Position numbers and translations under genes: made by a program. The notes beneath the pieces were generated by a model. The model did not search any database. It was given only the letters and a program-made list of their open reading frames with translations, and was not told the DNA's origin. Of a stretch of DNA of 64,000 nt, positions 1-64,000 are shown piece by piece. Source of the stretch: Thermus brockianus (GTDB lineage: Bacteria; Deinococcota; Deinococci; Deinococcales; Thermaceae); assembly GCF_001880325.1 (NCBI RefSeq), contig NZ_CP016312.1:186001-250000 (forward strand). Direction: 5' to 3'. Within the stretch, counting starts at the first letter, position 1. Each line of letters begins with the position of its first letter.

Positions 1-425
1 TCCCCCCGCACCCCAGGCGGCGTGTCCACCACCTTAAGCTCCACCACCGTGGGCGGGGTGATCTTGAGGGGGCGGCCCTCGTACATGTCCCCCAGGACGG
101 TCATCCCCTCCTTCAGGAAGCGGGCCGCCTCCACCCGGTCCTTGGGCATGTGGAACTGCTCGTAGGTTTCCAGGTCCATGAAGACGAGCTCGTCCCCTTC
201 GGGGTAAAGGTACTGGAGCTCGCGGGTTTCCACGTAGATGTCCTCGAGCTTTTCCCCCGAGTTGAAGGTGCGCTCAATGGTGGCCCCGGTTTCCAGGTTC
301 TTGAACTTGGCCACCACCTTCGCCCCACCGCGGCCGATCTTTTGGTGCTGGTACTCCACGCACTCAAAGAGGCCACCCTCCATCTTCACTTTGGTTCCCG
401 GTCGCAGGTCGGTCACGCTGATCAT
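1..425 (-). CDS. efp: Elongation factor P (partial, 3' end outside window)
   Basis: EF-P binds the ribosome beside the P site and relieves stalling at proline-rich stretches. About 141 N-terminal residues are visible; the family length is about 184, and the rest lies beyond the left edge. The N-terminal KOW-like domain is followed by the OB domain with the motif TPPTVVEL near residues 127-134. The loop tip reads GRGGA, placing Arg at position 32 where EpmA-modified EF-Ps have Lys; this matches other Thermus EF-Ps as I remember them. The ATG at 425 overlaps the TGA of the preceding gene as ATGA and is preceded by GAGGAGGAAG, a strong Shine-Dalgarno sequence, so the two are co-transcribed. Confidence 0.97.
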   Translation of the reverse strand, partial: MISVTDLRPGTKVKMEGGLFECVEYQHQKIGRGGAKVVAKFKNLETGATIERTFNSGEKLEDIYVETRELQYLYPEGDELVFMDLETYEQFHMPKDRVEAARFLKEGMTVLGDMYEGRPLKITPPTVVELKVVDTPPGVRG

Positions 426-1324
426 GCTTCCTCCTCTAGGTCCAAGACCTGGGGCTTAAGCCCTAAGAGGTCAATATACCGGAGGTAGTCGGCCTCGGCG
501 AGTTCCCGCCCGGCCAAGGCCACCAAGAGGGCCTCCATGACGTTGGTGCCGAAGCTTCGGCCCTTTAGGCGGGGCGTGGTGGTGATGAGGCGCCTCACCC
601 CCCTGGCCCTGAGGAAGGCCAGGTCCTCCTCGGTGGTGGTGTTCGTGAGGACCGTCTTCCCCCGCATGTCCTCGGGCATGTAGCGGCGGATGTAGTGCCA
701 GTCCCCAGCGACGAGATCGGCCCAGGCGTAGTACCGGGTCCGCCAGTCCAGGACCTGCTTTTCCTGCGCCTCGCCCGTGGGGTAGAGGAGGCGGAAGGGA
801 AGCTGGGTGAGGACGGGAAGGAGGAGGTAGGCGAGCTTTTGCAAGAGGGAAAGGCGGTAGAGGGGGATGGGCAGGCCCAGGGCGAAGATGAAGTCCCCGT
901 AGAGCACCTTGGCCCCCGCCTCCCAGAGGGCCTCCGCCAGGCCAAAGCGGTCCACGGCGGAGGGGAGGAGCACTTTGGTGTTCTTCCAGTCTATTAGGGG
1001 GGCGAGCTCCCCGACGGCCCGCCTCTCCAGGGTGTGCTTGAGCCCGGAGCCGTCCACCACCGGGGTCTTCCGCGCTGCCTCCTTGAGGCGCTTAGCGTCC
1101 TTGATGACGTAGCGCCTCCCCCCCGCCACCAGGTAGAGGTCAATCCCCCCTAGGCCGATGGCGTCCACCTGGCCGTCCAGTTCCCGGATCAGGGCCACCG
1201 CCCGCTCTAGGTCCCCGTCCGTACCCCGCCTTTCCAAAACCACCCTCTCCCCCAGAAGCTCCACCTCCGCCACGGAGTCGCGGCGGCTAGAGCCCAGGGA
1301 AACCGAAACCACGCGCTTGGCCAC
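422..1324 (-). CDS. Conserved protein of unknown function, upstream of efp
   Basis: A 300-residue soluble protein that I cannot place in a family with a proven function. I recall automatic pipelines calling Deinococcota homologues quinate 5-dehydrogenase-like. I see no GxGxxG nucleotide-binding loop (the closest is IGLGGIDL near residue 57), so I do not adopt that name. The centre (residues ~130-175) is hydrophobic and leucine-rich but contains charged residues, so membrane insertion is uncertain. The GTG start at 1324 has no Shine-Dalgarno sequence; TACAAT lies 8 bases upstream (1333-1338), fitting a leaderless mRNA. The stop overlaps the efp start by four bases, implying translational coupling with EF-P. 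Confidence 0.8.
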   Translation of the reverse strand: MAKRVVSVSLGSSRRDSVAEVELLGERVVLERRGTDGDLERAVALIRELDGQVDAIGLGGIDLYLVAGGRRYVIKDAKRLKEAARKTPVVDGSGLKHTLERRAVGELAPLIDWKNTKVLLPSAVDRFGLAEALWEAGAKVLYGDFIFALGLPIPLYRLSLLQKLAYLLLPVLTQLPFRLLYPTGEAQEKQVLDWRTRYYAWADLVAGDWHYIRRYMPEDMRGKTVLTNTTTEEDLAFLRARGVRRLITTTPRLKGRSFGTNVMEALLVALAGRELAEADYLRYIDLLGLKPQVLDLEEEA

Positions 1325-1330
1325 GGGGGG

Positions 1331-1495
1331 CTATTGTAGCCCAAAACGAAGGCCAAGGGCTAGGAAGAGGGCGGCGAGGAGGAAGAAGGGCCAGACCCGG
1401 CGCACCCCAAGGAGGCGGGCTAGGAGGCCGAAGACCAGGCTCCCAAAGGCCAGGGCCAGGAAGAGGGCCTCCAGGTTACCCAAAAACGCCCCCAT
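1331..1495 (-). CDS. 54-residue two-helix membrane peptide
   Basis: A small open frame that fills the gap between the secreted hydrolase and the 300-residue protein. It begins ATG GGG GCG TTT at 1495 and ends TAG at 1331. The product has two hydrophobic segments (about residues 4-26 and 34-50) split by a short basic turn containing RLLGVRR, the pattern of a small two-pass membrane protein. A purine-rich GGGGAAGGGG lies just upstream of the ATG. Its last codons overlap the TACAAT box proposed for the next gene. No function can be assigned; comparison with the same interval in other Thermus genomes would show whether the frame is conserved. Confidence 0.55.
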   Translation of the reverse strand: MGAFLGNLEALFLALAFGSLVFGLLARLLGVRRVWPFFLLAALFLALGLRFGLQ

Positions 1496-1506
1496 ACCCC
1501 TTCCCC

Positions 1507-2394
1507 CTAGCGCAAGACCCGCCCCAAGAAGGCCAGGACCCGCTGGCGAAAGCGCCTGTCCGCCTCCCCCTGGAAGAGGTGGCCCGCCGGGTAGCTAAAG
1601 CACTCCACGGGCTTCCCCAGGGCCTTGAGCCTCCGGCAAAGCTCCCAGGACCACTCGGGCGGCACCTGGGCATCCTTGAGGCCGTGGTGGACGCTGTAGG
1701 GCACAGAGAGCTCCCCCAGGTAGGTCCAGGGGGAGGCCTGGCGCAGGGCCTCAGGGGGGAGGGTAAAAAGCTCCCTCCCCCGGGCACCCCCGGACCACTG
1801 GAGGATCCGCTCCAGGTTCCGCCTTTCGTCCCCGCTCATGCTCCCGTAAAGGACCACCCCCTTGAGCCCGGGGTCCACCAGGCTCACCACCTGGGCGATG
1901 CCGCCCCCCATGGAGTGGCCCAAGAGGGCGATGCGGCCCGCATCCGCCTGGGGGAAGGCCCCTTTGCGCACCTCGGCGAGGAGGTGGAGGACGTCCACGG
2001 CGTAGGCGTGGCGGAGCCCCCGGGCGGGGGCGCCCTCCGAGGGGGGGTGGCCCCGGTAGTTGGGGTGGAGGACGAGAAACCCCTCCCCGGCGAGCCAGTC
2101 GGCGTAGCGGGCGGTGTAGGCCAGGAGGCGGTAGCGGCTCGGTTCCACGTAGCCGTGGAGGACCACCACCACCGGGAAGAGCCCTTTGCCCCGAGGGAGG
2201 TTGGCGAAGCCGTGGACCCTTAGGCCCTCGGAAAGGTGGGAGAACTGGACCCGGGTGAAGCGGGGCCCTTCCTCCAGGACCCGCTCCACGCGGAAGCCCC
2301 CTTCCCCGTAGGTCCGGCTCCGGAGCTCGGGAAGGGTGGAGACCTGGGCCCAGGCCAGGGCGAGGAAGCCCAGGGCGAAGGCTACCTGGCGCAT
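1507..2394 (-). CDS. Secreted alpha/beta hydrolase (dienelactone hydrolase / S9 peptidase-like)
   Basis: A 295-residue alpha/beta hydrolase. The first ~16 residues (MRQVAFALGFLALAWA) form a short signal peptide, so the enzyme probably works in the periplasm or outside the cell. The nucleophile elbow is GHSMGG near residues 174-179, preceded by an oxyanion-hole HGY motif (~residue 80). An Asp in GLKDAQVP and a His in PAGHLFQ near the C-terminus complete a plausible catalytic triad. The arrangement resembles prolyl-oligopeptidase-type and dienelactone-type hydrolases; the natural substrate cannot be read from sequence. TAGCCT lies 6 bases upstream of the ATG (2401-2406), again a leaderless layout. 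Confidence 0.88.
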   Translation of the reverse strand: MRQVAFALGFLALAWAQVSTLPELRSRTYGEGGFRVERVLEEGPRFTRVQFSHLSEGLRVHGFANLPRGKGLFPVVVVLHGYVEPSRYRLLAYTARYADWLAGEGFLVLHPNYRGHPPSEGAPARGLRHAYAVDVLHLLAEVRKGAFPQADAGRIALLGHSMGGGIAQVVSLVDPGLKGVVLYGSMSGDERRNLERILQWSGGARGRELFTLPPEALRQASPWTYLGELSVPYSVHHGLKDAQVPPEWSWELCRRLKALGKPVECFSYPAGHLFQGEADRRFRQRVLAFLGRVLR

Positions 2395-2422
2395 GCCCCC
2401 AGGCTAAGGGGAAAGGCCCGGG

Positions 2423-3304
2423 CTAACTGTGCTCCCCTTCCGGGGCAAGCCACCCCGCCTTTAGGGCCTTAAGCCCGATGGCGTGGTAGACGAGCTGGGC
2501 AGCGGTCATCTCGGCGTGGAACTGGCCGTTTGGGGAAAGCTCCACGAAGTCCATCCCCACCACCTCCTTCTCGGCGAAGACCGCCTCGAGGAGGTCCACC
2601 GCCTGGCGGTAGGAAAGCCCCCCCGGCAGGGGGGTGCCCACGCTGGGCATGAGGGAAGGGTCCAGGGCGTCAAAGTCAAAGCTGATGTAGACCCGCTTCC
2701 CCAAGGCGGCGAGGATCTCCTTTAGGGGAAGCCCTTCCCGGTGAAGCCGGTGGGCGGGGAAGAGGGCCACACCCCTTTCCCGCGCCAGGCGAAGCGAGTC
2801 CCGGTCCATGGCCCGGATGCCCACCTGGACCAGGGGGAAGCCCTCGAGGAGGAGGCGGTGGAAGGGCGAGGCGTGGGAGTACGGGGAGCCCTGCCACTCC
2901 GGGTAGAGGTCGGCGTGGGCGTCAATGTGGAGGAGGGAGAACTCCCCCAAGGCCTCCCGGTGGGCGAGGACCAAGGGGTGGGTGATGGAATGGTCCCCCC
3001 CAAGGGCCACCAGGAACTTCCCCGCCTGGAGGTGGGCCAAAGCGGCCTCCCGGATCAGGCGGTGGCTTTCCTCGGCGCTTCCCGCCACCCAGGGCACGGG
3101 CTCGGCGGCGTGGATGCCCGCCTCCTCGGGGGCAATGCCGAGCTCCAGGAGAAAAGGCTCCAGCTCCCGGCTCGCCAGGAGGATGGCCTCGGGACCCCGC
3201 CGGGCCCCCGGGAGAAAGGAGAGGGAAAGGTCGTAGGGCACGGGCAAAACCACCACCCGCGCCGCCTCGTAAGGGGTGTCCTGTTCGCCAAAAACGAGGC
3301 GCAT
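2423..3304 (-). CDS. speB: Agmatinase / ureohydrolase family enzyme (polyamine synthesis)
   Basis: A binuclear manganese ureohydrolase of 293 residues. The metal-binding motifs are intact: GGDHS with His105, HIDAHAD with Asp128, His130 and Asp132, and SFDFDALDP with Asp210 and Asp212. In Thermus, spermidine is made from arginine through agmatine and N1-aminopropylagmatine, and the SpeB homologue releases urea from the aminopropylated intermediate. That role is the best guess here, although arginase, formiminoglutamase or guanidinase activity cannot be excluded from motifs alone. The gene follows the M20 peptidase by five bases and is probably co-transcribed with it. Confidence 0.88.
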   Translation of the reverse strand: MRLVFGEQDTPYEAARVVVLPVPYDLSLSFLPGARRGPEAILLASRELEPFLLELGIAPEEAGIHAAEPVPWVAGSAEESHRLIREAALAHLQAGKFLVALGGDHSITHPLVLAHREALGEFSLLHIDAHADLYPEWQGSPYSHASPFHRLLLEGFPLVQVGIRAMDRDSLRLARERGVALFPAHRLHREGLPLKEILAALGKRVYISFDFDALDPSLMPSVGTPLPGGLSYRQAVDLLEAVFAEKEVVGMDFVELSPNGQFHAEMTAAQLVYHAIGLKALKAGWLAPEGEHS

Positions 3305-3309
3305 AGCCC

Positions 3310-4635
3310 CTAGAGGATACCGAAGAAGCGCTCCAGTAGGCGCAGGATGGCCAGGGTGCCCCGCTCAAAGTCCTGGATGCGGATGTGCTCGTTGGGGCTA
3401 TGGACCCGGCTTCCCGGGTAGCCCACCCCCAGGCCCACCGCCGGGGCCTTCAGGTGGTGGAGGAAGGGGTACATGGGGCCAGACCCCGCCATGTTGGGGT
3501 AGAGGACCGCCCTCGCCCCAAAAGCCTCCTCCAGGGCCTTTCGGGCCAGGCCCACGAAGGGGTGGGCGAGGTCGGAGCGGGCGGGGCGCTCTCCCTTTTC
3601 CAGGACCACCACCTCCACGTCGTGGAAGCCTTGGGCCTCGAGGTGGCGCTGGAGGAGGATGGGCACCTCCTCGGGGTCCTGGTCCGGCACCAGGCGGAAG
3701 TCCAGCTTGGCGTAGGCCTCCGCCGGGAGGACCGTCTTGGAGCCCGGCCCGCCGTAGCCCGAGTGGAAGCCATTGAGGTTGACGCAGGGCTCGGCGTAGA
3801 GCCTTTGGTTAAACTCCAGGTTCCTCGCCCCGCCCAAGAAGTCCCGCACGCCAAAGGCCTCCTTCAGGGCTTCGCTTTCGTCGGGGATTTCCGAGAGCAC
3901 CTCAAGCTCCAAGGGCGTGAGGGGGCGCACCTTGGCGTAAAAGCCCGGGATGAGGACCCTCCCCTCCTCGTCCCTCAAGGAGGCCAAGGCCCGGCTTAGG
4001 CGGTAGATGGGGTTTTCCACCACCGCCCCGTAGGAGGAGTGCAGGTCAAAGCGGGCGGTGCGCACCCTAAGCTCCAAGGCCACGATCCCCTTAAGCCCGG
4101 CGTAGAGGTAGGGCCGCCCCGCCGCATCCACGCCCCCCGCTTCCCACAGGATGGCGTCCGCCTGGAGGCGGGGGGCGTGGGCCTCCACGTAGGCCTCGAG
4201 GTGGGGGCTTCCCACCTCCTCCTCCCCCTCCACCACGAACTTCACCCGGGGCAAAAACCCGTGCTTTTCCCGGAAAAGCTTTAAGGCCATGAGCCTGGCC
4301 ACCAGCTCGCCCTTGTCGTCGTGGGTGCCCCGGCCATACCAAGCCCCGTCCCGCTCCGTGAGGGTGAAGGGGTTGCTTTCCCAAAGCGCGAGGGGGTCCG
4401 GGGGTTGCACATCGTAGTGGTTATAGAACAAAAGGGTCTTCTCCCCTTCTCCCCCCTCGGCGTACACCACCGGGGGGCCATAGCCCGGGTGAAGCTCCGC
4501 CTTTAGGCCCAGGCTTTCCAGAAGCGCCGCCACCCTCTCTGCCCCTTCCGCCAAACCCCGGCCCTCGGCGCTCACCGTGGGCAGGGCCACGAGCTCGGCA
4601 AGAAGCGCCCTTGCCTCCTCTAGAAAAGGCCTCAT
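3310..4635 (-). CDS. M20 family metallopeptidase (dipeptidase-like)
   Basis: A 441-residue zinc-dependent M20 peptidase of the carnosinase/ArgE/DapE superfamily, predicted to cleave dipeptides or acyl-amino acids in the cytoplasm. The metal-binding signatures are NHYDVQP (His73, Asp75), GRGTHDDKG (Asp106 bridging) and VEGEEEVGS (catalytic Glu pair ~138-139), with the C-terminal SPNEHI histidine near residue 414. The inserted dimerisation lid spans roughly residues 190-310. The start at 4635 has no ribosome-binding site and has TATGCT 9 bases upstream, suggesting a leaderless mRNA. It is divergent from mglB, with only 17 bases between the two start codons. Confidence 0.92.
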   Translation of the reverse strand: MRPFLEEARALLAELVALPTVSAEGRGLAEGAERVAALLESLGLKAELHPGYGPPVVYAEGGEGEKTLLFYNHYDVQPPDPLALWESNPFTLTERDGAWYGRGTHDDKGELVARLMALKLFREKHGFLPRVKFVVEGEEEVGSPHLEAYVEAHAPRLQADAILWEAGGVDAAGRPYLYAGLKGIVALELRVRTARFDLHSSYGAVVENPIYRLSRALASLRDEEGRVLIPGFYAKVRPLTPLELEVLSEIPDESEALKEAFGVRDFLGGARNLEFNQRLYAEPCVNLNGFHSGYGGPGSKTVLPAEAYAKLDFRLVPDQDPEEVPILLQRHLEAQGFHDVEVVVLEKGERPARSDLAHPFVGLARKALEEAFGARAVLYPNMAGSGPMYPFLHHLKAPAVGLGVGYPGSRVHSPNEHIRIQDFERGTLAILRLLERFFGIL

Positions 4636-4652
4636 GGTAGACTGAGCATACT
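4636..4652. promoter_or_regulatory. Divergent mirror-image leaderless promoters
   Basis: These 17 bases separate two divergent ATG codons. On the plus strand TAGACT (4638-4643) ends 9 bases before the mglB ATG. On the minus strand TATGCT (plus-strand AGCATA, 4645-4650) ends 9 bases before the M20 peptidase ATG. There is no room for a Shine-Dalgarno sequence on either side. The -35 region of each promoter must lie inside the other coding sequence, so the two transcription units probably compete for polymerase. Confidence 0.65.
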
Positions 4653-5144
4653 ATGGTGGAACCCTCCTTAGTCCTCTACGGAGGCCCCTACGAGCGGGCC
4701 ATGGACGTCCTGGAGGAAACCCTTCGGGAAACCGGGGCCCGGTACGCCCTCTTCATAGACCGCAAGGGCTTCGTCCTGGCCCACAAGGAGGCCCTATGGG
4801 CTCCCAAGCCCCCGCCCTTGGACTCCCTCGCCACCCTGGTGGCGGGAAACGCCGCCGCCACCCAGGCGCTGGCCAAGCTTTTGGGTGAGGCCCGCTTCCA
4901 GGAGGTCGTTCACCAGGGCGAACGCATGGGCCTCTACGTGGACGAGGCCGGGGAGCACGCCCTTTTGGTCCTCGTCTTTGACGAGAACGCTCCCTTGGGC
5001 AAGGTGAAGCTCTACGGGAAGCGGGCGGCGGAGGCCTTGGCCCGCCTGGCCGAGGAGGCCATGGCCAACCCGCCCAAGCTCAACCTGGACACCCAGTACC
5101 GCGAGGAGGCCAAGGCCCTCTTGGACGAGCTCTTTGGCAACTAG
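4653..5144 (+). CDS. mglB: MglB, Roadblock/LC7 GTPase-activating protein
   Basis: MglB is the Roadblock-fold GTPase-activating partner of the small Ras-like GTPase MglA, which sets polarity in Myxococcus and is linked to twitching motility and polarity in Thermus. The 163-residue protein has the typical length and fold pattern, with a Roadblock core (~residues 10-135) and a C-terminal helix containing [11 protein letters not shown]. It is immediately followed by mglA with one base between stop and start, the canonical mglB-mglA order. Identification rests on that pairing and on resemblance to the T. thermophilus protein. No Shine-Dalgarno sequence is present at the ATG. Confidence 0.92.
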
Positions 5145-5145
5145 C

Positions 5146-5736
5146 ATGAGCACCATCAACTTCGCCAACCGCGAGATCAACTTCAAGATCGTCTACTATG
5201 GCCCGGGCCTCTCGGGCAAGACCACCAACCTCAAGTGGATCTACGGCAAAATCCCCGAGGGGCGGAAGGGGGAGATGGTTTCCCTAGCCACTGAGGACGA
5301 GCGGACCCTTTTCTTTGACTTCCTCCCCCTGGACCTAGGGGAGGTGAAGGGCTTTAAGACCCGCTTCCACCTCTACACGGTGCCCGGGCAGGTCTTCTAC
5401 AACGCCAGCCGCAAGCTCATCCTTCGGGGCGTGGACGGGATCGTCTTCGTGGCCGACTCCGCCCCAAACCGCCTTCGGGCCAACGCCGAAAGCATGCGCA
5501 ACATGCGGGAAAACCTGGCGGAGTACGGCCTTAAGGTGGAGGACCTTCCCGTGGTCCTCCAGATCAACAAGCGCGACCTCCCCGACGCCCTCCCCGTGGA
5601 AATGGTCCGGGCGGTGGTGGACCCGGAAGGGCGCTTCCCCGTGTTTGAGGCGGTGGCCACGGAGGGCAAGGGGGTTTTTGAAACCCTCAAGGAAGTGAGC
5701 CGCCTGGTCCTGGCCCGGGTGGGAAGCGGGGCGTAA
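5146..5736 (+). CDS. mglA: MglA, Ras-like polarity GTPase
   Basis: A 196-residue small GTPase that switches between GDP and GTP states under control of MglB. The P-loop GPGLSGKTT spans residues 19-27, the switch II region carries TVPGQ and the base-recognition motif is NKRDLPD. I chose the ATG at 5146 (protein start [10 protein letters not shown]), which matches known Thermus MglA, rather than in-frame codons inside mglB. The mglB stop ends two bases before it, so translation is coupled. A GC hairpin 17 bases after the stop probably ends the transcript. Confidence 0.97.
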
Positions 5737-5752
5737 GGCAAGCGAAACAGAA

Positions 5753-5774
5753 GGGCCGGGGGCTACCCCGGCCC
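5753..5774 (+). terminator. GC-rich hairpin after mglA
   Basis: A perfect 9-bp stem, GGGCCGGGG (5753-5761) against CCCCGGCCC (5766-5774), with a GCTA loop. It lies 17 bases after the mglA stop. It is followed by GCGCCATTTA rather than a long T run, so termination may be partial. Confidence 0.6.
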
Positions 5775-5925
5775 GCGCCATTTACCCCCCTCCCGTATAC
5801 GAAAAGGGGAAGGGACTTTTGTCCTTTCCTTAGCACTACCAAAGGGACAAATGTACTTCACCCTCCTTGGGGCTTTTCGCTACCATATCCCCCGTATACG
5901 GCAACGGCCGTTAGGGAGGAAGGGT
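5775..5925 (+). promoter_or_regulatory. Upstream region of the ba3 oxidase operon with repeated palindromes
   Basis: This non-coding stretch holds two copies of CCCGTATACG (5792-5801 and 5891-5900), 99 bases apart; each contains the 8-bp palindrome CGTATACG. Between them is the inverted repeat TTTGTCC (5818-5824) / GGACAAA (5845-5851). A 10-bp palindrome, AACGGCCGTT (5903-5912), sits just before the Shine-Dalgarno AGGGAGGAAGG. TACCAT (5881-5886) is a possible -10 box, but I see no convincing -35 partner. The palindromes are candidate operator sites; no regulator can be named. Confidence 0.5.
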
Positions 5926-6030
5926 ATGGAGGAAAAACCGGTTGGCGCCATAGGAGTAATTGTAGTTCTCACCCTCACCATCTTGGTCTTCTGGCTGGGG
6001 GTATACGCTCTTTTCTTCGCTAGGGGGTAA
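5926..6030 (+). CDS. cbaD: Cytochrome ba3 oxidase subunit IIa (CbaD)
   Basis: A single-helix accessory subunit of the ba3-type cytochrome c oxidase, the high-affinity terminal oxidase Thermus uses at low oxygen. The product is 34 residues: a short MEEKP amphipathic N-terminus, then one transmembrane helix ending FFARG, exactly the length and layout of the T. thermophilus subunit. It lies three bases upstream of cbaB and is preceded by AGGGAGGAAGG. It is easily missed because of its size. In the crystal structure of the T. thermophilus enzyme this helix packs against subunits I and II. Confidence 0.96.
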   Translation: MEEKPVGAIGVIVVLTLTILVFWLGVYALFFARG

Positions 6031-6033
6031 GCC

Positions 6034-6540
6034 ATGGTGGACGAACACAAGGCGCACAAGGCCATCCTGGCCTACGAGAAGGGTTGGCTTGCCTTCTCGC
6101 TAGCCATGCTCATCGTCTTCATCGCCCTCATCGCCTACACCTTGGCCACCCATACCGCCGGGGCGATTCCTGCGGGCAAGCTGGAGCGGGTCAACCCCGC
6201 CACCGTGCGCACGGAAGGCCCCTGGGCTGACCCCACCCAGGCGGTGGTCCAAACCGGCCCGAACCAGTACACGGTCTACGTCCTGGCCTTCGCCTACGGC
6301 TACCAGCCCAACCCCATTGAAGTGCCCAAGGGGGCCGAAATCATCTTCAAGATCACGAGCCCCGAGGTAATCCACGGCTTCCACGTGGAGGGCACCAACA
6401 TCAACGTGGAGGTGCTTCCCGGCGAGGTGTCCACCGTGCGCTACACCTTCAAGGAGGCTGGGGAGTACCGCATCATCTGCAACCAGTACTGCGGCATCGG
6501 CCACCAGAACATGTTCGGCAAGATCGTGGTGAAGGAGTGA
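6034..6540 (+). CDS. cbaB: Cytochrome ba3 oxidase subunit II (CuA)
   Basis: Subunit II receives electrons from cytochrome c552 at its binuclear CuA centre and passes them to subunit I. The 168-residue protein has one N-terminal transmembrane helix (~residues 17-38) and a periplasmic cupredoxin domain. All CuA ligands are visible: His114, then Cys149, Gln151 backbone, Cys153, His157 and Met160 in the motif CNQYCGIGHQNM. It is the middle gene of cbaD-cbaB-cbaA, with three-base spacers on each side, so one mRNA is expected. Confidence 0.98.
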   Translation: MVDEHKAHKAILAYEKGWLAFSLAMLIVFIALIAYTLATHTAGAIPAGKLERVNPATVRTEGPWADPTQAVVQTGPNQYTVYVLAFAYGYQPNPIEVPKGAEIIFKITSPEVIHGFHVEGTNINVEVLPGEVSTVRYTFKEAGEYRIICNQYCGIGHQNMFGKIVVKE

Positions 6541-6543
6541 GCC

Positions 6544-8232
6544 ATGGCGGTGCGTACGGGAGAGATTAGCCGCATCTACGAGGCCTATCCGGAAAAGAAG
6601 GCCACCCTCTACTTCCTCGTCCTGGGCTTCCTCGCCGTCATCGTGGGAAGCCTCTTTGGCCCCTTCCAGGCCCTGAACTACGGGAACGTGGACGCCTACC
6701 CCCTCCTTAAGCGCCTTCTCCCCTTCGTCCAGTCCTACTACCAGGGCCTCACCCTGCACGGGGTCCTAAACGCCATCGTCTTCACCCAGCTCTTCGCCCA
6801 GGCCATCATGGTCTATCTGCCGGCGCGGGAGCTGAACATGAGGCCCAACATGGGCCTCATGTGGCTTTCCTGGTGGATGGCCTTCCTCGGACTCGTGGTG
6901 GCCGCCCTTCCCCTTCTCGCCAACGAGGCCACGGTCCTCTACACCTTCTACCCGCCCCTCAAGGGCCACTGGGCCTTCTACCTGGGGGCCAGCGTTTTCG
7001 TCCTTTCCACCTGGGTGAGCATCTACATCGTTTGGGACCTTTGGCGCCGTTGGAAGGCGCAAAACCCGGGGAAGGTGACCCCCTTGGTCACCTACATGGC
7101 CGTGGTCTTCTGGCTCATGTGGTTGATCGCCTCCATCGGCTTGGTCCTCGAGGCCGTCCTGTTCCTCCTACCCTGGTCCTTTGGCCTCATCCAGGGGGTT
7201 GACCCCTTGGTGGCCCGCACCCTCTTCTGGTGGACGGGCCACCCCATCGTTTACTTCTGGCTCCTGCCCGCCTACGCCATCATCTACGCCATCCTCCCCA
7301 AGCAGGCGGGCGGGAAGCTGGTGTCCGACCCCATGGCCCGGCTCGCCTTCCTCCTCTTCCTCCTCCTCTCCACCCCTGTGGGGTTCCACCACCAGTTCGC
7401 CGACCCCGGGATTGACCCCACCTGGAAGATGATCCACTCCATCCTCACCCTCTTCGTGGCGGTGCCGAGCCTCATGACCGCCTTCACCATCGCCGCAAGC
7501 CTGGAGTTCGCCGGGAGGATGCGGGGCGGAAAAGGGCTTTTCGGCTGGATCAAGGCCCTTCCCTGGGACAACCCGGCCTTCGTGGCCCCCGTGCTTGGGC
7601 TTATCGGCTTCATCCCCGGCGGGGCGGGCGGCATCGTGAACGCCAGCTTCACCCTGGACTACGTGGTGCACAACACCGCCTGGATTCCCGGCCACTTCCA
7701 CCTCCAGGTGGCGAACCTCGTCACCCTCACCGCCATGGGCTCCCTGTGGTGGCTCATCCCCAACCTCACCGGCAAGCCCATCTCCGATGGGCAAAAGCGC
7801 CTCGGCCTGGCGGTGGTGTGGCTTTGGTTCATCGGCATGATGGTCATGGCGCTGGGCCTCCACTGGGCTGGGCTTCTCAACGTGCCCCGGCGGGCCTACA
7901 TCGCCCAGGTGCCGGACGCCTACCCCCAAGCCGCCCTTCCCATGGTCTTCAACATCCTGGCGGGCGTCATCCTGCTTTTGGCGCTCATCCTCTTCATCTA
8001 CGGCCTTTTCAGCGTCCTCTTGGGGCGCGAAAGGCGGCCAGAGCTCGCCGAGACCCCGGTACCCTTCGCTGAGGTGATCTCCGGCCCCGAGGACCGGCGG
8101 CTCGTCCAGGCCATGGACCGCATCGGCTTCTGGTTCGCCGTGGCGGTGATCCTGGTGGTGTTGGCTTACGGGCCCACCCTGGTGCAGCTTTTCAGCAACC
8201 TGAACCCGGTACCGGGCGTGCGGCTTTGGTGA
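6544..8232 (+). CDS. cbaA: Cytochrome ba3 oxidase subunit I
   Basis: The catalytic, proton-pumping subunit of the B-type heme-copper oxidase, reducing oxygen to water in the inner membrane. Its 562 residues match the T. thermophilus enzyme. Low-spin heme b is held by His72 (in TLHGVLNAIV) and a His in HNTAWIPGHFHLQ. CuB is held by His233, His282 and His283, and the His233-Tyr237 cross-link pair lies in GHPIVYFW. About 13 transmembrane helices are predicted. A strong intrinsic terminator lies nine bases downstream, closing the cbaDBA operon. Confidence 0.98.
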   Translation: MAVRTGEISRIYEAYPEKKATLYFLVLGFLAVIVGSLFGPFQALNYGNVDAYPLLKRLLPFVQSYYQGLTLHGVLNAIVFTQLFAQAIMVYLPARELNMRPNMGLMWLSWWMAFLGLVVAALPLLANEATVLYTFYPPLKGHWAFYLGASVFVLSTWVSIYIVWDLWRRWKAQNPGKVTPLVTYMAVVFWLMWLIASIGLVLEAVLFLLPWSFGLIQGVDPLVARTLFWWTGHPIVYFWLLPAYAIIYAILPKQAGGKLVSDPMARLAFLLFLLLSTPVGFHHQFADPGIDPTWKMIHSILTLFVAVPSLMTAFTIAASLEFAGRMRGGKGLFGWIKALPWDNPAFVAPVLGLIGFIPGGAGGIVNASFTLDYVVHNTAWIPGHFHLQVANLVTLTAMGSLWWLIPNLTGKPISDGQKRLGLAVVWLWFIGMMVMALGLHWAGLLNVPRRAYIAQVPDAYPQAALPMVFNILAGVILLLALILFIYGLFSVLLGRERRPELAETPVPFAEVISGPEDRRLVQAMDRIGFWFAVAVILVVLAYGPTLVQLFSNLNPVPGVRLW

Positions 8233-8240
8233 GCGCCCTG

Positions 8241-8279
8241 GGTCAAGGGCCGGAAAAGCCCCGGCCCTTGACCTTTTTT
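8241..8279 (+). terminator. Intrinsic terminator of cbaDBA
   Basis: A perfect 13-bp stem, GGTCAAGGGCCGG (8241-8253) against CCGGCCCTTGACC (8261-8273), with a 7-base loop, followed directly by six T residues. This is the clearest rho-independent terminator in the window. Confidence 0.93.
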
Positions 8280-8296
8280 AAGGCGGGGGAAAAAGT

Positions 8297-8782
8297 ATGG
8301 CCGTGGGCTTCGTTTCCGGTCCGGGGCTTCCTTGGGCGGTGGCCCTAAGCCTTCTCCCCTTTTTTCTGCAGTTTCTGGGCCTGGGGCTTGGGGGCGCCCT
8401 GGGCCAGGGGTTATGCGGGAGCGCCTTGGGCATCACGGAAGCCGAGGCGGTGCGCTACGGTCTCGTGAGCGAGTACTACTTCTACGGCCAACTCTTCCTC
8501 GCCCTCCTCGCCCTCAAGGCCACCTATGCCCTCCTCCTTCTGGTCCTGCGCTTCATGTACCCCGACCAAGACCCGCCCTTTGCCCCTTGGGTGTGGCGGG
8601 TGGGGGTGGGGCTCTCCTCGGTCTTCCTTCTCCTCTTCCTTGGGACCCGGACCCTGCCCCTTCCCTTTAGCACCCCTTTAGGGCCAGCCTGGCTGGCCCC
8701 AGCGCCCTTGGACCCCCTCTCCCTCCTCATGACCCTTCCCGAACCCCTCCTCCTGGGGCTTTACCTGAAACACCGGCCATGA
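8297..8782 (+). CDS. Membrane protein of unknown function (161 aa)
   Basis: An integral membrane protein with about four hydrophobic segments (roughly residues 10-42, 64-86, 103-120 and 138-155) and a short charged loop containing YPDQDPPFAPW between helices two and three. I recognise no family. Its stop overlaps the start of the MFS transporter as ATGA (8779-8782), so the two are translationally coupled and probably act together. It begins only 17 bases after the oxidase terminator, which leaves little room for a separate promoter; read-through or a promoter overlapping the terminator would be needed. Confidence 0.75.
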   Translation: MAVGFVSGPGLPWAVALSLLPFFLQFLGLGLGGALGQGLCGSALGITEAEAVRYGLVSEYYFYGQLFLALLALKATYALLLLVLRFMYPDQDPPFAPWVWRVGVGLSSVFLLLFLGTRTLPLPFSTPLGPAWLAPAPLDPLSLLMTLPEPLLLGLYLKHRP

Positions 8783-9933
8783 GGCTTCCCCCCTTGGTCT
8801 ACCTCCTGGGGCTCGTCAGCTTCCTCATGGACGTGGCGAGCGAGATGGTCTACCCCCTCCTGCCCCTTTTTCTCACGGGCCTGGGTGCGGGGGTGAGCAC
8901 CTTGGGCCTGGTGGAGGGGGTAGCCGAGGCCACGGCGAGCCTTTTCAAGGTGGTGGGGGGAAGGATCTCCGACCGTTTGGGCCGGCGCAAGCCCCTTCTC
9001 CTTTTGGGCTATGGCCTTCCCGCCCTCTTAAGGCCCCTCCTCGCCCTGGCCCAAAGCCCCTTTCACGTCCTCCTCTACCGCTTTTTGGACCGCACAGGTA
9101 AGGGGCTTCGCACGGCACCCCGGGACGCCCTCTTGGCGGAGGGCGTGCCCCAAGGGGCCTTGGGCCGGGCCTACGGCCTCCACCGGGGCCTGGACACCTT
9201 GGGGGCCACCCTAGGGCCCCTTTTGGCCTACCTCCTCCTCCCCCACGTGGGGGTGCGGGGGGTGTTCTGGGCCTCTGCCGTGCCCGCGGGCCTGGCCTTC
9301 TTGGCCTTGTTCCTGGTGCGGGAACCCGCCTCGAGGCCCCCCTCCTCCCACCTCCCCCCCCTCCGCCTTGGGGCCATGCCCCCCGCCTACCGCCGCTTCC
9401 TCCTCCTTTCGGGCCTCTTCGCCTTGGCCCTGTCCTCCAACGCCTTCCTCCTCCTCCGCCTGAAGGACCTCGGGCTTTCCCAAGAGGCAGTGGCCCTGGC
9501 CTATACCGCCTACAACCTCCTCTATGCCCTCCTTTCCTACCCCTTGGGGAGCCTGGCGGACCGGGTGGGCCTCAGGCGGGTGGTGGCCTTGGGGTTTTTC
9601 CTCTACGCCCTGGTCTACCTGGGCTTCGCCTGGGCGGAAAGCGCCCCTTGGGGCGTGGCCTTTTTGCTCCTGTATGCCCTCTACTCCGCCGCCTTTGAGG
9701 GGAGTAGCCGGGCCTACCTCGCCACCTTGGTCGGAGCGGAGGCCAAGGCCAGCGCCATTGGCCTCTACCACACCGTGGTGGGGGTGCTCCTTCTCCCCGC
9801 AAGCCTCCTTTTTGGGCTCTTATGGCAGGCTTTCGGCGCCGAGGTGGCCTTCGGGGTGGGGGCGGGCCTCGCCCTCCTCGCCCTTTTCCTCTTTCTCCTT
9901 GACGGAAAGGCCAAAGGGGCCTATCCTGGTTGA
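8779..9933 (+). CDS. Major facilitator superfamily transporter
   Basis: A 384-residue MFS permease with about 12 transmembrane segments in two halves. The conserved loop between helices 2 and 3 reads GRISDRLGRRKPLL (~residues 60-73). A related GSLADRVGLRR loop appears in the second half (~residue 257), consistent with internal duplication. Helix 4 carries FLDRTGKGLRTAPRDALLAE, which resembles MFS proteins of unknown or drug-type specificity. The substrate cannot be assigned. It is coupled to the upstream 161-residue membrane protein. Confidence 0.9.
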   Translation: MRLPPLVYLLGLVSFLMDVASEMVYPLLPLFLTGLGAGVSTLGLVEGVAEATASLFKVVGGRISDRLGRRKPLLLLGYGLPALLRPLLALAQSPFHVLLYRFLDRTGKGLRTAPRDALLAEGVPQGALGRAYGLHRGLDTLGATLGPLLAYLLLPHVGVRGVFWASAVPAGLAFLALFLVREPASRPPSSHLPPLRLGAMPPAYRRFLLLSGLFALALSSNAFLLLRLKDLGLSQEAVALAYTAYNLLYALLSYPLGSLADRVGLRRVVALGFFLYALVYLGFAWAESAPWGVAFLLLYALYSAAFEGSSRAYLATLVGAEAKASAIGLYHTVVGVLLLPASLLFGLLWQAFGAEVAFGVGAGLALLALFLFLLDGKAKGAYPG

Positions 9934-9995
9934 GGCCCTGAGGGGCTTTGAGGAGGAAGGGGCTCAAAGCGCCTTCCCCCCTGACGGAGGTAAAG

Positions 9996-10265
9996 ATGCC
10001 CATCACCAAGGAAGAAAAGCAGAAGGTTATTGAGGAGTTCGCCCGTTTCCCCGGGGACACGGGGAGCACCGAGGTGCAGGTGGCCCTCCTCACCCTGCGC
10101 ATCAACAAGCTCTCCGAGCACCTCAAGGTGCACAAGCACGACCACCACTCCCACCGGGGCCTCCTCATGCTGGTGGGGCAACGCCGGAGGCTTCTCCGCT
10201 ACCTGGAGCGGGAAGACCCCGAGCGCTATCGGGCGCTGGTTGAGAAACTAGGCTTGAGGAAGTAA
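9996..10265 (+). CDS. rpsO: 30S ribosomal protein S15
   Basis: S15 is a primary binder of 16S rRNA in the central domain. The 89-residue protein starting [10 protein letters not shown] has the normal length and the signature [16 protein letters not shown] followed by [13 protein letters not shown] chose the ATG at 9996, preceded by ACGGAGGTAAAG, rather than the upstream in-frame ATG at 9948, which would add residues foreign to the family. In T. thermophilus and E. coli, S15 represses its own translation through its leader; the 62-base leader here (9934-9995) is a candidate site but shows no structure I can confirm. pnp follows. Confidence 0.98.
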
Positions 10266-10283
10266 ACTGGGGTTTAGGTCGGG

Positions 10284-10305
10284 GGCGGGGCCTTAGGGCT
10301 CCGCC
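10284..10305 (+). promoter_or_regulatory. rpsO-pnp intergenic stem-loop
   Basis: A 9-bp stem with one G-T wobble, GGCGGGGCC (10284-10292) against GGCTCCGCC (10297-10305), with a TTAG tetraloop, followed by TTTCGC. In many bacteria a hairpin between rpsO and pnp serves as a processing or partial termination site. The short T tract here could also support weak termination. Confidence 0.55.
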
Positions 10306-10323
10306 TTTCGCTTAGAGGAACGT

Positions 10324-12467
10324 ATGCCGCAAGCCACAGCCAACACACCCCAAGCCTTCCGTTACGAAACCCAGGTGGCGGGGCGCCCCCTGGTTCTAGA
10401 GACGGGCAAGTACGCCAAGCAGGTTTCCGGTTCCGTTTTGGTGCGCTACGGGGACACCGTGGTCCTAGCCACGGCCCAAGCTTCCGAAGAGCCTGTCCAG
10501 GCGGACTTCCTGCCCCTCACCGTGGAGTTTGAGGAGCGCCACTACGCCGTGGGCAAGATCCCGGGAAGCTTCATGCGCCGGGAGGGGCGCCCGGGGGAGA
10601 AGGCCATCCTCTCCGCCCGCATGACCGATAGGCCCATCCGGCCCCTCTTCCCCAAGGGTTTCCGCCACGAGGTGCAGGTCATCCTCACGGTGCTCTCGGC
10701 GGACCAGAAGAACCCCCCGGACATCCTAGGGCCCATCGGGGCGAGCGCCGCCCTGATGCTTTCCGACATCCCTTGGGAAGGCCCCGTGGCCGCCGTGCGG
10801 GTGGGGCTCATCGGAGGCCAGTTCGTCCTGAACCCCACCCTCCAGGAGATGGAGGAGAGCCAACTGGACCTGGTGGTGGCGGGGAGCCGGGAGGCCATCC
10901 TCATGGTGGAGGCCGGGGCACAGGAGGTGGACGAGGAGACCTTGGTCCAGGCCCTGGAGTTCGCCCACAAGGAGATGCAACCCATCCTGGACCTCCAGGA
11001 AAGGATGGCCCTAGCCCTTGGCAAGCCCAAAATGGCCTGGACGCCCCCCGAAACCCTCCCCGAGGAGGAGAAGGAGGCCCTCTACCGCCTGGCCCTGGAG
11101 CGGGGGCTTTCCCAGGTCTTGCAGACGGCGAGCAAAGGGGAAAGGAGCCGGGCCCTCTCCACCTTCGCCGAGGCCCTCGTGGCCGAACTCCTCCCCAAGA
11201 GGGAGGACGGCACCCCGGACGAGAGCCGAAAGCCCCTTTACGAGAGCGCCTTTGACGAGGTGGTGCGGCGGGAGCTAAGGCGCCTTGTCCTGGAGGAGGG
11301 CAAGCGGGCGGACGGCCGTGGCCCCAAGGACCTGAGGCCCATTTGGGTGGAGGTGGACGTCCTGCCCCGGGCCCACGGCTCGGCCATCTTCACCCGGGGG
11401 AGACCCAGGTTTTGGGCACCGTGACCCTGGGCACGGGCCGGGACGAGCAGATCATTGACGACCTGGGCATTGACGAGACCGACCCCTTCCTGGTCCACTA
11501 CAACTTCCCCCCCTATTCCACGGGGGAGGTCAAGCGGCTCAGGGGGGTTTCCCGGCGGGAGGTGGGCCACGGCAACCTGGCCAAAAGGGCCCTTAAGGCG
11601 GTGCTCCCGCCCCAGGAGAGCTTCCCCTACACCATCCGGGTGGTGGGGGACGTGCTGGAATCCAACGGTTCCAGCTCCATGGCCACGGTCTGCGCCGGCT
11701 GCCTCGCCCTCATGGACGCCGGGGTGCCCATCAAGAAGCCCGTGGCCGGGGTGGCCATGGGCCTGGTCTGGGAGGGGGAGAAGGCGGTGATCCTCACGGA
11801 CATCCTGGGCCTCGAGGACGCCCTTGGGGACATGGACTTCAAGGTGGCGGGCACCCGGGATGGGGTCACCGCCCTGCAGATGGACAACAAGGTGGGCGGC
11901 CTGCCCCGGGAGGTGCTCAAGGAAGCCCTGATGCAGGCCCGGGAAGCCCGGCTTCAGATCCTCTCCATCATGGAAAGTGTCCTCCCCGCCCCGCGGCCCG
12001 AGCTCAAGCCCTTCGCTCCCAGAATCCTCAGCCTCAAGGTGCCCGTGGAGAAGATCGGCCTGGTCATCGGGCCCGGCGGGAAGAACGTGCGGGCCTTGGA
12101 AGAGCTTGGGGTGGAGGTGGACATTGAGGAGGACGGGACGGTGCGCATCTACTCCGCCGACCTCGAGGCGGCCGAAAAGGCCAAGAAGCGCATAGAAGAC
12201 CTCACCCGCGAGGCCAAGGTGGGCGAGGTGTACGAGGGCACCGTCACCAAAATCACTCCCTTCGGGGCCTTCATCAGCCTCTTCCCTGGCACGGAAGGCC
12301 TCCTGCACATCAGCCAGATCGCCCCGGGCCGGGTGGAGCGGGTGGAGGACCACCTCAAGGTGGGGGACGTGATCAAGGTCAAGGTCCACCGCATTGACGA
12401 GCGGGGCAAGATAGACCTGATCCGGCCCGAGCTGGAAGGCAAAATCCCCCCCAGGCGGCGGGGCTAG
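10324..12467 (+). CDS. pnp: Polynucleotide phosphorylase, interrupted by a frameshift
   Basis: PNPase degrades RNA 3' to 5' phosphorolytically. Two frames together give the full ~713-residue protein. The first (10324-11400) carries the N-terminal RNase PH domain and the helical linker, ending in frame at SAIFTRG. The second (from 11400) continues [13 protein letters not shown], the second RNase PH domain, then the KH domain ([10 protein letters not shown]) and the S1 domain ([19 protein letters not shown]). The join is the G5 run at 11396-11400, where one more G would restore the frame. As written, translation stops at 11424. The protein is otherwise intact, so a base-calling error is likelier than loss of function. 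Confidence 0.93.
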
Positions 12468-12494
12468 CCCCTGGGGGTTTCCCCAAGCCGTAAT

Positions 12495-12509
12495 CCCGGC
12501 CTAGCCGGG
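12495..12509 (+). promoter_or_regulatory. Small hairpin before the RNase J ribosome-binding site
   Basis: A 6-bp perfect stem, CCCGGC (12495-12500) against GCCGGG (12504-12509), with a CTA loop, directly followed by AAAATAGGAGG, which contains the Shine-Dalgarno sequence for RNase J. It could influence access to that site or mark the end of the pnp message; no T run follows. Confidence 0.4.
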
Positions 12510-12523
12510 AAAATAGGAGGTTT

Positions 12524-14254
12524 ATGGAAACACAAGAGCGCAAGCCCAGGAGAAGGCGCAAGAAACGCCCGCAAGAGGCCCCGGTGGCCCTAACGGGGGG
12601 CGCCCAGGACGCCGTGGAAATCGTCCCCCTAGGGGGGATGGGGGAGATCGGCAAGAACATCACCGCCTTTCGCTTCCGCGACGAGATCTTTGTCCTAGAC
12701 GGGGGGCTGGCCTTTCCCGACGAGGGGATGCCCGGGGTGGACCTCCTCATCCCCCGGGTGGACTACCTGGTGGAAAACCGCCACCGCATCAAGGCCTGGG
12801 TCCTCACCCACGGCCACGAGGACCACATCGGGGGCCTCCCCTTCATCCTGCCCATGGTCTTCGGCAAGGAAAGCCCCGTGCCCATCTACGGGGCCAGGCT
12901 CACCCTGGGGCTACTAAAGGGCAAACTGGAAGAGTTTGGCCTGAGGCCCGGCGCCTTCAACCTGAAGGAGGTCTCCCCCGATGACCGCATCCAGGTGGGG
13001 CGGTATTTCACCCTGGACCTCTTCCGCATGACCCACTCCATCCCCGACAACTCCGGGGTGGTGATCCGCACCCCCATCGGCACCATCGTGCACACCGGGG
13101 ACTTCAAGCTGGACGCCACCCCCATAGACGGTAAACTCTCCCACCTGGCCAAGGTGGCCCAGGCGGGGGCGGAAGGGGTCTTGCTCCTCATCGCCGACTC
13201 CACCAACGCCGAGCGCCCCGGTTACACCCCGAGCGAGATGGAGATCGCCAAGGAGCTGGACCGGGTCATCGGCCGGGCCCCGGGCAGGGTCTTCGTCACC
13301 ACCTTCGCCAGCCACATCCATCGCATCCAGGCGGTGATCTGGGCGGCGGAGAAGTACGGGCGCAAGGTGGCCATGGAGGGGCGGAGCATGGTGCGGTTCA
13401 GCCGCATCGCCATGGAGCTGGGCTACCTCAAGGTGAAGGACCGCCTCTACACCCTCGAGGAGGTCAAGGACCTCCCCGACCACCAGGTGCTGATCCTGGC
13501 CACGGGAAGCCAGGGGCAGCCCATGTCCGTCCTCCACCGCCTGGCCTTTGAAGGCCACGCCAAGATGGCCATCAAGCCCGGGGACACGGTGATCCTCTCC
13601 AGTAGCCCCATCCCCGGCAACGAGGAGGCGGTGAACCGGGTCATCAACCGGCTCTACGCCCTGGGGGCTTACGTCCTCTACCCCCCTACCTACAAGGTTC
13701 ACGCCTCGGGGCACGCCTCCCAGGAGGAGCTGAAGCTGATCCTGAACCTCACCACCCCCCGTTTCTTCCTCCCTTGGCACGGGGAGGTGCGCCACCAGAC
13801 CAACTTCAAGTGGCTGGCGGAGTCCATGAGCCGTCCCCCGGAGAAAACCCTCATCGGGGAGAACGGGGCCATTTACCGCTTAACCCGGGACACCTTTGAG
13901 AAGGTGGGCCAGGTGCCCTCCGGGGTCCTCTATGTGGACGGCCTGGGGGTTGGGGACATCACCGAGGAGATCCTGGCCGACCGCCAGCACATGGCCGAGG
14001 AGGGAATCGTGGTCATCACCGCCTTAGCGAGCCAGGACCCGGTGGTGGAGGTGGTGTCCCGGGGGTTTGTCAAGGCCGGGGAGCGGCTCTTGGGCGAGGT
14101 GAAGCGCATGGCCCTCGAGGCCCTGCAAAACGGGGTGCGGGAGAAGAAGACCCTGGAACGCATCCGGGACGACATCTACTTCCCGGTGAAAAAGTTCCTG
14201 AAGAAGGCCACGGGCCGGGATCCCATGATCCTTCCCGTGGTCATCGAGGGGTGA
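12524..14254 (+). CDS. rnj: Ribonuclease J
   Basis: RNase J is a zinc-dependent metallo-beta-lactamase/beta-CASP nuclease with endonuclease and 5' exonuclease activity, central to mRNA decay in bacteria lacking RNase E. The 576-residue protein has a basic N-terminal tail (RKPRRRRKKRP), then the lactamase motif THGHEDHIGG with His96, His98, Asp100 and His101. Further metal ligands follow in HTGDFKLD, and the beta-CASP domain motif VHASGHAS occurs near residue 396. The structure of the T. thermophilus enzyme is known and the sequence matches it well. It follows pnp by 56 bases with its own AGGAGG site. Confidence 0.96.
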   Translation: METQERKPRRRRKKRPQEAPVALTGGAQDAVEIVPLGGMGEIGKNITAFRFRDEIFVLDGGLAFPDEGMPGVDLLIPRVDYLVENRHRIKAWVLTHGHEDHIGGLPFILPMVFGKESPVPIYGARLTLGLLKGKLEEFGLRPGAFNLKEVSPDDRIQVGRYFTLDLFRMTHSIPDNSGVVIRTPIGTIVHTGDFKLDATPIDGKLSHLAKVAQAGAEGVLLLIADSTNAERPGYTPSEMEIAKELDRVIGRAPGRVFVTTFASHIHRIQAVIWAAEKYGRKVAMEGRSMVRFSRIAMELGYLKVKDRLYTLEEVKDLPDHQVLILATGSQGQPMSVLHRLAFEGHAKMAIKPGDTVILSSSPIPGNEEAVNRVINRLYALGAYVLYPPTYKVHASGHASQEELKLILNLTTPRFFLPWHGEVRHQTNFKWLAESMSRPPEKTLIGENGAIYRLTRDTFEKVGQVPSGVLYVDGLGVGDITEEILADRQHMAEEGIVVITALASQDPVVEVVSRGFVKAGERLLGEVKRMALEALQNGVREKKTLERIRDDIYFPVKKFLKKATGRDPMILPVVIEG

Positions 14255-14257
14255 ATC

Positions 14258-14719
14258 ATGTACCGAAGCCTTCTTCTTCCCACAGATGGAAGCCCGGCCG
14301 CCGAAGCTGGGGTAAAGGAGGGGCTCCGCCTGGCCAAGGCCCTGGGGGCCCGGGTGGCCTTTCTCTACGTGCTGGAGCCCGTAGGGCCCAGGCTTTTCCT
14401 GGGCCCGGAAACCCTTCCCTACTACCAGGCCCTGGTGGAGGACATGCGGAAAGAGGGCATGGCCGCCTTGGACCGGGCCACCCGCATGGCGGAGGAGCTC
14501 GGGGTGGGATTTGAGGCCCATCTCCTCGAGGGGCGGGCGGCGGAGGTCATCCTTAAGGAGGCGGGAAAGCACGATCTTTTGGTGATGGCCACCCACGGAC
14601 GGACGGGGTTGGATGCCGTGCTTTTGGGTAGCGTGACCCAGGAGGTGGTCCGCAGAAGCTCCAAACCGGTCCTGGTAGTCCCCTACCGCACCAGCGGAAG
14701 CGAAGCCGCAAGCAGGTAA
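14258..14719 (+). CDS. Universal stress protein (UspA family)
   Basis: A single Usp domain of 153 residues beginning MYRSLLLPTDGS. The ATP-binding signature is present near the C-terminus: ATHGRTGLDAVLLGSVTQEV, matching the GxxG-x9-G(S/T) pattern of ATP-binding members. Such proteins are cytoplasmic stress or energy sensors. It starts three bases after the RNase J stop but belongs by content to the ion-transport group that follows on the other strand. Its 3' end overlaps the convergent exchanger gene by 37 bases, so the two messages would be complementary at their ends. Confidence 0.93.
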   Translation: MYRSLLLPTDGSPAAEAGVKEGLRLAKALGARVAFLYVLEPVGPRLFLGPETLPYYQALVEDMRKEGMAALDRATRMAEELGVGFEAHLLEGRAAEVILKEAGKHDLLVMATHGRTGLDAVLLGSVTQEVVRRSSKPVLVVPYRTSGSEAASR

Positions 14720-15648
14720 AGGGCCACGATGGCCCAGGAATCGTAGGCCAGGACCCATAGCTTTCTCAGGCTCTGGTACATGAGCCCGGTGAGCACCGTC
14801 CCTGCCATACCCAAAAGCACCAGGACGCTCAGCAGATGGCTTCCCCCCACCTGGATCAGCAGCGGGCCAGGCGCCAGGACATCCGCGTAGGAGAGCAGAA
14901 AGCTGTTAAACATCACGCTCCCCACCACGTTGCCCAGGGCCAAGTCCACCGCCCCCAGGCGGGCAGCCGCCAGGGTCACCGTGGCCTCAGGCAAGGTGGT
15001 GACCAACCCCACCAAGAAGGTGCCCACCCAGGCCTGGCCCAGCCCGGTTTCCCGGGCTAGGGCCTCGGCCAAATCCGGAAGCAAGACCGCCGCCCCCACC
15101 AAAACCCCAGCCCCCAGGAGGTAGCGCCCCAAGGCACTTCTCAAAGGAATTTGGGCGTAGGCCTCCTCCTCGAGGACCTCATCGTGGGGGAAACGCCTGG
15201 CGTAGCGAAAGGAAAGCCACAGGGCCAAAAGGTACAGGGGAAAAAGCCCCAGGGCAAACCATCCGACTCGCCCCAGACCCCGCTCTGCCAAAAGGCCAAG
15301 CCCTGCCACCGCCAACAGGAGGACCACGAGTCCCAGGCTCAAGGCGTGCCCCTGGCTGGCCCGGACGGTGAGGGGACGGGGATGGACGGCATCCAGCACC
15401 GTGAGCAGAAGAAAGTTGACCATGCTGGCCCCAAGGAGGTTCCCCACGGCGATATCGGGGAGGCCCTGAAGGGCAGCGCTGGTGACGTTGAAGAGTTCGG
15501 GGAGGCTGGTGGTGATACCCACCAGGAAAAGCCCCATAAAGGTGCGGCCGAGGCCGGTCTTTTCCGATAGCACATCCCCGTAAAAGGCCACCTGCCGCCC
15601 AGCCAGGAGGATGACCAAGGCCACCGCCAAGAAGGCCAGCCAGGTCAT
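14683..15648 (-). CDS. Sodium/calcium exchanger family (CaCA) antiporter
   Basis: A 321-residue membrane antiporter of the Ca2+/cation superfamily, like E. coli YrbG. It has about ten transmembrane helices in two inverted halves. Each half carries the alpha-repeat acidic motif: GITTSLPELFNVTSAAL (~residues 44-60) and GLVTTLPEATVTLAAARLG (~200-218), with the second signatures GNLLGASMVNF and GNVVGSVMFNSF. These motifs line the ion pathway. The start overlaps the CBS gene stop (15645-15648), placing it in an operon with the CBS protein and the P-type pump. Confidence 0.92.
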   Translation of the reverse strand: MTWLAFLAVALVILLAGRQVAFYGDVLSEKTGLGRTFMGLFLVGITTSLPELFNVTSAALQGLPDIAVGNLLGASMVNFLLLTVLDAVHPRPLTVRASQGHALSLGLVVLLLAVAGLGLLAERGLGRVGWFALGLFPLYLLALWLSFRYARRFPHDEVLEEEAYAQIPLRSALGRYLLGAGVLVGAAVLLPDLAEALARETGLGQAWVGTFLVGLVTTLPEATVTLAAARLGAVDLALGNVVGSVMFNSFLLSYADVLAPGPLLIQVGGSHLLSVLVLLGMAGTVLTGLMYQSLRKLWVLAYDSWAIVALYLLAASLPLVR

Positions 15649-16094
15649 AGCTGGGACTGAAGCAGGCGGAGCAGGTCAAACCGGGTGATGATCCCCAGAG
15701 GCTTACCCTCCCCATCCACCACGGGAACGTGGTTGATGTCGTAGGCCAGCATGAGCTCCAAGACGCGGGAAAGCGGTTCCTCCGGCCCCACGGCGTGCAC
15801 CGGGCTGCTCATGATCTCCTCTATCCGGGTACTCTTGGCCTCCGCCAAAACTGCTTCCAGGCCGTCAGAACCCAGGAAGCGACCCAGAAGCATGGGGGCC
15901 CGAAAGGTGGAAAAGGGCACGCCCCGTTCCTTAAGGAAATCGCTTTCCGTCACAATGCCCACCAAGCGGCCCTCTTTGTCCACCACCAGCACGCTCCCGA
16001 TTCCTTTCCCCAACATCAGCTGGGCCACCTCCGCCAGGGAGGTATCCGGAAGCACACTCACCACTGGGCTGGTCATGGCGTCCTTGGCCTTCAT
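15645..16094 (-). CDS. Tandem CBS-domain protein
   Basis: A 149-residue protein made of two CBS domains and nothing else. The repeats begin DAMTSPVVSVLPDTSL and EEIMSSPVHAVGPEEPL, and both carry the typical closing strand: VVDKEGRLVGIVTESD and VVDGEGKPLGIITRFD. CBS pairs bind adenine nucleotides and often gate transporters or enzymes. Its start overlaps the P-type ATPase stop (16091-16094) and its stop overlaps the exchanger start, so it sits between two calcium-type transporters in one coupled operon. A role as their energy-status sensor is an inference from position. Confidence 0.92.
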   Translation of the reverse strand: MKAKDAMTSPVVSVLPDTSLAEVAQLMLGKGIGSVLVVDKEGRLVGIVTESDFLKERGVPFSTFRAPMLLGRFLGSDGLEAVLAEAKSTRIEEIMSSPVHAVGPEEPLSRVLELMLAYDINHVPVVDGEGKPLGIITRFDLLRLLQSQL

Positions 16095-18529
16095 CTCTTA
16101 ACCTCCTTCCGCCATACTAACCGGTCTATTCCTTCAGCCATGAGCCAGGCAAGGAGAGCCATACCCAAGGCCAGCCCCCAGATCCATGCGGGCACCGGAA
16201 CGGCTTCCAAAACTCCCGGGGCCAGGGTGCCCAGCAGGAGCTGAATGACGATGCCCAAAGCCACAGCCCCGTGCAAATACGGGTTGGGCAGGGGCATCAG
16301 GTGGGTGTGCCGAGCAGCGTAAGCGAAGAAGAGCTGGCCCAGGGTCATGAAGTGGAAAGTGGCGGTACGCGCCACCTCGGCGGCACCCAAAGGGGCTTGG
16401 ATCCGCCCCCATCCCGGCAGAAGGGCCAAGAGCGACAAGGCAAAGGCGGCCTTGATGGTTCCCGTGAGGAGGATGAACCGCAAGGAGGGAGCGTCCAAAA
16501 GGGGGCTGTCCTTGGGCCTGGGCGGCCGCTCCAATACCCCGGGATTACGGTCCAGGGCCAAGGCAAGGGCGGGAAGGCCATCGGTCACCAGGTTGATCCA
16601 GAGAATCTGCACCGCGGTGAGGGGAAGAAGCAGGTACCCAGCCTCGTCCCTGAGGTTGAGGAGAGCGGCAAACACCATGCCCAAGGCCACCACCAAGACC
16701 TCAGAGAGGTTAGTGGAGAAGAGGAAGCGAATGAACTTCTGGATGTTCTCGTAGGTGCTTCGCCCCTCCTCAATGGCCGCCACGATGGTGGCGAAGTTGT
16801 CGTCCATAAGGACCAGGTCCGCCACCTCCCGGCTCACGTCTGAGCCCCGCTGGCCCATGGCCACCCCCACGTCCGCCCGCTTCAGGGCCGGGGCATCGTT
16901 CACCCCATCCCCGGTCATGGCCACTACCTCTCCAGCCTTCTGGAAAGCCTCCACGATTCTCAGCTTGTCTTCCGGCTTGACCCGGGCAAAGACGTCTACC
17001 TCAAGAAGCTCCTCATCGGAGAGCTCCCCTATCTCCTCCCCGGTGGCCACCACCTCAGCGGGAATGCCCACCTTACGGGCGATGGCCAAGGCAGTGGCCG
17101 GATGGTCCCCCGTCACCATCACCACCCTGACCCCCGCCTTCAAAACCTGGGCCACCGCCTCCGGCACCTCCGGGCGGGGCGGATCCAGGAGGAGGACAAA
17201 GCCAAGAAAACTTAACTCCTCTTCCTTCTCACCCTCACCATGGGCTAGGGCCAGCACCCGAAAGCCCTCCTTTGCATAGGCTTCCGCCTGTTCCAAAAGG
17301 GAAGCCTTGTCCTCTTGGCTTAGAGCAAGGCGAGGGATAAGGGCCTCGGGAGCCCCTTTGAGGAAGCTACCCTGGGGCGTGGTAACCCGCATGTACTTCC
17401 AAGCGCTGTCAAAGGGTCTTTCGGAAAGCCTGGGGTTTTCTTGGCGGACCCGCCTCACGTCCAGGTGCTCCGCTGCATAACGCAAAAGGCCTATCTCCAA
17501 GGGGTCCCCCGCCCCGGTTTCCAGGTCGGCGTCGTTGCAAAGGACCATGGCCAGGAGGGCTCCATGGGGGTCCGGCCCGACCACCTTTTGCACCTCCATG
17601 CGGTTCTCCGTGAGGGTACCCGTCTTGTCGGTGGCAATAACGGTGACGCTCCCCAAGGCCTCCACCGCAGCAAGGCGCCGCACCACCGCCTTGCGGCGGG
17701 CCATCCGCTCTACCCCCAGGGCCAAGGCCAGGTTGAGGACCGCAGGAAGCCCCTCAGGCACCGCCGCCACCGCCAGGGCCACGGCGAAGAGGAGGACCTT
17801 GCCGGAAAGGCCCTCCACCAGAAAGCCCAGAACCACCAGGGCCGCGGCGAGGACCAGCACCCAGCGAGCCACCCGATGGCCAAAGGCCTCGAGGCGCCGC
17901 TCCAGCGGGGTCTTTTCCTCCTCCATCTCCGAAAGAAGCCCCGCGATGCGGCCCATGGCGCTCCTTAGGCCGGTACGGCTTACCTCCATTAGGGCCCTTC
18001 CCCGCACCAACAGGGTGCCGGAAAAGACCTCGTCCCCTACCCTCTTCTCCACCGGAACGCTTTCCCCGGTAAGGAGGCTTTCATCCACCAAGACCCCGCT
18101 GGCCTCCAGGAGCACCCCATCTGCCGGTATGCGGTCCCCTGCCTCCAGGCGCACCACATCCCCGGGCACGATCTCCCGGCTGGGGAGGTGCTGGAAGCGA
18201 CCATCTCGGAGGACCCAGGCCATGGGCTCCGCCAGGGCCTCAAGGCGCCTTAGGGCCTCCTCCGAACGCTTTTCCTGCAGGGTTCCGAGCCCGGCATTGA
18301 GAAGCAGGATGGCCAGTATGGCCAAAGACTCTAGGGGAAGGCCATGGGTTCCCTCGTAAAGCCAAAGCCCCAGGTCCACCAGGAGGGCAAACAACAGGAT
18401 GTAGATGAGGGGGCTCTGAAACTGGCGCAGGAACTTGCGCCAAAGGGGCTCGGGCGGCTTCTTTGGAAGGGCATTGGGACCGTACTCCGCCAAGCGCCTT
18501 TGTGCCTCCTCTGAGGTAAGCCCCCGCAT
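16091..18529 (-). CDS. P-type cation-transporting ATPase (Ca2+-ATPase-like, type II)
   Basis: An 812-residue P-type pump. The actuator motif TGES is at 154-157, the phosphorylated Asp301 lies in [10 protein letters not shown], and the hinge motif [22 protein letters not shown] is intact. PEGLP in helix 4 (~258-262) and [15 protein letters not shown] in helix 6 are typical of type II Ca2+ (PMR1/SERCA-like) pumps; Na+ or Mn2+ transport remains possible. Ten membrane helices are expected. TATAAT lies 7 bases upstream of the ATG, so the message may be leaderless. It is the first gene of the ATPase-CBS-exchanger operon. Confidence 0.93.
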
Positions 18530-18536
18530 GGTGCGG

Positions 18537-18591
18537 ATTATACCAAGGCCCGAAGGGGCTTATTGTCCTCCCCGGACTCTTACGCTAAGAT
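18537..18591. promoter_or_regulatory. Divergent promoters between the P-type ATPase and thioredoxin-like gene
   Basis: On the plus strand TTGTCC (18563-18568), a 17-base spacer and TAAGAT (18586-18591) form a near-consensus promoter whose start site would fall at the ATG at 18598. On the minus strand a consensus TATAAT (plus-strand 18537-18542) lies 7 bases before the ATPase ATG. Both genes therefore look leaderless, and their control regions share the same 70 bases. Confidence 0.7.
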
Positions 18592-18597
18592 AACCGC

Positions 18598-19164
18598 ATG
18601 TTGCAGTATCCCGAGCTTCCCTTGGAAAGCCCCCTTATCGATGCCGAGCTCCCCGACCCCAGGGGAGGACGCTACCGGCTTTCCCAGTTCCAGGAACCCC
18701 TCTTGGCCGTGATCTTCATGTGCAACCACTGCCCCTACGTGAAGGGCTCCATCCAGGAGATCGTGAGCCTGGCGGAGAAGTACCGGGGCCGGGTAGCCTT
18801 CGTGGGCATCAACCCCAACGATTACGGGAAGTATCCCGAGGACAGCCCCGAGGGCATGGTGGCCTTCGCCAAGGAGCACGGCATCTTCTTCCCCTACCTC
18901 TTGGACGAAAGCCAGGAGGTGGCCAAGGCCTACAAGGCCCTGAGGACCCCCGAGGTCTTCCTCTTTGACGAAAGGAGGCTCCTCCGCTACCACGGCCGGG
19001 TGAACGACAGCCCCAAGGACCCCACCAAGGTGCAAAGCCACGACCTCGAGGCGGCCATAGAAGCCCTCCTCCAGGGCCAAAACCCTCCCCTCGCCGAGGC
19101 CCCCGCCATTGGGTGCACCATCAAGTGGAAGCCGGGCAACGAGCCCGAGGTGAAGGTGGGCTAA
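18598..19164 (+). CDS. Thioredoxin-fold family protein
   Basis: A 188-residue thioredoxin-like protein of the AhpC/TlpA group. The redox motif is CNHC (Cys42 and Cys45) in [11 protein letters not shown], followed by a family-typical [10 protein letters not shown] and the cis-Pro region [10 protein letters not shown]. It has no signal peptide or membrane anchor, so it is probably cytoplasmic. The C-terminus [14 protein letters not shown] matches a widespread subfamily usually annotated only as thioredoxin family protein. A peroxiredoxin or disulfide reductase role is possible. No Shine-Dalgarno sequence precedes the ATG; a good promoter ends 6 bases upstream. Confidence 0.9.
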
Positions 19165-19209
19165 GACCTCTTTAAAATGGGGCGGGCGCCCTGCGTCCAA
19201 GGAGGTTAT

Positions 19210-20142
19210 ATGCGCGTTCTGGTCACAGGCGGTGCCGGCTTCATCGGCAGCCACATCGTGGAAAGCCTATGGAAAGAAGGGGTGGAGGTGGCGGTCCTGG
19301 ACAACCTGGCCACGGGCAAGCGGGAAAACGTGCCCCAGGGGATTTACTTCTACAAGGTGGACCTTAGGGACAAAGAGGGGCTTGAACGGGTCTTCCGCGA
19401 GTTCCGCCCCACCCACGTTTCTCACCAAGCCGCCCAAGCCTCGGTGAAGGTCAGCGTGGAAAACCCCCTTTTGGACTTTGAGGTGAACCTCATGGGGGGG
19501 CTAAACCTCCTCGAGGCCTGCCGCAAGTGGGGGGTGGAGAAGCTGGTCTTCGCCTCCACGGGCGGAGCCATTTACGGGGAGGTTCCGGAAGGGGAAAGCG
19601 CCGAGGAAACCTGGCCCCCTAGGCCCAAAAGCCCCTACGCCGCCAGCAAGGCCAGCTTTGAACACTACCTTTCCGCCTACGGCCAAAACTACGGCCTCAA
19701 GTGGGTAGCCCTGCGCTACGCCAACGTCTACGGGCCCCGCCAAGACCCCCACGGGGAGGCCGGGGTGGTGGCCATCTTCGCCGAAAGGGTCTTGAAGGGA
19801 GAGCCCGTCACCCTCTACGCCCGCAAGACCCCCGGGGACGAAGGGTGCGTGCGGGACTACATCTACGTGGAGGACGTGGTGCGGGCCCACCACCTGGCCC
19901 TAAGGGGCCTGGAAGGGGTCTACAACGTGGGCACCGGGGAAGGCCACACCACCAAGGAGGTCCTGGAGGCCGTGGCCGAGGCCGTAGGGAAAACGCCCGA
20001 GGTGAAGGCTGCCCCCCCGCGCCCAGGGGATTTGGAGCGGAGCGTCCTCTCCCCCCTAAAGCTCATGGCCCACGGCTGGCGGCCCGAGGTGGGCTTTAGG
20101 GAGGGCATCCGGCGCACGGTGGCGTATTTCCGGAAGGATTAA
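19210..20142 (+). CDS. galE: UDP-glucose 4-epimerase (extended SDR)
   Basis: Interconverts UDP-glucose and UDP-galactose using bound NAD, feeding cell-surface glycan synthesis. The 310-residue protein starts [15 protein letters not shown] with the Rossmann glycine motif at 7-13 and has the catalytic Tyr-Lys pair in YAASKAS. The usual SSAAVYG motif is replaced by STGGAIYG, as I recall for the T. thermophilus enzyme of known structure. I chose the ATG at 19210, which has AAGGAGG four bases upstream. The substrate could also be another nucleotide sugar; related Thermus proteins are called GalE. Confidence 0.9.
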
Positions 20143-20383
20143 CCCACCGCCCGCCCCCATCCAAGGCCCACGAGCGCTTAGCCCCAGGCCCGTGGTTGCC
20201 GCGGGTTCGCTCCCCTACCCACTTCCCGGAAAGCGGGGGTTTTCTGGGGAGGCCTCAAGGGCGCTTGGGGGCGGGGTGTTTACGCTCTTGCCCCCCTTCT
20301 GGTAGGCGGGAAAAGGGGAAAGCGCGCCCTCGGGGAACCCGGCTCTTCCCGGCCACCCGCGCCTTGGCCGAGCGGATTCTCGC
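20143..20383. other. Convergent intergenic region, GC-rich and strongly structured
   Basis: These 241 bases lie between two convergent genes and contain no convincing reading frame. A perfect 10-bp long-range stem pairs CCCGCCCCCA (20150-20159) with TGGGGGCGGG (20266-20275). Inside is a 7-bp hairpin, CCCGTGG/CCGCGGG (20190-20206, one G-U pair, TTG loop). Near the 3' end CGGCCA and TGGCCG form a further 6-bp stem that could end the lyase-like message on the minus strand. I looked for RNase P and SRP RNA consensus motifs on both strands and did not find them. It may be only a bidirectional terminator zone. Confidence 0.4.
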
Positions 20384-21793
20384 CTACCCCTCTTGGTCCT
20401 TGGGCTTAGGCCCCTCCTCCCCAAGACCCTCCGGGTCCTCCGTGAGGAGGCGCCGGCGGGCCAGGCGCACCCTGGCCCGCAGGGCGGCTAGGGCCTTCCG
20501 GTCCTCCCGAAGCCGCTTCTTGGCCCTCTTTAGGGCTTCCTCCCGCGCCTTCGGGCCCACGCCCCCCAGGACCTCCCGCCGGGCGAAGAAGGCCTCGAGG
20601 CCCATCCAGGCCACAAGCTCCTCCCGCTCCACCCCCAAGAGCTCGGGCCGCACCCCCGGCAGGGCGCCCCGCACCCGCCGGTAGGCCTCGGGGAGGGGCA
20701 CACCCCTGCGCACCAAGAAGTCCACCGCCTCCGAGGCCAAAACCTCCGGGGAAAGGGCCTCGAGGAGAAGAGCCGGCTCAAAACGGCTCTCCTCCAAGGC
20801 TACCCGGGTGAGCGCTAGCGCCGCCTCCGCCTCGGCCAAGAGGCTGGCTAGGGGCTCCAGGACCCCCGTGGAGTGGTCGTTGAGGTCCGTGAAGGGGGTA
20901 TTGTGGTTGAGGTAGGCCAAAACCCCAGCCCCGCCCACCAGGCTCCCCGCCCGGATGCGGGCGTGCTCCAGCACCACCGGGTTCCGCTTTTGCGGCATGA
21001 AGCTGGAGCCTTGGGCGAGGCTTTCCCCTACCACGAAGGCGCCCCGGGCCGCCCAGGCCAAGAGGTCGGTGAGGAGGCGGGAAAGGCTCGTACCCAAGCC
21101 CGCCAGGGCAAAGGCTAGCTCCAAGGCGTAATCCCCGGCGGCCACGGCGTCCAGGGTGTGCTCCACGGGCCCCTGGAAGCCCAAGAGGTGGGCGAGGCGC
21201 ACGCGGTCCACGGGGTAGGGGCTTCCCGCCAAGGCGCTTGCCCCCAAGGGCGAACGGTCCAGGGTGGAAAGGGCCTGGACAAGCCTCCGGTAGTCCCGCT
21301 CCAAAAGGGCCTCCACCCCAAGGAGGTAGTGGTCCAGGGTAGAGGGCTGGGCCGGCTGGTGGTGGGTGGCAAGGACGAGGGGCACGCCAAAATGAGCCTC
21401 CGCAAGGCGCAAAAGGGCATGCCTTAAGCGCAGAAAGTCCCCAAGAAGCCCAAGGACCTGGTCCTTTAAGTAGGCGCGGAAGACGGTGAGGTCCAGATCG
21501 TTTCGGGAGAGGCCGCGGCGCACCGCCCCCGCCACCTCCTCCCCCCAGTGCTCGGAAAGCTGGAGCTGAATGGAAAAAAAGACGTCCTCCACCTCCCCCG
21601 TGAAGCTGGGAAGGGGCAGGGTCCGAAGCTCCCTTAAGGCGAACACCGCCTCCTTAGCCTTTGGGATTCCCAGGCGGGCGAGCTCCAGGGCATAGGCGGT
21701 GAGGGCGTCAAAGAAGTGGGGCACCAGGCGCTCCCGGGCGAAGCGGTAGTGGGGGGCCAGGACGAAGCGGCGGTACACCCCGTGCCAGCGCAT
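20384..21793 (-). CDS. Argininosuccinate lyase-like enzyme (aspartase/fumarase superfamily)
   Basis: A 469-residue member of the superfamily that eliminates fumarate or a related product from a C-N or C-O bond. The active-site loop GSSFMPQKRNP (~residue 273) keeps the catalytic Ser, and THHQPAQP keeps the His of the lyase TH-x-QxAQP motif. SRND is present, but the Gln that normally follows in argininosuccinate lyases is Leu (SRNDLDLT), and the loop has FMPQKR instead of IMPQKK. It is therefore a divergent paralogue rather than a safe argH. TAGGAT lies 6 bases upstream of its ATG. It is divergent from the ABC importer operon, suggesting a linked substrate. Confidence 0.82.
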   Translation of the reverse strand: MRWHGVYRRFVLAPHYRFARERLVPHFFDALTAYALELARLGIPKAKEAVFALRELRTLPLPSFTGEVEDVFFSIQLQLSEHWGEEVAGAVRRGLSRNDLDLTVFRAYLKDQVLGLLGDFLRLRHALLRLAEAHFGVPLVLATHHQPAQPSTLDHYLLGVEALLERDYRRLVQALSTLDRSPLGASALAGSPYPVDRVRLAHLLGFQGPVEHTLDAVAAGDYALELAFALAGLGTSLSRLLTDLLAWAARGAFVVGESLAQGSSFMPQKRNPVVLEHARIRAGSLVGGAGVLAYLNHNTPFTDLNDHSTGVLEPLASLLAEAEAALALTRVALEESRFEPALLLEALSPEVLASEAVDFLVRRGVPLPEAYRRVRGALPGVRPELLGVEREELVAWMGLEAFFARREVLGGVGPKAREEALKRAKKRLREDRKALAALRARVRLARRRLLTEDPEGLGEEGPKPKDQEG

Positions 21794-21811
21794 GCCCCCA
21801 TCCTAAGACCG

Positions 21812-21840
21812 TTGACGGGGAGAAGGCCCCGTGTTATGTT
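21812..21840 (+). promoter_or_regulatory. Promoter of the LIV-type ABC operon
   Basis: TTGACG (21812-21817), a 17-base spacer and TATGTT (21835-21840), close to the sigma-A consensus. The start site would fall about 25 bases before the ATG at 21871, leaving a leader with GGAAGGAGGCG as ribosome-binding site, in contrast to the leaderless genes nearby. Confidence 0.75.
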
Positions 21841-21870
21841 GACCGCAAGCAAAGCCGGAAGGAGGCGAAC

Positions 21871-23055
21871 ATGAAGCGCAGGGAATTTTTGCGGAAAGTG
21901 GGCGTGGGTTCCATGGTGGCCCTGGGCATGCCCTACATCGCCCTAGCCCAGGCCAGGCCGGTGAAGCTCGCCACCCTCTTGCCCCTCACGGGGCCCTTTG
22001 CCTTCGCCGGGAACGCCGGACGGGAAGGATTTGTGGACGGGGTGGACTACGTGAACGAAGTCCTAGGCGGCATCGGTGGCCGTAAACTCGAGCTCATCGT
22101 GGAGGACACGGGCTACGACGTGGCCAAGGGCACCGCCGCCTTTAACCGGGTCCTTTCCCGGGAAAGGCCCGACGAGCTCCTTTTCGTCTACGGGGACTCC
22201 ACCGGGCTTTCCAAGGCCCTGGCCCCCGAGATCGCCCGTTTGGGCCTCCCCTACTCCGCCACCAGCTTCGCCAACGAGCTCGCCGACCCCAAGACCTACC
22301 CCACCATCTTCGTTTTCGGCCCCACCTACAACGACATGATGGAGGCCCTCCTGCGCCAAATCCGCTTGGAGAAGGCCCGGGCCCGCATCGCCCTCGTCTA
22401 CTCCAACACGGAGTTCGGCCGCGACCCCATTCCCTACGTGAAGGAACGGGCCAAGGCCTTGGGGATGGAGGTGGTGCACGAGGAGGTGACCCCCCCCGCC
22501 TTCACCGACGCCACCCCCGTGGTGCTCAACCTGCGGCGGGCCAACCCCGACTACGTGATCCTGCAGGGCTACGCCCTCTCCGTAGAACCCCTCATCCTGC
22601 GCACCGCCCGGGAGCAGGGCCTGCAAGCCCGGTTTATGGGCACGTACTACTCGGCGGAGCTCGCCCTCATCCAGCGGGCAGGCCCAGCGGCGGAGGGTTT
22701 CACCGTCACCTACCACAACGCCTACTGGTACGACACCCTGGTGCCCGCCGTGGACGAAATGCGCAAGTTCCGCCAGCGCAAGGGGCGGGACACCTCCTAC
22801 CGTCCCACCTACTACATGGGCAGCCTCGCCGTGGCCCTGGCCGTGGCCGAGGCCATGCGCCGGGCAGCGGCGGCGGGGAAGCTCACCCGGGCCGGGGTGG
22901 TGGAGTACCTGGAAAAGCTCGGGGACTATAACGGCCTGGGCCTACAGCGGAGCTACCAGTTCGTCAACCACCGCCTGCCCTACACCAAGCTCTACCGGGC
23001 GAGCGTGCGGGAGGGACGCTTCAACGCCATCACCGACTGGATCAAGCTGGCCTAA
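21871..23055 (+). CDS. ABC transporter substrate-binding protein (LivK/HAAT family, Tat-exported)
   Basis: A 394-residue type I periplasmic binding protein of the branched-chain amino acid (HAAT) family. The N-terminus KRREFLRK followed by a hydrophobic stretch and ALAQA is a twin-arginine signal peptide, so it is probably exported folded, perhaps with the ligand or for stability at high temperature. The mature part starts VKLATLLPLTGPFAFAGNAGR, typical of LivK-like proteins. Homologues bind amino acids but also aromatic acids, amides and urea; the acyl-CoA synthetase in the operon points to a carboxylate. First gene of a six-gene operon. Confidence 0.93.
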   Translation: MKRREFLRKVGVGSMVALGMPYIALAQARPVKLATLLPLTGPFAFAGNAGREGFVDGVDYVNEVLGGIGGRKLELIVEDTGYDVAKGTAAFNRVLSRERPDELLFVYGDSTGLSKALAPEIARLGLPYSATSFANELADPKTYPTIFVFGPTYNDMMEALLRQIRLEKARARIALVYSNTEFGRDPIPYVKERAKALGMEVVHEEVTPPAFTDATPVVLNLRRANPDYVILQGYALSVEPLILRTAREQGLQARFMGTYYSAELALIQRAGPAAEGFTVTYHNAYWYDTLVPAVDEMRKFRQRKGRDTSYRPTYYMGSLAVALAVAEAMRRAAAAGKLTRAGVVEYLEKLGDYNGLGLQRSYQFVNHRLPYTKLYRASVREGRFNAITDWIKLA

Positions 23056-23085
23056 AGGCCTCTGGCCCACCTCCGTGGAGGACCC

Positions 23086-23961
23086 GTGTCCGACCTCCTG
23101 CCCTACCTCATCGGCGGCCTGGCCAACGGAGCCCTTTACGGCCTCTTGGCCCTCGGCTTTGTCCTGGTTTACCGGGCCACCAGCGTGGTGAACTTCGCCA
23201 TAGGGGAGTTCCTGCTGGTGGGGGCCTACCTCACCTACACCTTCGCCCTCTTCCTGCCCCTCCCCTTGGCCATCCTGGCCGCCTTGCCCCTCGCCTTCCT
23301 CTTCGGGATCTTGGTGGAGGGGGGTTTCGTACGGCCCCTATTGGGCCGGAACGTGGTGGCGGTCATCATGGCCACCATCGGCTTGGCGGCAGCCCTGGAC
23401 GGGGGCGTCCAACTCCTTTGGGGGCCGGACCTCAAGTACTTGACGGGAAGCCTGCCGGACCTGGGGTTCCAAGCGGGGAGCGTGTTCGTATCCTCCCGGG
23501 CGGTGTGGAACCTCCTTTTGGCCCTCCCCCTGGGCCTAGGCCTTCTCTGGCTTCTAAGGCGGAGCAAATACGGCATCCTGGTGCGGGCCATCTCCGAGCG
23601 GGAGGTGGCCGCCCTAGCCCTCGGCATCCCCACCGCCCGCATCCTGGCCGGGGTCTGGGGGGTTTCCGCCCTCCTCGCCACCCTGGCGGGAGCCCTCTTG
23701 GCGGTGGCGAGCGGGGTGGGGCACAACCTGGTCTTCTTCGGTATGAAGGTCTTCCCCGTGGCCATCCTGGGAGGGCTGGACTCCGTGGGCGGGGCGCTTT
23801 TGGCCGGGTTCTTGCTAGGCGTCCTAGAGGCCGTTTCCCAACGCTACCTGGAGCCCATCCTCCCCGGCTTCACCGAGGCCTTGCCCTTCTTGGTGGTCCT
23901 TCTGGTGCTCTTGGTGAGGCCTTACGGGTTACTGGGCGAGCGGCAGATTGAGAGGGTGTGA
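23086..23961 (+). CDS. livH: ABC transporter permease (LivH type)
   Basis: A 291-residue inner-membrane permease with about eight hydrophobic segments, beginning with LPYLIGGLANGALYGLLALGF, the hallmark N-terminus of LivH proteins. EREVAALALGIPTARI (~residues 172-187) fits the conserved EAA-type coupling loop. It starts with GTG at 23086 after GTGGAGGA, and its stop overlaps the next gene as TGATG. It pairs with the LivM-type permease at the end of the operon. Confidence 0.93.
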   Translation: MSDLLPYLIGGLANGALYGLLALGFVLVYRATSVVNFAIGEFLLVGAYLTYTFALFLPLPLAILAALPLAFLFGILVEGGFVRPLLGRNVVAVIMATIGLAAALDGGVQLLWGPDLKYLTGSLPDLGFQAGSVFVSSRAVWNLLLALPLGLGLLWLLRRSKYGILVRAISEREVAALALGIPTARILAGVWGVSALLATLAGALLAVASGVGHNLVFFGMKVFPVAILGGLDSVGGALLAGFLLGVLEAVSQRYLEPILPGFTEALPFLVVLLVLLVRPYGLLGERQIERV

Positions 23962-24737
23962 TGCTTTCCGTGGAGAACCTCAAGGTGGTCTACCGTGGGG
24001 TGATCCTGGCCCTGGACGGGGTTTCCCTGGAGGTAAGGGAAGGAGAGGCGGTGGCGCTTCTGGGCCCTAACGGGGCGGGAAAAAGCTCCTTGGTGCGCGC
24101 TTTAGCCGGGCTTCTACCCAAGTTTGAGGGGCGGGTCTTGGACGGGCACATCCGCTTCCTCGGCCAGGACACCACCCACCTGGACCCCGTGCGCCTTTCC
24201 CAGATGGGCCTCACGGCCGTGTTGGAGGGTAGGCCCCTTTTCCGTTACCTCACGCCCCTAGAAAACCTGGTGGCGGCGGGCCACCGCCTTTCCCCTAGAG
24301 AGCTTAAGGAGGGCATGGACGAGGTCTTCGCCCGCTTCCCCCGCCTCTTTGAGCGCCGCCACGAGCAGGCGGGCTACCTGTCGGGAGGGGAGCAGCAGAT
24401 GCTCCTTTTGGGCATGGCCCTCCTCACCCGCCCTAGGCTTCTCGTGGTGGACGAGCCTTCCTTGGGCCTGGCCCCGAAGCTGGTGGAGGAGGTGATGCAA
24501 ACCCTGAATGCCCTCAGGCACGAAAAGGGGCTAAGCCTCCTTCTCGTGGAGCAAAACGCCCGGGCCGCCCTGGCTATCGTGGACCGGGTCTATGTGTTGG
24601 AGCGGGGCCGGGTGGTCTTTGAGGGAGATGCGAAGGCGGCCATGGAGGACCAGGACGTGATGGAGTTTTACCTGGGCAAGGAGGAGGTGGGCTTCCGGCA
24701 GGCCCGCCGCTACCGCCGGCGGAAGAGGTGGGTGTGA
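23961..24737 (+). CDS. livF: ABC transporter ATP-binding protein (LivF type)
   Basis: One of two ATPases of the importer. Walker A is GPNGAGKSS (~residues 34-42), the signature is YLSGGEQQM and Walker B is LLVVDEPSLGLAP, followed by the switch His region. The C-terminus ends in a basic tail rich in RRYRRRKR. I set the start at the ATG that shares its A with the livH TGA (23959-23963); a GTG three bases earlier is also in frame. The stop again overlaps the livG start as TGATG, giving tight translational coupling. Confidence 0.94.
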   Translation: MLSVENLKVVYRGVILALDGVSLEVREGEAVALLGPNGAGKSSLVRALAGLLPKFEGRVLDGHIRFLGQDTTHLDPVRLSQMGLTAVLEGRPLFRYLTPLENLVAAGHRLSPRELKEGMDEVFARFPRLFERRHEQAGYLSGGEQQMLLLGMALLTRPRLLVVDEPSLGLAPKLVEEVMQTLNALRHEKGLSLLLVEQNARAALAIVDRVYVLERGRVVFEGDAKAAMEDQDVMEFYLGKEEVGFRQARRYRRRKRWV

Positions 24738-25486
24738 TGGGGGTGATCCTCGAGGCCGAGAACCTGCACCTTTCCTTTAAGGGGGTGAAGGCCCTGGCCG
24801 GGGTAACGTTCAGCGTGACCGAGGGCGAGTTCTTCGCCGTCATCGGCCCCAACGGGGCGGGCAAGACCACGCTCCTAAACGTCCTTTCTGGGGTGTACGA
24901 ACCGGAAAAGGGAGAGGTGGTCTTCCTCGGGCAAAACCTCAAGGGGAAAAGCCCCCAGGAAAGGGCCCGCATGGGCCTGGGCCGCACCTTCCAAGGACTA
25001 GAGATTTTCCGGGGCATGAGCGTCCTGGACAACGTCAAACTGGGAGCCGAGTTGGCCCTGGCCAGCTACCCCTTGGGCCTCCCCCAAGCGGCGAGGGAGT
25101 GGCGGCTTAGGGCCTGGGCCGAGGAGGTGTTGGACTACCTCCACCTCTCCCCCTACCGCCACGCCCCGGCGGGGATGCTCCCCTACGGCCTCCAGAAGCG
25201 GGTGGAGGTGGCCCGGGCCCTGGCGGGCCGGCCCAAGCTCCTCCTCCTGGACGAGCCCATGGCGGGGCTTGCCCTGGAGGAGAAGCAAGACCTGGCCCGC
25301 TTCCTCCTGGACGCCCGGGAGGAGTGGGGCGTCACCCTGCTTTGGGTGGAGCACGACCTGAGGGCGGTGCTGGAGCTTTCCGACCGGGTCTTGGTCCTCT
25401 CCTACGGGGAGGTCCTCTACTACGGCCCCCCGGAGGGGGTGCGCCAAGACCCCAAGGTGGTGGAGGCCTACTTGGGCCATGCCTGA
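24737..25486 (+). CDS. livG: ABC transporter ATP-binding protein (LivG type)
   Basis: The second ATPase, 249 residues. Walker A is GPNGAGKTT and Walker B is LLLLDEPMAGLA. The signature motif has the LivG-specific form LPYGLQKRVEVARAL instead of LSGG, distinguishing it from LivF. LivG-type proteins also carry the insertion between Walker A and the signature seen here (LGAELALASYP). The start ATG overlaps the livF stop; further in-frame GTG codons lie upstream. Six bases separate it from the acyl-CoA synthetase gene. Confidence 0.94.
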   Translation: MGVILEAENLHLSFKGVKALAGVTFSVTEGEFFAVIGPNGAGKTTLLNVLSGVYEPEKGEVVFLGQNLKGKSPQERARMGLGRTFQGLEIFRGMSVLDNVKLGAELALASYPLGLPQAAREWRLRAWAEEVLDYLHLSPYRHAPAGMLPYGLQKRVEVARALAGRPKLLLLDEPMAGLALEEKQDLARFLLDAREEWGVTLLWVEHDLRAVLELSDRVLVLSYGEVLYYGPPEGVRQDPKVVEAYLGHA

Positions 25487-25492
25487 GGTGCC

Positions 25493-27345
25493 ATGGAAGG
25501 AACCCTTTTAGCACACCTGTACCGCCACGCCAAGGAGCGCCCCGAGGCCCCGGCCCTAAGAGTGAAGCGGCTTGGGGTGTGGCAGAAGACCTCCTGGCGG
25601 GAACTTTGGGAAAAGGTCTTGCGCCTGGCGGGGGGGCTCCACGCCCTGGGCCTCCGGGAAGGCGAGGTCCTCGCCATCTTAGGGCACAACGCTCCAGAGT
25701 GGGTGGAGGCGGAGCTCGCCGCCCAGGCCCTGGGCGCTTTGCCCATGGGCATCTACGCCGACGCCATGCCCGAGGAGGTGGGCTACTTTTTGCAGTTCAC
25801 CGGGGCCAAGGGCATCGCGGTGTCCGACGAGGAGCAGCTGGACAAGGTCTACCCCCACCTGCACCTGGTGGACTTCGTCCTGGTGTGGGAGGAGGCGGGC
25901 ATGAGCCGCCACTTCCGCGGCAAGGTGCGCCGCTTTAGCCAGGCCTTTGGCGACAAGCGTCTGGGGGAGGAGGCGGTAAGGAAGCGCCGCCCGGAGGAGG
26001 TGGCCCTCCTCGCCCCCACCTCGGGCACCACGGGGCGGAGCAAGCTGGCCATGCTCTCCCACCGCAACCTCCTGGCGGGCCACGAGGCCGTGGGCCGGGC
26101 CCTGGGCTTCCAGAAGGGGGCCTGGGTCTTCAGCTACCTCCCCTTGCCCTGGATCGGCGAGCAGATGCTCACCGTGGTCCAGGGCCTGGTGGAGGGCTCC
26201 ACGGTCCACTTCCCCGAGGACCCCACCACCTTGCGGGAGGACCTCAAGGAGGTCCAGCCCGACTTCTTCCTGGCCCCCCGAGGCTTTGGGAGGACATGGC
26301 GAGCCTGATCCAAAGCCGCATGCAGGACGCCGACTTCCTGAAGGCCTTCCTTTACCGGGTGGGGATGGGCGCCTTGCTGGAAGGGGCGAGCCGGGAGTTT
26401 AGGGGCGAGCCCGTGGGCCTTTGGCTCAACCTCAAGCGGGCCCTTTTCTACCCCCTGGTGGCAAGGCCCCTAAGGGCGCGGCTGGGCCTCGCCGCCTGCC
26501 GCATCGCCGTCACCGGGGGGGCGCCTTTGGGAAACGAGGTCTTCACCTTCTTCCGCGCCCTGGGCCTGGACATCCGCCAGGTCTACGGCCAGTCGGAAAC
26601 CGCCGCCGCCACCACCGCCCACACAAGCGGGGACGCCCCCCCGGAGACCGTGGGGCCTCCCTTGCCGGGCACGGAGGTGCGCCTAAGTCCGGAGGGCGAA
26701 ATCCAGGTGCGGGGACCGCAGGTCTTTTTGGGCTATTTCAAGCAAGAGGAAGCCACCCGGGAAAGCTTCACTGAGGACGGCTTCTTCCGCACCGGGGACG
26801 CCGGCTTCTTTGACGAGCGGGGGCACCTGGTGATCCTCGGCCGGGTGAAGGAGGTGGGCGCCTTGGCGGACGGCACCCGCTTCGCCCCGCAGTTCCTGGA
26901 AAACCGCCTGAAGTATTCCCCCTATATCCGCGAGGCCGTGGTCCTGGGCCACGGGAAGCCCTTCGTGACCGCCTTGGTGGAGCTGGACCCCGAGAACGTG
27001 CAGAACTGGGCCCGTAGGCGGGGTATTCCCTTCACCACCTATCTTTCGCTCACAGAGCGCCCCGAGGTGCGGGCCCTCATCGCCGAGGAGATCCGCATGG
27101 TGAACAGGACCCTGCCGGAAAAGCTCCGCATCCAGCGCTTCGCCATTTTGCCCAAGGAACTTCACCCCGACGACGAGGAGATCACCCGCACCCGCAAGGT
27201 GCGCCGCCAGGTGGTGGAAAGCCGCTACGCCCCTGTGATCCAGGCCCTTTACGGGGAGGGGGGGCGGGTGGAGGTGAGCCTCCCCATCCGCTACCTCGAG
27301 GGCGAGGGGCGGCTGGAGGCGGTCCTCGAGGTCCAGGAGGTCTAA
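25493..27345 (+). CDS. Long-chain acyl-CoA synthetase (AMP-forming), interrupted by a frameshift
   Basis: Activates a carboxylic acid to acyl-AMP and then acyl-CoA. The first frame (25493 to about 26279) carries the core motif TSGTTGRSKLAMLSHRN. The second continues at ~26280 with DMASLIQSRM, then YGQSETAAATTAH, FRTGDAGFFDERGHLVILGR and the C-terminal KVRR lysine motif. The join falls in the C6 run 26274-26279; a seventh C would give APPRLWEDMASL in one frame. The combined protein would be about 617 residues, the normal size for this family. As written, translation stops at 26308. The gene lies inside an ABC importer operon between the ATPase and the second permease. Confidence 0.9.
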
Positions 27346-27346
27346 G

Positions 27347-28414
27347 GTGTACGCCCTTTCCAAACGCCTCACCGACGCCTATAGCCGCCGCTTCGCCCGG
27401 GCGGTGCGGGAAACCTACCGGGAGGACGAGGCTTACGCCAGCACGCCGCTGGGGCGGCTCGCCCTTTGGGCCTTCCTCCTTTTGCTCCTTCTTCTCCCCT
27501 TCCTCCTCGGGCCCTACCCCATGTACGTGGCCACCCTGGTGGCCATCGGGGCCCTTTCCGCCTTGGGCCTCCACCTCTTGGTGGGCGGGGCGGGGCAGAT
27601 CTCCTTGGGCCACGCCGCCTTCATGGGAGTCGGGGCCTACGCCGCAAGCCACCTCTTCGGCCCCTTGGCTCCCTTGGGCATCCTCCTGGGCGGCCTTATC
27701 GCCGCCCTCTTGGGCCTGGTCCTCGCCCTCCCCTCCTTGCGCATCAAGGGGGTGTACCTGGCCATCGCCACCTTGGCCTTCCAGTTCCTGGCGGACTACG
27801 TGTTCAAGAACTGGGAGGCGGTGACGGGGGGGATCCGGGGCCGGACCCTGCCCCCGCCCCAGGTCCTCGGCCTAAGCCTGGACACCCCGGAAAGGCTATG
27901 GTACCTGGTCCTCCTCTTCGCCCTTCCCCTTTTCTTCTACGGCAAGCGCCTCCTCATGACCCGGGCCGGGCGGGCCTTCAACGCTGTGCGGGACAACGAC
28001 CTCTCCGCCCGGGTAGCGGGGGTGGACCTGACCCGGGTGAAGCTTTTCGCCTTCGCCCTTTCCGCCTTTTACGCCGGGGTGGCCGGGGGGCTTTTGGCCC
28101 AGCTTTACAAGGCGGTGACCCCGGAGTACTTCCCCTTAAGCGTGAGCATCCAGTACCTGGCCATGGTCATCGTGGGCGGGGCGGGGACGGTATTGGGGGC
28201 GGTCTTGGGGGCCTTCTTCGTCCTCCTCATCCCCGAGGTTCTAAATAGCTTCGTGGGGGCCCTGGGGCCGGAGTACGCGGCCACCTTGGCCGCCTGGCGC
28301 AACGTGGCCTTCGGCCTCCTCATCCTCCTTTTCCTCATCCTGGAGCCCCTGGGCTTGGTGGGGTTGTGGGGCCGGATACGGAACTACTTCCGCACCTGGC
28401 CCCTCCCCTACTAG
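27347..28414 (+). CDS. livM: ABC transporter permease (LivM type)
   Basis: A 355-residue permease with about ten hydrophobic segments. It contains the LivM signature [29 protein letters not shown] and, later, VRDNDLSARVAGVDLTRVKLFAFALSAFYAGVAGGL with the EAA-like loop. A charged cytoplasmic N-terminal extension (~residues 1-40, rich in Arg, Glu and Tyr) precedes the first helix and is longer than in E. coli LivM. The GTG start follows the synthetase stop directly. The stop overlaps the convergent plsY stop by four bases. Confidence 0.93.
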   Translation: MYALSKRLTDAYSRRFARAVRETYREDEAYASTPLGRLALWAFLLLLLLLPFLLGPYPMYVATLVAIGALSALGLHLLVGGAGQISLGHAAFMGVGAYAASHLFGPLAPLGILLGGLIAALLGLVLALPSLRIKGVYLAIATLAFQFLADYVFKNWEAVTGGIRGRTLPPPQVLGLSLDTPERLWYLVLLFALPLFFYGKRLLMTRAGRAFNAVRDNDLSARVAGVDLTRVKLFAFALSAFYAGVAGGLLAQLYKAVTPEYFPLSVSIQYLAMVIVGGAGTVLGAVLGAFFVLLIPEVLNSFVGALGPEYAATLAAWRNVAFGLLILLFLILEPLGLVGLWGRIRNYFRTWPLPY

Positions 28415-28953
28415 CGGTCCCAGTCCTTGAGGTGGCGCAAGGCCACGGGAAGGCCCACCCCGAGGCCGAAGAGGAGGTGGGCCGGGGTCTTGCCAAAGAA
28501 GGCGGCCAGAAGGGGCAAGGCCAGGGCCACGGCCAAGGCGGCCCGGTAGGGCCTTCGGCTTAGGGCCCAAAGCAGGGCGAAGAGCAAAAGGGCCCCCAGG
28601 AAGAGCCTGGGGTCCACGGCGAAGAGTACCCCTACCCCTGGGGCTATGGCCTTGCCCCCGCGAAAGAGAAGCCACGGGGAAAAAGCGTGCCCCCACACCG
28701 CCCCCATGCCCCCCAGAAGCCCCCCCACCGGGTTCCCCGTGATCCCCTCACCGAGGGCCACGGCAAGGGCTCCCTTGAAGAGGTCCAGAAGGAGGACCAA
28801 AAGGCCGGGGACGGGGCCCAAGACCCGGTAAGCGTTTAAGGCCCCCGGGTTGCCCGAGCCCTCCACAAGAAGGTTCTTCCCCCGCAGGGCCCCAAACCAG
28901 TAAGCCACGGGAAGCCCGCCAACGGCGTAGCCGAGGAGGAAGGCCCAAAGCAT
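28411..28953 (-). CDS. plsY: Acyl-phosphate:glycerol-3-phosphate acyltransferase
   Basis: PlsY transfers the acyl chain from acyl-phosphate to glycerol-3-phosphate, the first step of phospholipid synthesis, in the inner membrane. The 180-residue protein has about five membrane segments and the three PlsY motifs: GSGNPGALNAYR, GHAFSPWLLFRGGKAIAPGVG and a C-terminal GLPVALRH. Family length is about 190-200. It forms a minus-strand series with the SufE-like gene, SDR, and coaE; its ATG overlaps the end of the SufE-like gene at 28953. Confidence 0.92.
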   Translation of the reverse strand: MLWAFLLGYAVGGLPVAYWFGALRGKNLLVEGSGNPGALNAYRVLGPVPGLLVLLLDLFKGALAVALGEGITGNPVGGLLGGMGAVWGHAFSPWLLFRGGKAIAPGVGVLFAVDPRLFLGALLLFALLWALSRRPYRAALAVALALPLLAAFFGKTPAHLLFGLGVGLPVALRHLKDWDR

Positions 28954-29357
28954 CAGAGCGCCCGGCGCACCTGCTCCTGTAGGCGCAAAAGCGCCGCCTC
29001 CAGGCCCCGAAGCCTAAGGGGGGTGAGGATCTCCTCAAGCCCCGCCCCCCGGTAGAAGGACGGGGGCACGGCGAGGACGGCCTCGGGGGGTTCGCCCTCG
29101 AGGCCCTCCTTCAGGATCCCGGCGAAGGCCTTCACCGTGGGGGCCTCGTCGGGGACCATGAAGTGGAGGCGCACCTTCCCCCCCTCCACCTCGGCCTTAA
29201 GGAAAAAGGGGGTCTGGCACTCGTGCACCCGCTCCAGCTCCACCCCCTGGGGGGGTGGAGGGACCTTCTTGGCGTAGTCCAAGAGGACCTCGGTCTTGAG
29301 CTCCTTGGGGAGGGAACGGATGAGGTCCAAGGCCGCTTGAAGCTTGGAAGGCAGCAT
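28953..29357 (-). CDS. sufE: SufE family sulfur-acceptor protein
   Basis: SufE proteins accept persulfide sulfur from the cysteine desulfurase SufS for Fe-S cluster assembly. The 134-residue protein contains the acceptor-loop Cys in VHECQTPFFLKAEV (~residue 47), where typical SufE has VxGCQSxVWL, and the conserved APTVKAFAGILKEGLEG and LTPLRLRGLEAALLRL helices. The loop is somewhat divergent, so transfer to another sulfur pathway is possible. TAAGCT lies 6 bases upstream of the ATG and overlaps the stop of the upstream SDR gene, so it may have its own leaderless promoter. Confidence 0.87.
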   Translation of the reverse strand: MLPSKLQAALDLIRSLPKELKTEVLLDYAKKVPPPPQGVELERVHECQTPFFLKAEVEGGKVRLHFMVPDEAPTVKAFAGILKEGLEGEPPEAVLAVPPSFYRGAGLEEILTPLRLRGLEAALLRLQEQVRRAL

Positions 29358-29366
29358 GCCCTAAGC

Positions 29367-30059
29367 TTATCCTCCCTTGGCGGGGGGCTGGGTGGGCCTA
29401 AGCTCTATCTCGCTCACCAGGGCCCCTTCCGGCATCTCCAGGGCGAAGAGGATGGCCTTTGCCACGTCCTCGGGGGCGAGCTTCCAGGCCGCCCCCGGGG
29501 TATTCCCGGCGAAGCCCGTGTCCACCGAGCCCGGCAGGACGTTCACCACCCGCACCCCCTCTTCCCTGAGCTCCAGCATGGCCGCTCCCATGAGGCCCAG
29601 AAGCCCGAACTTGCTGGCGTTATAGGCCGCACCCCCCTTGAAGGGGTTCTTCCCCGCCAGGCTCCCCACGTTCACCACCACGCCCCGCGCGCGCCTGAGG
29701 GCGGGAAGGGCGGCCTTGAGGCCCAAAAAGGGCCCCACGAGGTTCACATCCAAGACCTCCCGCACCTCCGCCTCGGAAAGCTCGGCGAGGGGCTTCAGGA
29801 TGCCGATGCCGGCGTTGTTGACGAGGGCAGAAACCCCGCCGAAGGCCTCCTCCAAAGCGGCCACCGCCCTTTCCCAGTCCCCAAGCCGCCGCACGTCCCC
29901 GGGAAGGGGCAAGGCCCCTTCCCCAAGCTCTCGGGCCAAGGCTGAAAGCCTCGCTTCGTCCCGGGCGAAAAGCCCCACCCGGTAGCCCTGGGCGTGGAGG
30001 AGGCGGGCCGTGGCCTCGCCGATGCCCCGGCTCGCCCCCGAGATGAGCGCCACCCGCAT
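29367..30059 (-). CDS. Short-chain dehydrogenase/reductase
   Basis: A 230-residue classical SDR. The cofactor motif is [15 protein letters not shown] (TGxxxGIG type, residues ~8-22), followed by NNAGIG (~80-85), the catalytic Ser in VNVGSLAG and the Tyr-Lys pair in YNASKFG. Arg residues soon after strand 2 ([10 protein letters not shown]) favour NADP(H). The substrate is unknown; FabG-like or alcohol dehydrogenase roles are both possible. TAAGGT lies 6 bases upstream of the ATG, consistent with a leaderless start, and coaE ends just upstream. Confidence 0.92.
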
Positions 30060-30063
30060 GCCC

Positions 30064-30669
30064 CTACCTTACCCCAAACCGCGCCCGGATGTCGGCAAGG
30101 ACTTCCCCTAGGGCCCGCTCCAGGTCCTCCAGGCTTCCCGCGTTCTCCACCACCCAGGTGGCCCGCCTGCGCTTTTCCGCCTCGGGCATCTGCGCCCGCT
30201 CCCGGGCCAAAACCTCCTCTGGGCTTAGCCCCGAGCGGGCCACCACCCGCCGAAGGCGCTCCTCCCACGGGGCGGCCACCAGGAGGGTGGCATCCACCCT
30301 CCCCTCCCACCCCTTCTCAAAGAGGAGGGGGATTTCCAGGAAGACCAGGGGAGCCTCGAGGCGGGCGAGCTCCTCCTCTAGGAGGCGGCGGATCTCGGGG
30401 TGGAGGAGGTCCTCCAGCGCCCTAAGCCTCTCCGGGTCGGCGAAGACGAGCCTCCCCAAGGCCCTCCGGTCCAGGACCCCGCCGCGGAAGGCCTCGGGGA
30501 AAAGCCGCCTAAGCTCCTCCTTCTTGTTCTCCCTGGCCCTTTCCGCCAGGAGGTCCAGGTCCAAGACCGGGTAGCCCCAGGCCCGAAGGAGCTGGGCCAC
30601 GGTGCTCTTGCCGCTCCCGATATTGCCGGTGATGCCGATAATGATGGGGTGCTTCGCCTGGTGCGCCAT
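30064..30669 (-). CDS. coaE: Dephospho-CoA kinase
   Basis: Phosphorylates dephospho-CoA, the last step of coenzyme A synthesis. The P-loop is GNIGSGKST (~residues 15-23). DLLAERARE and the lid region with [20 protein letters not shown] follow, the latter ending in the family-typical [20 protein letters not shown] chose the ATG at 30669 ([10 protein letters not shown]), giving 201 residues. Upstream TATAAA (13 bases before the ATG) and AGGGGAAG provide a promoter with a very short leader. Its 5' end overlaps the proposed start of the divergent cca gene. Confidence 0.94.
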
Positions 30670-31935
30670 AGGGACTTCCCCTTTTATACCCCCAAGGGGG
30701 CTTTCCCCGTAGGGGGGGCTCTTCGGGACCTCCTCCTGGGGCTTAGGCCCAAGGACCTGGACTACGTGGCCTTGGACCCCGAGAAAGCCGCCCAGGAGGC
30801 CCAAGGCCGCCTAGGGGGAAGCCTCTTCCCCTTGGATGCGGCGCGGGGCCATTACCGCCTGGTGGTGGGGGGCCTCACCTTGGACTTCACGCCCCTGGAG
30901 GGAAGCCTAGAGGACGACCTCCTCCGGCGGGACTACCGGATAAACGCCCTCTTCTGGAAAGGAGGGGGCATTTTTGGCCTGGAAGGGGCGGAAAGGGACC
31001 TAGCCAAGAGGGTCCTGGTCCCGGTGCGGGAGGAAAACCTCTACGAGGACCCCCTCCGGAGCCTCCGGGGCGTGCGGCTTGCCGCCACTCTGGGCTTGGG
31101 CCTCCCCGAGGCTACCCGGGAGGCCCTCCGCCGCCACGCCCGCCACCTCTTGGCCCACCCCGAGGCCCTCCCGGCGCGGGAACGGGTGCGGGAGGAGCTC
31201 GCCAAGCTCCTCCTCTCTCCCCGGGCGGCCCACGGCCTGGCCCTCCTGGAGCGGCTTGGGCTCCTTGCGGTCTACCTCCCCGAACTCCTGCCCCTCGTGG
31301 GCCACTTCCAGGGCGGGGTGCACCACCTGGACGCCTGGCGGCACACCCTTTCCGTCCTCTTTCACCTGCTCTGGCTCTGGCCCGAGGCCCCCCTGGAGGC
31401 CCGGCTGGCCGCCCTCTACCACGACGTGGGGAAGCCCCTCACCCGCCGCTTTGACCCCGAGGTGGGGCGGTACCGCTTCCTGGGCCACGCGGACGTGGGG
31501 GCCGAGGTGGCGAGGGCGGCCCTTTCCTGGCTCCGCTTCCCCAAGGAGGTGCAGGAGAAGGTGGCCGCCCTGGTGCGCCGGCACATGGACCGCCCCCCCG
31601 AGGAAAGGGGAGCCTTCCGCCGCTTCCTTCTCAAGCGCCAGGACCTCCACCCCGACCTCCCCTACCTCATGGCGGCGGACCGCCTGGGGGCCAAGGGGGT
31701 GGAGGGCGAGGCCTGGGAGCTCCTAGAGCGTTTCCAGGAGGCTTCCGAAGAACCCCTACCCCAAAGGCCCCTCCTCTCCGGGGACGAGGTCATGGCCCTT
31801 TTAGGCCTGAGGCCAGGCCCCGAGGTGGGAAGGGCCCTCGAGGCCCTCCTCCTCGCCCAGGCGGAGGGCAGGGTGGGAAGCCGTGAGGAGGCGGAGGCCT
31901 TTCTCCTATATTGGAAGGGTGGCAGGCCGGCTTAG
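30649..31935 (+). CDS. cca: CCA-adding/tRNA nucleotidyltransferase with HD domain
   Basis: A class II tRNA nucleotidyltransferase that builds or repairs the 3' CCA of tRNAs. The head domain shows PVGGALRDLLLG, the catalytic DLDY and the RRDYRINALF nucleotide motif; the C-terminal part carries an HD-type motif, YHDVGKPLTRR. Deinococcota can split CC- and A-adding functions between enzymes, so A- or CC-only activity is possible. The start is either GTG 30649, which has GATAAT exactly 6 bases upstream, or GTG 30661; both lie inside the divergent coaE coding region by 9-21 bases. An upstream in-frame extension is antisense to coaE and not family-like. Confidence 0.9.
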   Translation: MLRLVRHRDFPFYTPKGAFPVGGALRDLLLGLRPKDLDYVALDPEKAAQEAQGRLGGSLFPLDAARGHYRLVVGGLTLDFTPLEGSLEDDLLRRDYRINALFWKGGGIFGLEGAERDLAKRVLVPVREENLYEDPLRSLRGVRLAATLGLGLPEATREALRRHARHLLAHPEALPARERVREELAKLLLSPRAAHGLALLERLGLLAVYLPELLPLVGHFQGGVHHLDAWRHTLSVLFHLLWLWPEAPLEARLAALYHDVGKPLTRRFDPEVGRYRFLGHADVGAEVARAALSWLRFPKEVQEKVAALVRRHMDRPPEERGAFRRFLLKRQDLHPDLPYLMAADRLGAKGVEGEAWELLERFQEASEEPLPQRPLLSGDEVMALLGLRPGPEVGRALEALLLAQAEGRVGSREEAEAFLLYWKGGRPA

Positions 31936-33032
31936 GCTACGCACGCCCGAGATCACCCCCATAGAAGGGGGCTTCCTCCTGCGGGACCCTTACGGGGTCT
32001 ACGAGAAGCCCCTGGCCCTCACGGAGGGGGGGCTTTTCCTCCTCTCCCTCATGGAGGGGCGCACCCTAGAGGAGGTGCGGGAGGAGGTCTTTAGGACCCA
32101 CGGGGTCATCGTCCCGCTCAAGGAGCTGGAGGAACTCGCCAAGGCCCTGGAGGAGGCCGGGCTCCTCCTTACGGAAAAGGTGGAGGCGAGGCTTAGAGAG
32201 GAGGAGGAAAAACTCAAGCGGGAAAGGCCCATGCGCCTCGCCGGGCTTTCCTACCCGGAAAGGGAGGAGGAGGCCCAGGCCTTCCTGGAAGCCTTTCGGG
32301 CCAGTTTCTCCGGGGAAGCCCCGCCCGCCCGGGCGCTCCTCCTCCCCCACCTGGAGCCAAGCCGCGTGCCCGAGGTCTACGGGGCGGCCCTGGCCAGTCT
32401 AGAGAAGACAGCGCCCCCCGAGCGCATCTACGTGGTGGGGGTGGCCCACAGGCCCCTTAAGGAGAGGGTGGCCGCCCTCCCCGTACCCTTCCACACCCCC
32501 TTTGGCCCGGCGGAGCCGGACCTCGGCGCCCTGCAGGCCCTGGACGCCCTTCTTCCTTTTGAGCTTTTCAACACCCCCTTGGCCTTCCGGGAAGAGCATA
32601 GCCTGGAGCTTCCCCTTTTCTTCCTCAAAGGGGTCTTCCCCCAGGCCCGCTTCCTCCCCCTCCTGGTGGGGCAAAGGACGGCGGCCTTCGGCGAAGCCCT
32701 GAAGGTGGTCCTCGCGGAGCACCCAGGCCTTCTGGTCCTGGCGGTGGACCTCTCCCACGTGGGGCCCCGCTTTGGGGACAAGCCCCTGTCCCGCCCCCTG
32801 GCGGAGGAGGCGCGGCGGCGGGACCTAGGTTTCCTAGGCCGCCTCGCCCAGGGGGAGCCCGAGGCCGCCTTGGCCCACCTGGGGGCGAACCCTACCCGGG
32901 TGGATGCCACGGAGGTGGTGGAGCCTTAGCCCCCTCCTCCGGGGCCAAAAGGGCGAGGTCCTGGCCTACCGCCTGGACCTCGAGGCCCCCACCCTAAGCG
33001 CCGTGGGGGCGGGAACGCTTGTTTTTGCCTAA
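31919..33032 (+). CDS. MEMO-family protein (AmmeMemoRadiSam system protein B), frameshifted near the C-terminus
   Basis: A protein of the MEMO1/AMMECR-associated family. An N-terminal ~100-residue region (ITPIEGGFLLRDPYGVYEKP) precedes the MEMO domain (ALLLPHLEPSRVPEVYG through AVDLSHVGPRFGD). As written the frame stops at 32929 after EVVEP. The +1 frame from about 32922 reads LSPLLRGQKGEVLAYRLDL, then SAVGAGTLVFA and a TAA at 33032. That is a family-like C-terminus, so one base is probably extra (or two missing) between about 32880 and 32922. The GTG at 31919 lies 6 bases after TATATT and overlaps the cca end. The biochemical role is unknown. Confidence 0.75.
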
Positions 33033-35269
33033 CGGCGCCGGCGCCGCCTCCGGGCCCGGGTGTCCACGGGACGGGTTTCCCGGTGTTCCTTGGGCTGCCA
33101 CTCCCCGAAGTACACCGTTTCCACCGTGGCCCGCTCGGGCCGCGTGTCCCGCGCCTTCTCCTTGGGTGGTCCTACCACTTTGCGCATCTCCACCTCCTTT
33201 CTCGAGGCCCCCTTCCGGGAGGCCTTGTTTTCCTTTTCCTCTTCCCGGTAGGGCACGAGGTCAATCTGCCGCAGCCTGGGGTTGGCGCCGGCGATCACCA
33301 CCTCCATCTCGTCCCCCAGGCGGATGCGCTTCCCCTTAGGGCCCAAGAGGGCCAGGGCCTCCTCGCTGTAGGTGTAGGGCCCCAGGGCCTCGAGGCGCAC
33401 CAGGCCCTCCACCCCGTTTTTCAAGGTCACGAAGGCGCCAAAGCTCGCCACCCCCGTCACCTTCCCCGTGAAGCGCTCCCCCACGTGAAGCTCCGCCCAC
33501 TTGGCCATGTAGTACTTGGTGAGTTCCCTTTCCGCCGCCTCCGCCTTGCGTTCCCTCTCCGAGGCGTGCTCGGCGATGCCCGGGAAGGTTTCCAGCCAGC
33601 GGGCCTTCTTGGCCGGGGTCAGGGTGCGGCGCAGGGCAGCCCGGAGCACCCGGTGCACCACCAGGTCCGGGTAGCGGCGGATGGGGCTCGTGAAGTGGAG
33701 GTAGTGCTCCATGGAGAGGCCAAAGTGGCCCAGGTTCTCCGCGGCGTAGCGGGCGAGGCGCAAGGAGCGGAGGACCAGATTGGCCACCACGGGCTCCTCC
33801 GGGCGGCCCTTGGCCTTAAGGAGAACCTTCTGCAACGCCCGGGGCGAAACCTCCTCGGGCAAGGTGTAGCCGAGCCGGGCCAGGGCCAGCCGGAGCTTGC
33901 CGTAGGCCTCCTCCAGGGGTTCCTCGTGCACCCGGAAGAGGCCAGGGAGGCCTCGCTTCACCAGGTACTCGGCCACCTTTTGGTTGGCGAGGAGCATGAG
34001 CTCTTCAATGAGGCTACGGGCCCTTGGCTCCGCTTGGGGAATGAGGTGGAGGGTGCCCCCCTCCACCTCCACCTTCACCTCGGGGAAGTTAAAGTCCAAG
34101 GCCCCAGCGGCCAAGCGTTTCGCCCGAAGCCGCCCGGTGAGATCCAAAAGGAGCCTGAGGTCCTCCGCCAAGAAGGCGTGGGCCTCGGGCAGGCCAAACC
34201 CCTCGGCGAAGGCCTCCACCTCGGTGTAGGTGAGGCGGGCCACGCTCCTTATCACCCCCTCGGCGAAGCGGACCCTTTGGACCTCGAGGTCCTCCGTGAG
34301 GTCAAGGAGCACGGAAAGGGTGAGGCGGTCCTCCCCCGGCTTCAAGGAGCAGACCCCGTTGGAAAGCCTTTCAGGGAGCATGGGCAGGACCCGGCCCGGT
34401 AGGTAAACGCTCGTCCCCCTGAGGAAGGCCTCCTGGTCCAAGGGGCTTCCCTCCTGCACGTAGTAGGAAACGTCGGCGATGTGGACGCCCACCCGGTAGC
34501 CCCGGGGAAGCCGCTCAATGTGGATGGCGTCGTCAAAGTCCTTGGCGTCCACCCCGTCTATGGTGAAGACCCGTAAGGCGCGGAAGTCCTGCCGCCTTTG
34601 AAGCTCCTTTTCCGGGATCTCCAGGGGAATGGCCTCCGCCTCCTTAAGGACCTCCTCGGGAAACTCCGCCCTCAGGCCGTACTTGGCGATGACCGCCTCG
34701 GTTTCCGTCTCCGGGGCATCCCCTTCCCCCAGGTATTCCAAGAACTCCCCGTAAGGGCGCTTGCCGTAGTGGACCTTCACCACGATGCGGCTTCCCCGCT
34801 TGAGGCCATGGAGCCCTTCGGGAAGAAGCCTGAGCTCGGGCAGGCCCGGCTCGTCGGGGACGAGGACGGCGTAGCCCCGGCGGAAGTCCAAGGTGCCCAC
34901 CACCCGTTCCCGGGCCCGCTTCACCACCCGTTCCACCACGCCCCAAGGCCTCCCGTCCCGCCCGGGAGGCATGATGCGGGCCTCCACCAGGTCCTCGGGC
35001 CACGCGTCCAGGGTGTACCCCGGGGGGATGAAGAGGTCCTTGTCCGGAAGCCGCACGAAGCCGTAGCCGTCCCGGTGAAGGCTAAGGGGGCCCACCACCT
35101 TGGCGGGGAGGAAGTACTGGCTTCCCTTCTTTTCCAAAAGCCCTTCCCGCACCAAGGCTTTCAGGTAGGCCTTGGCCTCGCGCTTTTCCAGGCCGAACCG
35201 CCTTAGGATCTCCTCCAGGCGGTGGGGCCTGCCCGTCTTTTTGAAAAACTCCAGCAGCGTTTCTTGCAT
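33029..35269 (-). CDS. rnr: Ribonuclease R
   Basis: A processive 3'-5' exoribonuclease that digests structured RNA. The 746-residue protein has an N-terminal winged helix (RLEEILRRFGLEKREAKAYL), cold-shock domains, the RNB catalytic domain with TIDGVDAKDFDDAIHIERL (Asp cluster for Mg2+), a C-terminal S1 domain (VTGVASFGAFVTLKNGVEGLV) and a basic tail ending in a run of arginines. The stop overlaps the restored end of the convergent MEMO gene. It follows the aminotransferase gene by one base and is probably translated from the same message. Confidence 0.96.
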   Translation of the reverse strand: MQETLLEFFKKTGRPHRLEEILRRFGLEKREAKAYLKALVREGLLEKKGSQYFLPAKVVGPLSLHRDGYGFVRLPDKDLFIPPGYTLDAWPEDLVEARIMPPGRDGRPWGVVERVVKRARERVVGTLDFRRGYAVLVPDEPGLPELRLLPEGLHGLKRGSRIVVKVHYGKRPYGEFLEYLGEGDAPETETEAVIAKYGLRAEFPEEVLKEAEAIPLEIPEKELQRRQDFRALRVFTIDGVDAKDFDDAIHIERLPRGYRVGVHIADVSYYVQEGSPLDQEAFLRGTSVYLPGRVLPMLPERLSNGVCSLKPGEDRLTLSVLLDLTEDLEVQRVRFAEGVIRSVARLTYTEVEAFAEGFGLPEAHAFLAEDLRLLLDLTGRLRAKRLAAGALDFNFPEVKVEVEGGTLHLIPQAEPRARSLIEELMLLANQKVAEYLVKRGLPGLFRVHEEPLEEAYGKLRLALARLGYTLPEEVSPRALQKVLLKAKGRPEEPVVANLVLRSLRLARYAAENLGHFGLSMEHYLHFTSPIRRYPDLVVHRVLRAALRRTLTPAKKARWLETFPGIAEHASERERKAEAAERELTKYYMAKWAELHVGERFTGKVTGVASFGAFVTLKNGVEGLVRLEALGPYTYSEEALALLGPKGKRIRLGDEMEVVIAGANPRLRQIDLVPYREEEKENKASRKGASRKEVEMRKVVGPPKEKARDTRPERATVETVYFGEWQPKEHRETRPVDTRARRRRRRR

Positions 35270-35270
35270 T

Positions 35271-36509
35271 CTAACCCAGGAGGCCCTCCAAGGCCCTCTC
35301 GGTGGCCTTTAGGCTCTCGGAAAGGGCGGCTAGGGCCTCGTCCACGTGTTCCTTGCCGATGATGAGGGGGGGCTCCAAGCGCACCACCTTGGGGTTGTTG
35401 AGGCCGAAGGCGGTGATCACCCCCCGTTCGGCCAGCTCGGCCACCACCAAGGCGCCGATATCGGCGTCGGTGAACTCTATGCCCAGCATCAGCCCCCGGC
35501 CCCGCACGTCCTCTATGAGGTGGGGGAACTCCCCTTGCAAGGCCTTTAGCCCCTCCATGAGGTACCCCCCCACCTCCAAGGCCCTCTCGGGCAGGTTCTC
35601 CTCCAAGGTCACCTCTATGGCCGCCAGGGCCGCCGCCGCCGCCAGAGGGTTGCCGCCGAAGGTGGAGGAGTGGTAGAGGGGGTTTTGCTTGAAGACCTCA
35701 AAGACCTCCCGCCGGCCCACGCAGGCCCCGATGGGCATCACCCCGCCCCCCAAGGCCTTGGCCAGGGTCATGAGGTCGGGGGAAACCCCTTCCCAGTCCA
35801 CCCCAAAAAGCTTCCCGGTGCGGCCCAGGCCGGTCTGCACCTCGTCGGCGATCATGAGAATGCCCCGCTTTTGGGTAAGCTCCCTGACGCCCCTCAGGTA
35901 CCCCTCCGGGGGCACCCGGATACCCCCTTCCCCTTGGATGGGCTCCACGATGACGGCGGCGGTGTCCTCGTCCAGGGCAGCCTCCAGGGCCTCGAGGTCC
36001 CCATAGGGCACCACCTTGACCCCGGGAAGGAGGGGCTTGGCGGGGTCCTGGTACTCGGGCTTGGGGGTGAGGGAAAGGGCCCCCATGGTCTTACCGTGGA
36101 AGCCCCCTTGGGTGGTGACGATGCCGGGCTTCCCCGTGTAGGCCCGGGCCAGCTTGATGGCCGCCTCCACCGCCTCGGCCCCGGAGTTGCCGAAGAAGAC
36201 CATCTCCAGGCCCTCAGGGGTGATCTCCGCCAGCTTGGCGGCAAGCCGCGCCGTGGGCTCGGAAACGAGGACCCGCACGGACATGGGCATGCGCCGAAGT
36301 TGCGCCTCCACGGCGGCCACCACCTTGGGGTGGCGGTGCCCTAGGTTCAGGGTGCCGTAAAGCCCCAAAAAGTCCAGGTAGCGCTTGCCCGTGGTGTCCC
36401 AGACATACGGGCCTTCGGCGTGGGACTCGGTGCGGTCAAGGCCGGTAAAGCGGAGAAGCCCAGCAAGCCCAGGGTTGATGTGCCGTTCAAAGAGGGTGAA
36501 AGGGTCCAT
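35271..36509 (-). CDS. Class III aminotransferase (acetylornithine/putrescine aminotransferase-like)
   Basis: A PLP-dependent class III aminotransferase of 412 residues. The PLP Lys lies in LAKALGGGVMP, the cofactor-stacking Asp in LMIADEVQTGLGRTG, and phosphate-binding GNSGAEAVEAAIKLAR precedes them. The N-terminal extension MDPFTLFERHINPGLAGLLRF resembles putrescine and diamine aminotransferases (YgjG-like) more than ArgD. I chose the ATG at 36509, not the in-frame TTG at 36515, because TAGCAT ends 7 bases before it and no Shine-Dalgarno sequence is present. The substrate is not settled by sequence. Confidence 0.9.
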   Translation of the reverse strand: MDPFTLFERHINPGLAGLLRFTGLDRTESHAEGPYVWDTTGKRYLDFLGLYGTLNLGHRHPKVVAAVEAQLRRMPMSVRVLVSEPTARLAAKLAEITPEGLEMVFFGNSGAEAVEAAIKLARAYTGKPGIVTTQGGFHGKTMGALSLTPKPEYQDPAKPLLPGVKVVPYGDLEALEAALDEDTAAVIVEPIQGEGGIRVPPEGYLRGVRELTQKRGILMIADEVQTGLGRTGKLFGVDWEGVSPDLMTLAKALGGGVMPIGACVGRREVFEVFKQNPLYHSSTFGGNPLAAAAALAAIEVTLEENLPERALEVGGYLMEGLKALQGEFPHLIEDVRGRGLMLGIEFTDADIGALVVAELAERGVITAFGLNNPKVVRLEPPLIIGKEHVDEALAALSESLKATERALEGLLG

Positions 36510-36519
36510 GCCCAAAATG

Positions 36520-36918
36520 CTACCCTAAGTGTAGCACACGCAAGGCTTGGTAGAGGTCTTCCGGGATACGCCCCGCCCTCTCCCCCACCTGGCAGAGGTG
36601 GCGGGTGTAGCCTTCCGCCAAGAGGAGGCCCTCCCGCTCCACCCGGTAGGCGAAGCGGAGGTCGCGCCGGGAAAGGCCCGCAAGCCGGGTTTTTACCGCC
36701 ACCACCTCGCCGAAGCGGGCGGGGGCGCGGAAGGTGAGGCCAAGCTCCACCACGGGGAAATAGACGCCCCGGGCCTCAATGGCGTGGTAGGGAAGCCCGG
36801 CCTGCTCCAAAAAGTCCACCCGGGCCGCCTCCAGGTAAACGGCGTAGACGGAGTGGTGCACCACCCCCATCTGGTCGGTTTCGGCGTAGCGGACCTTTAG
36901 GAGGGTTGTGGTCTCCAT
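36520..36918 (-). CDS. Acyl-CoA thioesterase, YbgC/4HBT hotdog family
   Basis: A 132-residue hotdog-fold thioesterase. The 4HBT motif YAETDQMGVVHHSVYAVYLEAAR includes the catalytic Asp15. Family members hydrolyse short- to medium-chain or aromatic acyl-CoAs. The frame overlaps the end of rbfA by 22 bases, so it is translated from the rbfA message. Its stop codon TAG is part of the TAGCAT box proposed for the aminotransferase gene downstream. Confidence 0.93.
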   Translation of the reverse strand: METTTLLKVRYAETDQMGVVHHSVYAVYLEAARVDFLEQAGLPYHAIEARGVYFPVVELGLTFRAPARFGEVVAVKTRLAGLSRRDLRFAYRVEREGLLLAEGYTRHLCQVGERAGRIPEDLYQALRVLHLG

Positions 36919-37181
36919 GGCATAAACGCCAGCCGGGGCAGGCGCCGGAGGCGCACCCTTTCCGCCAGGGCGGAAAGGAGCCTCCCCTTGGCGTGCTCCA
37001 GGGCGGCCAGGGCCTTCTCCTCCTCGGCGAAGGCCTCCACGTACACGGTGAGGACCTTTCCGTCAGGGGAAAGCCGCACCGCTTCCACGGTGAGGAGGAA
37101 GAGCCTGGGGTCCTCGAGGCCCTGGAGGGCCTCGGCCAGGGCCCGCTTCAAACGCTCCTCCAAATGGGCCCGGCCGTACAT
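36897..37181 (-). CDS. rbfA: Ribosome-binding factor A
   Basis: RbfA binds the 30S subunit near helix 1 of 16S rRNA and assists late maturation, particularly under cold stress. I chose the ATG at 37181 (MYGRAHLEERLKRAL), giving 94 residues, close to the known T. thermophilus protein. It lies 6 bases after TATGCT with no Shine-Dalgarno sequence. The KH-like core contains LEDPRLFLLTVEAVRLSPDGKVLTVYV and the C-terminal VRLRRLPRLAFMPW. In many bacteria rbfA follows infB; here it is separate from the rimP-nusA-infB operon. Confidence 0.95.
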   Translation of the reverse strand: MYGRAHLEERLKRALAEALQGLEDPRLFLLTVEAVRLSPDGKVLTVYVEAFAEEEKALAALEHAKGRLLSALAERVRLRRLPRLAFMPWRPQPS

Positions 37182-37229
37182 GGCCTTAGCATATCCCAAA
37201 GCGAAGGGCAAGCTTGCCGGGCCTACCGC

Positions 37230-37727
37230 CTAGGCACCCCGCCCCACGTTCTCCATGAGGGCCTTTAGGGGCGTGGCCCAAACCCCCCTCCCGAGGGGAA
37301 AGGCCTCCTTTCCAGGGTAGACCACATAGGCGGCCTGGGGCGCCAGGTCCCCTATGGCTTCCAAAAACCCCCTGGAAGGCTTGGGGGCCAGGCTTCGCTT
37401 CACCTCCACGGCCACCATCCTCCCACCAGGTAGGGAAAGGACCAGGTCCACCTCCGCTCCTGCCCGGGTGCGGTAGAAAAAGGCCTCCCCGCCCTCGGGC
37501 AAAACCCGCAGGAGGTTCTCCACGACAAACCCCTCGTAGCTCGCCCCCACCACAGGATGGGCCAGCAAGGCCTCGAGGTCGGGGATGTGGAGAAGGGCGT
37601 GCACGAGACCGCTATCCCGGAGATACAGCTTCGGCGACCTAATCAGGCGCTTGCCCACGTGGGCCTCCAAAGGAGGGAGGCGCCGGAGCAAGTAGAGGTC
37701 CACAAGGAGGTCAAGATAGCGGCTAAT
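37230..37727 (-). pseudogene. C-terminal remnant of a DUF4143 (AAA_14) ATP-binding protein
   Basis: The frame encodes ISRYLDLLVDLYLLRRLPPLEAHVGKRLIRSPKLYLRDSG and a C-terminal nuclease-like region (AEVDLVLSLPGGRMVAVEVK). This is the DUF4143 half of proteins that normally carry an N-terminal AAA ATPase of ~250 residues. Here the frame is closed by TAG (37728-37730) right before the first recognisable residue, and the ATPase half is absent from the sequence up to glmM. A GTG at 37703 could start a 157-residue fragment. Intact relatives are often in variable or horizontally acquired regions. This copy is most likely a decayed remnant. Confidence 0.8.
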
Positions 37728-37771
37728 CTAGCATCATGATGTCAAAAAAGCAAGGTTATACCCCTCTCCCC

Positions 37772-39073
37772 CTACCCTTGGTCCAGGGAACGCACCAGGG
37801 CAGCGAGCTCCTTCGCCAAGGCTTCCGCCCCCTCCTCCGCCTCCACCATGACCCGCACCACGGGCTCGGTGCCCGAGGGGCGCACGTTGACCCGGCCCCT
37901 TCCCCCAAGCCTCCTCTCCGCCTCGGCCACCGCCTCCTTGAGCCTGGGGTGGCCCATCACCTTGGCCTTGTCCGCCACCTTCACGTTGAGGAGGACCTGG
38001 GGGTAAAGGGGAAGGGCCTCGTACCAGTCGGCGAGGTCTCCGCCCGTGCGCTTCAGGGCCCCAAGCACCATGAGGGCGGTGAAAAGCCCGTCCCCCGTGG
38101 TGTGGTGGCGGCGGAAGATCACGTGCCCCGAGGGCTCCCCCCCAAGGTAAAGGTCCTTTTCCTTGAGCATCTCCAGCACGTACCGGTCCCCCACCTGCGC
38201 CCGGTGGAAGGCGATGCCCTTCTCCTTGAGGGCCACCTCGAGGCCCATGTTGCTCATCACCGTCCCCACCACCCCCTCCTCCCCAAAGGCCAAGGCGGCC
38301 AGGTAGAGGACGTGGTCCCCATGGAAGAGGCGGCCCTTGCGGTCCACGAAAAGGGCCCGGTCCCCGTCCCCGTCAAAGGCGATGCCCAGGTCCAGGCCGA
38401 GCTCCACCACGAAGCGGCTCAGGGCCTCCGGGTGGGTGGAGCCGCACCCCTTGTTGATGTTGCGGCCGTCGGGGGTGTTGAAGAAGGCCATGACCTCGGC
38501 ACCCACCCTCTGGAAGAGCTTCGGCCCTACCCGGCAGGTGGCCCCGTGGGCCAGGTCCAGGCCCACCTTGAGGCCCGAGAGGTCCGGGGCATGTTCCAAT
38601 AGGAAGTCCAGGTACATCCTTTCGGCCTCCCGGAAGTCCCCCACCGTGCCGATGCCCCGGGTGGGGTGGGCCTCCTCTAGAAGCGCCTCTATGGCCTCCT
38701 CCGCCTCGTCGGGGAGTTTCTCCCCAGCAGGGCCAAAGAACTTGATGCCGTTGTCCTGATAGGGGTTGTGGCTCGCCGAAATCATGGCCCCGGCGGTGGC
38801 CCCAAGCCGCTGGGTCAGGTGGGCCACCCCCGGGGTGGGGAGCACCCCCAGGTGCTCCACCCGCACCCCTTGGGAAAGAAGCCCCGCCGCCAAGGCCGCC
38901 TCCAGGAGGTCCGAGGACTCCCGGGTATCCTTGGCGAGGAGGACCACCGGCCTCGCCCCCTCCCGGCGGAAGTAGGCCCCCGCCGCCTGGCCCAGCTTTA
39001 GGACGAACTCCGGGGTAAGGGGGTGCTTGCCCGCCTCCCCCCGCACCCCATCGGTGCCAAAGTAGCGCCTCAT
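37772..39073 (-). CDS. glmM: Phosphoglucosamine mutase
   Basis: Converts glucosamine-6-phosphate to glucosamine-1-phosphate on the way to UDP-GlcNAc and peptidoglycan. The 433-residue protein begins MRRYFGTDGVRGEAG and carries the phosphoserine loop ISASHNPYQDNGIKFFG (Ser101), the Mg2+ loop AFDGDGDRALFV and the C-terminal phosphate-binding RPSGTEPVVRVMVE. I chose the ATG at 39073, 7 bases after TATAGT on the minus strand. It is divergent from azlC. After the stop, the sequence runs into the DUF4143 remnant. Confidence 0.96.
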   Translation of the reverse strand: MRRYFGTDGVRGEAGKHPLTPEFVLKLGQAAGAYFRREGARPVVLLAKDTRESSDLLEAALAAGLLSQGVRVEHLGVLPTPGVAHLTQRLGATAGAMISASHNPYQDNGIKFFGPAGEKLPDEAEEAIEALLEEAHPTRGIGTVGDFREAERMYLDFLLEHAPDLSGLKVGLDLAHGATCRVGPKLFQRVGAEVMAFFNTPDGRNINKGCGSTHPEALSRFVVELGLDLGIAFDGDGDRALFVDRKGRLFHGDHVLYLAALAFGEEGVVGTVMSNMGLEVALKEKGIAFHRAQVGDRYVLEMLKEKDLYLGGEPSGHVIFRRHHTTGDGLFTALMVLGALKRTGGDLADWYEALPLYPQVLLNVKVADKAKVMGHPRLKEAVAEAERRLGGRGRVNVRPSGTEPVVRVMVEAEEGAEALAKELAALVRSLDQG

Positions 39074-39112
39074 CCGGCCCACTATACCCCACCCTCCTTA
39101 TAAAATCCCCCC
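39074..39112. promoter_or_regulatory. Divergent leaderless promoters of glmM and azlC
   Basis: Between the two divergent ATG codons, TATAGT (minus strand, 39086-39081) ends 7 bases before the glmM ATG. TAAAAT (plus strand, 39101-39106, overlapping TATAAA at 39099-39104) ends 6 bases before the azlC ATG. No Shine-Dalgarno sequence fits on either side. Confidence 0.65.
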
Positions 39113-39778
39113 ATGGCCGCCCTCCCACCGTCCACGGCAAACCCCTTGCGCCAGGGGCTTCTCGCCGCCTGGCCCGTGGCCTTGGGGTACTTTCCCGTGG
39201 CCGTGGCCTTCGGCATGGCTGGGGCCGGCGCAGGGCTTGCCCCTTGGGCCGTGCAGCTCCTTTCCCTCCTGGTCTTCGCCGGGGCGAGCCAGTTCGCCTT
39301 CCTCGGCCTCCTGGCAGAAGGGGCCTCGCCCTGGCTCGCCACGGGAATGGCCCTTCTCCTAAACCTGCGCCACGCCTTCTACGGACCAGCCCTAAGGCCT
39401 TACCTGGCAGGCCATCCCCTCCTGGCCTTCTTCCTCACCGACGAGGTCTTCGCCGTGGCCCTAAAGTTCCTCCCTGGACTACCCCAAACCGCCCGCACGG
39501 GGTTTTTCCTAGGCCTTGGCCTCGGCGCCTATCTGGCCTGGAACCTCGGCACCCTCCTGGGCGTCTTCGGCGCCACAAGGCTAAAGGGGCTTCCGGGGGT
39601 GGGGGAAGGCCTTTCCTTCGCCCTGCCCGCCCTCTTCTCCCTCCTCGCCCTACCCCATTTGCGGAACCCCGTGGCCCTGGGCGCCGGGCTTTTGGCCTTC
39701 GCCCTCCACCTCCTGGGCCAGACCGCCTGGGGGCTCGTCTTGGCGGGCGTCTTGGGCTTCTTGTGGAGGCGGCCTTGA
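39113..39778 (+). CDS. azlC: AzlC family membrane protein
   Basis: AzlC is the large subunit of the AzlCD exporter for branched-chain amino acids. The 221-residue protein has about five to six membrane helices and the family motif PVALGYFPVAVAFGMAGAGAGL near the N-terminus, then LLVFAGASQFAFLGLLAEGA and LNLRHAFYGPAL. It is paired with azlD through a TTGA overlap. The exported substrate in Thermus has not been read from sequence; azaleucine resistance defines the family in Bacillus. Confidence 0.92.
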   Translation: MAALPPSTANPLRQGLLAAWPVALGYFPVAVAFGMAGAGAGLAPWAVQLLSLLVFAGASQFAFLGLLAEGASPWLATGMALLLNLRHAFYGPALRPYLAGHPLLAFFLTDEVFAVALKFLPGLPQTARTGFFLGLGLGAYLAWNLGTLLGVFGATRLKGLPGVGEGLSFALPALFSLLALPHLRNPVALGAGLLAFALHLLGQTAWGLVLAGVLGFLWRRP

Positions 39779-40035
39779 CCCCCATCCTGGTTCTGGCCCT
39801 GGGCACCTTGCTCCTCCGCTATCTGCCCTGGCGGGAGGAAAAGGGCCCTTCCCCAGGCCAAGCGGGGCCCGCCCTGGTGGTGGCCCTCTTCCTGGTTTCC
39901 GCCTTCGGACCGCCCCCTTCTTGGCTTTGGGCCAAGACCCTGGCCGCCCTTTGTGTGGTCTTCCTCGCCTGGAGGCTTTCCCGCCACCTCGGCCTCAGCG
40001 TCCTCCTCGGGATGGCGGCCTACGCCCTCTTCTAG
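39775..40035 (+). CDS. azlD: AzlD family membrane protein
   Basis: The small subunit of the AzlCD branched-chain amino acid exporter, 86 residues with about three membrane helices (starting TPILVLALGTLLLRYLPW). Starts are ambiguous: TTG 39775 has GGAGG upstream at a good distance and overlaps the azlC stop, while GTG 39763 is in frame but lacks a site. I prefer the TTG. The stop overlaps the convergent polA stop by four bases. Confidence 0.88.
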   Translation: MTPILVLALGTLLLRYLPWREEKGPSPGQAGPALVVALFLVSAFGPPPSWLWAKTLAALCVVFLAWRLSRHLGLSVLLGMAAYALF

Positions 40036-42524
40036 CCCTTGGCGGAAAGCCAGTCCTCCCCGATGCCCACCTCCACCTCCAGGGGCACGGCCAGGGGCCA
40101 GACCCCCTCCATGACCTCCTTGGCCAGGGCCGCCGCCTCCTCCGCCCGCTCCTTGGGCGCCTCCAGGAGGAGCTCGTCGTGGACCTGGAGGAGCATCCTC
40201 GCCCCCACCTCGGGAAGCCTAGGGAAGAGCCTCACCATGGCGAGCTTCATCAGGTCAGCGGCGGTGCCCTGCACGGGCATGTTAAAGGCCATGCGCTCCG
40301 CCGCCTCCCGCACGCTCTTTACCCGGGCGTTGAGGTCGGGCACGTAGCGCCTGCGGCCGAAGAGGGTCTCCACGTACCCCCTTTGCCGCCCCTCCTCCAG
40401 GGTCCTTTCAATCCAGGCCTTCACCTTGGGGTAGCTCTGGAAATAGCGGTCAATGAAGGCCACCGCCTCCTCGTAGGGGATGCCCAGCTCCTGGGAAAGC
40501 CGGTGGGCGGACATGCCGTAGAGGACGCCGAAGTTGATGGTCTTGGCCGCCCGGCGCCTGAGGGGGTCTATGGCCTCCGCCGGCAGGCCGAACATCCAGC
40601 TCGCCGTCTGGGTGTGGATGTCCCGGCCCTCCTGGAAGACCCGGATGAGGTTTTCGTCCCCCGAGAGGTGGGCCAGGACCCTCAGCTCAATCTGGCTATA
40701 GTCCAGGGCCACGAGAAGGTACCCCTCCTCGGCCACGAAGGCCCGGCGGATCCTTTGGCCCAAGGGGGTGCGCACGGGAATGTTCTGCAGGTTGGGGTCG
40801 GAGCTGGAAAGGCGGCCCGTGGCCGTGGCCGTCTGGTTGAAGCGGGTGTGGAGCCTGCCCGTCCTGGGGTGGACCAGGGCGGGAAGGGGGTCAATGTAGG
40901 TGCCCTTGAGCTTGGCGAGCTCCCGGTACTGGAGGATCTTCTCCACGATGGGGTGGGCCTCCCGCAGGGCCTCGAGGACGGCGGCGCTGGTGGAGCGCTT
41001 CCCGGTTTTTTCCGTCTTGCCGATGGGGGGAAGCCCGAGCTCGTCAAAGAGCACCCTTTCCAGCTGGTCGCGGGAGTTCAGGTTGAAGGGGTGGCCCGCC
41101 AGGCGGAAAACCTCCTCCTCCAGGCGGCCCATCTCCGCCGCCACCTCCAGGGAAAGGGCCCTTAGGTAGGGTACGTCCAGCCTCACCCCCGTGGCCTCCA
41201 TGTGGGCGAGGACCCGGGAAAGGGGCTTTTCCACCTCCTCGTAGAGCCAAAGGAGCTTTTCTTCCCCTTTCAGGCGGCTTAGGAGGTTCTCGTAAAGCCT
41301 TTCGGCAAGCAAGGCCCTCTCCCCCGCCTCCTCCGTCCACTCCCCCCCGTAGCGCCGGGCCACGCCCTCGGGGGTGGTGTTGGAGGGGTCCAGGAGGTAG
41401 GCGAGGAGCATGGGATCGTCCGTGGGGGGAAGGCCGAGCCCCTCCCTCAGGGCCAAGACGGCGAGGTCCTTGGCGAGAAGCCCCCGGATCTCCTTCAGGT
41501 CCGAAAGGGCCTTATGGGGCGCCTCCGCCCGGTAGACCCGGCCCTTGGCGCTTGCCGCCAAGGAAAGGAGTTCCGCCCACATGGGCTCGGGCCGGGAGAG
41601 GCGGAAGCCCAAGAAGGCCCCTTCCGGCGGCGGCCAAGGGGCCTCCTCCGCCGCCTGGGGGCTTTCCAGGAGGCCGAACTCGTGGAGGAGGCTCCCGAAC
41701 TCAAGCCGCTCTAAGAAGGCCCTAAGGCCTTCCCTATCGGGCTCCCGCCGCCTTCTAAAGTCCACCTCCAAGGGAAGGTCCGTGCGCACCCGGGAAAGCT
41801 CCTGGGAGAGCCTGAGGTCGTCCAGGTGGGCCTGGATCTTCTCGCGCACGGAAGGGGGACTGACCTGGTCCAGGTTTTTTTGGATATTTTCCAGACTACC
41901 CCACTCCTTTAGGAGCTTCAGGGCCGTCTTCTCGCCGATCCCCTTCACCCCGGGGATGTTGTCGGAAGGGTCGCCGGCCAGGGCGCGGAAGTCCACCCAC
42001 TGCTCCGGTCTCAGGCCGTACCTCTCCCAAAGCCACCCCGGGGTGATGAGGTGGCCTTCCGGGTGCAGGACGGCGATGCGGTCCGAAAGAAGCTGGAAGA
42101 GGTCCCGGTCGGCGGTGAGGATGCGCACCTCGTACCCTTCCCGCTCCGCCTTCTTGGCCAGGGCGGCGAGGACATCGTCCGCCTCAAAGCCCGGGACCTC
42201 GAGGCGCTCCAGCCCCAAAAGGTCCACAAGCTCCTTCATGAGGGCAAGCTGCCTCGGAAAGTCCTCCGGGGTAGGGGCCCGGCCCGCCTTGTAGGCCCCG
42301 TAGGCCTCGTGGCGAAAAGAGGGGGCCTTGGCGTCAAAGACCACGATGACCACGTCCCCGTCCTCCTTCAGGGCCTTGAGGAGGCTTTTGGCGAAGCCGT
42401 AGACCCCTTGCACGGGCTCGCCCCGGCTCGTGGTGAGCCCCTTGAGGGCGAAGAAGTTACGGTAGGCCAGGTGGTGGCCGTCCACCAGGAGCACCCGGCC
42501 CTTGGGCTCAAAGAGGGGAAGCAT
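40032..42524 (-). CDS. polA: DNA polymerase I
   Basis: An 830-residue family A polymerase closely resembling Taq and Tth polymerases. The 5'-nuclease domain (1-~290) has its acidic motifs: LLVDGHHLAYR, FDAKAPSFRHE, EADDVLAALA, TADRDLFQL and GDPSDNIPGVKGIGEKTA. The middle domain lacks the metal-binding residues of a 3'-5' exonuclease, as in other Thermus enzymes, so no proofreading is expected. Polymerase motifs A (DYSQIELR), B (RRAAKTINFGVLYG, keeping the Phe that disfavours dideoxynucleotides) and C (QVHDELLLEAP) are complete. The ATG at 42524 is used; the upstream ATG at 42533 is followed at once by TGA. Confidence 0.99.
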   Translation of the reverse strand: MLPLFEPKGRVLLVDGHHLAYRNFFALKGLTTSRGEPVQGVYGFAKSLLKALKEDGDVVIVVFDAKAPSFRHEAYGAYKAGRAPTPEDFPRQLALMKELVDLLGLERLEVPGFEADDVLAALAKKAEREGYEVRILTADRDLFQLLSDRIAVLHPEGHLITPGWLWERYGLRPEQWVDFRALAGDPSDNIPGVKGIGEKTALKLLKEWGSLENIQKNLDQVSPPSVREKIQAHLDDLRLSQELSRVRTDLPLEVDFRRRREPDREGLRAFLERLEFGSLLHEFGLLESPQAAEEAPWPPPEGAFLGFRLSRPEPMWAELLSLAASAKGRVYRAEAPHKALSDLKEIRGLLAKDLAVLALREGLGLPPTDDPMLLAYLLDPSNTTPEGVARRYGGEWTEEAGERALLAERLYENLLSRLKGEEKLLWLYEEVEKPLSRVLAHMEATGVRLDVPYLRALSLEVAAEMGRLEEEVFRLAGHPFNLNSRDQLERVLFDELGLPPIGKTEKTGKRSTSAAVLEALREAHPIVEKILQYRELAKLKGTYIDPLPALVHPRTGRLHTRFNQTATATGRLSSSDPNLQNIPVRTPLGQRIRRAFVAEEGYLLVALDYSQIELRVLAHLSGDENLIRVFQEGRDIHTQTASWMFGLPAEAIDPLRRRAAKTINFGVLYGMSAHRLSQELGIPYEEAVAFIDRYFQSYPKVKAWIERTLEEGRQRGYVETLFGRRRYVPDLNARVKSVREAAERMAFNMPVQGTAADLMKLAMVRLFPRLPEVGARMLLQVHDELLLEAPKERAEEAAALAKEVMEGVWPLAVPLEVEVGIGEDWLSAKG

Positions 42525-42527
42525 CCC

Positions 42528-43096
42528 TCACATTCTACGGGCCTTCCCCCGGGTGGCCTCCTGGAGGGCCACCTCCAGGGAAGGGAGGGCCTCCTGGGGA
42601 AGCCGGAGGCGCAGGAGAACCCCTTCCTGGCCGTGGCTTTCCCCCACCACCTTGTCCCGCACCAAAGGGTAAACCCGGCCAAGCTCGCCGAAGGGGACGA
42701 GGAAGGTGGCCTCCGCCCACTCCACCCAAGGCACCTTCTTCCCCCGCCTCAGGGCCTCCGCCGCCACCCCCCATACGCCCGCACGAGCCCCCCGGCCCCG
42801 AGCTTGATGCCGCCGAAGTAGCGCACCACCAGGACCACCACCCCATCTAGGCCCTGGGCCTCTATGGCGTGGAGGATGGGCTTTCCCGCCGTTCCCGCGG
42901 GCTCCCCGTCGTCGGAGAAGCGGTAAAGGTGGCCGATTTTGTAAGCGAAGCAGTTGTGGGTGGCCGCCTCTTCCCGGTTCCCTTCCAAAAACGCCCGGGC
43001 CTCCCCTTCCGAGGCCACGGGCGCCGCCTTGGCGATGAAGCGGCTTTTCTGGATGGTTTCCTCATGGAAGACGGGTCCGGCCAGGGTCAGGCGCAC
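42528..43096 (-). CDS. YigZ/IMPACT family protein, interrupted by a frameshift
   Basis: A protein of the YigZ/IMPACT family, whose role is unclear (links to translation control and proline peptidase misannotation). The first frame runs from GTG 43096 through THNCFAYKIGHLYRFSDDGEPAGTAGKPIL to LVRAYGG. The second continues AAEALRRGKKVPWVEWAEATFLV with the C-terminal ferredoxin-like domain to 42528. They meet at the run of six C (minus-strand G) at 42767-42772, where one more base gives AYGGVAAEALRRG in one frame. As written, the first frame reads on to 42749. The start overlaps the aroE end by ten bases. Confidence 0.87.
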
Positions 43097-43887
43097 GGCT
43101 CCCCCAAGGCCCTTAGGGCCGCCTCCTCCATGCCCCTGGGGTCGGGGAGGAGGCCCGTCCAGATGCGGAAGGCCAAGGCCCCCTGCCAGGCCAGCATGGG
43201 AAGCCCCGTCTGCACCCTGAGCCCCCGGGCCTTCGCCTCCTTCAGAAAGCGGGTCCAAAGGGGCCTGTAGACCAGGTCCACCGCCGCCCCCTCCTCGGGG
43301 AAGAACTCCTGGGGAAGCGGGGTGGCCTCGGGATCCTCCAGGCCCACCCGGGTGGCGTTCACGAGAAGCCTGGCCCTCCTGGCCCACGAGAGGGGCACGG
43401 CCTTAAGGCCGAACTCCGCCGCCAGGGCCTCGGCCCTCCCGGGGGTGCGGTTCCAAACCCAGACCTCGAGGCCCGCCTTCCTCAAGGCCCAGGCCACGGC
43501 CCGCCCCGCCCCCCCCGCCCCCAGGACCAGGGCGGGGCCCTCTAGGGGTATCCCCCCCGCCTCCAGGGCGGCCAGGAACCCGGGGGCATCGGTGTTGAAG
43601 CCAAGCAGCTTCCCCTCCACGTGGAGCACGGTGTTCACCGCCCCAATCGCCTTGGCCTCCGGGGAAACCCAGTCCACGAGGGCCAGGGCCGCCTCCTTCA
43701 GGGGAATGGTGAGGTTCACCCCCCGAAAACCCCGCCGCACCGCAAGAAGCCTCTCCGGCAAGGCTTCCAGAGGGGTATCCCAAGCCTCGTAGCTCCCCTT
43801 AAGCCCCAGGCTTTCCAGGGCGTAGCGGTGCATGGCCGGGGATAGGGAGTGGGCCACGGGGTGGCCCAGGACGGCAAAGCGCAACAT
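43087..43887 (-). CDS. aroE: Shikimate dehydrogenase
   Basis: Reduces 3-dehydroshikimate to shikimate with NADPH in aromatic amino acid synthesis. The 266-residue protein starts MLRFAVLGHPVAHSLSPAMH, with SLSPAMH contacting substrate, the catalytic Lys in NLTIPLKEAAL and the Asp in FNTDAPGF, and the NADP loop LGAGGAGRAV followed by NRTPGRAEA. I chose the ATG at 43887, 7 bases after TATGCT, rather than the in-frame ATG at 43899 that lies inside that box. It is divergent from nfeD, and the YigZ-type gene overlaps its end. Confidence 0.96.
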   Translation of the reverse strand: MLRFAVLGHPVAHSLSPAMHRYALESLGLKGSYEAWDTPLEALPERLLAVRRGFRGVNLTIPLKEAALALVDWVSPEAKAIGAVNTVLHVEGKLLGFNTDAPGFLAALEAGGIPLEGPALVLGAGGAGRAVAWALRKAGLEVWVWNRTPGRAEALAAEFGLKAVPLSWARRARLLVNATRVGLEDPEATPLPQEFFPEEGAAVDLVYRPLWTRFLKEAKARGLRVQTGLPMLAWQGALAFRIWTGLLPDPRGMEEAALRALGEPCA

Positions 43888-43939
43888 CCCCTTCAGCATA
43901 GCCCACCCTTGTTCCCAGGGACCGTATAGAATGAGGGCG
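43888..43939. promoter_or_regulatory. Divergent leaderless promoters of aroE and nfeD
   Basis: TATGCT on the minus strand (plus 43895-43900) ends 7 bases before the aroE ATG at 43887. TAGAAT on the plus strand (43927-43932) ends 7 bases before a GTG at 43940 that begins the nfeD signal peptide. The ATG at 43931 lies inside the TAGAAT box, which argues against it as the start on a leaderless message. Confidence 0.6.
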
Positions 43940-45199
43940 GTGAAAAGGCTTCTGGCCCTTGCCCTCCTCTTCTCCCTGGCATGGGGAAAGACCTACCTCA
44001 TCCCCATCCAAGGGGAGATTGACCCAGCCTTGGCGGTCTTCGTGGAGGAAGCCCTCTCCCGGGCGGAACGGGAGGGGGCGAGCGGCGTGGCCTTCCTCAT
44101 AGACACCCCGGGCGGCCGGGTGGACGCCGCCATCCGCATGGCGGACCGCATCCTGCAAACCCCCCTCCCCACCCTGGCCGTGGTGCAAAACGCCTTCTCC
44201 GCCGGGGCCCTCATCGCCCTCGCCTGCCGCCAAGTGGCCATGCTCCCGGGCTCGGAGATCGGGGCCGCCCTTCCCGTGGTGGCCCCGCCCCTCGGTCAAC
44301 CCCAAGCGGCGGACCAGAAGGTCATCTCCGCCCTGAAGGGCAAGTTCCGCGCCGTGGCCGAGGCCCGGGGGCGGCCCGTGGAACTGGCCGAGGCCATGGT
44401 GGACCCGGCCGTGGAGGTCCCGGGGCTTTCCGCCAAGGGGGAGCCCCTAACCCTCTCCGCCGACAAGGCGGTGGAGCTCAAAGTGGCGGATTTCAAGGCG
44501 GCGAGCCTCCCCGAGGCCCTCCGGCAGGCGGGCTTTAGCCCGGAAACGGAGCGGCTGGAGCCGGGGCCTAGGGTGCGGGTGGCCCGCTTCCTCACCAGTT
44601 CCACCGTGGCCGGCCTCCTCCTCGCCCTAGGGCTTCTCCTCCTCCTCATTGAGCTCTTCACCCCAGGGTTTGGCGTCATGGGGGCTTTGGGCCTCGCCTT
44701 TTTGGCCCTTTACTTCGCCGGCGGGTGGCTTGCGGGGCTTTCCGGGGCCTTTGAGCTCCTCCTCTTCTTCCTGGGGGTGGCGCTCCTTTTGGCGGAAGCC
44801 TTCCTCTTCCCCGGTTTTGGCCTTGCCGGAGCCCTGGGCGTGGGGTCCATCCTGGCCTCCGTCTACTTCACCTTCGGGGAAAACGCCCTTTTGGTCCTGG
44901 CCATCGCCGTGATCGCCTTGGGGCTTGGCCTCCTCGTGGTCTTCCGGTACCTGCCAAGGACCCGGCCTGCCCGGGCCTTGGTATTGGAAAGCGCCATCGC
45001 CGAACACGCCACGGAGGAGGTGGTGGAGGTGGGCTCGGTGGGCACGGCCCTCACCGACCTCCGCCCCGGGGGCGTGGGGCGGTTTGGCGCCAAGCGCGTG
45101 GACGTGGTGGCCCACCGCGGCTTCATCCCCAAGGGCACCGCCATCCGGGTGGTGGAGGTGCGGGGACCCACGGTGCTGGTGGAACCTTTGGAGGAATAG
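43940..45199 (+). CDS. nfeD: NfeD membrane-bound serine protease (ClpP-like domain plus OB domain)
   Basis: A long-form NfeD protein of ~419 residues. The signal peptide [15 protein letters not shown] is followed by a ClpP-class protease domain with [14 protein letters not shown] and the nucleophile Ser in [11 protein letters not shown]. Four to five membrane helices follow (~residues 220-350), and a C-terminal OB-fold NfeD domain begins [18 protein letters not shown]. In many bacteria NfeD pairs with a flotillin in membrane microdomains, and floA is the next gene, two bases away. I favour GTG 43940 over ATG 43931 because of the TAGAAT box. Confidence 0.92.
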
Positions 45200-45200
45200 T

Positions 45201-46178
45201 ATGGAAGGACTCGGCGTGCTCTTTCTGGCCTTTTTGGTCCTCGTCTTCGTCTTCCTCTTCTTCAGCTTCATCCCGGTAGGCCTCTGGATCTCCGCCTGGG
45301 CGGCGGGGGTCCGGGTCCCCCTCTTGACCCTGGTGGCCATGCGCCTAAGGCGCGTGCCCCCGGCCAAGATCATCTACCCCCTTATCAAGGCCACCAAGGC
45401 GGGGCTGGACGTGCGGCTGGACCGCCTCGAGGCCCACTACCTGGCGGGAGGCAACGTGGACCGGGTGGTGGACGCCCTCATCGCCGCCGACAAGGCGGGC
45501 ATCAAGCTCACCTTTGATCGGGCGGCGGCCATAGACCTGGCGGGGCGGGACGTCCTGGAGGCGGTCCGGGTTTCCGTGAACCCTAAGGTGATCCAGACCC
45601 CCATGGTGGCCGCCGTGGCCAAGGACGGGATCCAGCTTCTGGCCACCGCCCGGGTCACGGTGCGGGCCAACATTGACCGCCTGGTGGGCGGGGCCGGGGA
45701 GGAAACCATCATCGCCCGGGTGGGGGAAGGCATCGTGACCACCATCGGCAGCGCCAACTCCCACAAGGAGGTCCTGGAAAACCCCGACCGCATCTCCAAG
45801 ACCGTCCTGGAAAAGGGCCTGGACGCCGGCACCGCCTTTGAGATCCTCTCCGTGGACATCGCCGACGTGGACGTGGGCAAGAACATCGGGGCGCAGCTTC
45901 AGATTGACCAGGCGGAGGCGGACAAGAAGATCGCCCAGGCCAAGGCAGAGGAGCGCCGGGCCATGGCCGTGGCGGCGGAGCAGGAGAACCGGGCCCTGGT
46001 GGAGGCCATGCGGGCCAAGCTGGTGGAGGCCCAGGCCCAGGTGCCCCTAGCCCTGGCGGAAGCCTTGCGCCAAGGGAACCTAGGGGTCATGGACTACTAC
46101 CGCCTCAAGAACATTGAGGCGGACACGGACATGCGGGAATCCATCAGCCGCGCCGCCAAACCCGAGGGTGAGGAATGA
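45201..46178 (+). CDS. floA: Flotillin-like protein FloA
   Basis: A membrane scaffold of the SPFH/flotillin family, organising functional membrane microdomains. The 325-residue protein starting [12 protein letters not shown] has an N-terminal membrane hairpin, the SPFH-like core ([21 protein letters not shown]), and a helical C-terminal part with the Glu-Ala-rich repeat [20 protein letters not shown], predicted to form coiled coils. It starts two bases after nfeD. A longer in-frame extension to 44925 overlaps nfeD and is not family-like. Its stop overlaps the next gene as ATGA. Confidence 0.95.
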
Positions 46179-46564
46179 GCCTGGACGACCTTTTGGGCCT
46201 CCTCTTTCTCCTCTTCTTCATCGTCCTCCCCGCCCTGCAGGGGTTGCGGAGAAGCCCCCAGGCCCCGCCGGTCTTCCCCGAGGACCTGCCCCTGCCCGAG
46301 CCCCCTAGGCCCAAGGCCAGGCCCAAACCCAGGCCGAAGCCCAAGCCCGCCCTGCCCCCAAGCCCCCCACCCTCCCGGGAAGGGGAAAGCCTGGAAAGGA
46401 CCATAACACCGGGACGGGAGCGCTTGGAGGTTCGCTTCCGGGAGGATATAGCGGAGGAAGTGCGGGAAAAGCCCGCCAAGAAACGCCTTCTCGCCACGGA
46501 CCGGGAAAGCTTGCTCAAAGGGGTGATATGGCACGAAATCCTGAAGAAGCCCAAAGGCTTGTGA
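46175..46564 (+). CDS. Small membrane-anchored proline-rich protein
   Basis: A 129-residue protein of unknown function. Residues 1-24 form a leucine- and phenylalanine-rich membrane helix. Residues ~28-70 are a proline-lysine-arginine linker ([21 protein letters not shown]), and the rest is charged, ending [20 protein letters not shown]. That closing pattern resembles the C-terminal motif of other poorly characterised bacterial proteins. It is coupled to floA at its start and overlaps phoH by 37 bases, so it may tether something to the flotillin assembly; that is inference from position only. Confidence 0.78.
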
Positions 46565-47523
46565 TCCCCCTAAAACCCGAGGAAACCCTGGCCTTCCTGG
46601 GCCATGCGGACAAGAACCTAAAGAAGCTTAGGGCCCTTTTCCGCGAGGCCTTCGGGGAGCGGCTTCGGCTTGTGGTGCGCGGGGAGCAGGTGGAGCTTTC
46701 CGGCGACCCCGAGGCGGTGGCGGTGGCCGAGCGGTCCATTAGGGACCTCCTCGCCCTCCTTAGGCAAGGGGCCGAGCTGGACGAGCCCACCCTGGAGCAG
46801 GCGGTGGCCCTGGCGCAAGGGGGGGAGGGGCTTTACCAGGCCACCACCCCGGAAACGGAGCTCGGCCTTCCCGGGCGGCTTCGCCCCAAGACCCCGGGCC
46901 AGAAGCGGTACGTGGAAGCCATCGCCCAGCACGACATCACCTTCGGCATCGGCCCCGCCGGCACGGGGAAGACCTACTTGGCCGTGGCCATGGCGGTAAG
47001 CCACCTCCGCGCCCGCAAGGTGAAGCGCATCGTCCTCACCCGGCCGGCGGTGGAGGCGGGGGAGAAGCTGGGCTTTTTGCCCGGGGACATCCAAGCCAAG
47101 GTGGACCCCTACCTCCGGCCCCTTTACGACGCCCTCTTTGACATGATTGACGCCGAGCGCTTTGAACAGTACCTGCAGTCGGGCATCATTGAGGTGGCCC
47201 CCCTGGCCTTCATGCGGGGACGGACCTTAAACGACGCCTTCATCATCCTGGACGAGGCGCAAAACACCACCCCCGAGCAGATGAAGATGTTCCTCACCCG
47301 CATGGGCTTCTCCTCCAAGATGGTCATCACGGGGGACGTGACCCAGATTGACCTGCCCAAGCACCAGAAGTCGGGCCTCATTGAGGCCACCCGCATCCTC
47401 AAGGGGATTGAGGGCATCGCCTTTATCTACTTCAAAGAGTCCGACGTGGTGCGCCACCCCCTGGTGGCCCGCATCATCAAGGCCTACGAGGAAGCCGAGC
47501 GTGGTGGCGATCGTAGCCAATAA
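46528..47523 (+). CDS. phoH: PhoH family ATPase (YbeZ)
   Basis: A PhoH-type P-loop NTPase of 331 residues, thought to act with YbeY in RNA processing or ribosome quality control. An N-terminal KH-like segment (~residues 1-85) is followed by the ATPase core: Walker A GPAGTGKTYLA, LTRPAVEAGEKLGFLPGD, Walker B FIILDEAQNTTPEQMKMFLTR and sensor VITGDVTQIDLP. ybeY follows and overlaps its end by 23 bases, the usual phoH-ybeY order. It has no Shine-Dalgarno sequence of its own that stands out, consistent with coupling to the preceding gene. Confidence 0.95.
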   Translation: MARNPEEAQRLVIPLKPEETLAFLGHADKNLKKLRALFREAFGERLRLVVRGEQVELSGDPEAVAVAERSIRDLLALLRQGAELDEPTLEQAVALAQGGEGLYQATTPETELGLPGRLRPKTPGQKRYVEAIAQHDITFGIGPAGTGKTYLAVAMAVSHLRARKVKRIVLTRPAVEAGEKLGFLPGDIQAKVDPYLRPLYDALFDMIDAERFEQYLQSGIIEVAPLAFMRGRTLNDAFIILDEAQNTTPEQMKMFLTRMGFSSKMVITGDVTQIDLPKHQKSGLIEATRILKGIEGIAFIYFKESDVVRHPLVARIIKAYEEAERGGDRSQ

Positions 47524-47920
47524 GCGCCCTCCCAAAGGCCTTAGGCCCCGGCTTCGCCGGGCGCTGGCGGCCCTCATGACCGAGCTCGGCGTGGGGGACA
47601 AGGGGGTGACGGTGATCCTCAGCGGGGACCGCCGCCTTAGGGCCCTGAAGCGGGCCTGGTGGGGGGAGGACGAGGCCACGGACGTCCTCTCCTTCCCCCA
47701 CTACGAGCCCGGGGACCCCTTTGTCCCCCCCCACCTGGGGGACATCTGGATCAGCCTGGACACCGCCAGGCGCCAGGCGGAAGCCCGGGGCGCTTCCCTG
47801 GAGGAGGAGGTCTTGGTCTTGGCGGCCCACGGGCTATGGCACCTTTTGGGCCACGACCACCAGAAGGAGGAGGATTGGGAAGGGTTCCGCCGCGTCCAAG
47901 AGAGGATCCTCGCCCTCTAA
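47501..47920 (+). CDS. ybeY: Endoribonuclease YbeY
   Basis: A zinc-dependent single-strand endoribonuclease involved in 16S rRNA 3' maturation and ribosome quality control. The three-histidine zinc motif is HGLWHLLGHDH near the C-terminus. DEATDVLSFPHYEP, the conserved substrate-groove motif, precedes it. I chose GTG 47501 (VVAIVANKRPPKG), giving 139 residues; the frame is open further upstream inside phoH, but that part is not family-like. dgkA starts six bases after the stop, reproducing the phoH-ybeY-dgkA order seen in many bacteria. Confidence 0.94.
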   Translation: MVAIVANKRPPKGLRPRLRRALAALMTELGVGDKGVTVILSGDRRLRALKRAWWGEDEATDVLSFPHYEPGDPFVPPHLGDIWISLDTARRQAEARGASLEEEVLVLAAHGLWHLLGHDHQKEEDWEGFRRVQERILAL

Positions 47921-47925
47921 AGGGG

Positions 47926-48273
47926 GTGGTGCGCTCCTTCGGCTACGCCTGGGAGGGCGTGGTCTACGCCTGGCGGGTGCAGCGGAACTTTCGCATAGAG
48001 GTCCTTTTGGGCCTTCTGGCGGTGGGCCTCTCCCTTTGGCTTGGGGTGAACCTGGTGCCCGTCCTCCTCCTCACCGCCCTCATCCTCTCCTTGGAGCTGG
48101 TGAACACCGCTCTCGAGGCCCTCACCGACCTGGCAAGCCCCGTCTACCACCCCCTGGCCAAGCGGGCGAAGGACACGGCGGCGGCGGCGGTCCTCCTGGC
48201 GAGCCTCTTTGCCTTCCTCGCGGGGCTATGGCTTTTCCTACCCCCCCTTCTCGCCCGCCTTGGGCTAAGCTAA
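47926..48273 (+). CDS. dgkA: Diacylglycerol/undecaprenol kinase
   Basis: A small membrane lipid kinase (~115 residues, three membrane helices). The family signature ELVNTALEALTDLASPVYHPLAKRAKDTAAAAVLL contains the catalytic Glu and Asp residues; the N-terminus shows AWRVQRNFRIEVLLGLLAVGL. In Gram-positive-type members the substrate is undecaprenol rather than diacylglycerol. Two adjacent GTG codons (47926 and 47929) could start it. Confidence 0.92.
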   Translation: MVRSFGYAWEGVVYAWRVQRNFRIEVLLGLLAVGLSLWLGVNLVPVLLLTALILSLELVNTALEALTDLASPVYHPLAKRAKDTAAAAVLLASLFAFLAGLWLFLPPLLARLGLS

Positions 48274-48277
48274 GGCC

Positions 48278-48640
48278 ATGGACCACGAAGAGCGGGAGAT
48301 GATCCTGGAGCTCTTTCCAGGAACCTCCCCTGAACTCCTCCCCTTGGGGGAGATCCTCTACTACCGGGATGCGGAAGGCCGGGTGGTGATCCTGGAGAAG
48401 GGCCCCCCGGAGCTCCGGCTGGAACTGGAACCCCTCCCCGGCACCGCCCATGGCCCCCAGGTGTGCGAAGCCTGCCGCCGCCACCTCTCGGGAAGCGCCC
48501 TCGGCTTTTTCCGCCACCCGGTGGGGGGCAAGGACACCCACCTCCGCTACCTGGTCCTTTGCCTGGACACCGCCTCCTGCGCCAGCCACGCCGAGCCGGA
48601 ACGTTTGAGGGAAATCCTCCTTCGGGGTATACTCACCTGA
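48278..48640 (+). CDS. Hypothetical protein with a putative Cys4 zinc-binding site
   Basis: A 120-residue soluble protein. The N-terminal half is acidic (EEREMILELFPGTSPELL). The C-terminal half has a CxxC pair in QVCEACRRHL and a second Cys pair in LCLDTASCASHAE, spaced as in treble-clef zinc fingers such as those at the C-terminus of FusB-type proteins. I recognise no exact family and the zinc site is inferred from Cys spacing only. It starts four bases after dgkA and ends 20 bases before a hairpin preceding gfh1. Confidence 0.7.
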   Translation: MDHEEREMILELFPGTSPELLPLGEILYYRDAEGRVVILEKGPPELRLELEPLPGTAHGPQVCEACRRHLSGSALGFFRHPVGGKDTHLRYLVLCLDTASCASHAEPERLREILLRGILT

Positions 48641-48660
48641 GAAGGGGGCCCTTGGGCCAA

Positions 48661-48684
48661 GGAGGTCGGCTTTGGCCGGCCTCC
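48661..48684 (+). promoter_or_regulatory. Stem-loop in the gfh1 leader
   Basis: A 10-bp stem with one G-U pair, GGAGGTCGGC (48661-48670) against GCCGGCCTCC (48675-48684), with a TTTG loop. It ends 19 bases before the gfh1 ATG and has no T run, so it is more likely a leader structure or processing site than a terminator. Confidence 0.45.
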
Positions 48685-48703
48685 ATGACTTACGAGGTGA
48701 GCT

Positions 48704-50646
<1,943 letters not shown>

Positions 50647-50647
50647 G

Positions 50648-51514
50648 GTGGCGGAACGGGCCGCCTGGGCGAGCCTTGCGGTGGCCCTCCTGGTCCTGGG
50701 CCTCAAGGCCCTGGCCTACTTCCTCACGGGCTCTGTGGCCCTCCTTTCCGATGCCCTGGAGTCCACGGTGAACGTGGCCGCCGCCCTGGCCGCCCTCCTG
50801 GCCATCCGCCTGGCGCAGAAACCCCCGGACGAAACCCACCCCTTCGGCCACACCAAGGCGGAGTACTTCTCCGCCGTGCTGGAGGGGGTCTTGGTGGTAG
50901 GGGCGGCGCTTCTCATCGCCAAGGAGGCGCTTCCCCGCCTCCTTCGGCCTATACCCCTGGAGGGCCTCGGCCTAGGGCTTGGCGTGAGCCTCCTGGCCGC
51001 AGGCTTGAACGCCCTTCTCGCCTACTTCCTCCTTCGGGAAGGGCGCCGCCACCGATCCCCCGCCCTCACCGCCGACGGGTACCATGTGCTTTCCGATGTC
51101 CTCACCTCCTTGGGGGTTCTGGTGGGGGTGGGGCTCGCTTGGCCCACGGGGTTTTGGGTTCTGGACCCCCTCTTGGCCCTCCTGGTGGCGGGGAACATCC
51201 TCCTCATGGGTTTCCGCCTGGTGCGGCAGTCCGTGGGGGGGCTCATGGACGAGGGGCTTTCCCCCGAGGAGGTGGAACGCATCCAGGGCGTGATCCAGGC
51301 CCACCTGAGGGGGCGGGCCCTGGAAGTGCACGACCTGAAGACCCGCCGCGCCGGGCCCAAGAGCTTCTTGGAGTTCCACCTGGTGGTGCCGGGAAGGATG
51401 AGCGTGGAGGAGGCCCACCGCCTGTGCGATGAGCTGGAGCGGGCCCTCGAGGCGGAGATGCCCGGCCTGGTGGTTACCATCCACGTGGAGCCGGAAAGCG
51501 AGCGCCAGGCATAA
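50648..51514 (+). CDS. czrB: Cation diffusion facilitator (CzrB-type zinc exporter)
   Basis: A six-helix CDF antiporter of 288 residues exporting Zn2+ or Cd2+ in exchange for protons. The transport-site motifs are SVALLSDALEST in helix 2 and ADGYHVLSDVLTS in helix 5. The cytoplasmic C-terminal ferredoxin-like domain (~residues 200-288) contains HDLKTRRAGPKSFLEFHLVV with metal-binding His residues, as in the T. thermophilus CzrB domain of known structure. It starts with GTG directly after lysS and ends 54 bases before the methylmalonyl-CoA mutase gene. Confidence 0.94.
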   Translation: MAERAAWASLAVALLVLGLKALAYFLTGSVALLSDALESTVNVAAALAALLAIRLAQKPPDETHPFGHTKAEYFSAVLEGVLVVGAALLIAKEALPRLLRPIPLEGLGLGLGVSLLAAGLNALLAYFLLREGRRHRSPALTADGYHVLSDVLTSLGVLVGVGLAWPTGFWVLDPLLALLVAGNILLMGFRLVRQSVGGLMDEGLSPEEVERIQGVIQAHLRGRALEVHDLKTRRAGPKSFLEFHLVVPGRMSVEEAHRLCDELERALEAEMPGLVVTIHVEPESERQA

Positions 51515-51519
51515 CGCCC

Positions 51520-51548
51520 TTTTCCCCTAGCGCAAAAAAGCGTAAACT
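51520..51548 (+). promoter_or_regulatory. Promoter of the methylmalonyl-CoA mutase genes
   Basis: TTTTCC (51520-51525), a 17-base spacer containing CGCAAAAAAGCG, and TAAACT (51543-51548). The ATG at 51569 lies about 14 bases after the expected start site, with AAGGGAGG between as the ribosome-binding site. The CGC-A6-GCG inverted repeat in the spacer could be an operator. Confidence 0.6.
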
Positions 51549-51568
51549 TTAGGGCAAAGGGAGGGCCC

Positions 51569-53224
<1,656 letters not shown>

Positions 53225-53234
53225 GAGGTTTGGG

Positions 53235-53663
53235 ATGCAAGGCATGGACCGGCGCATACGGGTACTCATCGCCAAACCGGGCCTGGACGGGCACGACCGG
53301 GGGGCCAAGGTGGTGGCCCGGGCCCTTCGGGATGCGGGGATGGAGGTGATCTACACGGGGCTCCGCCAGACCCCCGAGATGATCGTCTCCGCCGCCATCC
53401 AGGAGGACGTGGACGCCATCGGGCTTTCCATCCTCTCCGGGGCCCACATGCACTACTTCCGCGAGGTGAAGCGGCTTCTGGAGGAGCAGGGAGCCTCGGA
53501 CATCCTCCTCTTCGGGGGCGGCATCATCCCCGACGAGGACGTGCCCAAGCTCAAGGAGCTCGGGGTGGCGGCCATTTTTGGCCCCGGGACCAGCACCCAG
53601 GACATCGTGGACTTCCTCCGGCAGGCAGTTCCCGAACGCTGGAAGGCCCAGGGGCTCGCATGA
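53235..53663 (+). CDS. Methylmalonyl-CoA mutase, B12-binding subunit
   Basis: The 142-residue cobalamin-binding subunit. The base-off/His-on motif [18 protein letters not shown] supplies the His that replaces dimethylbenzimidazole as cobalt ligand, and [12 protein letters not shown] and [13 protein letters not shown] line the corrin pocket. It lies 10 bases after the large subunit. ATG 53235 is used; an in-frame ATG three codons later is also possible. The stop overlaps the following thioesterase start. Confidence 0.96.
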
Positions 53664-54148
53664 AGGCCGTCCAGCTCTACTACCCTCCCGAGTGGGCCCA
53701 CTGCTACGGGTGCGGCTACCTGAACGCCCACGGCCTCCACATCAAGACCTACTGGCATGGGGAAAAGGGGGAAAGCGAGACCCGCTTCACCCCAAGCCCC
53801 CACCACACCGCCCTCCCCGGCTTCGTCTACGGGGGGCTCCTCGCCTCCTTGGTGGACTGCCACTCCACCGCCACCGCCGCCGCCGCCAAAGCGGCGGCGG
53901 AAGGGCTTAGCCTCGAGGCCCACCCCTTGCGCTTCGTCACCGCAAGCCTGAAGGTGGACTACCTAAAGCCCACGCCCCTAGGCCCCGAGCTCCTCCTGGT
54001 GGGCCGGCCCAAGGAGGTCAAGGGCAGGAAGGTGGTGGTGGAGACGGAACTCTACGCCGAGGGGGCCCTCACGGTTCGGGGGGAGGCGGTTCTGATATTG
54101 ATCGGCGAGGATTTCGGGCGTTCCAAATCCGCTCCAGGTGGTGGATAA
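53660..54148 (+). CDS. PaaI-type acyl-CoA thioesterase
   Basis: A 162-residue hotdog-fold thioesterase. A CYGCG motif near residue 15 is followed by the family core [26 protein letters not shown] and [15 protein letters not shown]. It is coupled to the B12-binding subunit by a four-base overlap, so its substrate may be an acyl-CoA around the propionyl/methylmalonyl node, although long-chain acyl-CoA is equally possible. The end overlaps the convergent coiled-coil gene by 80 bases, so the last ~25 residues, of low-complexity character, may not be under strong selection. Confidence 0.9.
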
Positions 54149-54446
54149 GCTGGCTCACCTCGGAGGCCCGCTCGGAGCCCATGAGGCTCAGCTCCAGCCA
54201 GGCCTCCTCCAGCACCCTTTTGGCCCAAAGGAGCTCCTCCTCGGGGAAAGCGCGCTCCAGGAGGACCTCCCGCACCTTCCAGCGGAGGGCCTCCTTGTCC
54301 CCTTGCAGGTGCTGGACCAGCTGCTTGAGCCGCCACACCTCCAGCTGCAACCTGCCAATCTCCTCCCTCAGGGGCTTCTCCCACATCTCGCGCCGCGCCA
54401 ATTCGGCCCGCATGCGGCGTTCCAGATCGTCGTCCCAGTGGAACAT
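54069..54446 (-). CDS. Coiled-coil protein of unknown function
   Basis: A 125-residue, charged, almost entirely helical protein. Residues ~5-100 show heptad-like Leu and Val spacing (LREEIGRLQLEVWRLKQLVQHLQGDKEALR), which predicts coiled coil; the C-terminus is proline-rich. No family is recognised. The start at 54446 lies 6 bases after TACGCT on the minus strand with no Shine-Dalgarno sequence, the same layout as other genes here, which supports it as real. It is convergent with the thioesterase and overlaps it by 80 bases. Confidence 0.7.
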   Translation of the reverse strand: MFHWDDDLERRMRAELARREMWEKPLREEIGRLQLEVWRLKQLVQHLQGDKEALRWKVREVLLERAFPEEELLWAKRVLEEAWLELSLMGSERASEVSQLIHHLERIWNARNPRRSISEPPPPEP

Positions 54447-54499
54447 GGCCTAAGCGTAGCCCCGCCACCCTGGCCGCCCGCGTGATTTTTGCACACACC

Positions 54500-55411
54500 C
54501 TAGAACTCAAAGAAGGCGGGGACGAAGGCGTACCCCTCCCCTTCCGGGCGGATGTACCCCAGGGCAGGCCAGGGGAAGTGGTAGGCGGTGATGAGGCTTT
54601 TCTCCTCGCTCACCTTCTTGAAAAGCCGGGCCCGGGTGCGCACCACCTCCCCCTTGTCCATGTCAAAGCCGAGGTAGGCCTGGGGAAAGCGCAGGGAAAG
54701 GAGGTAGTGCCCGGCGGCGTCCCCGAAGACGAAAAGCGTTTTCCCCTCGGAGGTGGCCTCGAGGCTCATGTGCCCCGGGGTGTGGCCGAAGGAGGCCACC
54801 GCCCTAACCCCGGGGAGGATCTCCTCCCCATCCTCCACGGGCCGGATACGGTCCCGCAAGGGAAGGAGGGCCCGCTCCACCGCCTGGGAGGGGTTCTTGA
54901 GCCAGTAGTCCAGCTCCACCCGGCCCATGAGGTGGACCGCCTGGGGAAAGACCGGCCTCCCCCCGCCGTCCACCAGCCCCCCGATGTGGTCGGGGTGGCC
55001 GTGGGTGAGGAAGACGTGGGTGATGTCCTCGGGGGCGTAGCCGGCGAGTTCCAGGTGGGCAAGAAGCCTCCCCCCAGCCCCCGTCCCCCGGCCCGTATCC
55101 ACCAAGAGCCTCGCCTCCCCTAGGTCCAGGAGGACGGGGTTGAAGTTGTTGCGGGTGGCCTCTGGGTTGAGGAAGTGTTCCTGGAGGGTGCGCCGGAACT
55201 CCCCCTGGAGCTCGGGGTTCGCCCCCCAGTTGGGGAGGAGCGGCCCCGGGGCCGACTGGCCATCGGAGAGGATGGTGACGGCCACCCGCCCCAGGGCGAA
55301 GCGGTAAAACCCACCCCCGTTCACCCCCTTGGGAGGGCGCCCCTGGCCCCAGGCGGGGGAAAGCCCCGCCAAGAGCACACCGGAAAGGCCGATAAACCGC
55401 CTACGGTCCAT
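54500..55411 (-). CDS. Tat-exported MBL-fold metallo-hydrolase
   Basis: A 303-residue metallo-beta-lactamase-fold hydrolase. The N-terminus DRRRFIGLSGVLLAGLSPAWG is a twin-arginine signal peptide, so the enzyme is exported folded. The binuclear zinc motif is THGHPDHIGG (~residues 147-156), with further ligands in FGHTPGHMS, FGDAAGH and AYHFPWPALGY. The subfamily resembles lactonase/organophosphorus-hydrolase-like enzymes; the substrate is unknown. It follows the VWA gene by 22 bases on the rib operon strand, with AAGGGGGTCAG ahead of the ATG. Confidence 0.9.
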   Translation of the reverse strand: MDRRRFIGLSGVLLAGLSPAWGQGRPPKGVNGGGFYRFALGRVAVTILSDGQSAPGPLLPNWGANPELQGEFRRTLQEHFLNPEATRNNFNPVLLDLGEARLLVDTGRGTGAGGRLLAHLELAGYAPEDITHVFLTHGHPDHIGGLVDGGGRPVFPQAVHLMGRVELDYWLKNPSQAVERALLPLRDRIRPVEDGEEILPGVRAVASFGHTPGHMSLEATSEGKTLFVFGDAAGHYLLSLRFPQAYLGFDMDKGEVVRTRARLFKKVSEEKSLITAYHFPWPALGYIRPEGEGYAFVPAFFEF

Positions 55412-55433
55412 ACTGACCCCCTTCGTCGCCAGG

Positions 55434-57575
55434 CTAGCCGAAACGTTCTTGGGAAAGTGTGCCCCGGCTCACCCGTGCCTCCCAGGCCCGCTCCAGGAGG
55501 AAAAGGAGCAAGGCCGCCCAAAGGAGGTAGGGCCTTAGGGGAAGGGGCCTGGTGGGGAGGCTGCCCACCTCCTCCAGGCCGAGAAGCCGCCCGCCGGCCG
55601 CCTCCGCCATGGCCCTGAGGGTGGCCGCCCCGTCCCTGGGCGTCCACTCCCCGGGAAGGGGAAGGGCCAAGGGGATGCGCCGCTTCCCGTCCAAGAGAAC
55701 CCCAGGACCCCCCGCCCGGGCCTCAAAGCGCAGGGGCCCCGTGGGCACCATGGGGGTTTCCTCGCCGCCCACCAGGAGCCTCGGGGCCTCCAACCGCCCT
55801 AAGGCCACCACCCGCACCCCCTCCCCCTCGGGGTAGGCGTAGAGGGCGAGGGCCCGCCCCGCGCCCACCAGGTACCGGGCAAGCCCCCCGAGGAAGGCGG
55901 AAGCCCCCTCAAAGTCCCGCCAGGAACGGGAAAGGTCCGTGGCCAGGGCCGCCACCCGCCCCTCGCCCCGCTCCCCCAAGGCCAGAACCACCCGCTCCCC
56001 GCTTTTTAGGAGCACCTCGGCCCAAGGCTCCGCCCGGGCCGGGAGGAGGACGGAAAGGGGCGGGAAAAGGAAACCCTCCGTGAGGGGGTGGGGAAGGGCC
56101 TCCACGGGAAACCGCCCCTCCACCGCTTCCTTCCCAAAAACCTCCTGCCCCTCCCGCAGGAATAGCCGGGGAAGCTCCCGGGCCGTGGCCGCCCGGTAGA
56201 AGCGGCCCCCACCCCGCCTGGCGAGCTCCTCCAAAAAGGAGCGGTCCGCATCCTCCCCCAAGGCGATGGCGGAAACCTCCGCCCCACCCCTCTCCGCCAG
56301 GGCCAGGAGGGGCTCTTTGGGGTCGGCGATGAGGCCATCCGTGAGGACCAGAATCCCCTTGCGGGCCACCCTTACCCCCTCAAGAAGCCCCACCGCCTCC
56401 CGGAAGGCCCCACCCAGCACCGTGCCCCCGCCCGCCCGTAGGGAGAGAAGGAGGCTTTCCGCCTCCTTCTTGGCCCGGTCGGTCATGGGCCTCGGGGGGA
56501 AGAGGACCCTGTGCCCCGAGGCGAAGACCACCACCCCCAGGTAATCCTCGGGGGCGGCGCTCCGCACGAGCTCCAGGGCCGCCGCCACCGCCAGGGCGAG
56601 CTTTTCCCCTTCCATGCTCCCCGAGGTGTCCAGGACCAGGACCAAGGCCGCCCCCTGCCGCCCCAGGGGCTTTAGGGGAAGCTCCTCGGGCAGGGCCCGG
56701 TCCCAGCCGCCGAAGAAAAGCCCCTTGGGGGTGGCGGTGAAGAGGAGGCCCCCGCCCCGGTGGAGGTAGTCCCTAAGGGCCTCGGGCGCCCCCTCGGGCA
56801 GGTCCAAGACCCCTAGGCCCACCGCCACCAGGTCCGCCTCCAGGGGAAGCCGGAAGGGGCCTTCCTCCACCTGAAACCCCTGGGCCTCCAGGTAGCGGGC
56901 CAGGGCGGGGTCGCCCAGGACCAGGGCCCTGGCCCGGTCCTTAGGGGCCACCTCCACCCTGGCCTCGCTCCGCCCCCAGGGCCCCACCGCCTCCGCCCGC
57001 ACCTCCCCTTCCTCCAGGAGGGGAAAGGTGTAGGTCAGGGCCACCCGCCCCTCCACCCAAAGCGCCCGCTCCCAGGCACCCCCCGGCCCCTCCACCCGAA
57101 GCCGCACCTCGGCGGGAAGGGGGGCCTCGAGGACCACCCGCACCCCCACCGTCTCCCCCAGGAGGGGAAAGGGCGGAGGGAGGAGGCGCAGGGCCACGAA
57201 GGGCCTCGGGGGCACGTAGACCGCATCCAGGGGAAGGGGGGAGGGCACGGGAGGGAAAAGCCCATCGGAGACCAGGACCACCCGGTCCGCCCCTAGGCGC
57301 AAGGCCTCCGCCAAGGCCGCCCGCACGTCCGTCCCCTCCCCTAGGTCCAGTCTCCTCGCCGTGGGACTAGGGAGCCGGGCCACCCTTTCGGCAAAGGCCA
57401 GGTAGACCCCGTCCCTGGGAAGCCTCTCCGCCGCGGCGAAAACGCTTTCCCGGGCGGAAGGGGAGAAGTCCAGGAGGTAGACCACCCGCCCCTTTAGGGG
57501 CAGGCGGGGGTCCAGGAAGGCCAGGAGGAGCAGGAGGATAACGGAAGCCCTTAGGAGGAGGGTCCCCCGGGGCAT
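55434..57575 (-). CDS. VWA-domain membrane protein (glutamine-amidotransferase-like/BatA-like)
   Basis: A 713-residue membrane-anchored protein. An N-terminal helix (~6-22) is followed by an extracytoplasmic region. A glutamine amidotransferase-like segment (~215-295: ADLVAVGLGVLDLPEGAPEALRDYLHRGGGL) precedes a von Willebrand factor A domain with the MIDAS motif LDTSGSMEGEK near residue 315. A further beta-rich region follows, then a C-terminal helix (~685-705, RPYLLWAALLLFLLE). Such architectures occur in aerotolerance-type and chaperone-linked operons; the function here is unknown. It starts one base after the ribBA stop, so it may be cotranscribed with the riboflavin genes. Confidence 0.85.
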   Translation of the reverse strand: MPRGTLLLRASVILLLLLAFLDPRLPLKGRVVYLLDFSPSARESVFAAAERLPRDGVYLAFAERVARLPSPTARRLDLGEGTDVRAALAEALRLGADRVVLVSDGLFPPVPSPLPLDAVYVPPRPFVALRLLPPPFPLLGETVGVRVVLEAPLPAEVRLRVEGPGGAWERALWVEGRVALTYTFPLLEEGEVRAEAVGPWGRSEARVEVAPKDRARALVLGDPALARYLEAQGFQVEEGPFRLPLEADLVAVGLGVLDLPEGAPEALRDYLHRGGGLLFTATPKGLFFGGWDRALPEELPLKPLGRQGAALVLVLDTSGSMEGEKLALAVAAALELVRSAAPEDYLGVVVFASGHRVLFPPRPMTDRAKKEAESLLLSLRAGGGTVLGGAFREAVGLLEGVRVARKGILVLTDGLIADPKEPLLALAERGGAEVSAIALGEDADRSFLEELARRGGGRFYRAATARELPRLFLREGQEVFGKEAVEGRFPVEALPHPLTEGFLFPPLSVLLPARAEPWAEVLLKSGERVVLALGERGEGRVAALATDLSRSWRDFEGASAFLGGLARYLVGAGRALALYAYPEGEGVRVVALGRLEAPRLLVGGEETPMVPTGPLRFEARAGGPGVLLDGKRRIPLALPLPGEWTPRDGAATLRAMAEAAGGRLLGLEEVGSLPTRPLPLRPYLLWAALLLFLLERAWEARVSRGTLSQERFG

Positions 57576-57576
57576 G

Positions 57577-58776
57577 CTAGTCCATCCAGTGGCCCAGCTT
57601 CTCCTTCTTGGCCTGGAGGTAGCGCTCGTTGAAGGGGTTGTCCCCAGCCCTCAAGGGGATGCGCTCCACGATCTCAATGCCGAAGCCGGAAAGGGCCTTC
57701 ACCTTGCGGGGGTTGTTGGTCAAAAGGCGCATCTTCCGCACCCCCAGGTCGTAGAGGATCTGCGCCCCCACCCCGTAGTCCCTCAGGTCCGGGGGGAAGC
57801 CCAGGGCCAGGTTGGCCTCCACCGTGTCCAGCCCCTGGTCCTGGAGGTGGTAGGCGCGGATCTTGTTGATGAGGCCAATTCCCCGCCCCTCCTGCCGGAG
57901 GTAGACCAAGACCCCCTTCCCCTCCCGGGCGATGCGCTCCAGGGCCAGGTCCCGCTGGAAGCCGCAGTCGCACCGGAGGGAGTGGAGGGCATCCCCCGTG
58001 AGGCACTCCGAGTGCATGCGCACCAAAATGGGCTCCTCCGGTTCCCAGCTACCCATGACCAAGGCGGCGTGCTCCTCCCCCGTGAGGGTGTCCCGGTACC
58101 CCAGGATGCGGAACTCCCCAAAGCGGGTGGGAAGGGCCGCCTCCGCCTCCCGGCGCACGTAGAGGTCCCCCTTCTCCAGGCGGTAGCGGATGAGGTCGGC
58201 GATGGTTCCCACCTTGAGGCCGTGCTGCCGGGCAAACGCCAAAAGGTCCGGCAAGCGGGCCATGGTGCCGTCCTCCTTGAGGATTTCAATGAGGCTTCCC
58301 ACCGGGGTAAGCCCGGCGAGGCGCAGGAGGTCCACCGTGGCCTCGGTGTGCCCGGCGCGGCGCAACACCCCCCCAGGCCGGGCCACCAGGGGGAAGATGT
58401 GCCCCGGGCGGCGGAAGTCCTGGGCCGTGGCCTCCGGGTCGGCCAAGAGCCGTATGGTGGCCGCCCGCTCGTAGGCGGAAATCCCCGTGGTGGTCCCCCG
58501 GGCGTCCACGCTCACGGTGAAGCGGGTGCCCTGGGGGTCCTGGTTCCGCTCCACCATGAGGGGGAGGTCCAGGGCCTTGGCCCTCTCCTCCGTGAGGGCC
58601 ACGCAGAGGAGGCCCCGGCACTCCCGCAGCATGAAGTTCACCCACTCGGGGGTCACGTGCTCCGCCGCCATGATGAGGTCGCCCTCGTTCTCCCGGTCCT
58701 CGTCGTCCACCAGGATCACCGGGCGGCCCTGGCGGAGTTCCTCCAAAAGCTCCTTGACGCTGGCCAAGCCTTCCAT
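57577..58776 (-). CDS. ribBA: Bifunctional DHBP synthase / GTP cyclohydrolase II
   Basis: Supplies both branches of riboflavin synthesis. The N-terminal half (~1-200) is 3,4-dihydroxy-2-butanone 4-phosphate synthase with [10 protein letters not shown] and [11 protein letters not shown]. The C-terminal half is GTP cyclohydrolase II with the zinc Cys residues in [17 protein letters not shown] and [10 protein letters not shown] chose the ATG at 58776, which overlaps the ribE stop as TGATG; a GTG three bases earlier is in frame. The length of 399 residues is normal. It is the third gene of ribD-ribE-ribBA; ribH is not in the window. Confidence 0.97.
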
Positions 58777-59360
58777 CACTCCCCCCGCATGAGCCTTTCC
58801 ACGTACCGGGCGATGAGGTCCACCTCCAGGTTCACCCCGTCCCCCACCCGGAGGCTTCCTAGGTTGGTGACCTTTAGGGTGTGGGGGATCAAGGTAACCC
58901 AGAAAGCCTCCCCCTCAAGCCCCGCCACCGTGAGGGAAACCCCGTTTAGGGCCACGCTCCCCTTCTCGGCGATGTAGCGGGCAAGGGGCTTGGGGGGCCT
59001 AAAGTAGAAGTCCTTGGCCCCCGGGGCTTCCCGCACCCCTATGAGGGCCGCCACCCCGTCCACGTGCCCGGTGACGAAGTGGCCCCCAAGCCGGTCCCCT
59101 ACCCTAAGGGCCCGTTCCAGGTTGGGCCTGTGCCCCACCCGCCAGGTGGGGGCGGTGCGGCGGAGGGTTTCTTGGGCTAGCTCCACCCAAAACCCCTCCT
59201 CGTCCACCGCCACCGCCGTGAGGCAAACCCCGTCCACCGCCACGGAATCCCCCACCTTCAGGTCGGAAAGCACCTCCTTGGCGGCGATCCGCACCCGCAG
59301 GAAGGGGCCTTCCTCCACCTTAAGGATCTCTCCGGTTTCCTCCACCAGCCCCGTGAACAC
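58776..59360 (-). CDS. ribE: Riboflavin synthase, alpha chain
   Basis: Dismutates two molecules of 6,7-dimethyl-8-ribityllumazine to riboflavin and a pyrimidine. The 194-residue protein shows two lumazine-binding repeats: [12 protein letters not shown] with [13 protein letters not shown] and [12 protein letters not shown], then the second with [17 protein letters not shown]. It begins directly after the ribD stop and ends overlapping ribBA, so the operon is tightly coupled. Symbol usage varies (ribC in Bacillus literature). Confidence 0.97.
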
Positions 59361-60494
59361 CTATACCTCCAGGTACCCTTCTAGCCAAAGGTCTTCCCCA
59401 AGCCACTCCCGCCGCGCGAGGCGAAGCCGGTAGGCCTCCGCCATACGGGAGAGGGCCACGCCCTCCAAAAACCCCTTCCCCTCCCCCACCACCTTGGGGG
59501 CGAGGAAAAGGGCCACCTTGTCCACCAGCCCCCGGGCCCAGAAAGCTCCCGCCACCCTCGGCCCCCCTTCCAACAAGACCCCGTCCACCCCCTCCTCCCA
59601 GAGGAAGGCCAAGGCCACCTCCGGGCTCACCCGCCCCCCCTCCCGGGGGAGCTCCACCACCCGGGCCCCTGCCCGCTCCAAGGCCAAAAGCCGCTCCTTG
59701 GGAGCCCCTCGCCCCACCAGGAGGAGGACCCGGGCGGGCTCGCCTCGAGGCCCCGGGGCAAAGAGCCGGGCGGTGGGGGGGGTGCGGGCCTCCGTGTCCA
59801 GCACCACCTTGAGGGGGTCCCGCAAGGGGGGCGGCTCCAACATGTGGGGAAAGGGGCGGAAGTCGGGATGGCGCACGGTGAGGGCGGGGTCGTCCTGTAG
59901 CACCGTGCCCACCCCCACCACCACCGCCGGGAGCCACTGGCGGTAGGCGTGGGCCACCCGGCGGCTCGCCTCCGAGGACACGTGGCGGGCATCCCCCGAG
60001 GCGGCCGCCACCTTCCCGTCCAGGGTGAGGGCGGCCTTCAGGAGGACGAAGGGCCTCCCCTTCCTTAGGGCAGTGAAGAAGGCCTCGTTCTGGAGCCGCG
60101 CCTCCTCGGCCAAAAGGCCCTCCTCCACCTGGACCCCAGCCCGCCTCAGGCGCTCCAGGCCACCCCGGGCCACTGGGTTCTCGTCCCTGGCCGCCACCAC
60201 CACCCGCGCCACCCCCGCCTCGAGGAGGGCCAAGGAACAAGGGGGCGTGCGGCCGTGGTGGTCGCAGGGCTCCAGGGTCAGGTAAGCCGTGGCCCCCCGG
60301 GCCCTCTCCCCCGCCTCCTTCAGGGCAAAGACCTCGGCGTGGGGCTCCCCCGCCCGGGGGTGGTACCCCTCGCCCACGATGCGCCCTTCCCGCACCAGCA
60401 CCGCCCCCACCAGGGGGTTGGGACTCGTGTGGCCGCGGGCCCTTTCCGCTAGCTGCAGGGCTCTCCTAAGGAAACGCTCGTCCAGTTCGCGCAA
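59361..60494 (-). CDS. ribD: Riboflavin deaminase/reductase RibD
   Basis: Bifunctional enzyme: the N-terminal pyrimidine deaminase (~1-145) has HAEVFAL and the zinc site EPCDHHGRTPPC. The C-terminal reductase (~150-377) has SGDARHVSSEASRRVAHAYRQ and the NADPH region VLLEGGPRVAGAF. The start codon is TTG at 60494, preceded by AAGGAGGGCCGT; that site is built into the closing stem of the FMN riboswitch upstream. First gene of ribD-ribE-ribBA. Confidence 0.96.
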   Translation of the reverse strand: MRELDERFLRRALQLAERARGHTSPNPLVGAVLVREGRIVGEGYHPRAGEPHAEVFALKEAGERARGATAYLTLEPCDHHGRTPPCSLALLEAGVARVVVAARDENPVARGGLERLRRAGVQVEEGLLAEEARLQNEAFFTALRKGRPFVLLKAALTLDGKVAAASGDARHVSSEASRRVAHAYRQWLPAVVVGVGTVLQDDPALTVRHPDFRPFPHMLEPPPLRDPLKVVLDTEARTPPTARLFAPGPRGEPARVLLLVGRGAPKERLLALERAGARVVELPREGGRVSPEVALAFLWEEGVDGVLLEGGPRVAGAFWARGLVDKVALFLAPKVVGEGKGFLEGVALSRMAEAYRLRLARREWLGEDLWLEGYLEV

Positions 60495-60499
60495 ACGGC

Positions 60500-60615
60500 C
60501 CTCCTTCTCCCATCCGGACTTTCACCGTCGGCCCCGGAATTCCACCGGGTCGGGCCCCTAAGGGCTTCGCGGGCTTTCACCGCCGGTGGGGACTTCCACC
60601 CCGCCCCGAAGGAGG
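60500..60615 (-). promoter_or_regulatory. FMN riboswitch (RFN element)
   Basis: The minus strand carries the conserved RFN sequence blocks: GGGGCGGGGTGGAAGTCCCC, ACCGGCGGTGAAAGCCCGCGA, CCGGTGGAATTCCGG, GACGGTGAAAGTCCGGATGG and GAGAAGG. The closing stem P1 pairs CCTCCTTC (60615-60608) with GAAGGAGG (60507-60500), eight perfect base pairs. The 3' arm is the Shine-Dalgarno sequence of ribD, whose TTG start lies 5 bases on. FMN binding, which stabilises P1, should therefore block ribosome entry directly. A hairpin of 7 bp (60613-60629) overlaps the 5' arm of P1 and may be the competing structure. Regulation is inferred from family knowledge plus this arrangement. Confidence 0.95.
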
Positions 60616-60634
60616 TGCCCAAGGCACCTACTCC

Positions 60635-60640
60635 ACTTTA
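60635..60640 (-). promoter_or_regulatory. Candidate -10 box of the rib operon
   Basis: TAAAGT on the minus strand (plus ACTTTA, 60635-60640) lies just before the hairpin and FMN riboswitch, so the start site would fall near 60628. I see no good -35 hexamer at the usual distance. Confidence 0.4.
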
Positions 60641-60686
60641 CCAAGACCGCCTAAGGAGATGTGTCCCTCACTACCCAAAAGGGTTA

Positions 60687-60706
60687 GGGCGCCCCTTGGG
60701 GCGCCC
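60687..60706 (-). terminator. Hairpin after the tmRNA gene
   Basis: A perfect 9-bp stem, GGGCGCCCC against GGGGCGCCC, begins five bases after the CCA end of the tmRNA. On the minus strand it is followed by TAACCCTTTTGG, a weak T tract. It probably ends tmRNA transcription and leaves the mature 3' end for trimming. Confidence 0.7.
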
Positions 60707-60710
60707 CGTT

Positions 60711-61060
60711 TGGTGGAGGTGGGGGGAGTTGAACCCCCGTCCGAAGGTCCCTACGGCGGGCGTCTACGCGCGTAGTCCGCGTTTCGGATGTCCTCCTGGC
60801 TTGGCCCGCGGACGGGCGGCCAGGAGCAAGCCCCGTTAAGCTTCGCCTCGGGCTACGGAGCCTGGCCCTCGGCTAGCCGGGTTTCGTGTCCCCGCGCTGG
60901 CGAGCCCCCGGCGGGGCTTCCAGGCGAGGTCGCGGTCATTAAGCCGCGAGAGCGTAAGCAGGCTTGTTGGCCTTTATTCTTTTGCGGGTTTTTACGAGGC
61001 CACCCGCACCTCGGCGCGCAGCCACGCCCTCGGCGGCCCCCGTCGAGACCGTTCACCCCC
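60711..61060 (-). ncRNA. ssrA: tmRNA (transfer-messenger RNA)
   Basis: Rescues stalled ribosomes and tags incomplete proteins. On the minus strand the 5' end GGGGGTGAACGGTCTCGACGG and 3' end CCCCCCACCTCCACCA form the tRNA-like acceptor, with the T arm GGGGGTTCAACTCCCCC just before it. The tag frame (60971-60939) reads ANKPAYALAA followed by tandem stops TAA TGA, a typical ALAA-ending degradation tag. CCA is encoded. The length of 350 bases matches other Thermus tmRNAs as I remember them. A promoter about 35 bases upstream and a terminator downstream make it an independent transcription unit. Confidence 0.97.
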
Positions 61061-61093
61061 ATGTCTTAAGCCGGGCTCGGACCGGCAACCTTG

Positions 61094-61143
61094 AGTCTAC
61101 CAGGCTAAAGGGGTTGTAGTCAAGCGCCCCTTGGGTGTAAACT
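61094..61143. promoter_or_regulatory. Overlapping divergent promoters of ssrA and rimP-nusA-infB
   Basis: Minus strand: TTGACT (plus 61118-61123), 18-base spacer, TAGACT (plus 61094-61099) for the tmRNA gene. Plus strand: TTGTAG (61114-61119), 18-base spacer, TAAACT (61138-61143) for rimP. The two -35 hexamers overlap by two bases, so polymerase bound at one should exclude the other. Confidence 0.7.
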
Positions 61144-61167
61144 GAGCCTAGTGCTCCCAAGGGAGGG

Positions 61168-61202
61168 GGGTGGGTGTAAGCCCACCCTTCCTTTGTGAAG
61201 GG
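61168..61202 (+). promoter_or_regulatory. Leader of rimP-nusA-infB with alternative hairpins
   Basis: Stem A pairs GGGTGGG (61168-61174) with CCCACCC (61181-61187), loop TGTAAG. Stem B pairs CCCTTC (61185-61190) with GAAGGG (61197-61202), loop CTTTGT. The two share 61185-61187 and cannot form together. Stem B covers part of the purine-rich ribosome-binding region GAAGGGAGG upstream of the GTG at 61213. This is the shape of a translational switch, unproven. Confidence 0.45.
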
Positions 61203-61212
61203 AGGTGGGGAG

Positions 61213-61644
61213 GTGCCTGTGGACCTTTGGCGGTTGGTGGAAGAGGCGGTGGAGGCCTTGGGCCTTCAGGTCCTGGAGGTGAAGGAAGCCCCGGGCGAGG
61301 TCTTGGTACGCCTGGAGCGCCTGGACGAAAAGCCCATCACCGTGGCCGACCTGGAACGGGCAAGCCGCCACATAGAGGCCGCCTTGGACCGGGAAGACCC
61401 CATCCCGGGAAGCTACCGGCTTTTGGTGGAGTCCCCCGGACCCAAGCGCCCCCTCTTCACCCGCCGCCACTTTGAGCGCTTCCAGGGCCTAAAGGCCAAG
61501 GTGCCCGGGCCCGAGGGCTTCGTGGGGCGGATCCTGCGGGTGGAGGGGGAAGAGGTGGTCTTCCAGGTGGGGTCCGAAGAGAAGCGCTTAAAGCTCGGCA
61601 CCTTCCGCGCCAACCTGGCCGAGTGGCCCGAGGAGCCTAGGTAG
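61213..61644 (+). CDS. rimP: Ribosome maturation factor RimP
   Basis: RimP assists 30S subunit assembly. The ~143-residue protein has the two-domain layout, with VDLWRLVEEAVEALGLQVLEVKE at the N-terminus and the signature ESPGPKRPLFTRRHFERFQG. I chose GTG 61213, which has GGAGG seven bases upstream; GTG 61195 is also in frame but lacks a site. It heads rimP-nusA-rnpM-infB, the standard bacterial order. Confidence 0.94.
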   Translation: MPVDLWRLVEEAVEALGLQVLEVKEAPGEVLVRLERLDEKPITVADLERASRHIEAALDREDPIPGSYRLLVESPGPKRPLFTRRHFERFQGLKAKVPGPEGFVGRILRVEGEEVVFQVGSEEKRLKLGTFRANLAEWPEEPR

Positions 61645-61652
61645 GAGGAAGC

Positions 61653-62816
61653 ATGAACCGGGAATTCATTGACGCCATGCAACAGCTGGCCCTGGAGCGG
61701 GGCGTGAGCACCGAAGAGATCCTAGAGGCCTTCAAGGAGGCCCTGCGCAAGGCCTACATCAAACGGCAGAAGGGCTACCGCAAGGAAGAGGTGGACGCCG
61801 GCAAGGGCCCCGAGGTAGACGTTTACATTGACCCCCAGACGGGGCGCATTGAGATGGTGGAGGTCCGCAAGGTGGTGGAGAAGGTGGAGGACCCGGACAA
61901 GGAAATCGCCCTTTCCGAGGCCCTCCAGTACGACCCCGAGGTCCAGGTGGGGGACGAGATGGAGTTCCCCATTGACCCCGAGGGGCTTTCCCGCATGGCC
62001 ATCCAGGACCTGCGGCAGATTCTCACCCAGCGCCTCAAGGAGTCCGAGCGCAACCGCATCTACAACGAGTACAAGGACAAGGAGGGCCAGGTGCTCACGG
62101 GGGTGGTGACCCGGGTGGACAACCGGGGCAACGTCTTCGTGGAGCTGGGCCGGGGCGAAGCCTATTTGCCCAAGAGCGAGCAGATTCCCACGGAGAGGTA
62201 CTACCCTGGGCAACGCCTCAAGGTTTACCTGAAGAAGGTGGACCGCTCCGCCAAGGGGCCTTCCCTCATCGTGAGCCGGGCCCACGAGAAACTTCTGGAA
62301 CACATCCTCAAACAGGAGGTCCCGGAGATCGCCGAGGGCATCGTGGAGATTAAGGCCATCGCCCGGGAGCCTGGCCGCCGGAGCAAGGTGGCGGTGATGA
62401 GCCATAACCCCAACGTGGACCCCATCGGGGCCTGCATCGGCCACAAGGGCCAGCGCATCCAGGCGGTCTCGGCGGAGCTGGGCCGGGAGAAGGTGGACAT
62501 CATCCTGTGGTCCAAGGACCCCAAGGAGTTCATCCGCAACGCCCTCTCCCCCGCCCAGGTGGGCTCCATTGAGCTGGACCCGGAAACGAGGAAGGCCCGG
62601 GTGAAGGTGACCAAGGACCAGCACTCCCTGGCCATCGGCACCGGGGGACAGAACGTGCGCCTGGCCTCCAAGCTCACGGGGTACGACATTCACTTTGAGG
62701 AGGCGGAGATTGCCGACCTGGACGAGGCCATCCGCCGGGCCGCCGAGGAGGAAGCGGGCGCGCCTACCCGGGCCCGGGAGGAGTTTGAAAAGCTCTTCAA
62801 GGACCTTTCCGAGTGA
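61653..62816 (+). CDS. nusA: Transcription termination/antitermination factor NusA
   Basis: Binds RNA polymerase and nascent RNA, modulating pausing, termination and antitermination. The 387-residue protein has the N-terminal domain (MNREFIDAMQQLALERGVSTEEILEAF), an S1 domain (~135-200: GQVLTGVVTRVDNRGNVFVELGRGEAYL), and two KH domains (GACIGHKGQRIQAV and GTGGQNVRLASKLTGYDI). It lacks the C-terminal acidic repeats of E. coli NusA, as in most bacteria. It starts eight bases after rimP with AGGAGGAAGC and overlaps the next gene as TGATG. Confidence 0.97.
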   Translation: MNREFIDAMQQLALERGVSTEEILEAFKEALRKAYIKRQKGYRKEEVDAGKGPEVDVYIDPQTGRIEMVEVRKVVEKVEDPDKEIALSEALQYDPEVQVGDEMEFPIDPEGLSRMAIQDLRQILTQRLKESERNRIYNEYKDKEGQVLTGVVTRVDNRGNVFVELGRGEAYLPKSEQIPTERYYPGQRLKVYLKKVDRSAKGPSLIVSRAHEKLLEHILKQEVPEIAEGIVEIKAIAREPGRRSKVAVMSHNPNVDPIGACIGHKGQRIQAVSAELGREKVDIILWSKDPKEFIRNALSPAQVGSIELDPETRKARVKVTKDQHSLAIGTGGQNVRLASKLTGYDIHFEEAEIADLDEAIRRAAEEEAGAPTRAREEFEKLFKDLSE

Positions 62817-63091
62817 TGCGGCACGTCCCCTTACGCATGTGCGTGGCCTGCCGCAGAAGGCGGCCTAAGGGGGAGCTTTTGCGCATCCTCATGACCCCCG
62901 AGGGGTTCCGGCTGGACCCCACGGGCAAGCTTCCGGGCCGGGGGGCTTACGTCTGCCCCGACAACCCGGACTGCTGGGCGGAAAAGAAGCTGAGACGCTT
63001 CGCTGGGGCCCGGGCCAAGGCGCTTTCCGAGGCCCTTTGGGCCCATTTAGGAGGTAAAGATGGCCAAAGTACGCATCTACCAGCTGGCTAA
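62816..63091 (+). CDS. rnpM: YlxR/RnpM family RNA-binding protein
   Basis: A 91-residue member of the YlxR family, reported in Bacillus as an RNase P modulator. It begins RHVPLRMCVACRRRRPKGELLRI with the CxxC pair of the conserved GRGAYVC fold (KLPGRGAYVCPDNPDCW); the second Cys pair would complete a metal site. The ATG at 62816 overlaps the nusA stop. The end overlaps infB by 32 bases, consistent with coupled translation in the nusA-infB operon. Confidence 0.92.
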   Translation: MRHVPLRMCVACRRRRPKGELLRILMTPEGFRLDPTGKLPGRGAYVCPDNPDCWAEKKLRRFAGARAKALSEALWAHLGGKDGQSTHLPAG

Positions 63092-64000
63092 AGAGCTGGG
63101 CATGGAAAACGAGGAGCTTTTGGAGCTCCTGGACCAGATGGGGGTTCCCTATAAGTCCCACGCCTCTACCCTTTCCGAAGAGGACGCCGAGGCGGTGCGG
63201 GAGCTCGTGCGGGAGCAACGGGGGCTTCAAGAGAAGCTGGCGGAGGAAGAGCGCAGGAAGAGCCTCCCCCGGCGCCCCCCCGTGGTGGTCATCATGGGCC
63301 ACGTGGACCACGGGAAGACCACCCTCTTGGACTACCTGCGCAAAAGCCGCATCGCCGAGAAGGAGGCGGGGGGGATCACCCAGCACGTGGGGGCCTTTGA
63401 GGTCAAGACCCCCCAGGGTACCGTGGTCTTCATTGACACCCCGGGCCACGAGGCCTTCACCACCATCCGCCAGCGGGGCGCCAAGGTGGCGGACATCGCC
63501 ATCATCGTCATCGCCGCCGACGACGGGGTCATGCCCCAGACCGAGGAGGCCATCGCCCACGCCAAGGCCGCTGGGGCGAAGATGATCTTCGCCCTGAACA
63601 AGATGGACCTGCCCCAGGCCGACCCCGAGAAGGTGAAGCGGCAACTCATGGAACGGGGCTTCGTCCCGGAGGAGTACGGCGGGGACGCCATCATCATTCC
63701 CATCAGCGCCAAGACGGGGCAAGGGGTACAGGACCTTTTGGAGATGATCCTTCTCATCGCCGAGCTGGAGGACTACCGGGCCGACCCCAACGCCGAACCC
63801 CGTGGGGTGATCCTGGAGTCCAGGTTGGACAAGCAGGCGGGGATCATCGCCAACATGCTGGTGCAGGAAGGCACCTTCCGGGTGGGGGACTACGTGGTGG
63901 CCGGGGAGGTCTTTGGGCGCATCCGGGCCATGATGGACGCCGACGGCAACCAGCGCAAGGAGGCGGGCCCGGGGAGCGCCGTGCAGGTCTTGGGCTTCCA
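63060..64000 (+). CDS. infB: Translation initiation factor IF-2 (partial, 3' end outside window)
   Basis: IF-2 delivers initiator tRNA to the 30S subunit and promotes subunit joining. About 313 residues are visible. The N-terminal part is short, as in other Thermus IF-2 proteins: AKVRIYQLAKELGMENEELLELL, then the GTPase domain with G1 GHVDHGKTT, G2 GGITQHVG, G3 DTPGH, G4 NKMD and G5 SAK. Domain II begins near GVILESRLDKQAG before the sequence ends. The ATG at 63060 has GGAGGTAAAG directly upstream. Confidence 0.97.
   Translation, partial: MAKVRIYQLAKELGMENEELLELLDQMGVPYKSHASTLSEEDAEAVRELVREQRGLQEKLAEEERRKSLPRRPPVVVIMGHVDHGKTTLLDYLRKSRIAEKEAGGITQHVGAFEVKTPQGTVVFIDTPGHEAFTTIRQRGAKVADIAIIVIAADDGVMPQTEEAIAHAKAAGAKMIFALNKMDLPQADPEKVKRQLMERGFVPEEYGGDAIIIPISAKTGQGVQDLLEMILLIAELEDYRADPNAEPRGVILESRLDKQAGIIANMLVQEGTFRVGDYVVAGEVFGRIRAMMDADGNQRKEAGPGSAVQVLGF

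Follow-up and report, generated by a model that had tools for sequence, protein, structure and literature searches.

A ribD FMN riboswitch of Thermus brockianus with the Shine-Dalgarno sequence in its P1 stem: a probable case of direct translational attenuation

The FMN riboswitch that precedes ribD in the window, a stretch of 64,000 nucleotides of the Thermus brockianus genome (contig NZ_CP016312.1), is very likely an OFF switch that works by direct translational attenuation, its P1 stem hiding the ribD Shine-Dalgarno (SD) sequence with no need of a separate expression platform. The features are collected in Table 1. The aptamer covered all positions (1-138) of the RF00050 covariance model and scored 112.7 bits, compared with a curated cut-off of 66.2 bits. 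Its P1 consists of 8 bp, all Watson-Crick, formed by 60615-60608 with 60507-60500. The 3' arm of this stem, GAAGGAGG, is at the same time the SD of ribD, with a duplex energy of -12.5 kcal/mol against the 16S tail, and the TTG at 60494-60492 opens a frame of 377 amino acids identified as RibD (Pfam PF00383 and PF01872). An earlier note had placed the SD in this arm and the TTG five bases after it, and its coordinates were right to the base. No terminator fits before the ribD start, the gap between P1 and the TTG being five bases, and a separate sequestor hairpin was absent as well. Apart from the P1 arm, the window holds no second SD for ribD. The five-base gap and the lack of a terminator or another SD support the earlier proposal that P1, once stabilised by FMN, would suffice to hide the site. 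This is the simplest design of an FMN switch, fixed in a thermophile genus, and it raises the question of how an aptamer stem closed by its ligand stays accessible to the ribosome near 70°C.

Table 1. Positions of the riboswitch, its parts and the neighbouring genes in the window
Feature	Position	Strand	Remarks
FMN riboswitch aptamer (RF00050)	60498..60617	minus	112.7 bits, full model 1-138
P1 5' arm CCTCCTTC	60608..60615	minus	identical in 27/27 genus genomes
P1 3' arm GAAGGAGG = SD of ribD	60500..60507	minus	identical in 27/27 genus genomes
TTG start codon of ribD	60492..60494	minus	five bases after P1
ribD	59361..60494	minus	Pfam RibD_C and deaminase domains
ribE (lumazine-binding domains)	58776..59360	minus	Pfam PF00677
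ribBA (DHBP synthase and GTP cyclohydrolase II)	57577..58779	minus	Pfam PF00926, PF00925
tmRNA gene (RF00023)	60711-61060	minus	164.4 bits; immediately precedes the riboflavin operon
Terminator-like GC-rich inverted repeat and TTTT, closing the tmRNA gene	60677..60707	minus	read from the sequence
-10-like hexamer TAAAGT	60635..60640	minus	TANNNT in all 26 genus loci scored
5' hairpin, 7 bp and 3-base loop	60613..60629	minus	conserved core 60614-60628; sequence and genus conservation

Behind the aptamer the gene order is ribD-ribE-ribBA, so that the element stands before riboflavin genes, the usual location of an FMN riboswitch. The ribE gene abuts ribD, and ribBA overlaps ribE by four bases, which suggests that the whole operon responds along with ribD. 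Aptamer and gene context agree with the FMN riboswitch or RFN element as described by RF00050; the window differs in having neither a terminator nor a separate sequestor hairpin. Direct translation attenuation is a known class, characterised in the accessible text of Barrick and Breaker (2007, PMC2258182) by a ribosome-binding site buried in the aptamer or P1 and a start codon within 15 nt, and TPP, preQ1 and SAM-I riboswitches are the main users named there. The window element shares with that class the ribosome-binding site in P1, a start well within 15 nt (5 nt in the window, 4 to 6 nt in 27/27 genus genomes) and the lack of any further platform; it differs in its ligand, which would be FMN, and in being invariant throughout a thermophile genus.

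In the proposed mechanism, the aptamer and P1 would open often enough at low FMN for a 30S subunit to pair with GAAGGAGG, and a 30S subunit held there would initiate ribD at the TTG; translation of ribE and ribBA would follow through operon coupling. With FMN bound, the folded aptamer would keep P1 shut and the SD buried. Position and conservation make it most likely that the 5' hairpin starts with the first transcribed base or right beside it, stacks on P1 and closes the 5' end of the mRNA. When the aptamer core was imposed at 70°C, the folding model formed P1 at 0.95 and left the SD open about 1% of the time; in unconstrained folds it was open a few to 25% of the time, values from energies extrapolated to 70°C and, without constraint, unstable between species for these GC-rich RNAs. 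Because of this difference, folding of the aptamer would be enough to change access to the SD.

The arrangement is fixed in the genus and is not due to chance. Each of the 27 genus genomes contained one RF00050 match, both P1 arms were identical to those of the window in every letter (27/27), and a TTG followed P1 after 4 to 6 nt in all of them. With both arms invariant in 27/27 genomes, there was no variation within the genus from which covariation of P1 could be scored. Other in-frame ribD starts, where present, had a much weaker SD; the exception was L002, in which an additional TTG six bases on would share the same SD. The single genome of the sister genus (L049) showed the same arrangement with the TTG after 6 nt. 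The earlier note had named two findings in close relatives that would refute its reading, a terminator-type platform and a P1 lacking the SD, and neither appeared in the 27 genus genomes or the sister-genus genome. For comparison with FMN switches at large, a sample of at least 119 switches was used that matched one DNA pattern in genome contigs; this sample is non-random, and the pattern fixes part of the aptamer. GGAGG or AGGAG occurred in the P1 3' arm of none of the 119 matches listed, and any strong SD was found there in two of them, one from the same phylum (L113) and one from an actinomycete (L171), both with a start 4 to 7 nt further on. To judge from this non-random sample, a P1 that serves as SD helix appears unusual among FMN switches.

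The earlier note had also described a hairpin of 7 bp at 60613-60629 and proposed that it competes for the 5' arm of P1 as the ON state. The hairpin itself is conserved: a fixed rule found it in 26/27 genus loci, with 2.0 expected from dinucleotide shuffles, and in the one exception (L019) the same hairpin is longer and reaches deeper into P1. Within the rest of the family it lay within 2 nt of P1 in 23/30 loci (1.7 expected) and was absent at six ribD-type or unassigned loci (L029, L033, L034, L038, L040 and L042). A looser rule found it in 50 of 57 family loci, its stem pairs varying on both sides; the fourth pair from the loop was T-A in 20 of these 50, G-C in 19, A-T in five, C-G in one and G-T in five. 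Beyond the family, it was present in 12/14 loci of family f4 within 16 nt (2.8 expected), in 21/31 of f5 (9.6 expected), in 2/2 of f2 (0.4 expected) and in 0/3 of f3.

What the earlier note overlooked is the position of this hairpin at the predicted transcription start and the recurrence of the P1 SD across much of the phylum. In each of the 26 scored genus loci a hexamer TANNNT ended 4 to 7 nt ahead of the hairpin's first paired base; two of these loci have a second, more distant hexamer. The hexamer also stood ahead of the hairpin in nearly all family loci, and in the window the hairpin starts about 6 nt after the -10 box. As TANNNT is, in the accessible text of PMC12340547, a tested -10 element of the phylum, the mRNA very probably has the hairpin as its 5' end. 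The best-supported role for it, and on balance a probable one, is that it protects the transcript or stacks on and stabilises P1, with no part in switching. The hexamer spacing in 26/26 scored genus loci and in nearly all family loci and the abutment of hairpin and P1 across the family argue for this role, and TPP leaders of the genus do without the hairpin; against it stand the six family loci without a hairpin, and the 5' end is predicted from the sequence. The same TPP leaders, 24 of the 53 listed matches being inspected by eye, place their -10 element directly before the aptamer, and the hairpin was accordingly rejected as a general 5' feature of leaders in the genus.

It is unlikely that the hairpin is the ON state, capturing part of the P1 5' arm and keeping the SD free as long as FMN is absent, until P1 is locked by FMN and the hairpin gives way. 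This model would agree with the two to four bases common to hairpin and P1 in every genus locus; in the window three bases on the 3' side of the hairpin are also part of that arm. When the window sequence was folded without constraint, the hairpin took the outer P1 pairs and SD opening rose 2.6-fold at 70°C (17% compared with 6.6%), and with the core imposed it was raised about 8-fold at 37°C (median of 28 loci). An overlap of 2 to 4 nt was, however, confined to the genus and the sister genus. A hairpin of the same size, with covarying pairs, overlapped P1 in the other genera of the family by 0 to 1 nt or was separated from it by a gap of 0 to 4 nt, so that the overlap is not kept across the family wherever the hairpin occurs. 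With the core imposed, the hairpin had no effect on SD opening at 60°C and lowered it at 70 to 75°C (28 loci), in a folding model that is ligand-free, gives a crude account of how the hairpin stacks on P1 and relies on energies extrapolated to high temperature. Because the hairpin is present where it hardly overlaps P1, and in view of the folding at 60 to 75°C, it is probably not the main ON-state competitor; it would rather cap the mRNA, stack on P1 or do both. The earlier note was right on the existence of the hairpin, but its role as competitor was not supported at growth temperature: overlap with P1 is slight or lacking elsewhere, and the SD was not consistently opened at 60 to 75°C.

The phylum set comprised 111 genomes, of which 95 had an RF00050 match over the cut-off; all 107 such matches were analysed, two below the Rfam cut-off (G086 and G087) being left out of the counts. 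Start codons of the relatives were chosen by rule and are doubtful for L037, L039, L068, L070 and L094. Fixed rules assigned 31 loci as direct, 37 as split-type, 31 as having an SD of their own and four as 'other'; four were unassigned (L042, L061, L083 and L089). The direct loci were the 27 of the genus, the one of the sister genus and three of family f3. In these three (L090, L103 and L105) the P1 3' arm is GAAGGGGA or GAGGGAAC, with an ATG 3 to 4 nt on, before a RibY-like gene, and in all three f3 has apparently arrived independently at a direct P1-SD design in front of another gene.

In the 37 split-type loci, which precede ribD or ribB, the only strong SD lies in or beside P1, and a spacer of 19 to 41 nt separates it from the start. 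The spacer was predicted to fold below -8 kcal/mol in 34/37 of them (median z of -2.3 against dinucleotide shuffles), and its unpaired remainder was most commonly 9 nt (8/37), with a range of 1 to 16. All 37 show the geometry of a split site, in which a predicted hairpin separates the start from a distant SD and no second SD is available. The P1 3' arm was exactly GAAGGAGG in 29/37; five loci (L085, L087, L088, L091 and L096) have the arm GAAGGAGA with GGAGG just outside P1, and in two f2 loci the last base of the arm is C or T, which makes the group heterogeneous. According to the accessible text of PMC3014915, the T4 genes 25 and 38 have a hairpin that draws a remote SD close to the start codon. 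The relatives share with these the intervening hairpin and the lack of another SD nearby, but in them the SD doubles as an aptamer strand and the spacer hairpin is predicted; the window itself has no split site.

Regulation of transcription by FMN, by way of Rho or of an intrinsic terminator within ribD, the SD overlap being incidental, is improbable. The 3' part of FMN P1 stems is generally purine-rich, and RBS-like 3' ends need not be regulated, as stated in the accessible text of Barrick and Breaker (PMC2258182). Against this, no terminator can fit ahead of the start, and the SD letters are retained in relatives where P1 pairing is lost: in 15 of the 29 split loci with GAAGGAGG, the 5' arm is unpaired at one position or more while the letters of the SD are kept. 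It is highly improbable that ribD is expressed by read-through from the tmRNA gene, found 94 bases ahead of the aptamer in the same orientation, and that the hairpin is not a 5' end. The tmRNA gene ends in a GC-rich inverted repeat with TTTT behind it, and TANNNT at fixed spacing before the hairpin is present in the genus even at loci whose inspected upstream sequence has no tmRNA tail. A tmRNA-like tail upstream of ribD was present in some other genomes of the genus and absent in others.

The 31 loci with an SD of their own were 19 RibY-like and 12 ribD loci. At the RibY-like loci (genera g2-g4) the P1 3' arm never ends in GG, and the transporter gene has its own SD; the contrast with the split loci, where the SD letters persist, favours the reading of the P1 arm as an SD. 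The gene at L032 encodes an NMT1/THI5-type substrate-binding protein (Pfam, L032 only); with the name RibXY taken from the accessible text of PMC3766115, we infer the label RibY-like for these transporter loci. All 19 have a frame of five or six codons behind P1 and a hairpin, and this frame ends in [N/D][T/S][S/T]-stop. This mini-ORF lies 32 to 35 nt after P1 (L032, L041, L044-L046, L050, L052, L057, L058, L060, L062, L065-L067, L072, L074-L076 and L081). The second base of its last three sense codons is invariant, and most changes fall on third positions. The end of the mini-ORF and its downstream flank were predicted to pair with the SD of their own transporter gene at a mean of -12.8 kcal/mol, compared with -11.4 kcal/mol for permuted partners; 31 of 5000 permutations were as good, by a statistic that ignores relatedness. 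An FMN relay at the transporter gene is therefore possible, in which FMN would hide the SD of the mini-ORF, whose translation would otherwise keep its end and flank off the transporter SD.

One observation stands against the proposed role of P1: in 11/12 ribD loci with their own SD, the P1 3' arm still ends in GG. uORFs, with moderate statistical support, may explain this. The uORF set comprised 14 ribD loci with their own SD or of the 'other' type, L086 being left out as its start was mis-assigned. A uORF stop lay exactly four bases past the gene start in 9/14 (4.6 expected with shuffled spacers) and within 11 bases of it in 13/14 (6.95 expected). The gene start read NTGA in 11/14 loci of this set, compared with 6/37 in the split group, which is a stronger sign of uORFs than the counts of stop positions. 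At L043, L048, L055, L056, L059, L064, L098, L099 and L107 the uORF begins behind P1, mostly after a hairpin, and its stop codon and the ribD start codon overlap in TTGA or GTGA. For ppe2 of M. tuberculosis, the accessible text of PMC11260477 describes by experiment a B12 riboswitch acting through a uORF with an AUGA overlap. As in ppe2, the riboswitch in the relatives would mask the SD of a short uORF that has to be translated for the gene to be expressed, with overlapping stop and start; the case in the relatives concerns FMN instead of B12 and comes from comparison. Compared with that overlap, the transporter mini-ORF ends about 90 nt or more before its gene. A literature search that covered few subscription papers found no FMN riboswitch with a uORF or leader peptide among the entries listed.

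The use of one P1 strand as SD for different starts across the phylum, as it emerges from sequence comparison, looks new. The chances are about even that the P1 3' strand of the Deinococcota is an ancestral, fixed SD for which the start was swapped in evolution: for the gene's own at short range, as in this genus; for a gene start across a spacer hairpin; for a uORF whose stop overlaps ribD; or for the mini-ORF before the transporter-like gene, of five or six codons ending in [N/D][T/S][S/T]-stop, whose end and flank could pair with the transporter SD in a two-step FMN relay. The relatives would then reuse a single RNA strand as SD with several types of start. If this is true, catalogues of expression platforms that rely on distance or on terminators misread a whole phylum, which would in turn offer a natural series for testing how hairpin spacers and mini-ORFs transmit a ligand signal.

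A further observation concerns a second TPP switch of the genus. Behind its aptamer at L255, L256 and L247, the SD AAGGAGG is directly preceded by CCGGTGAC or by GGTGAC, a recurrent stretch with complementarity to the 5' beginning of the aptamer that may be part of an alternative pairing in that switch.
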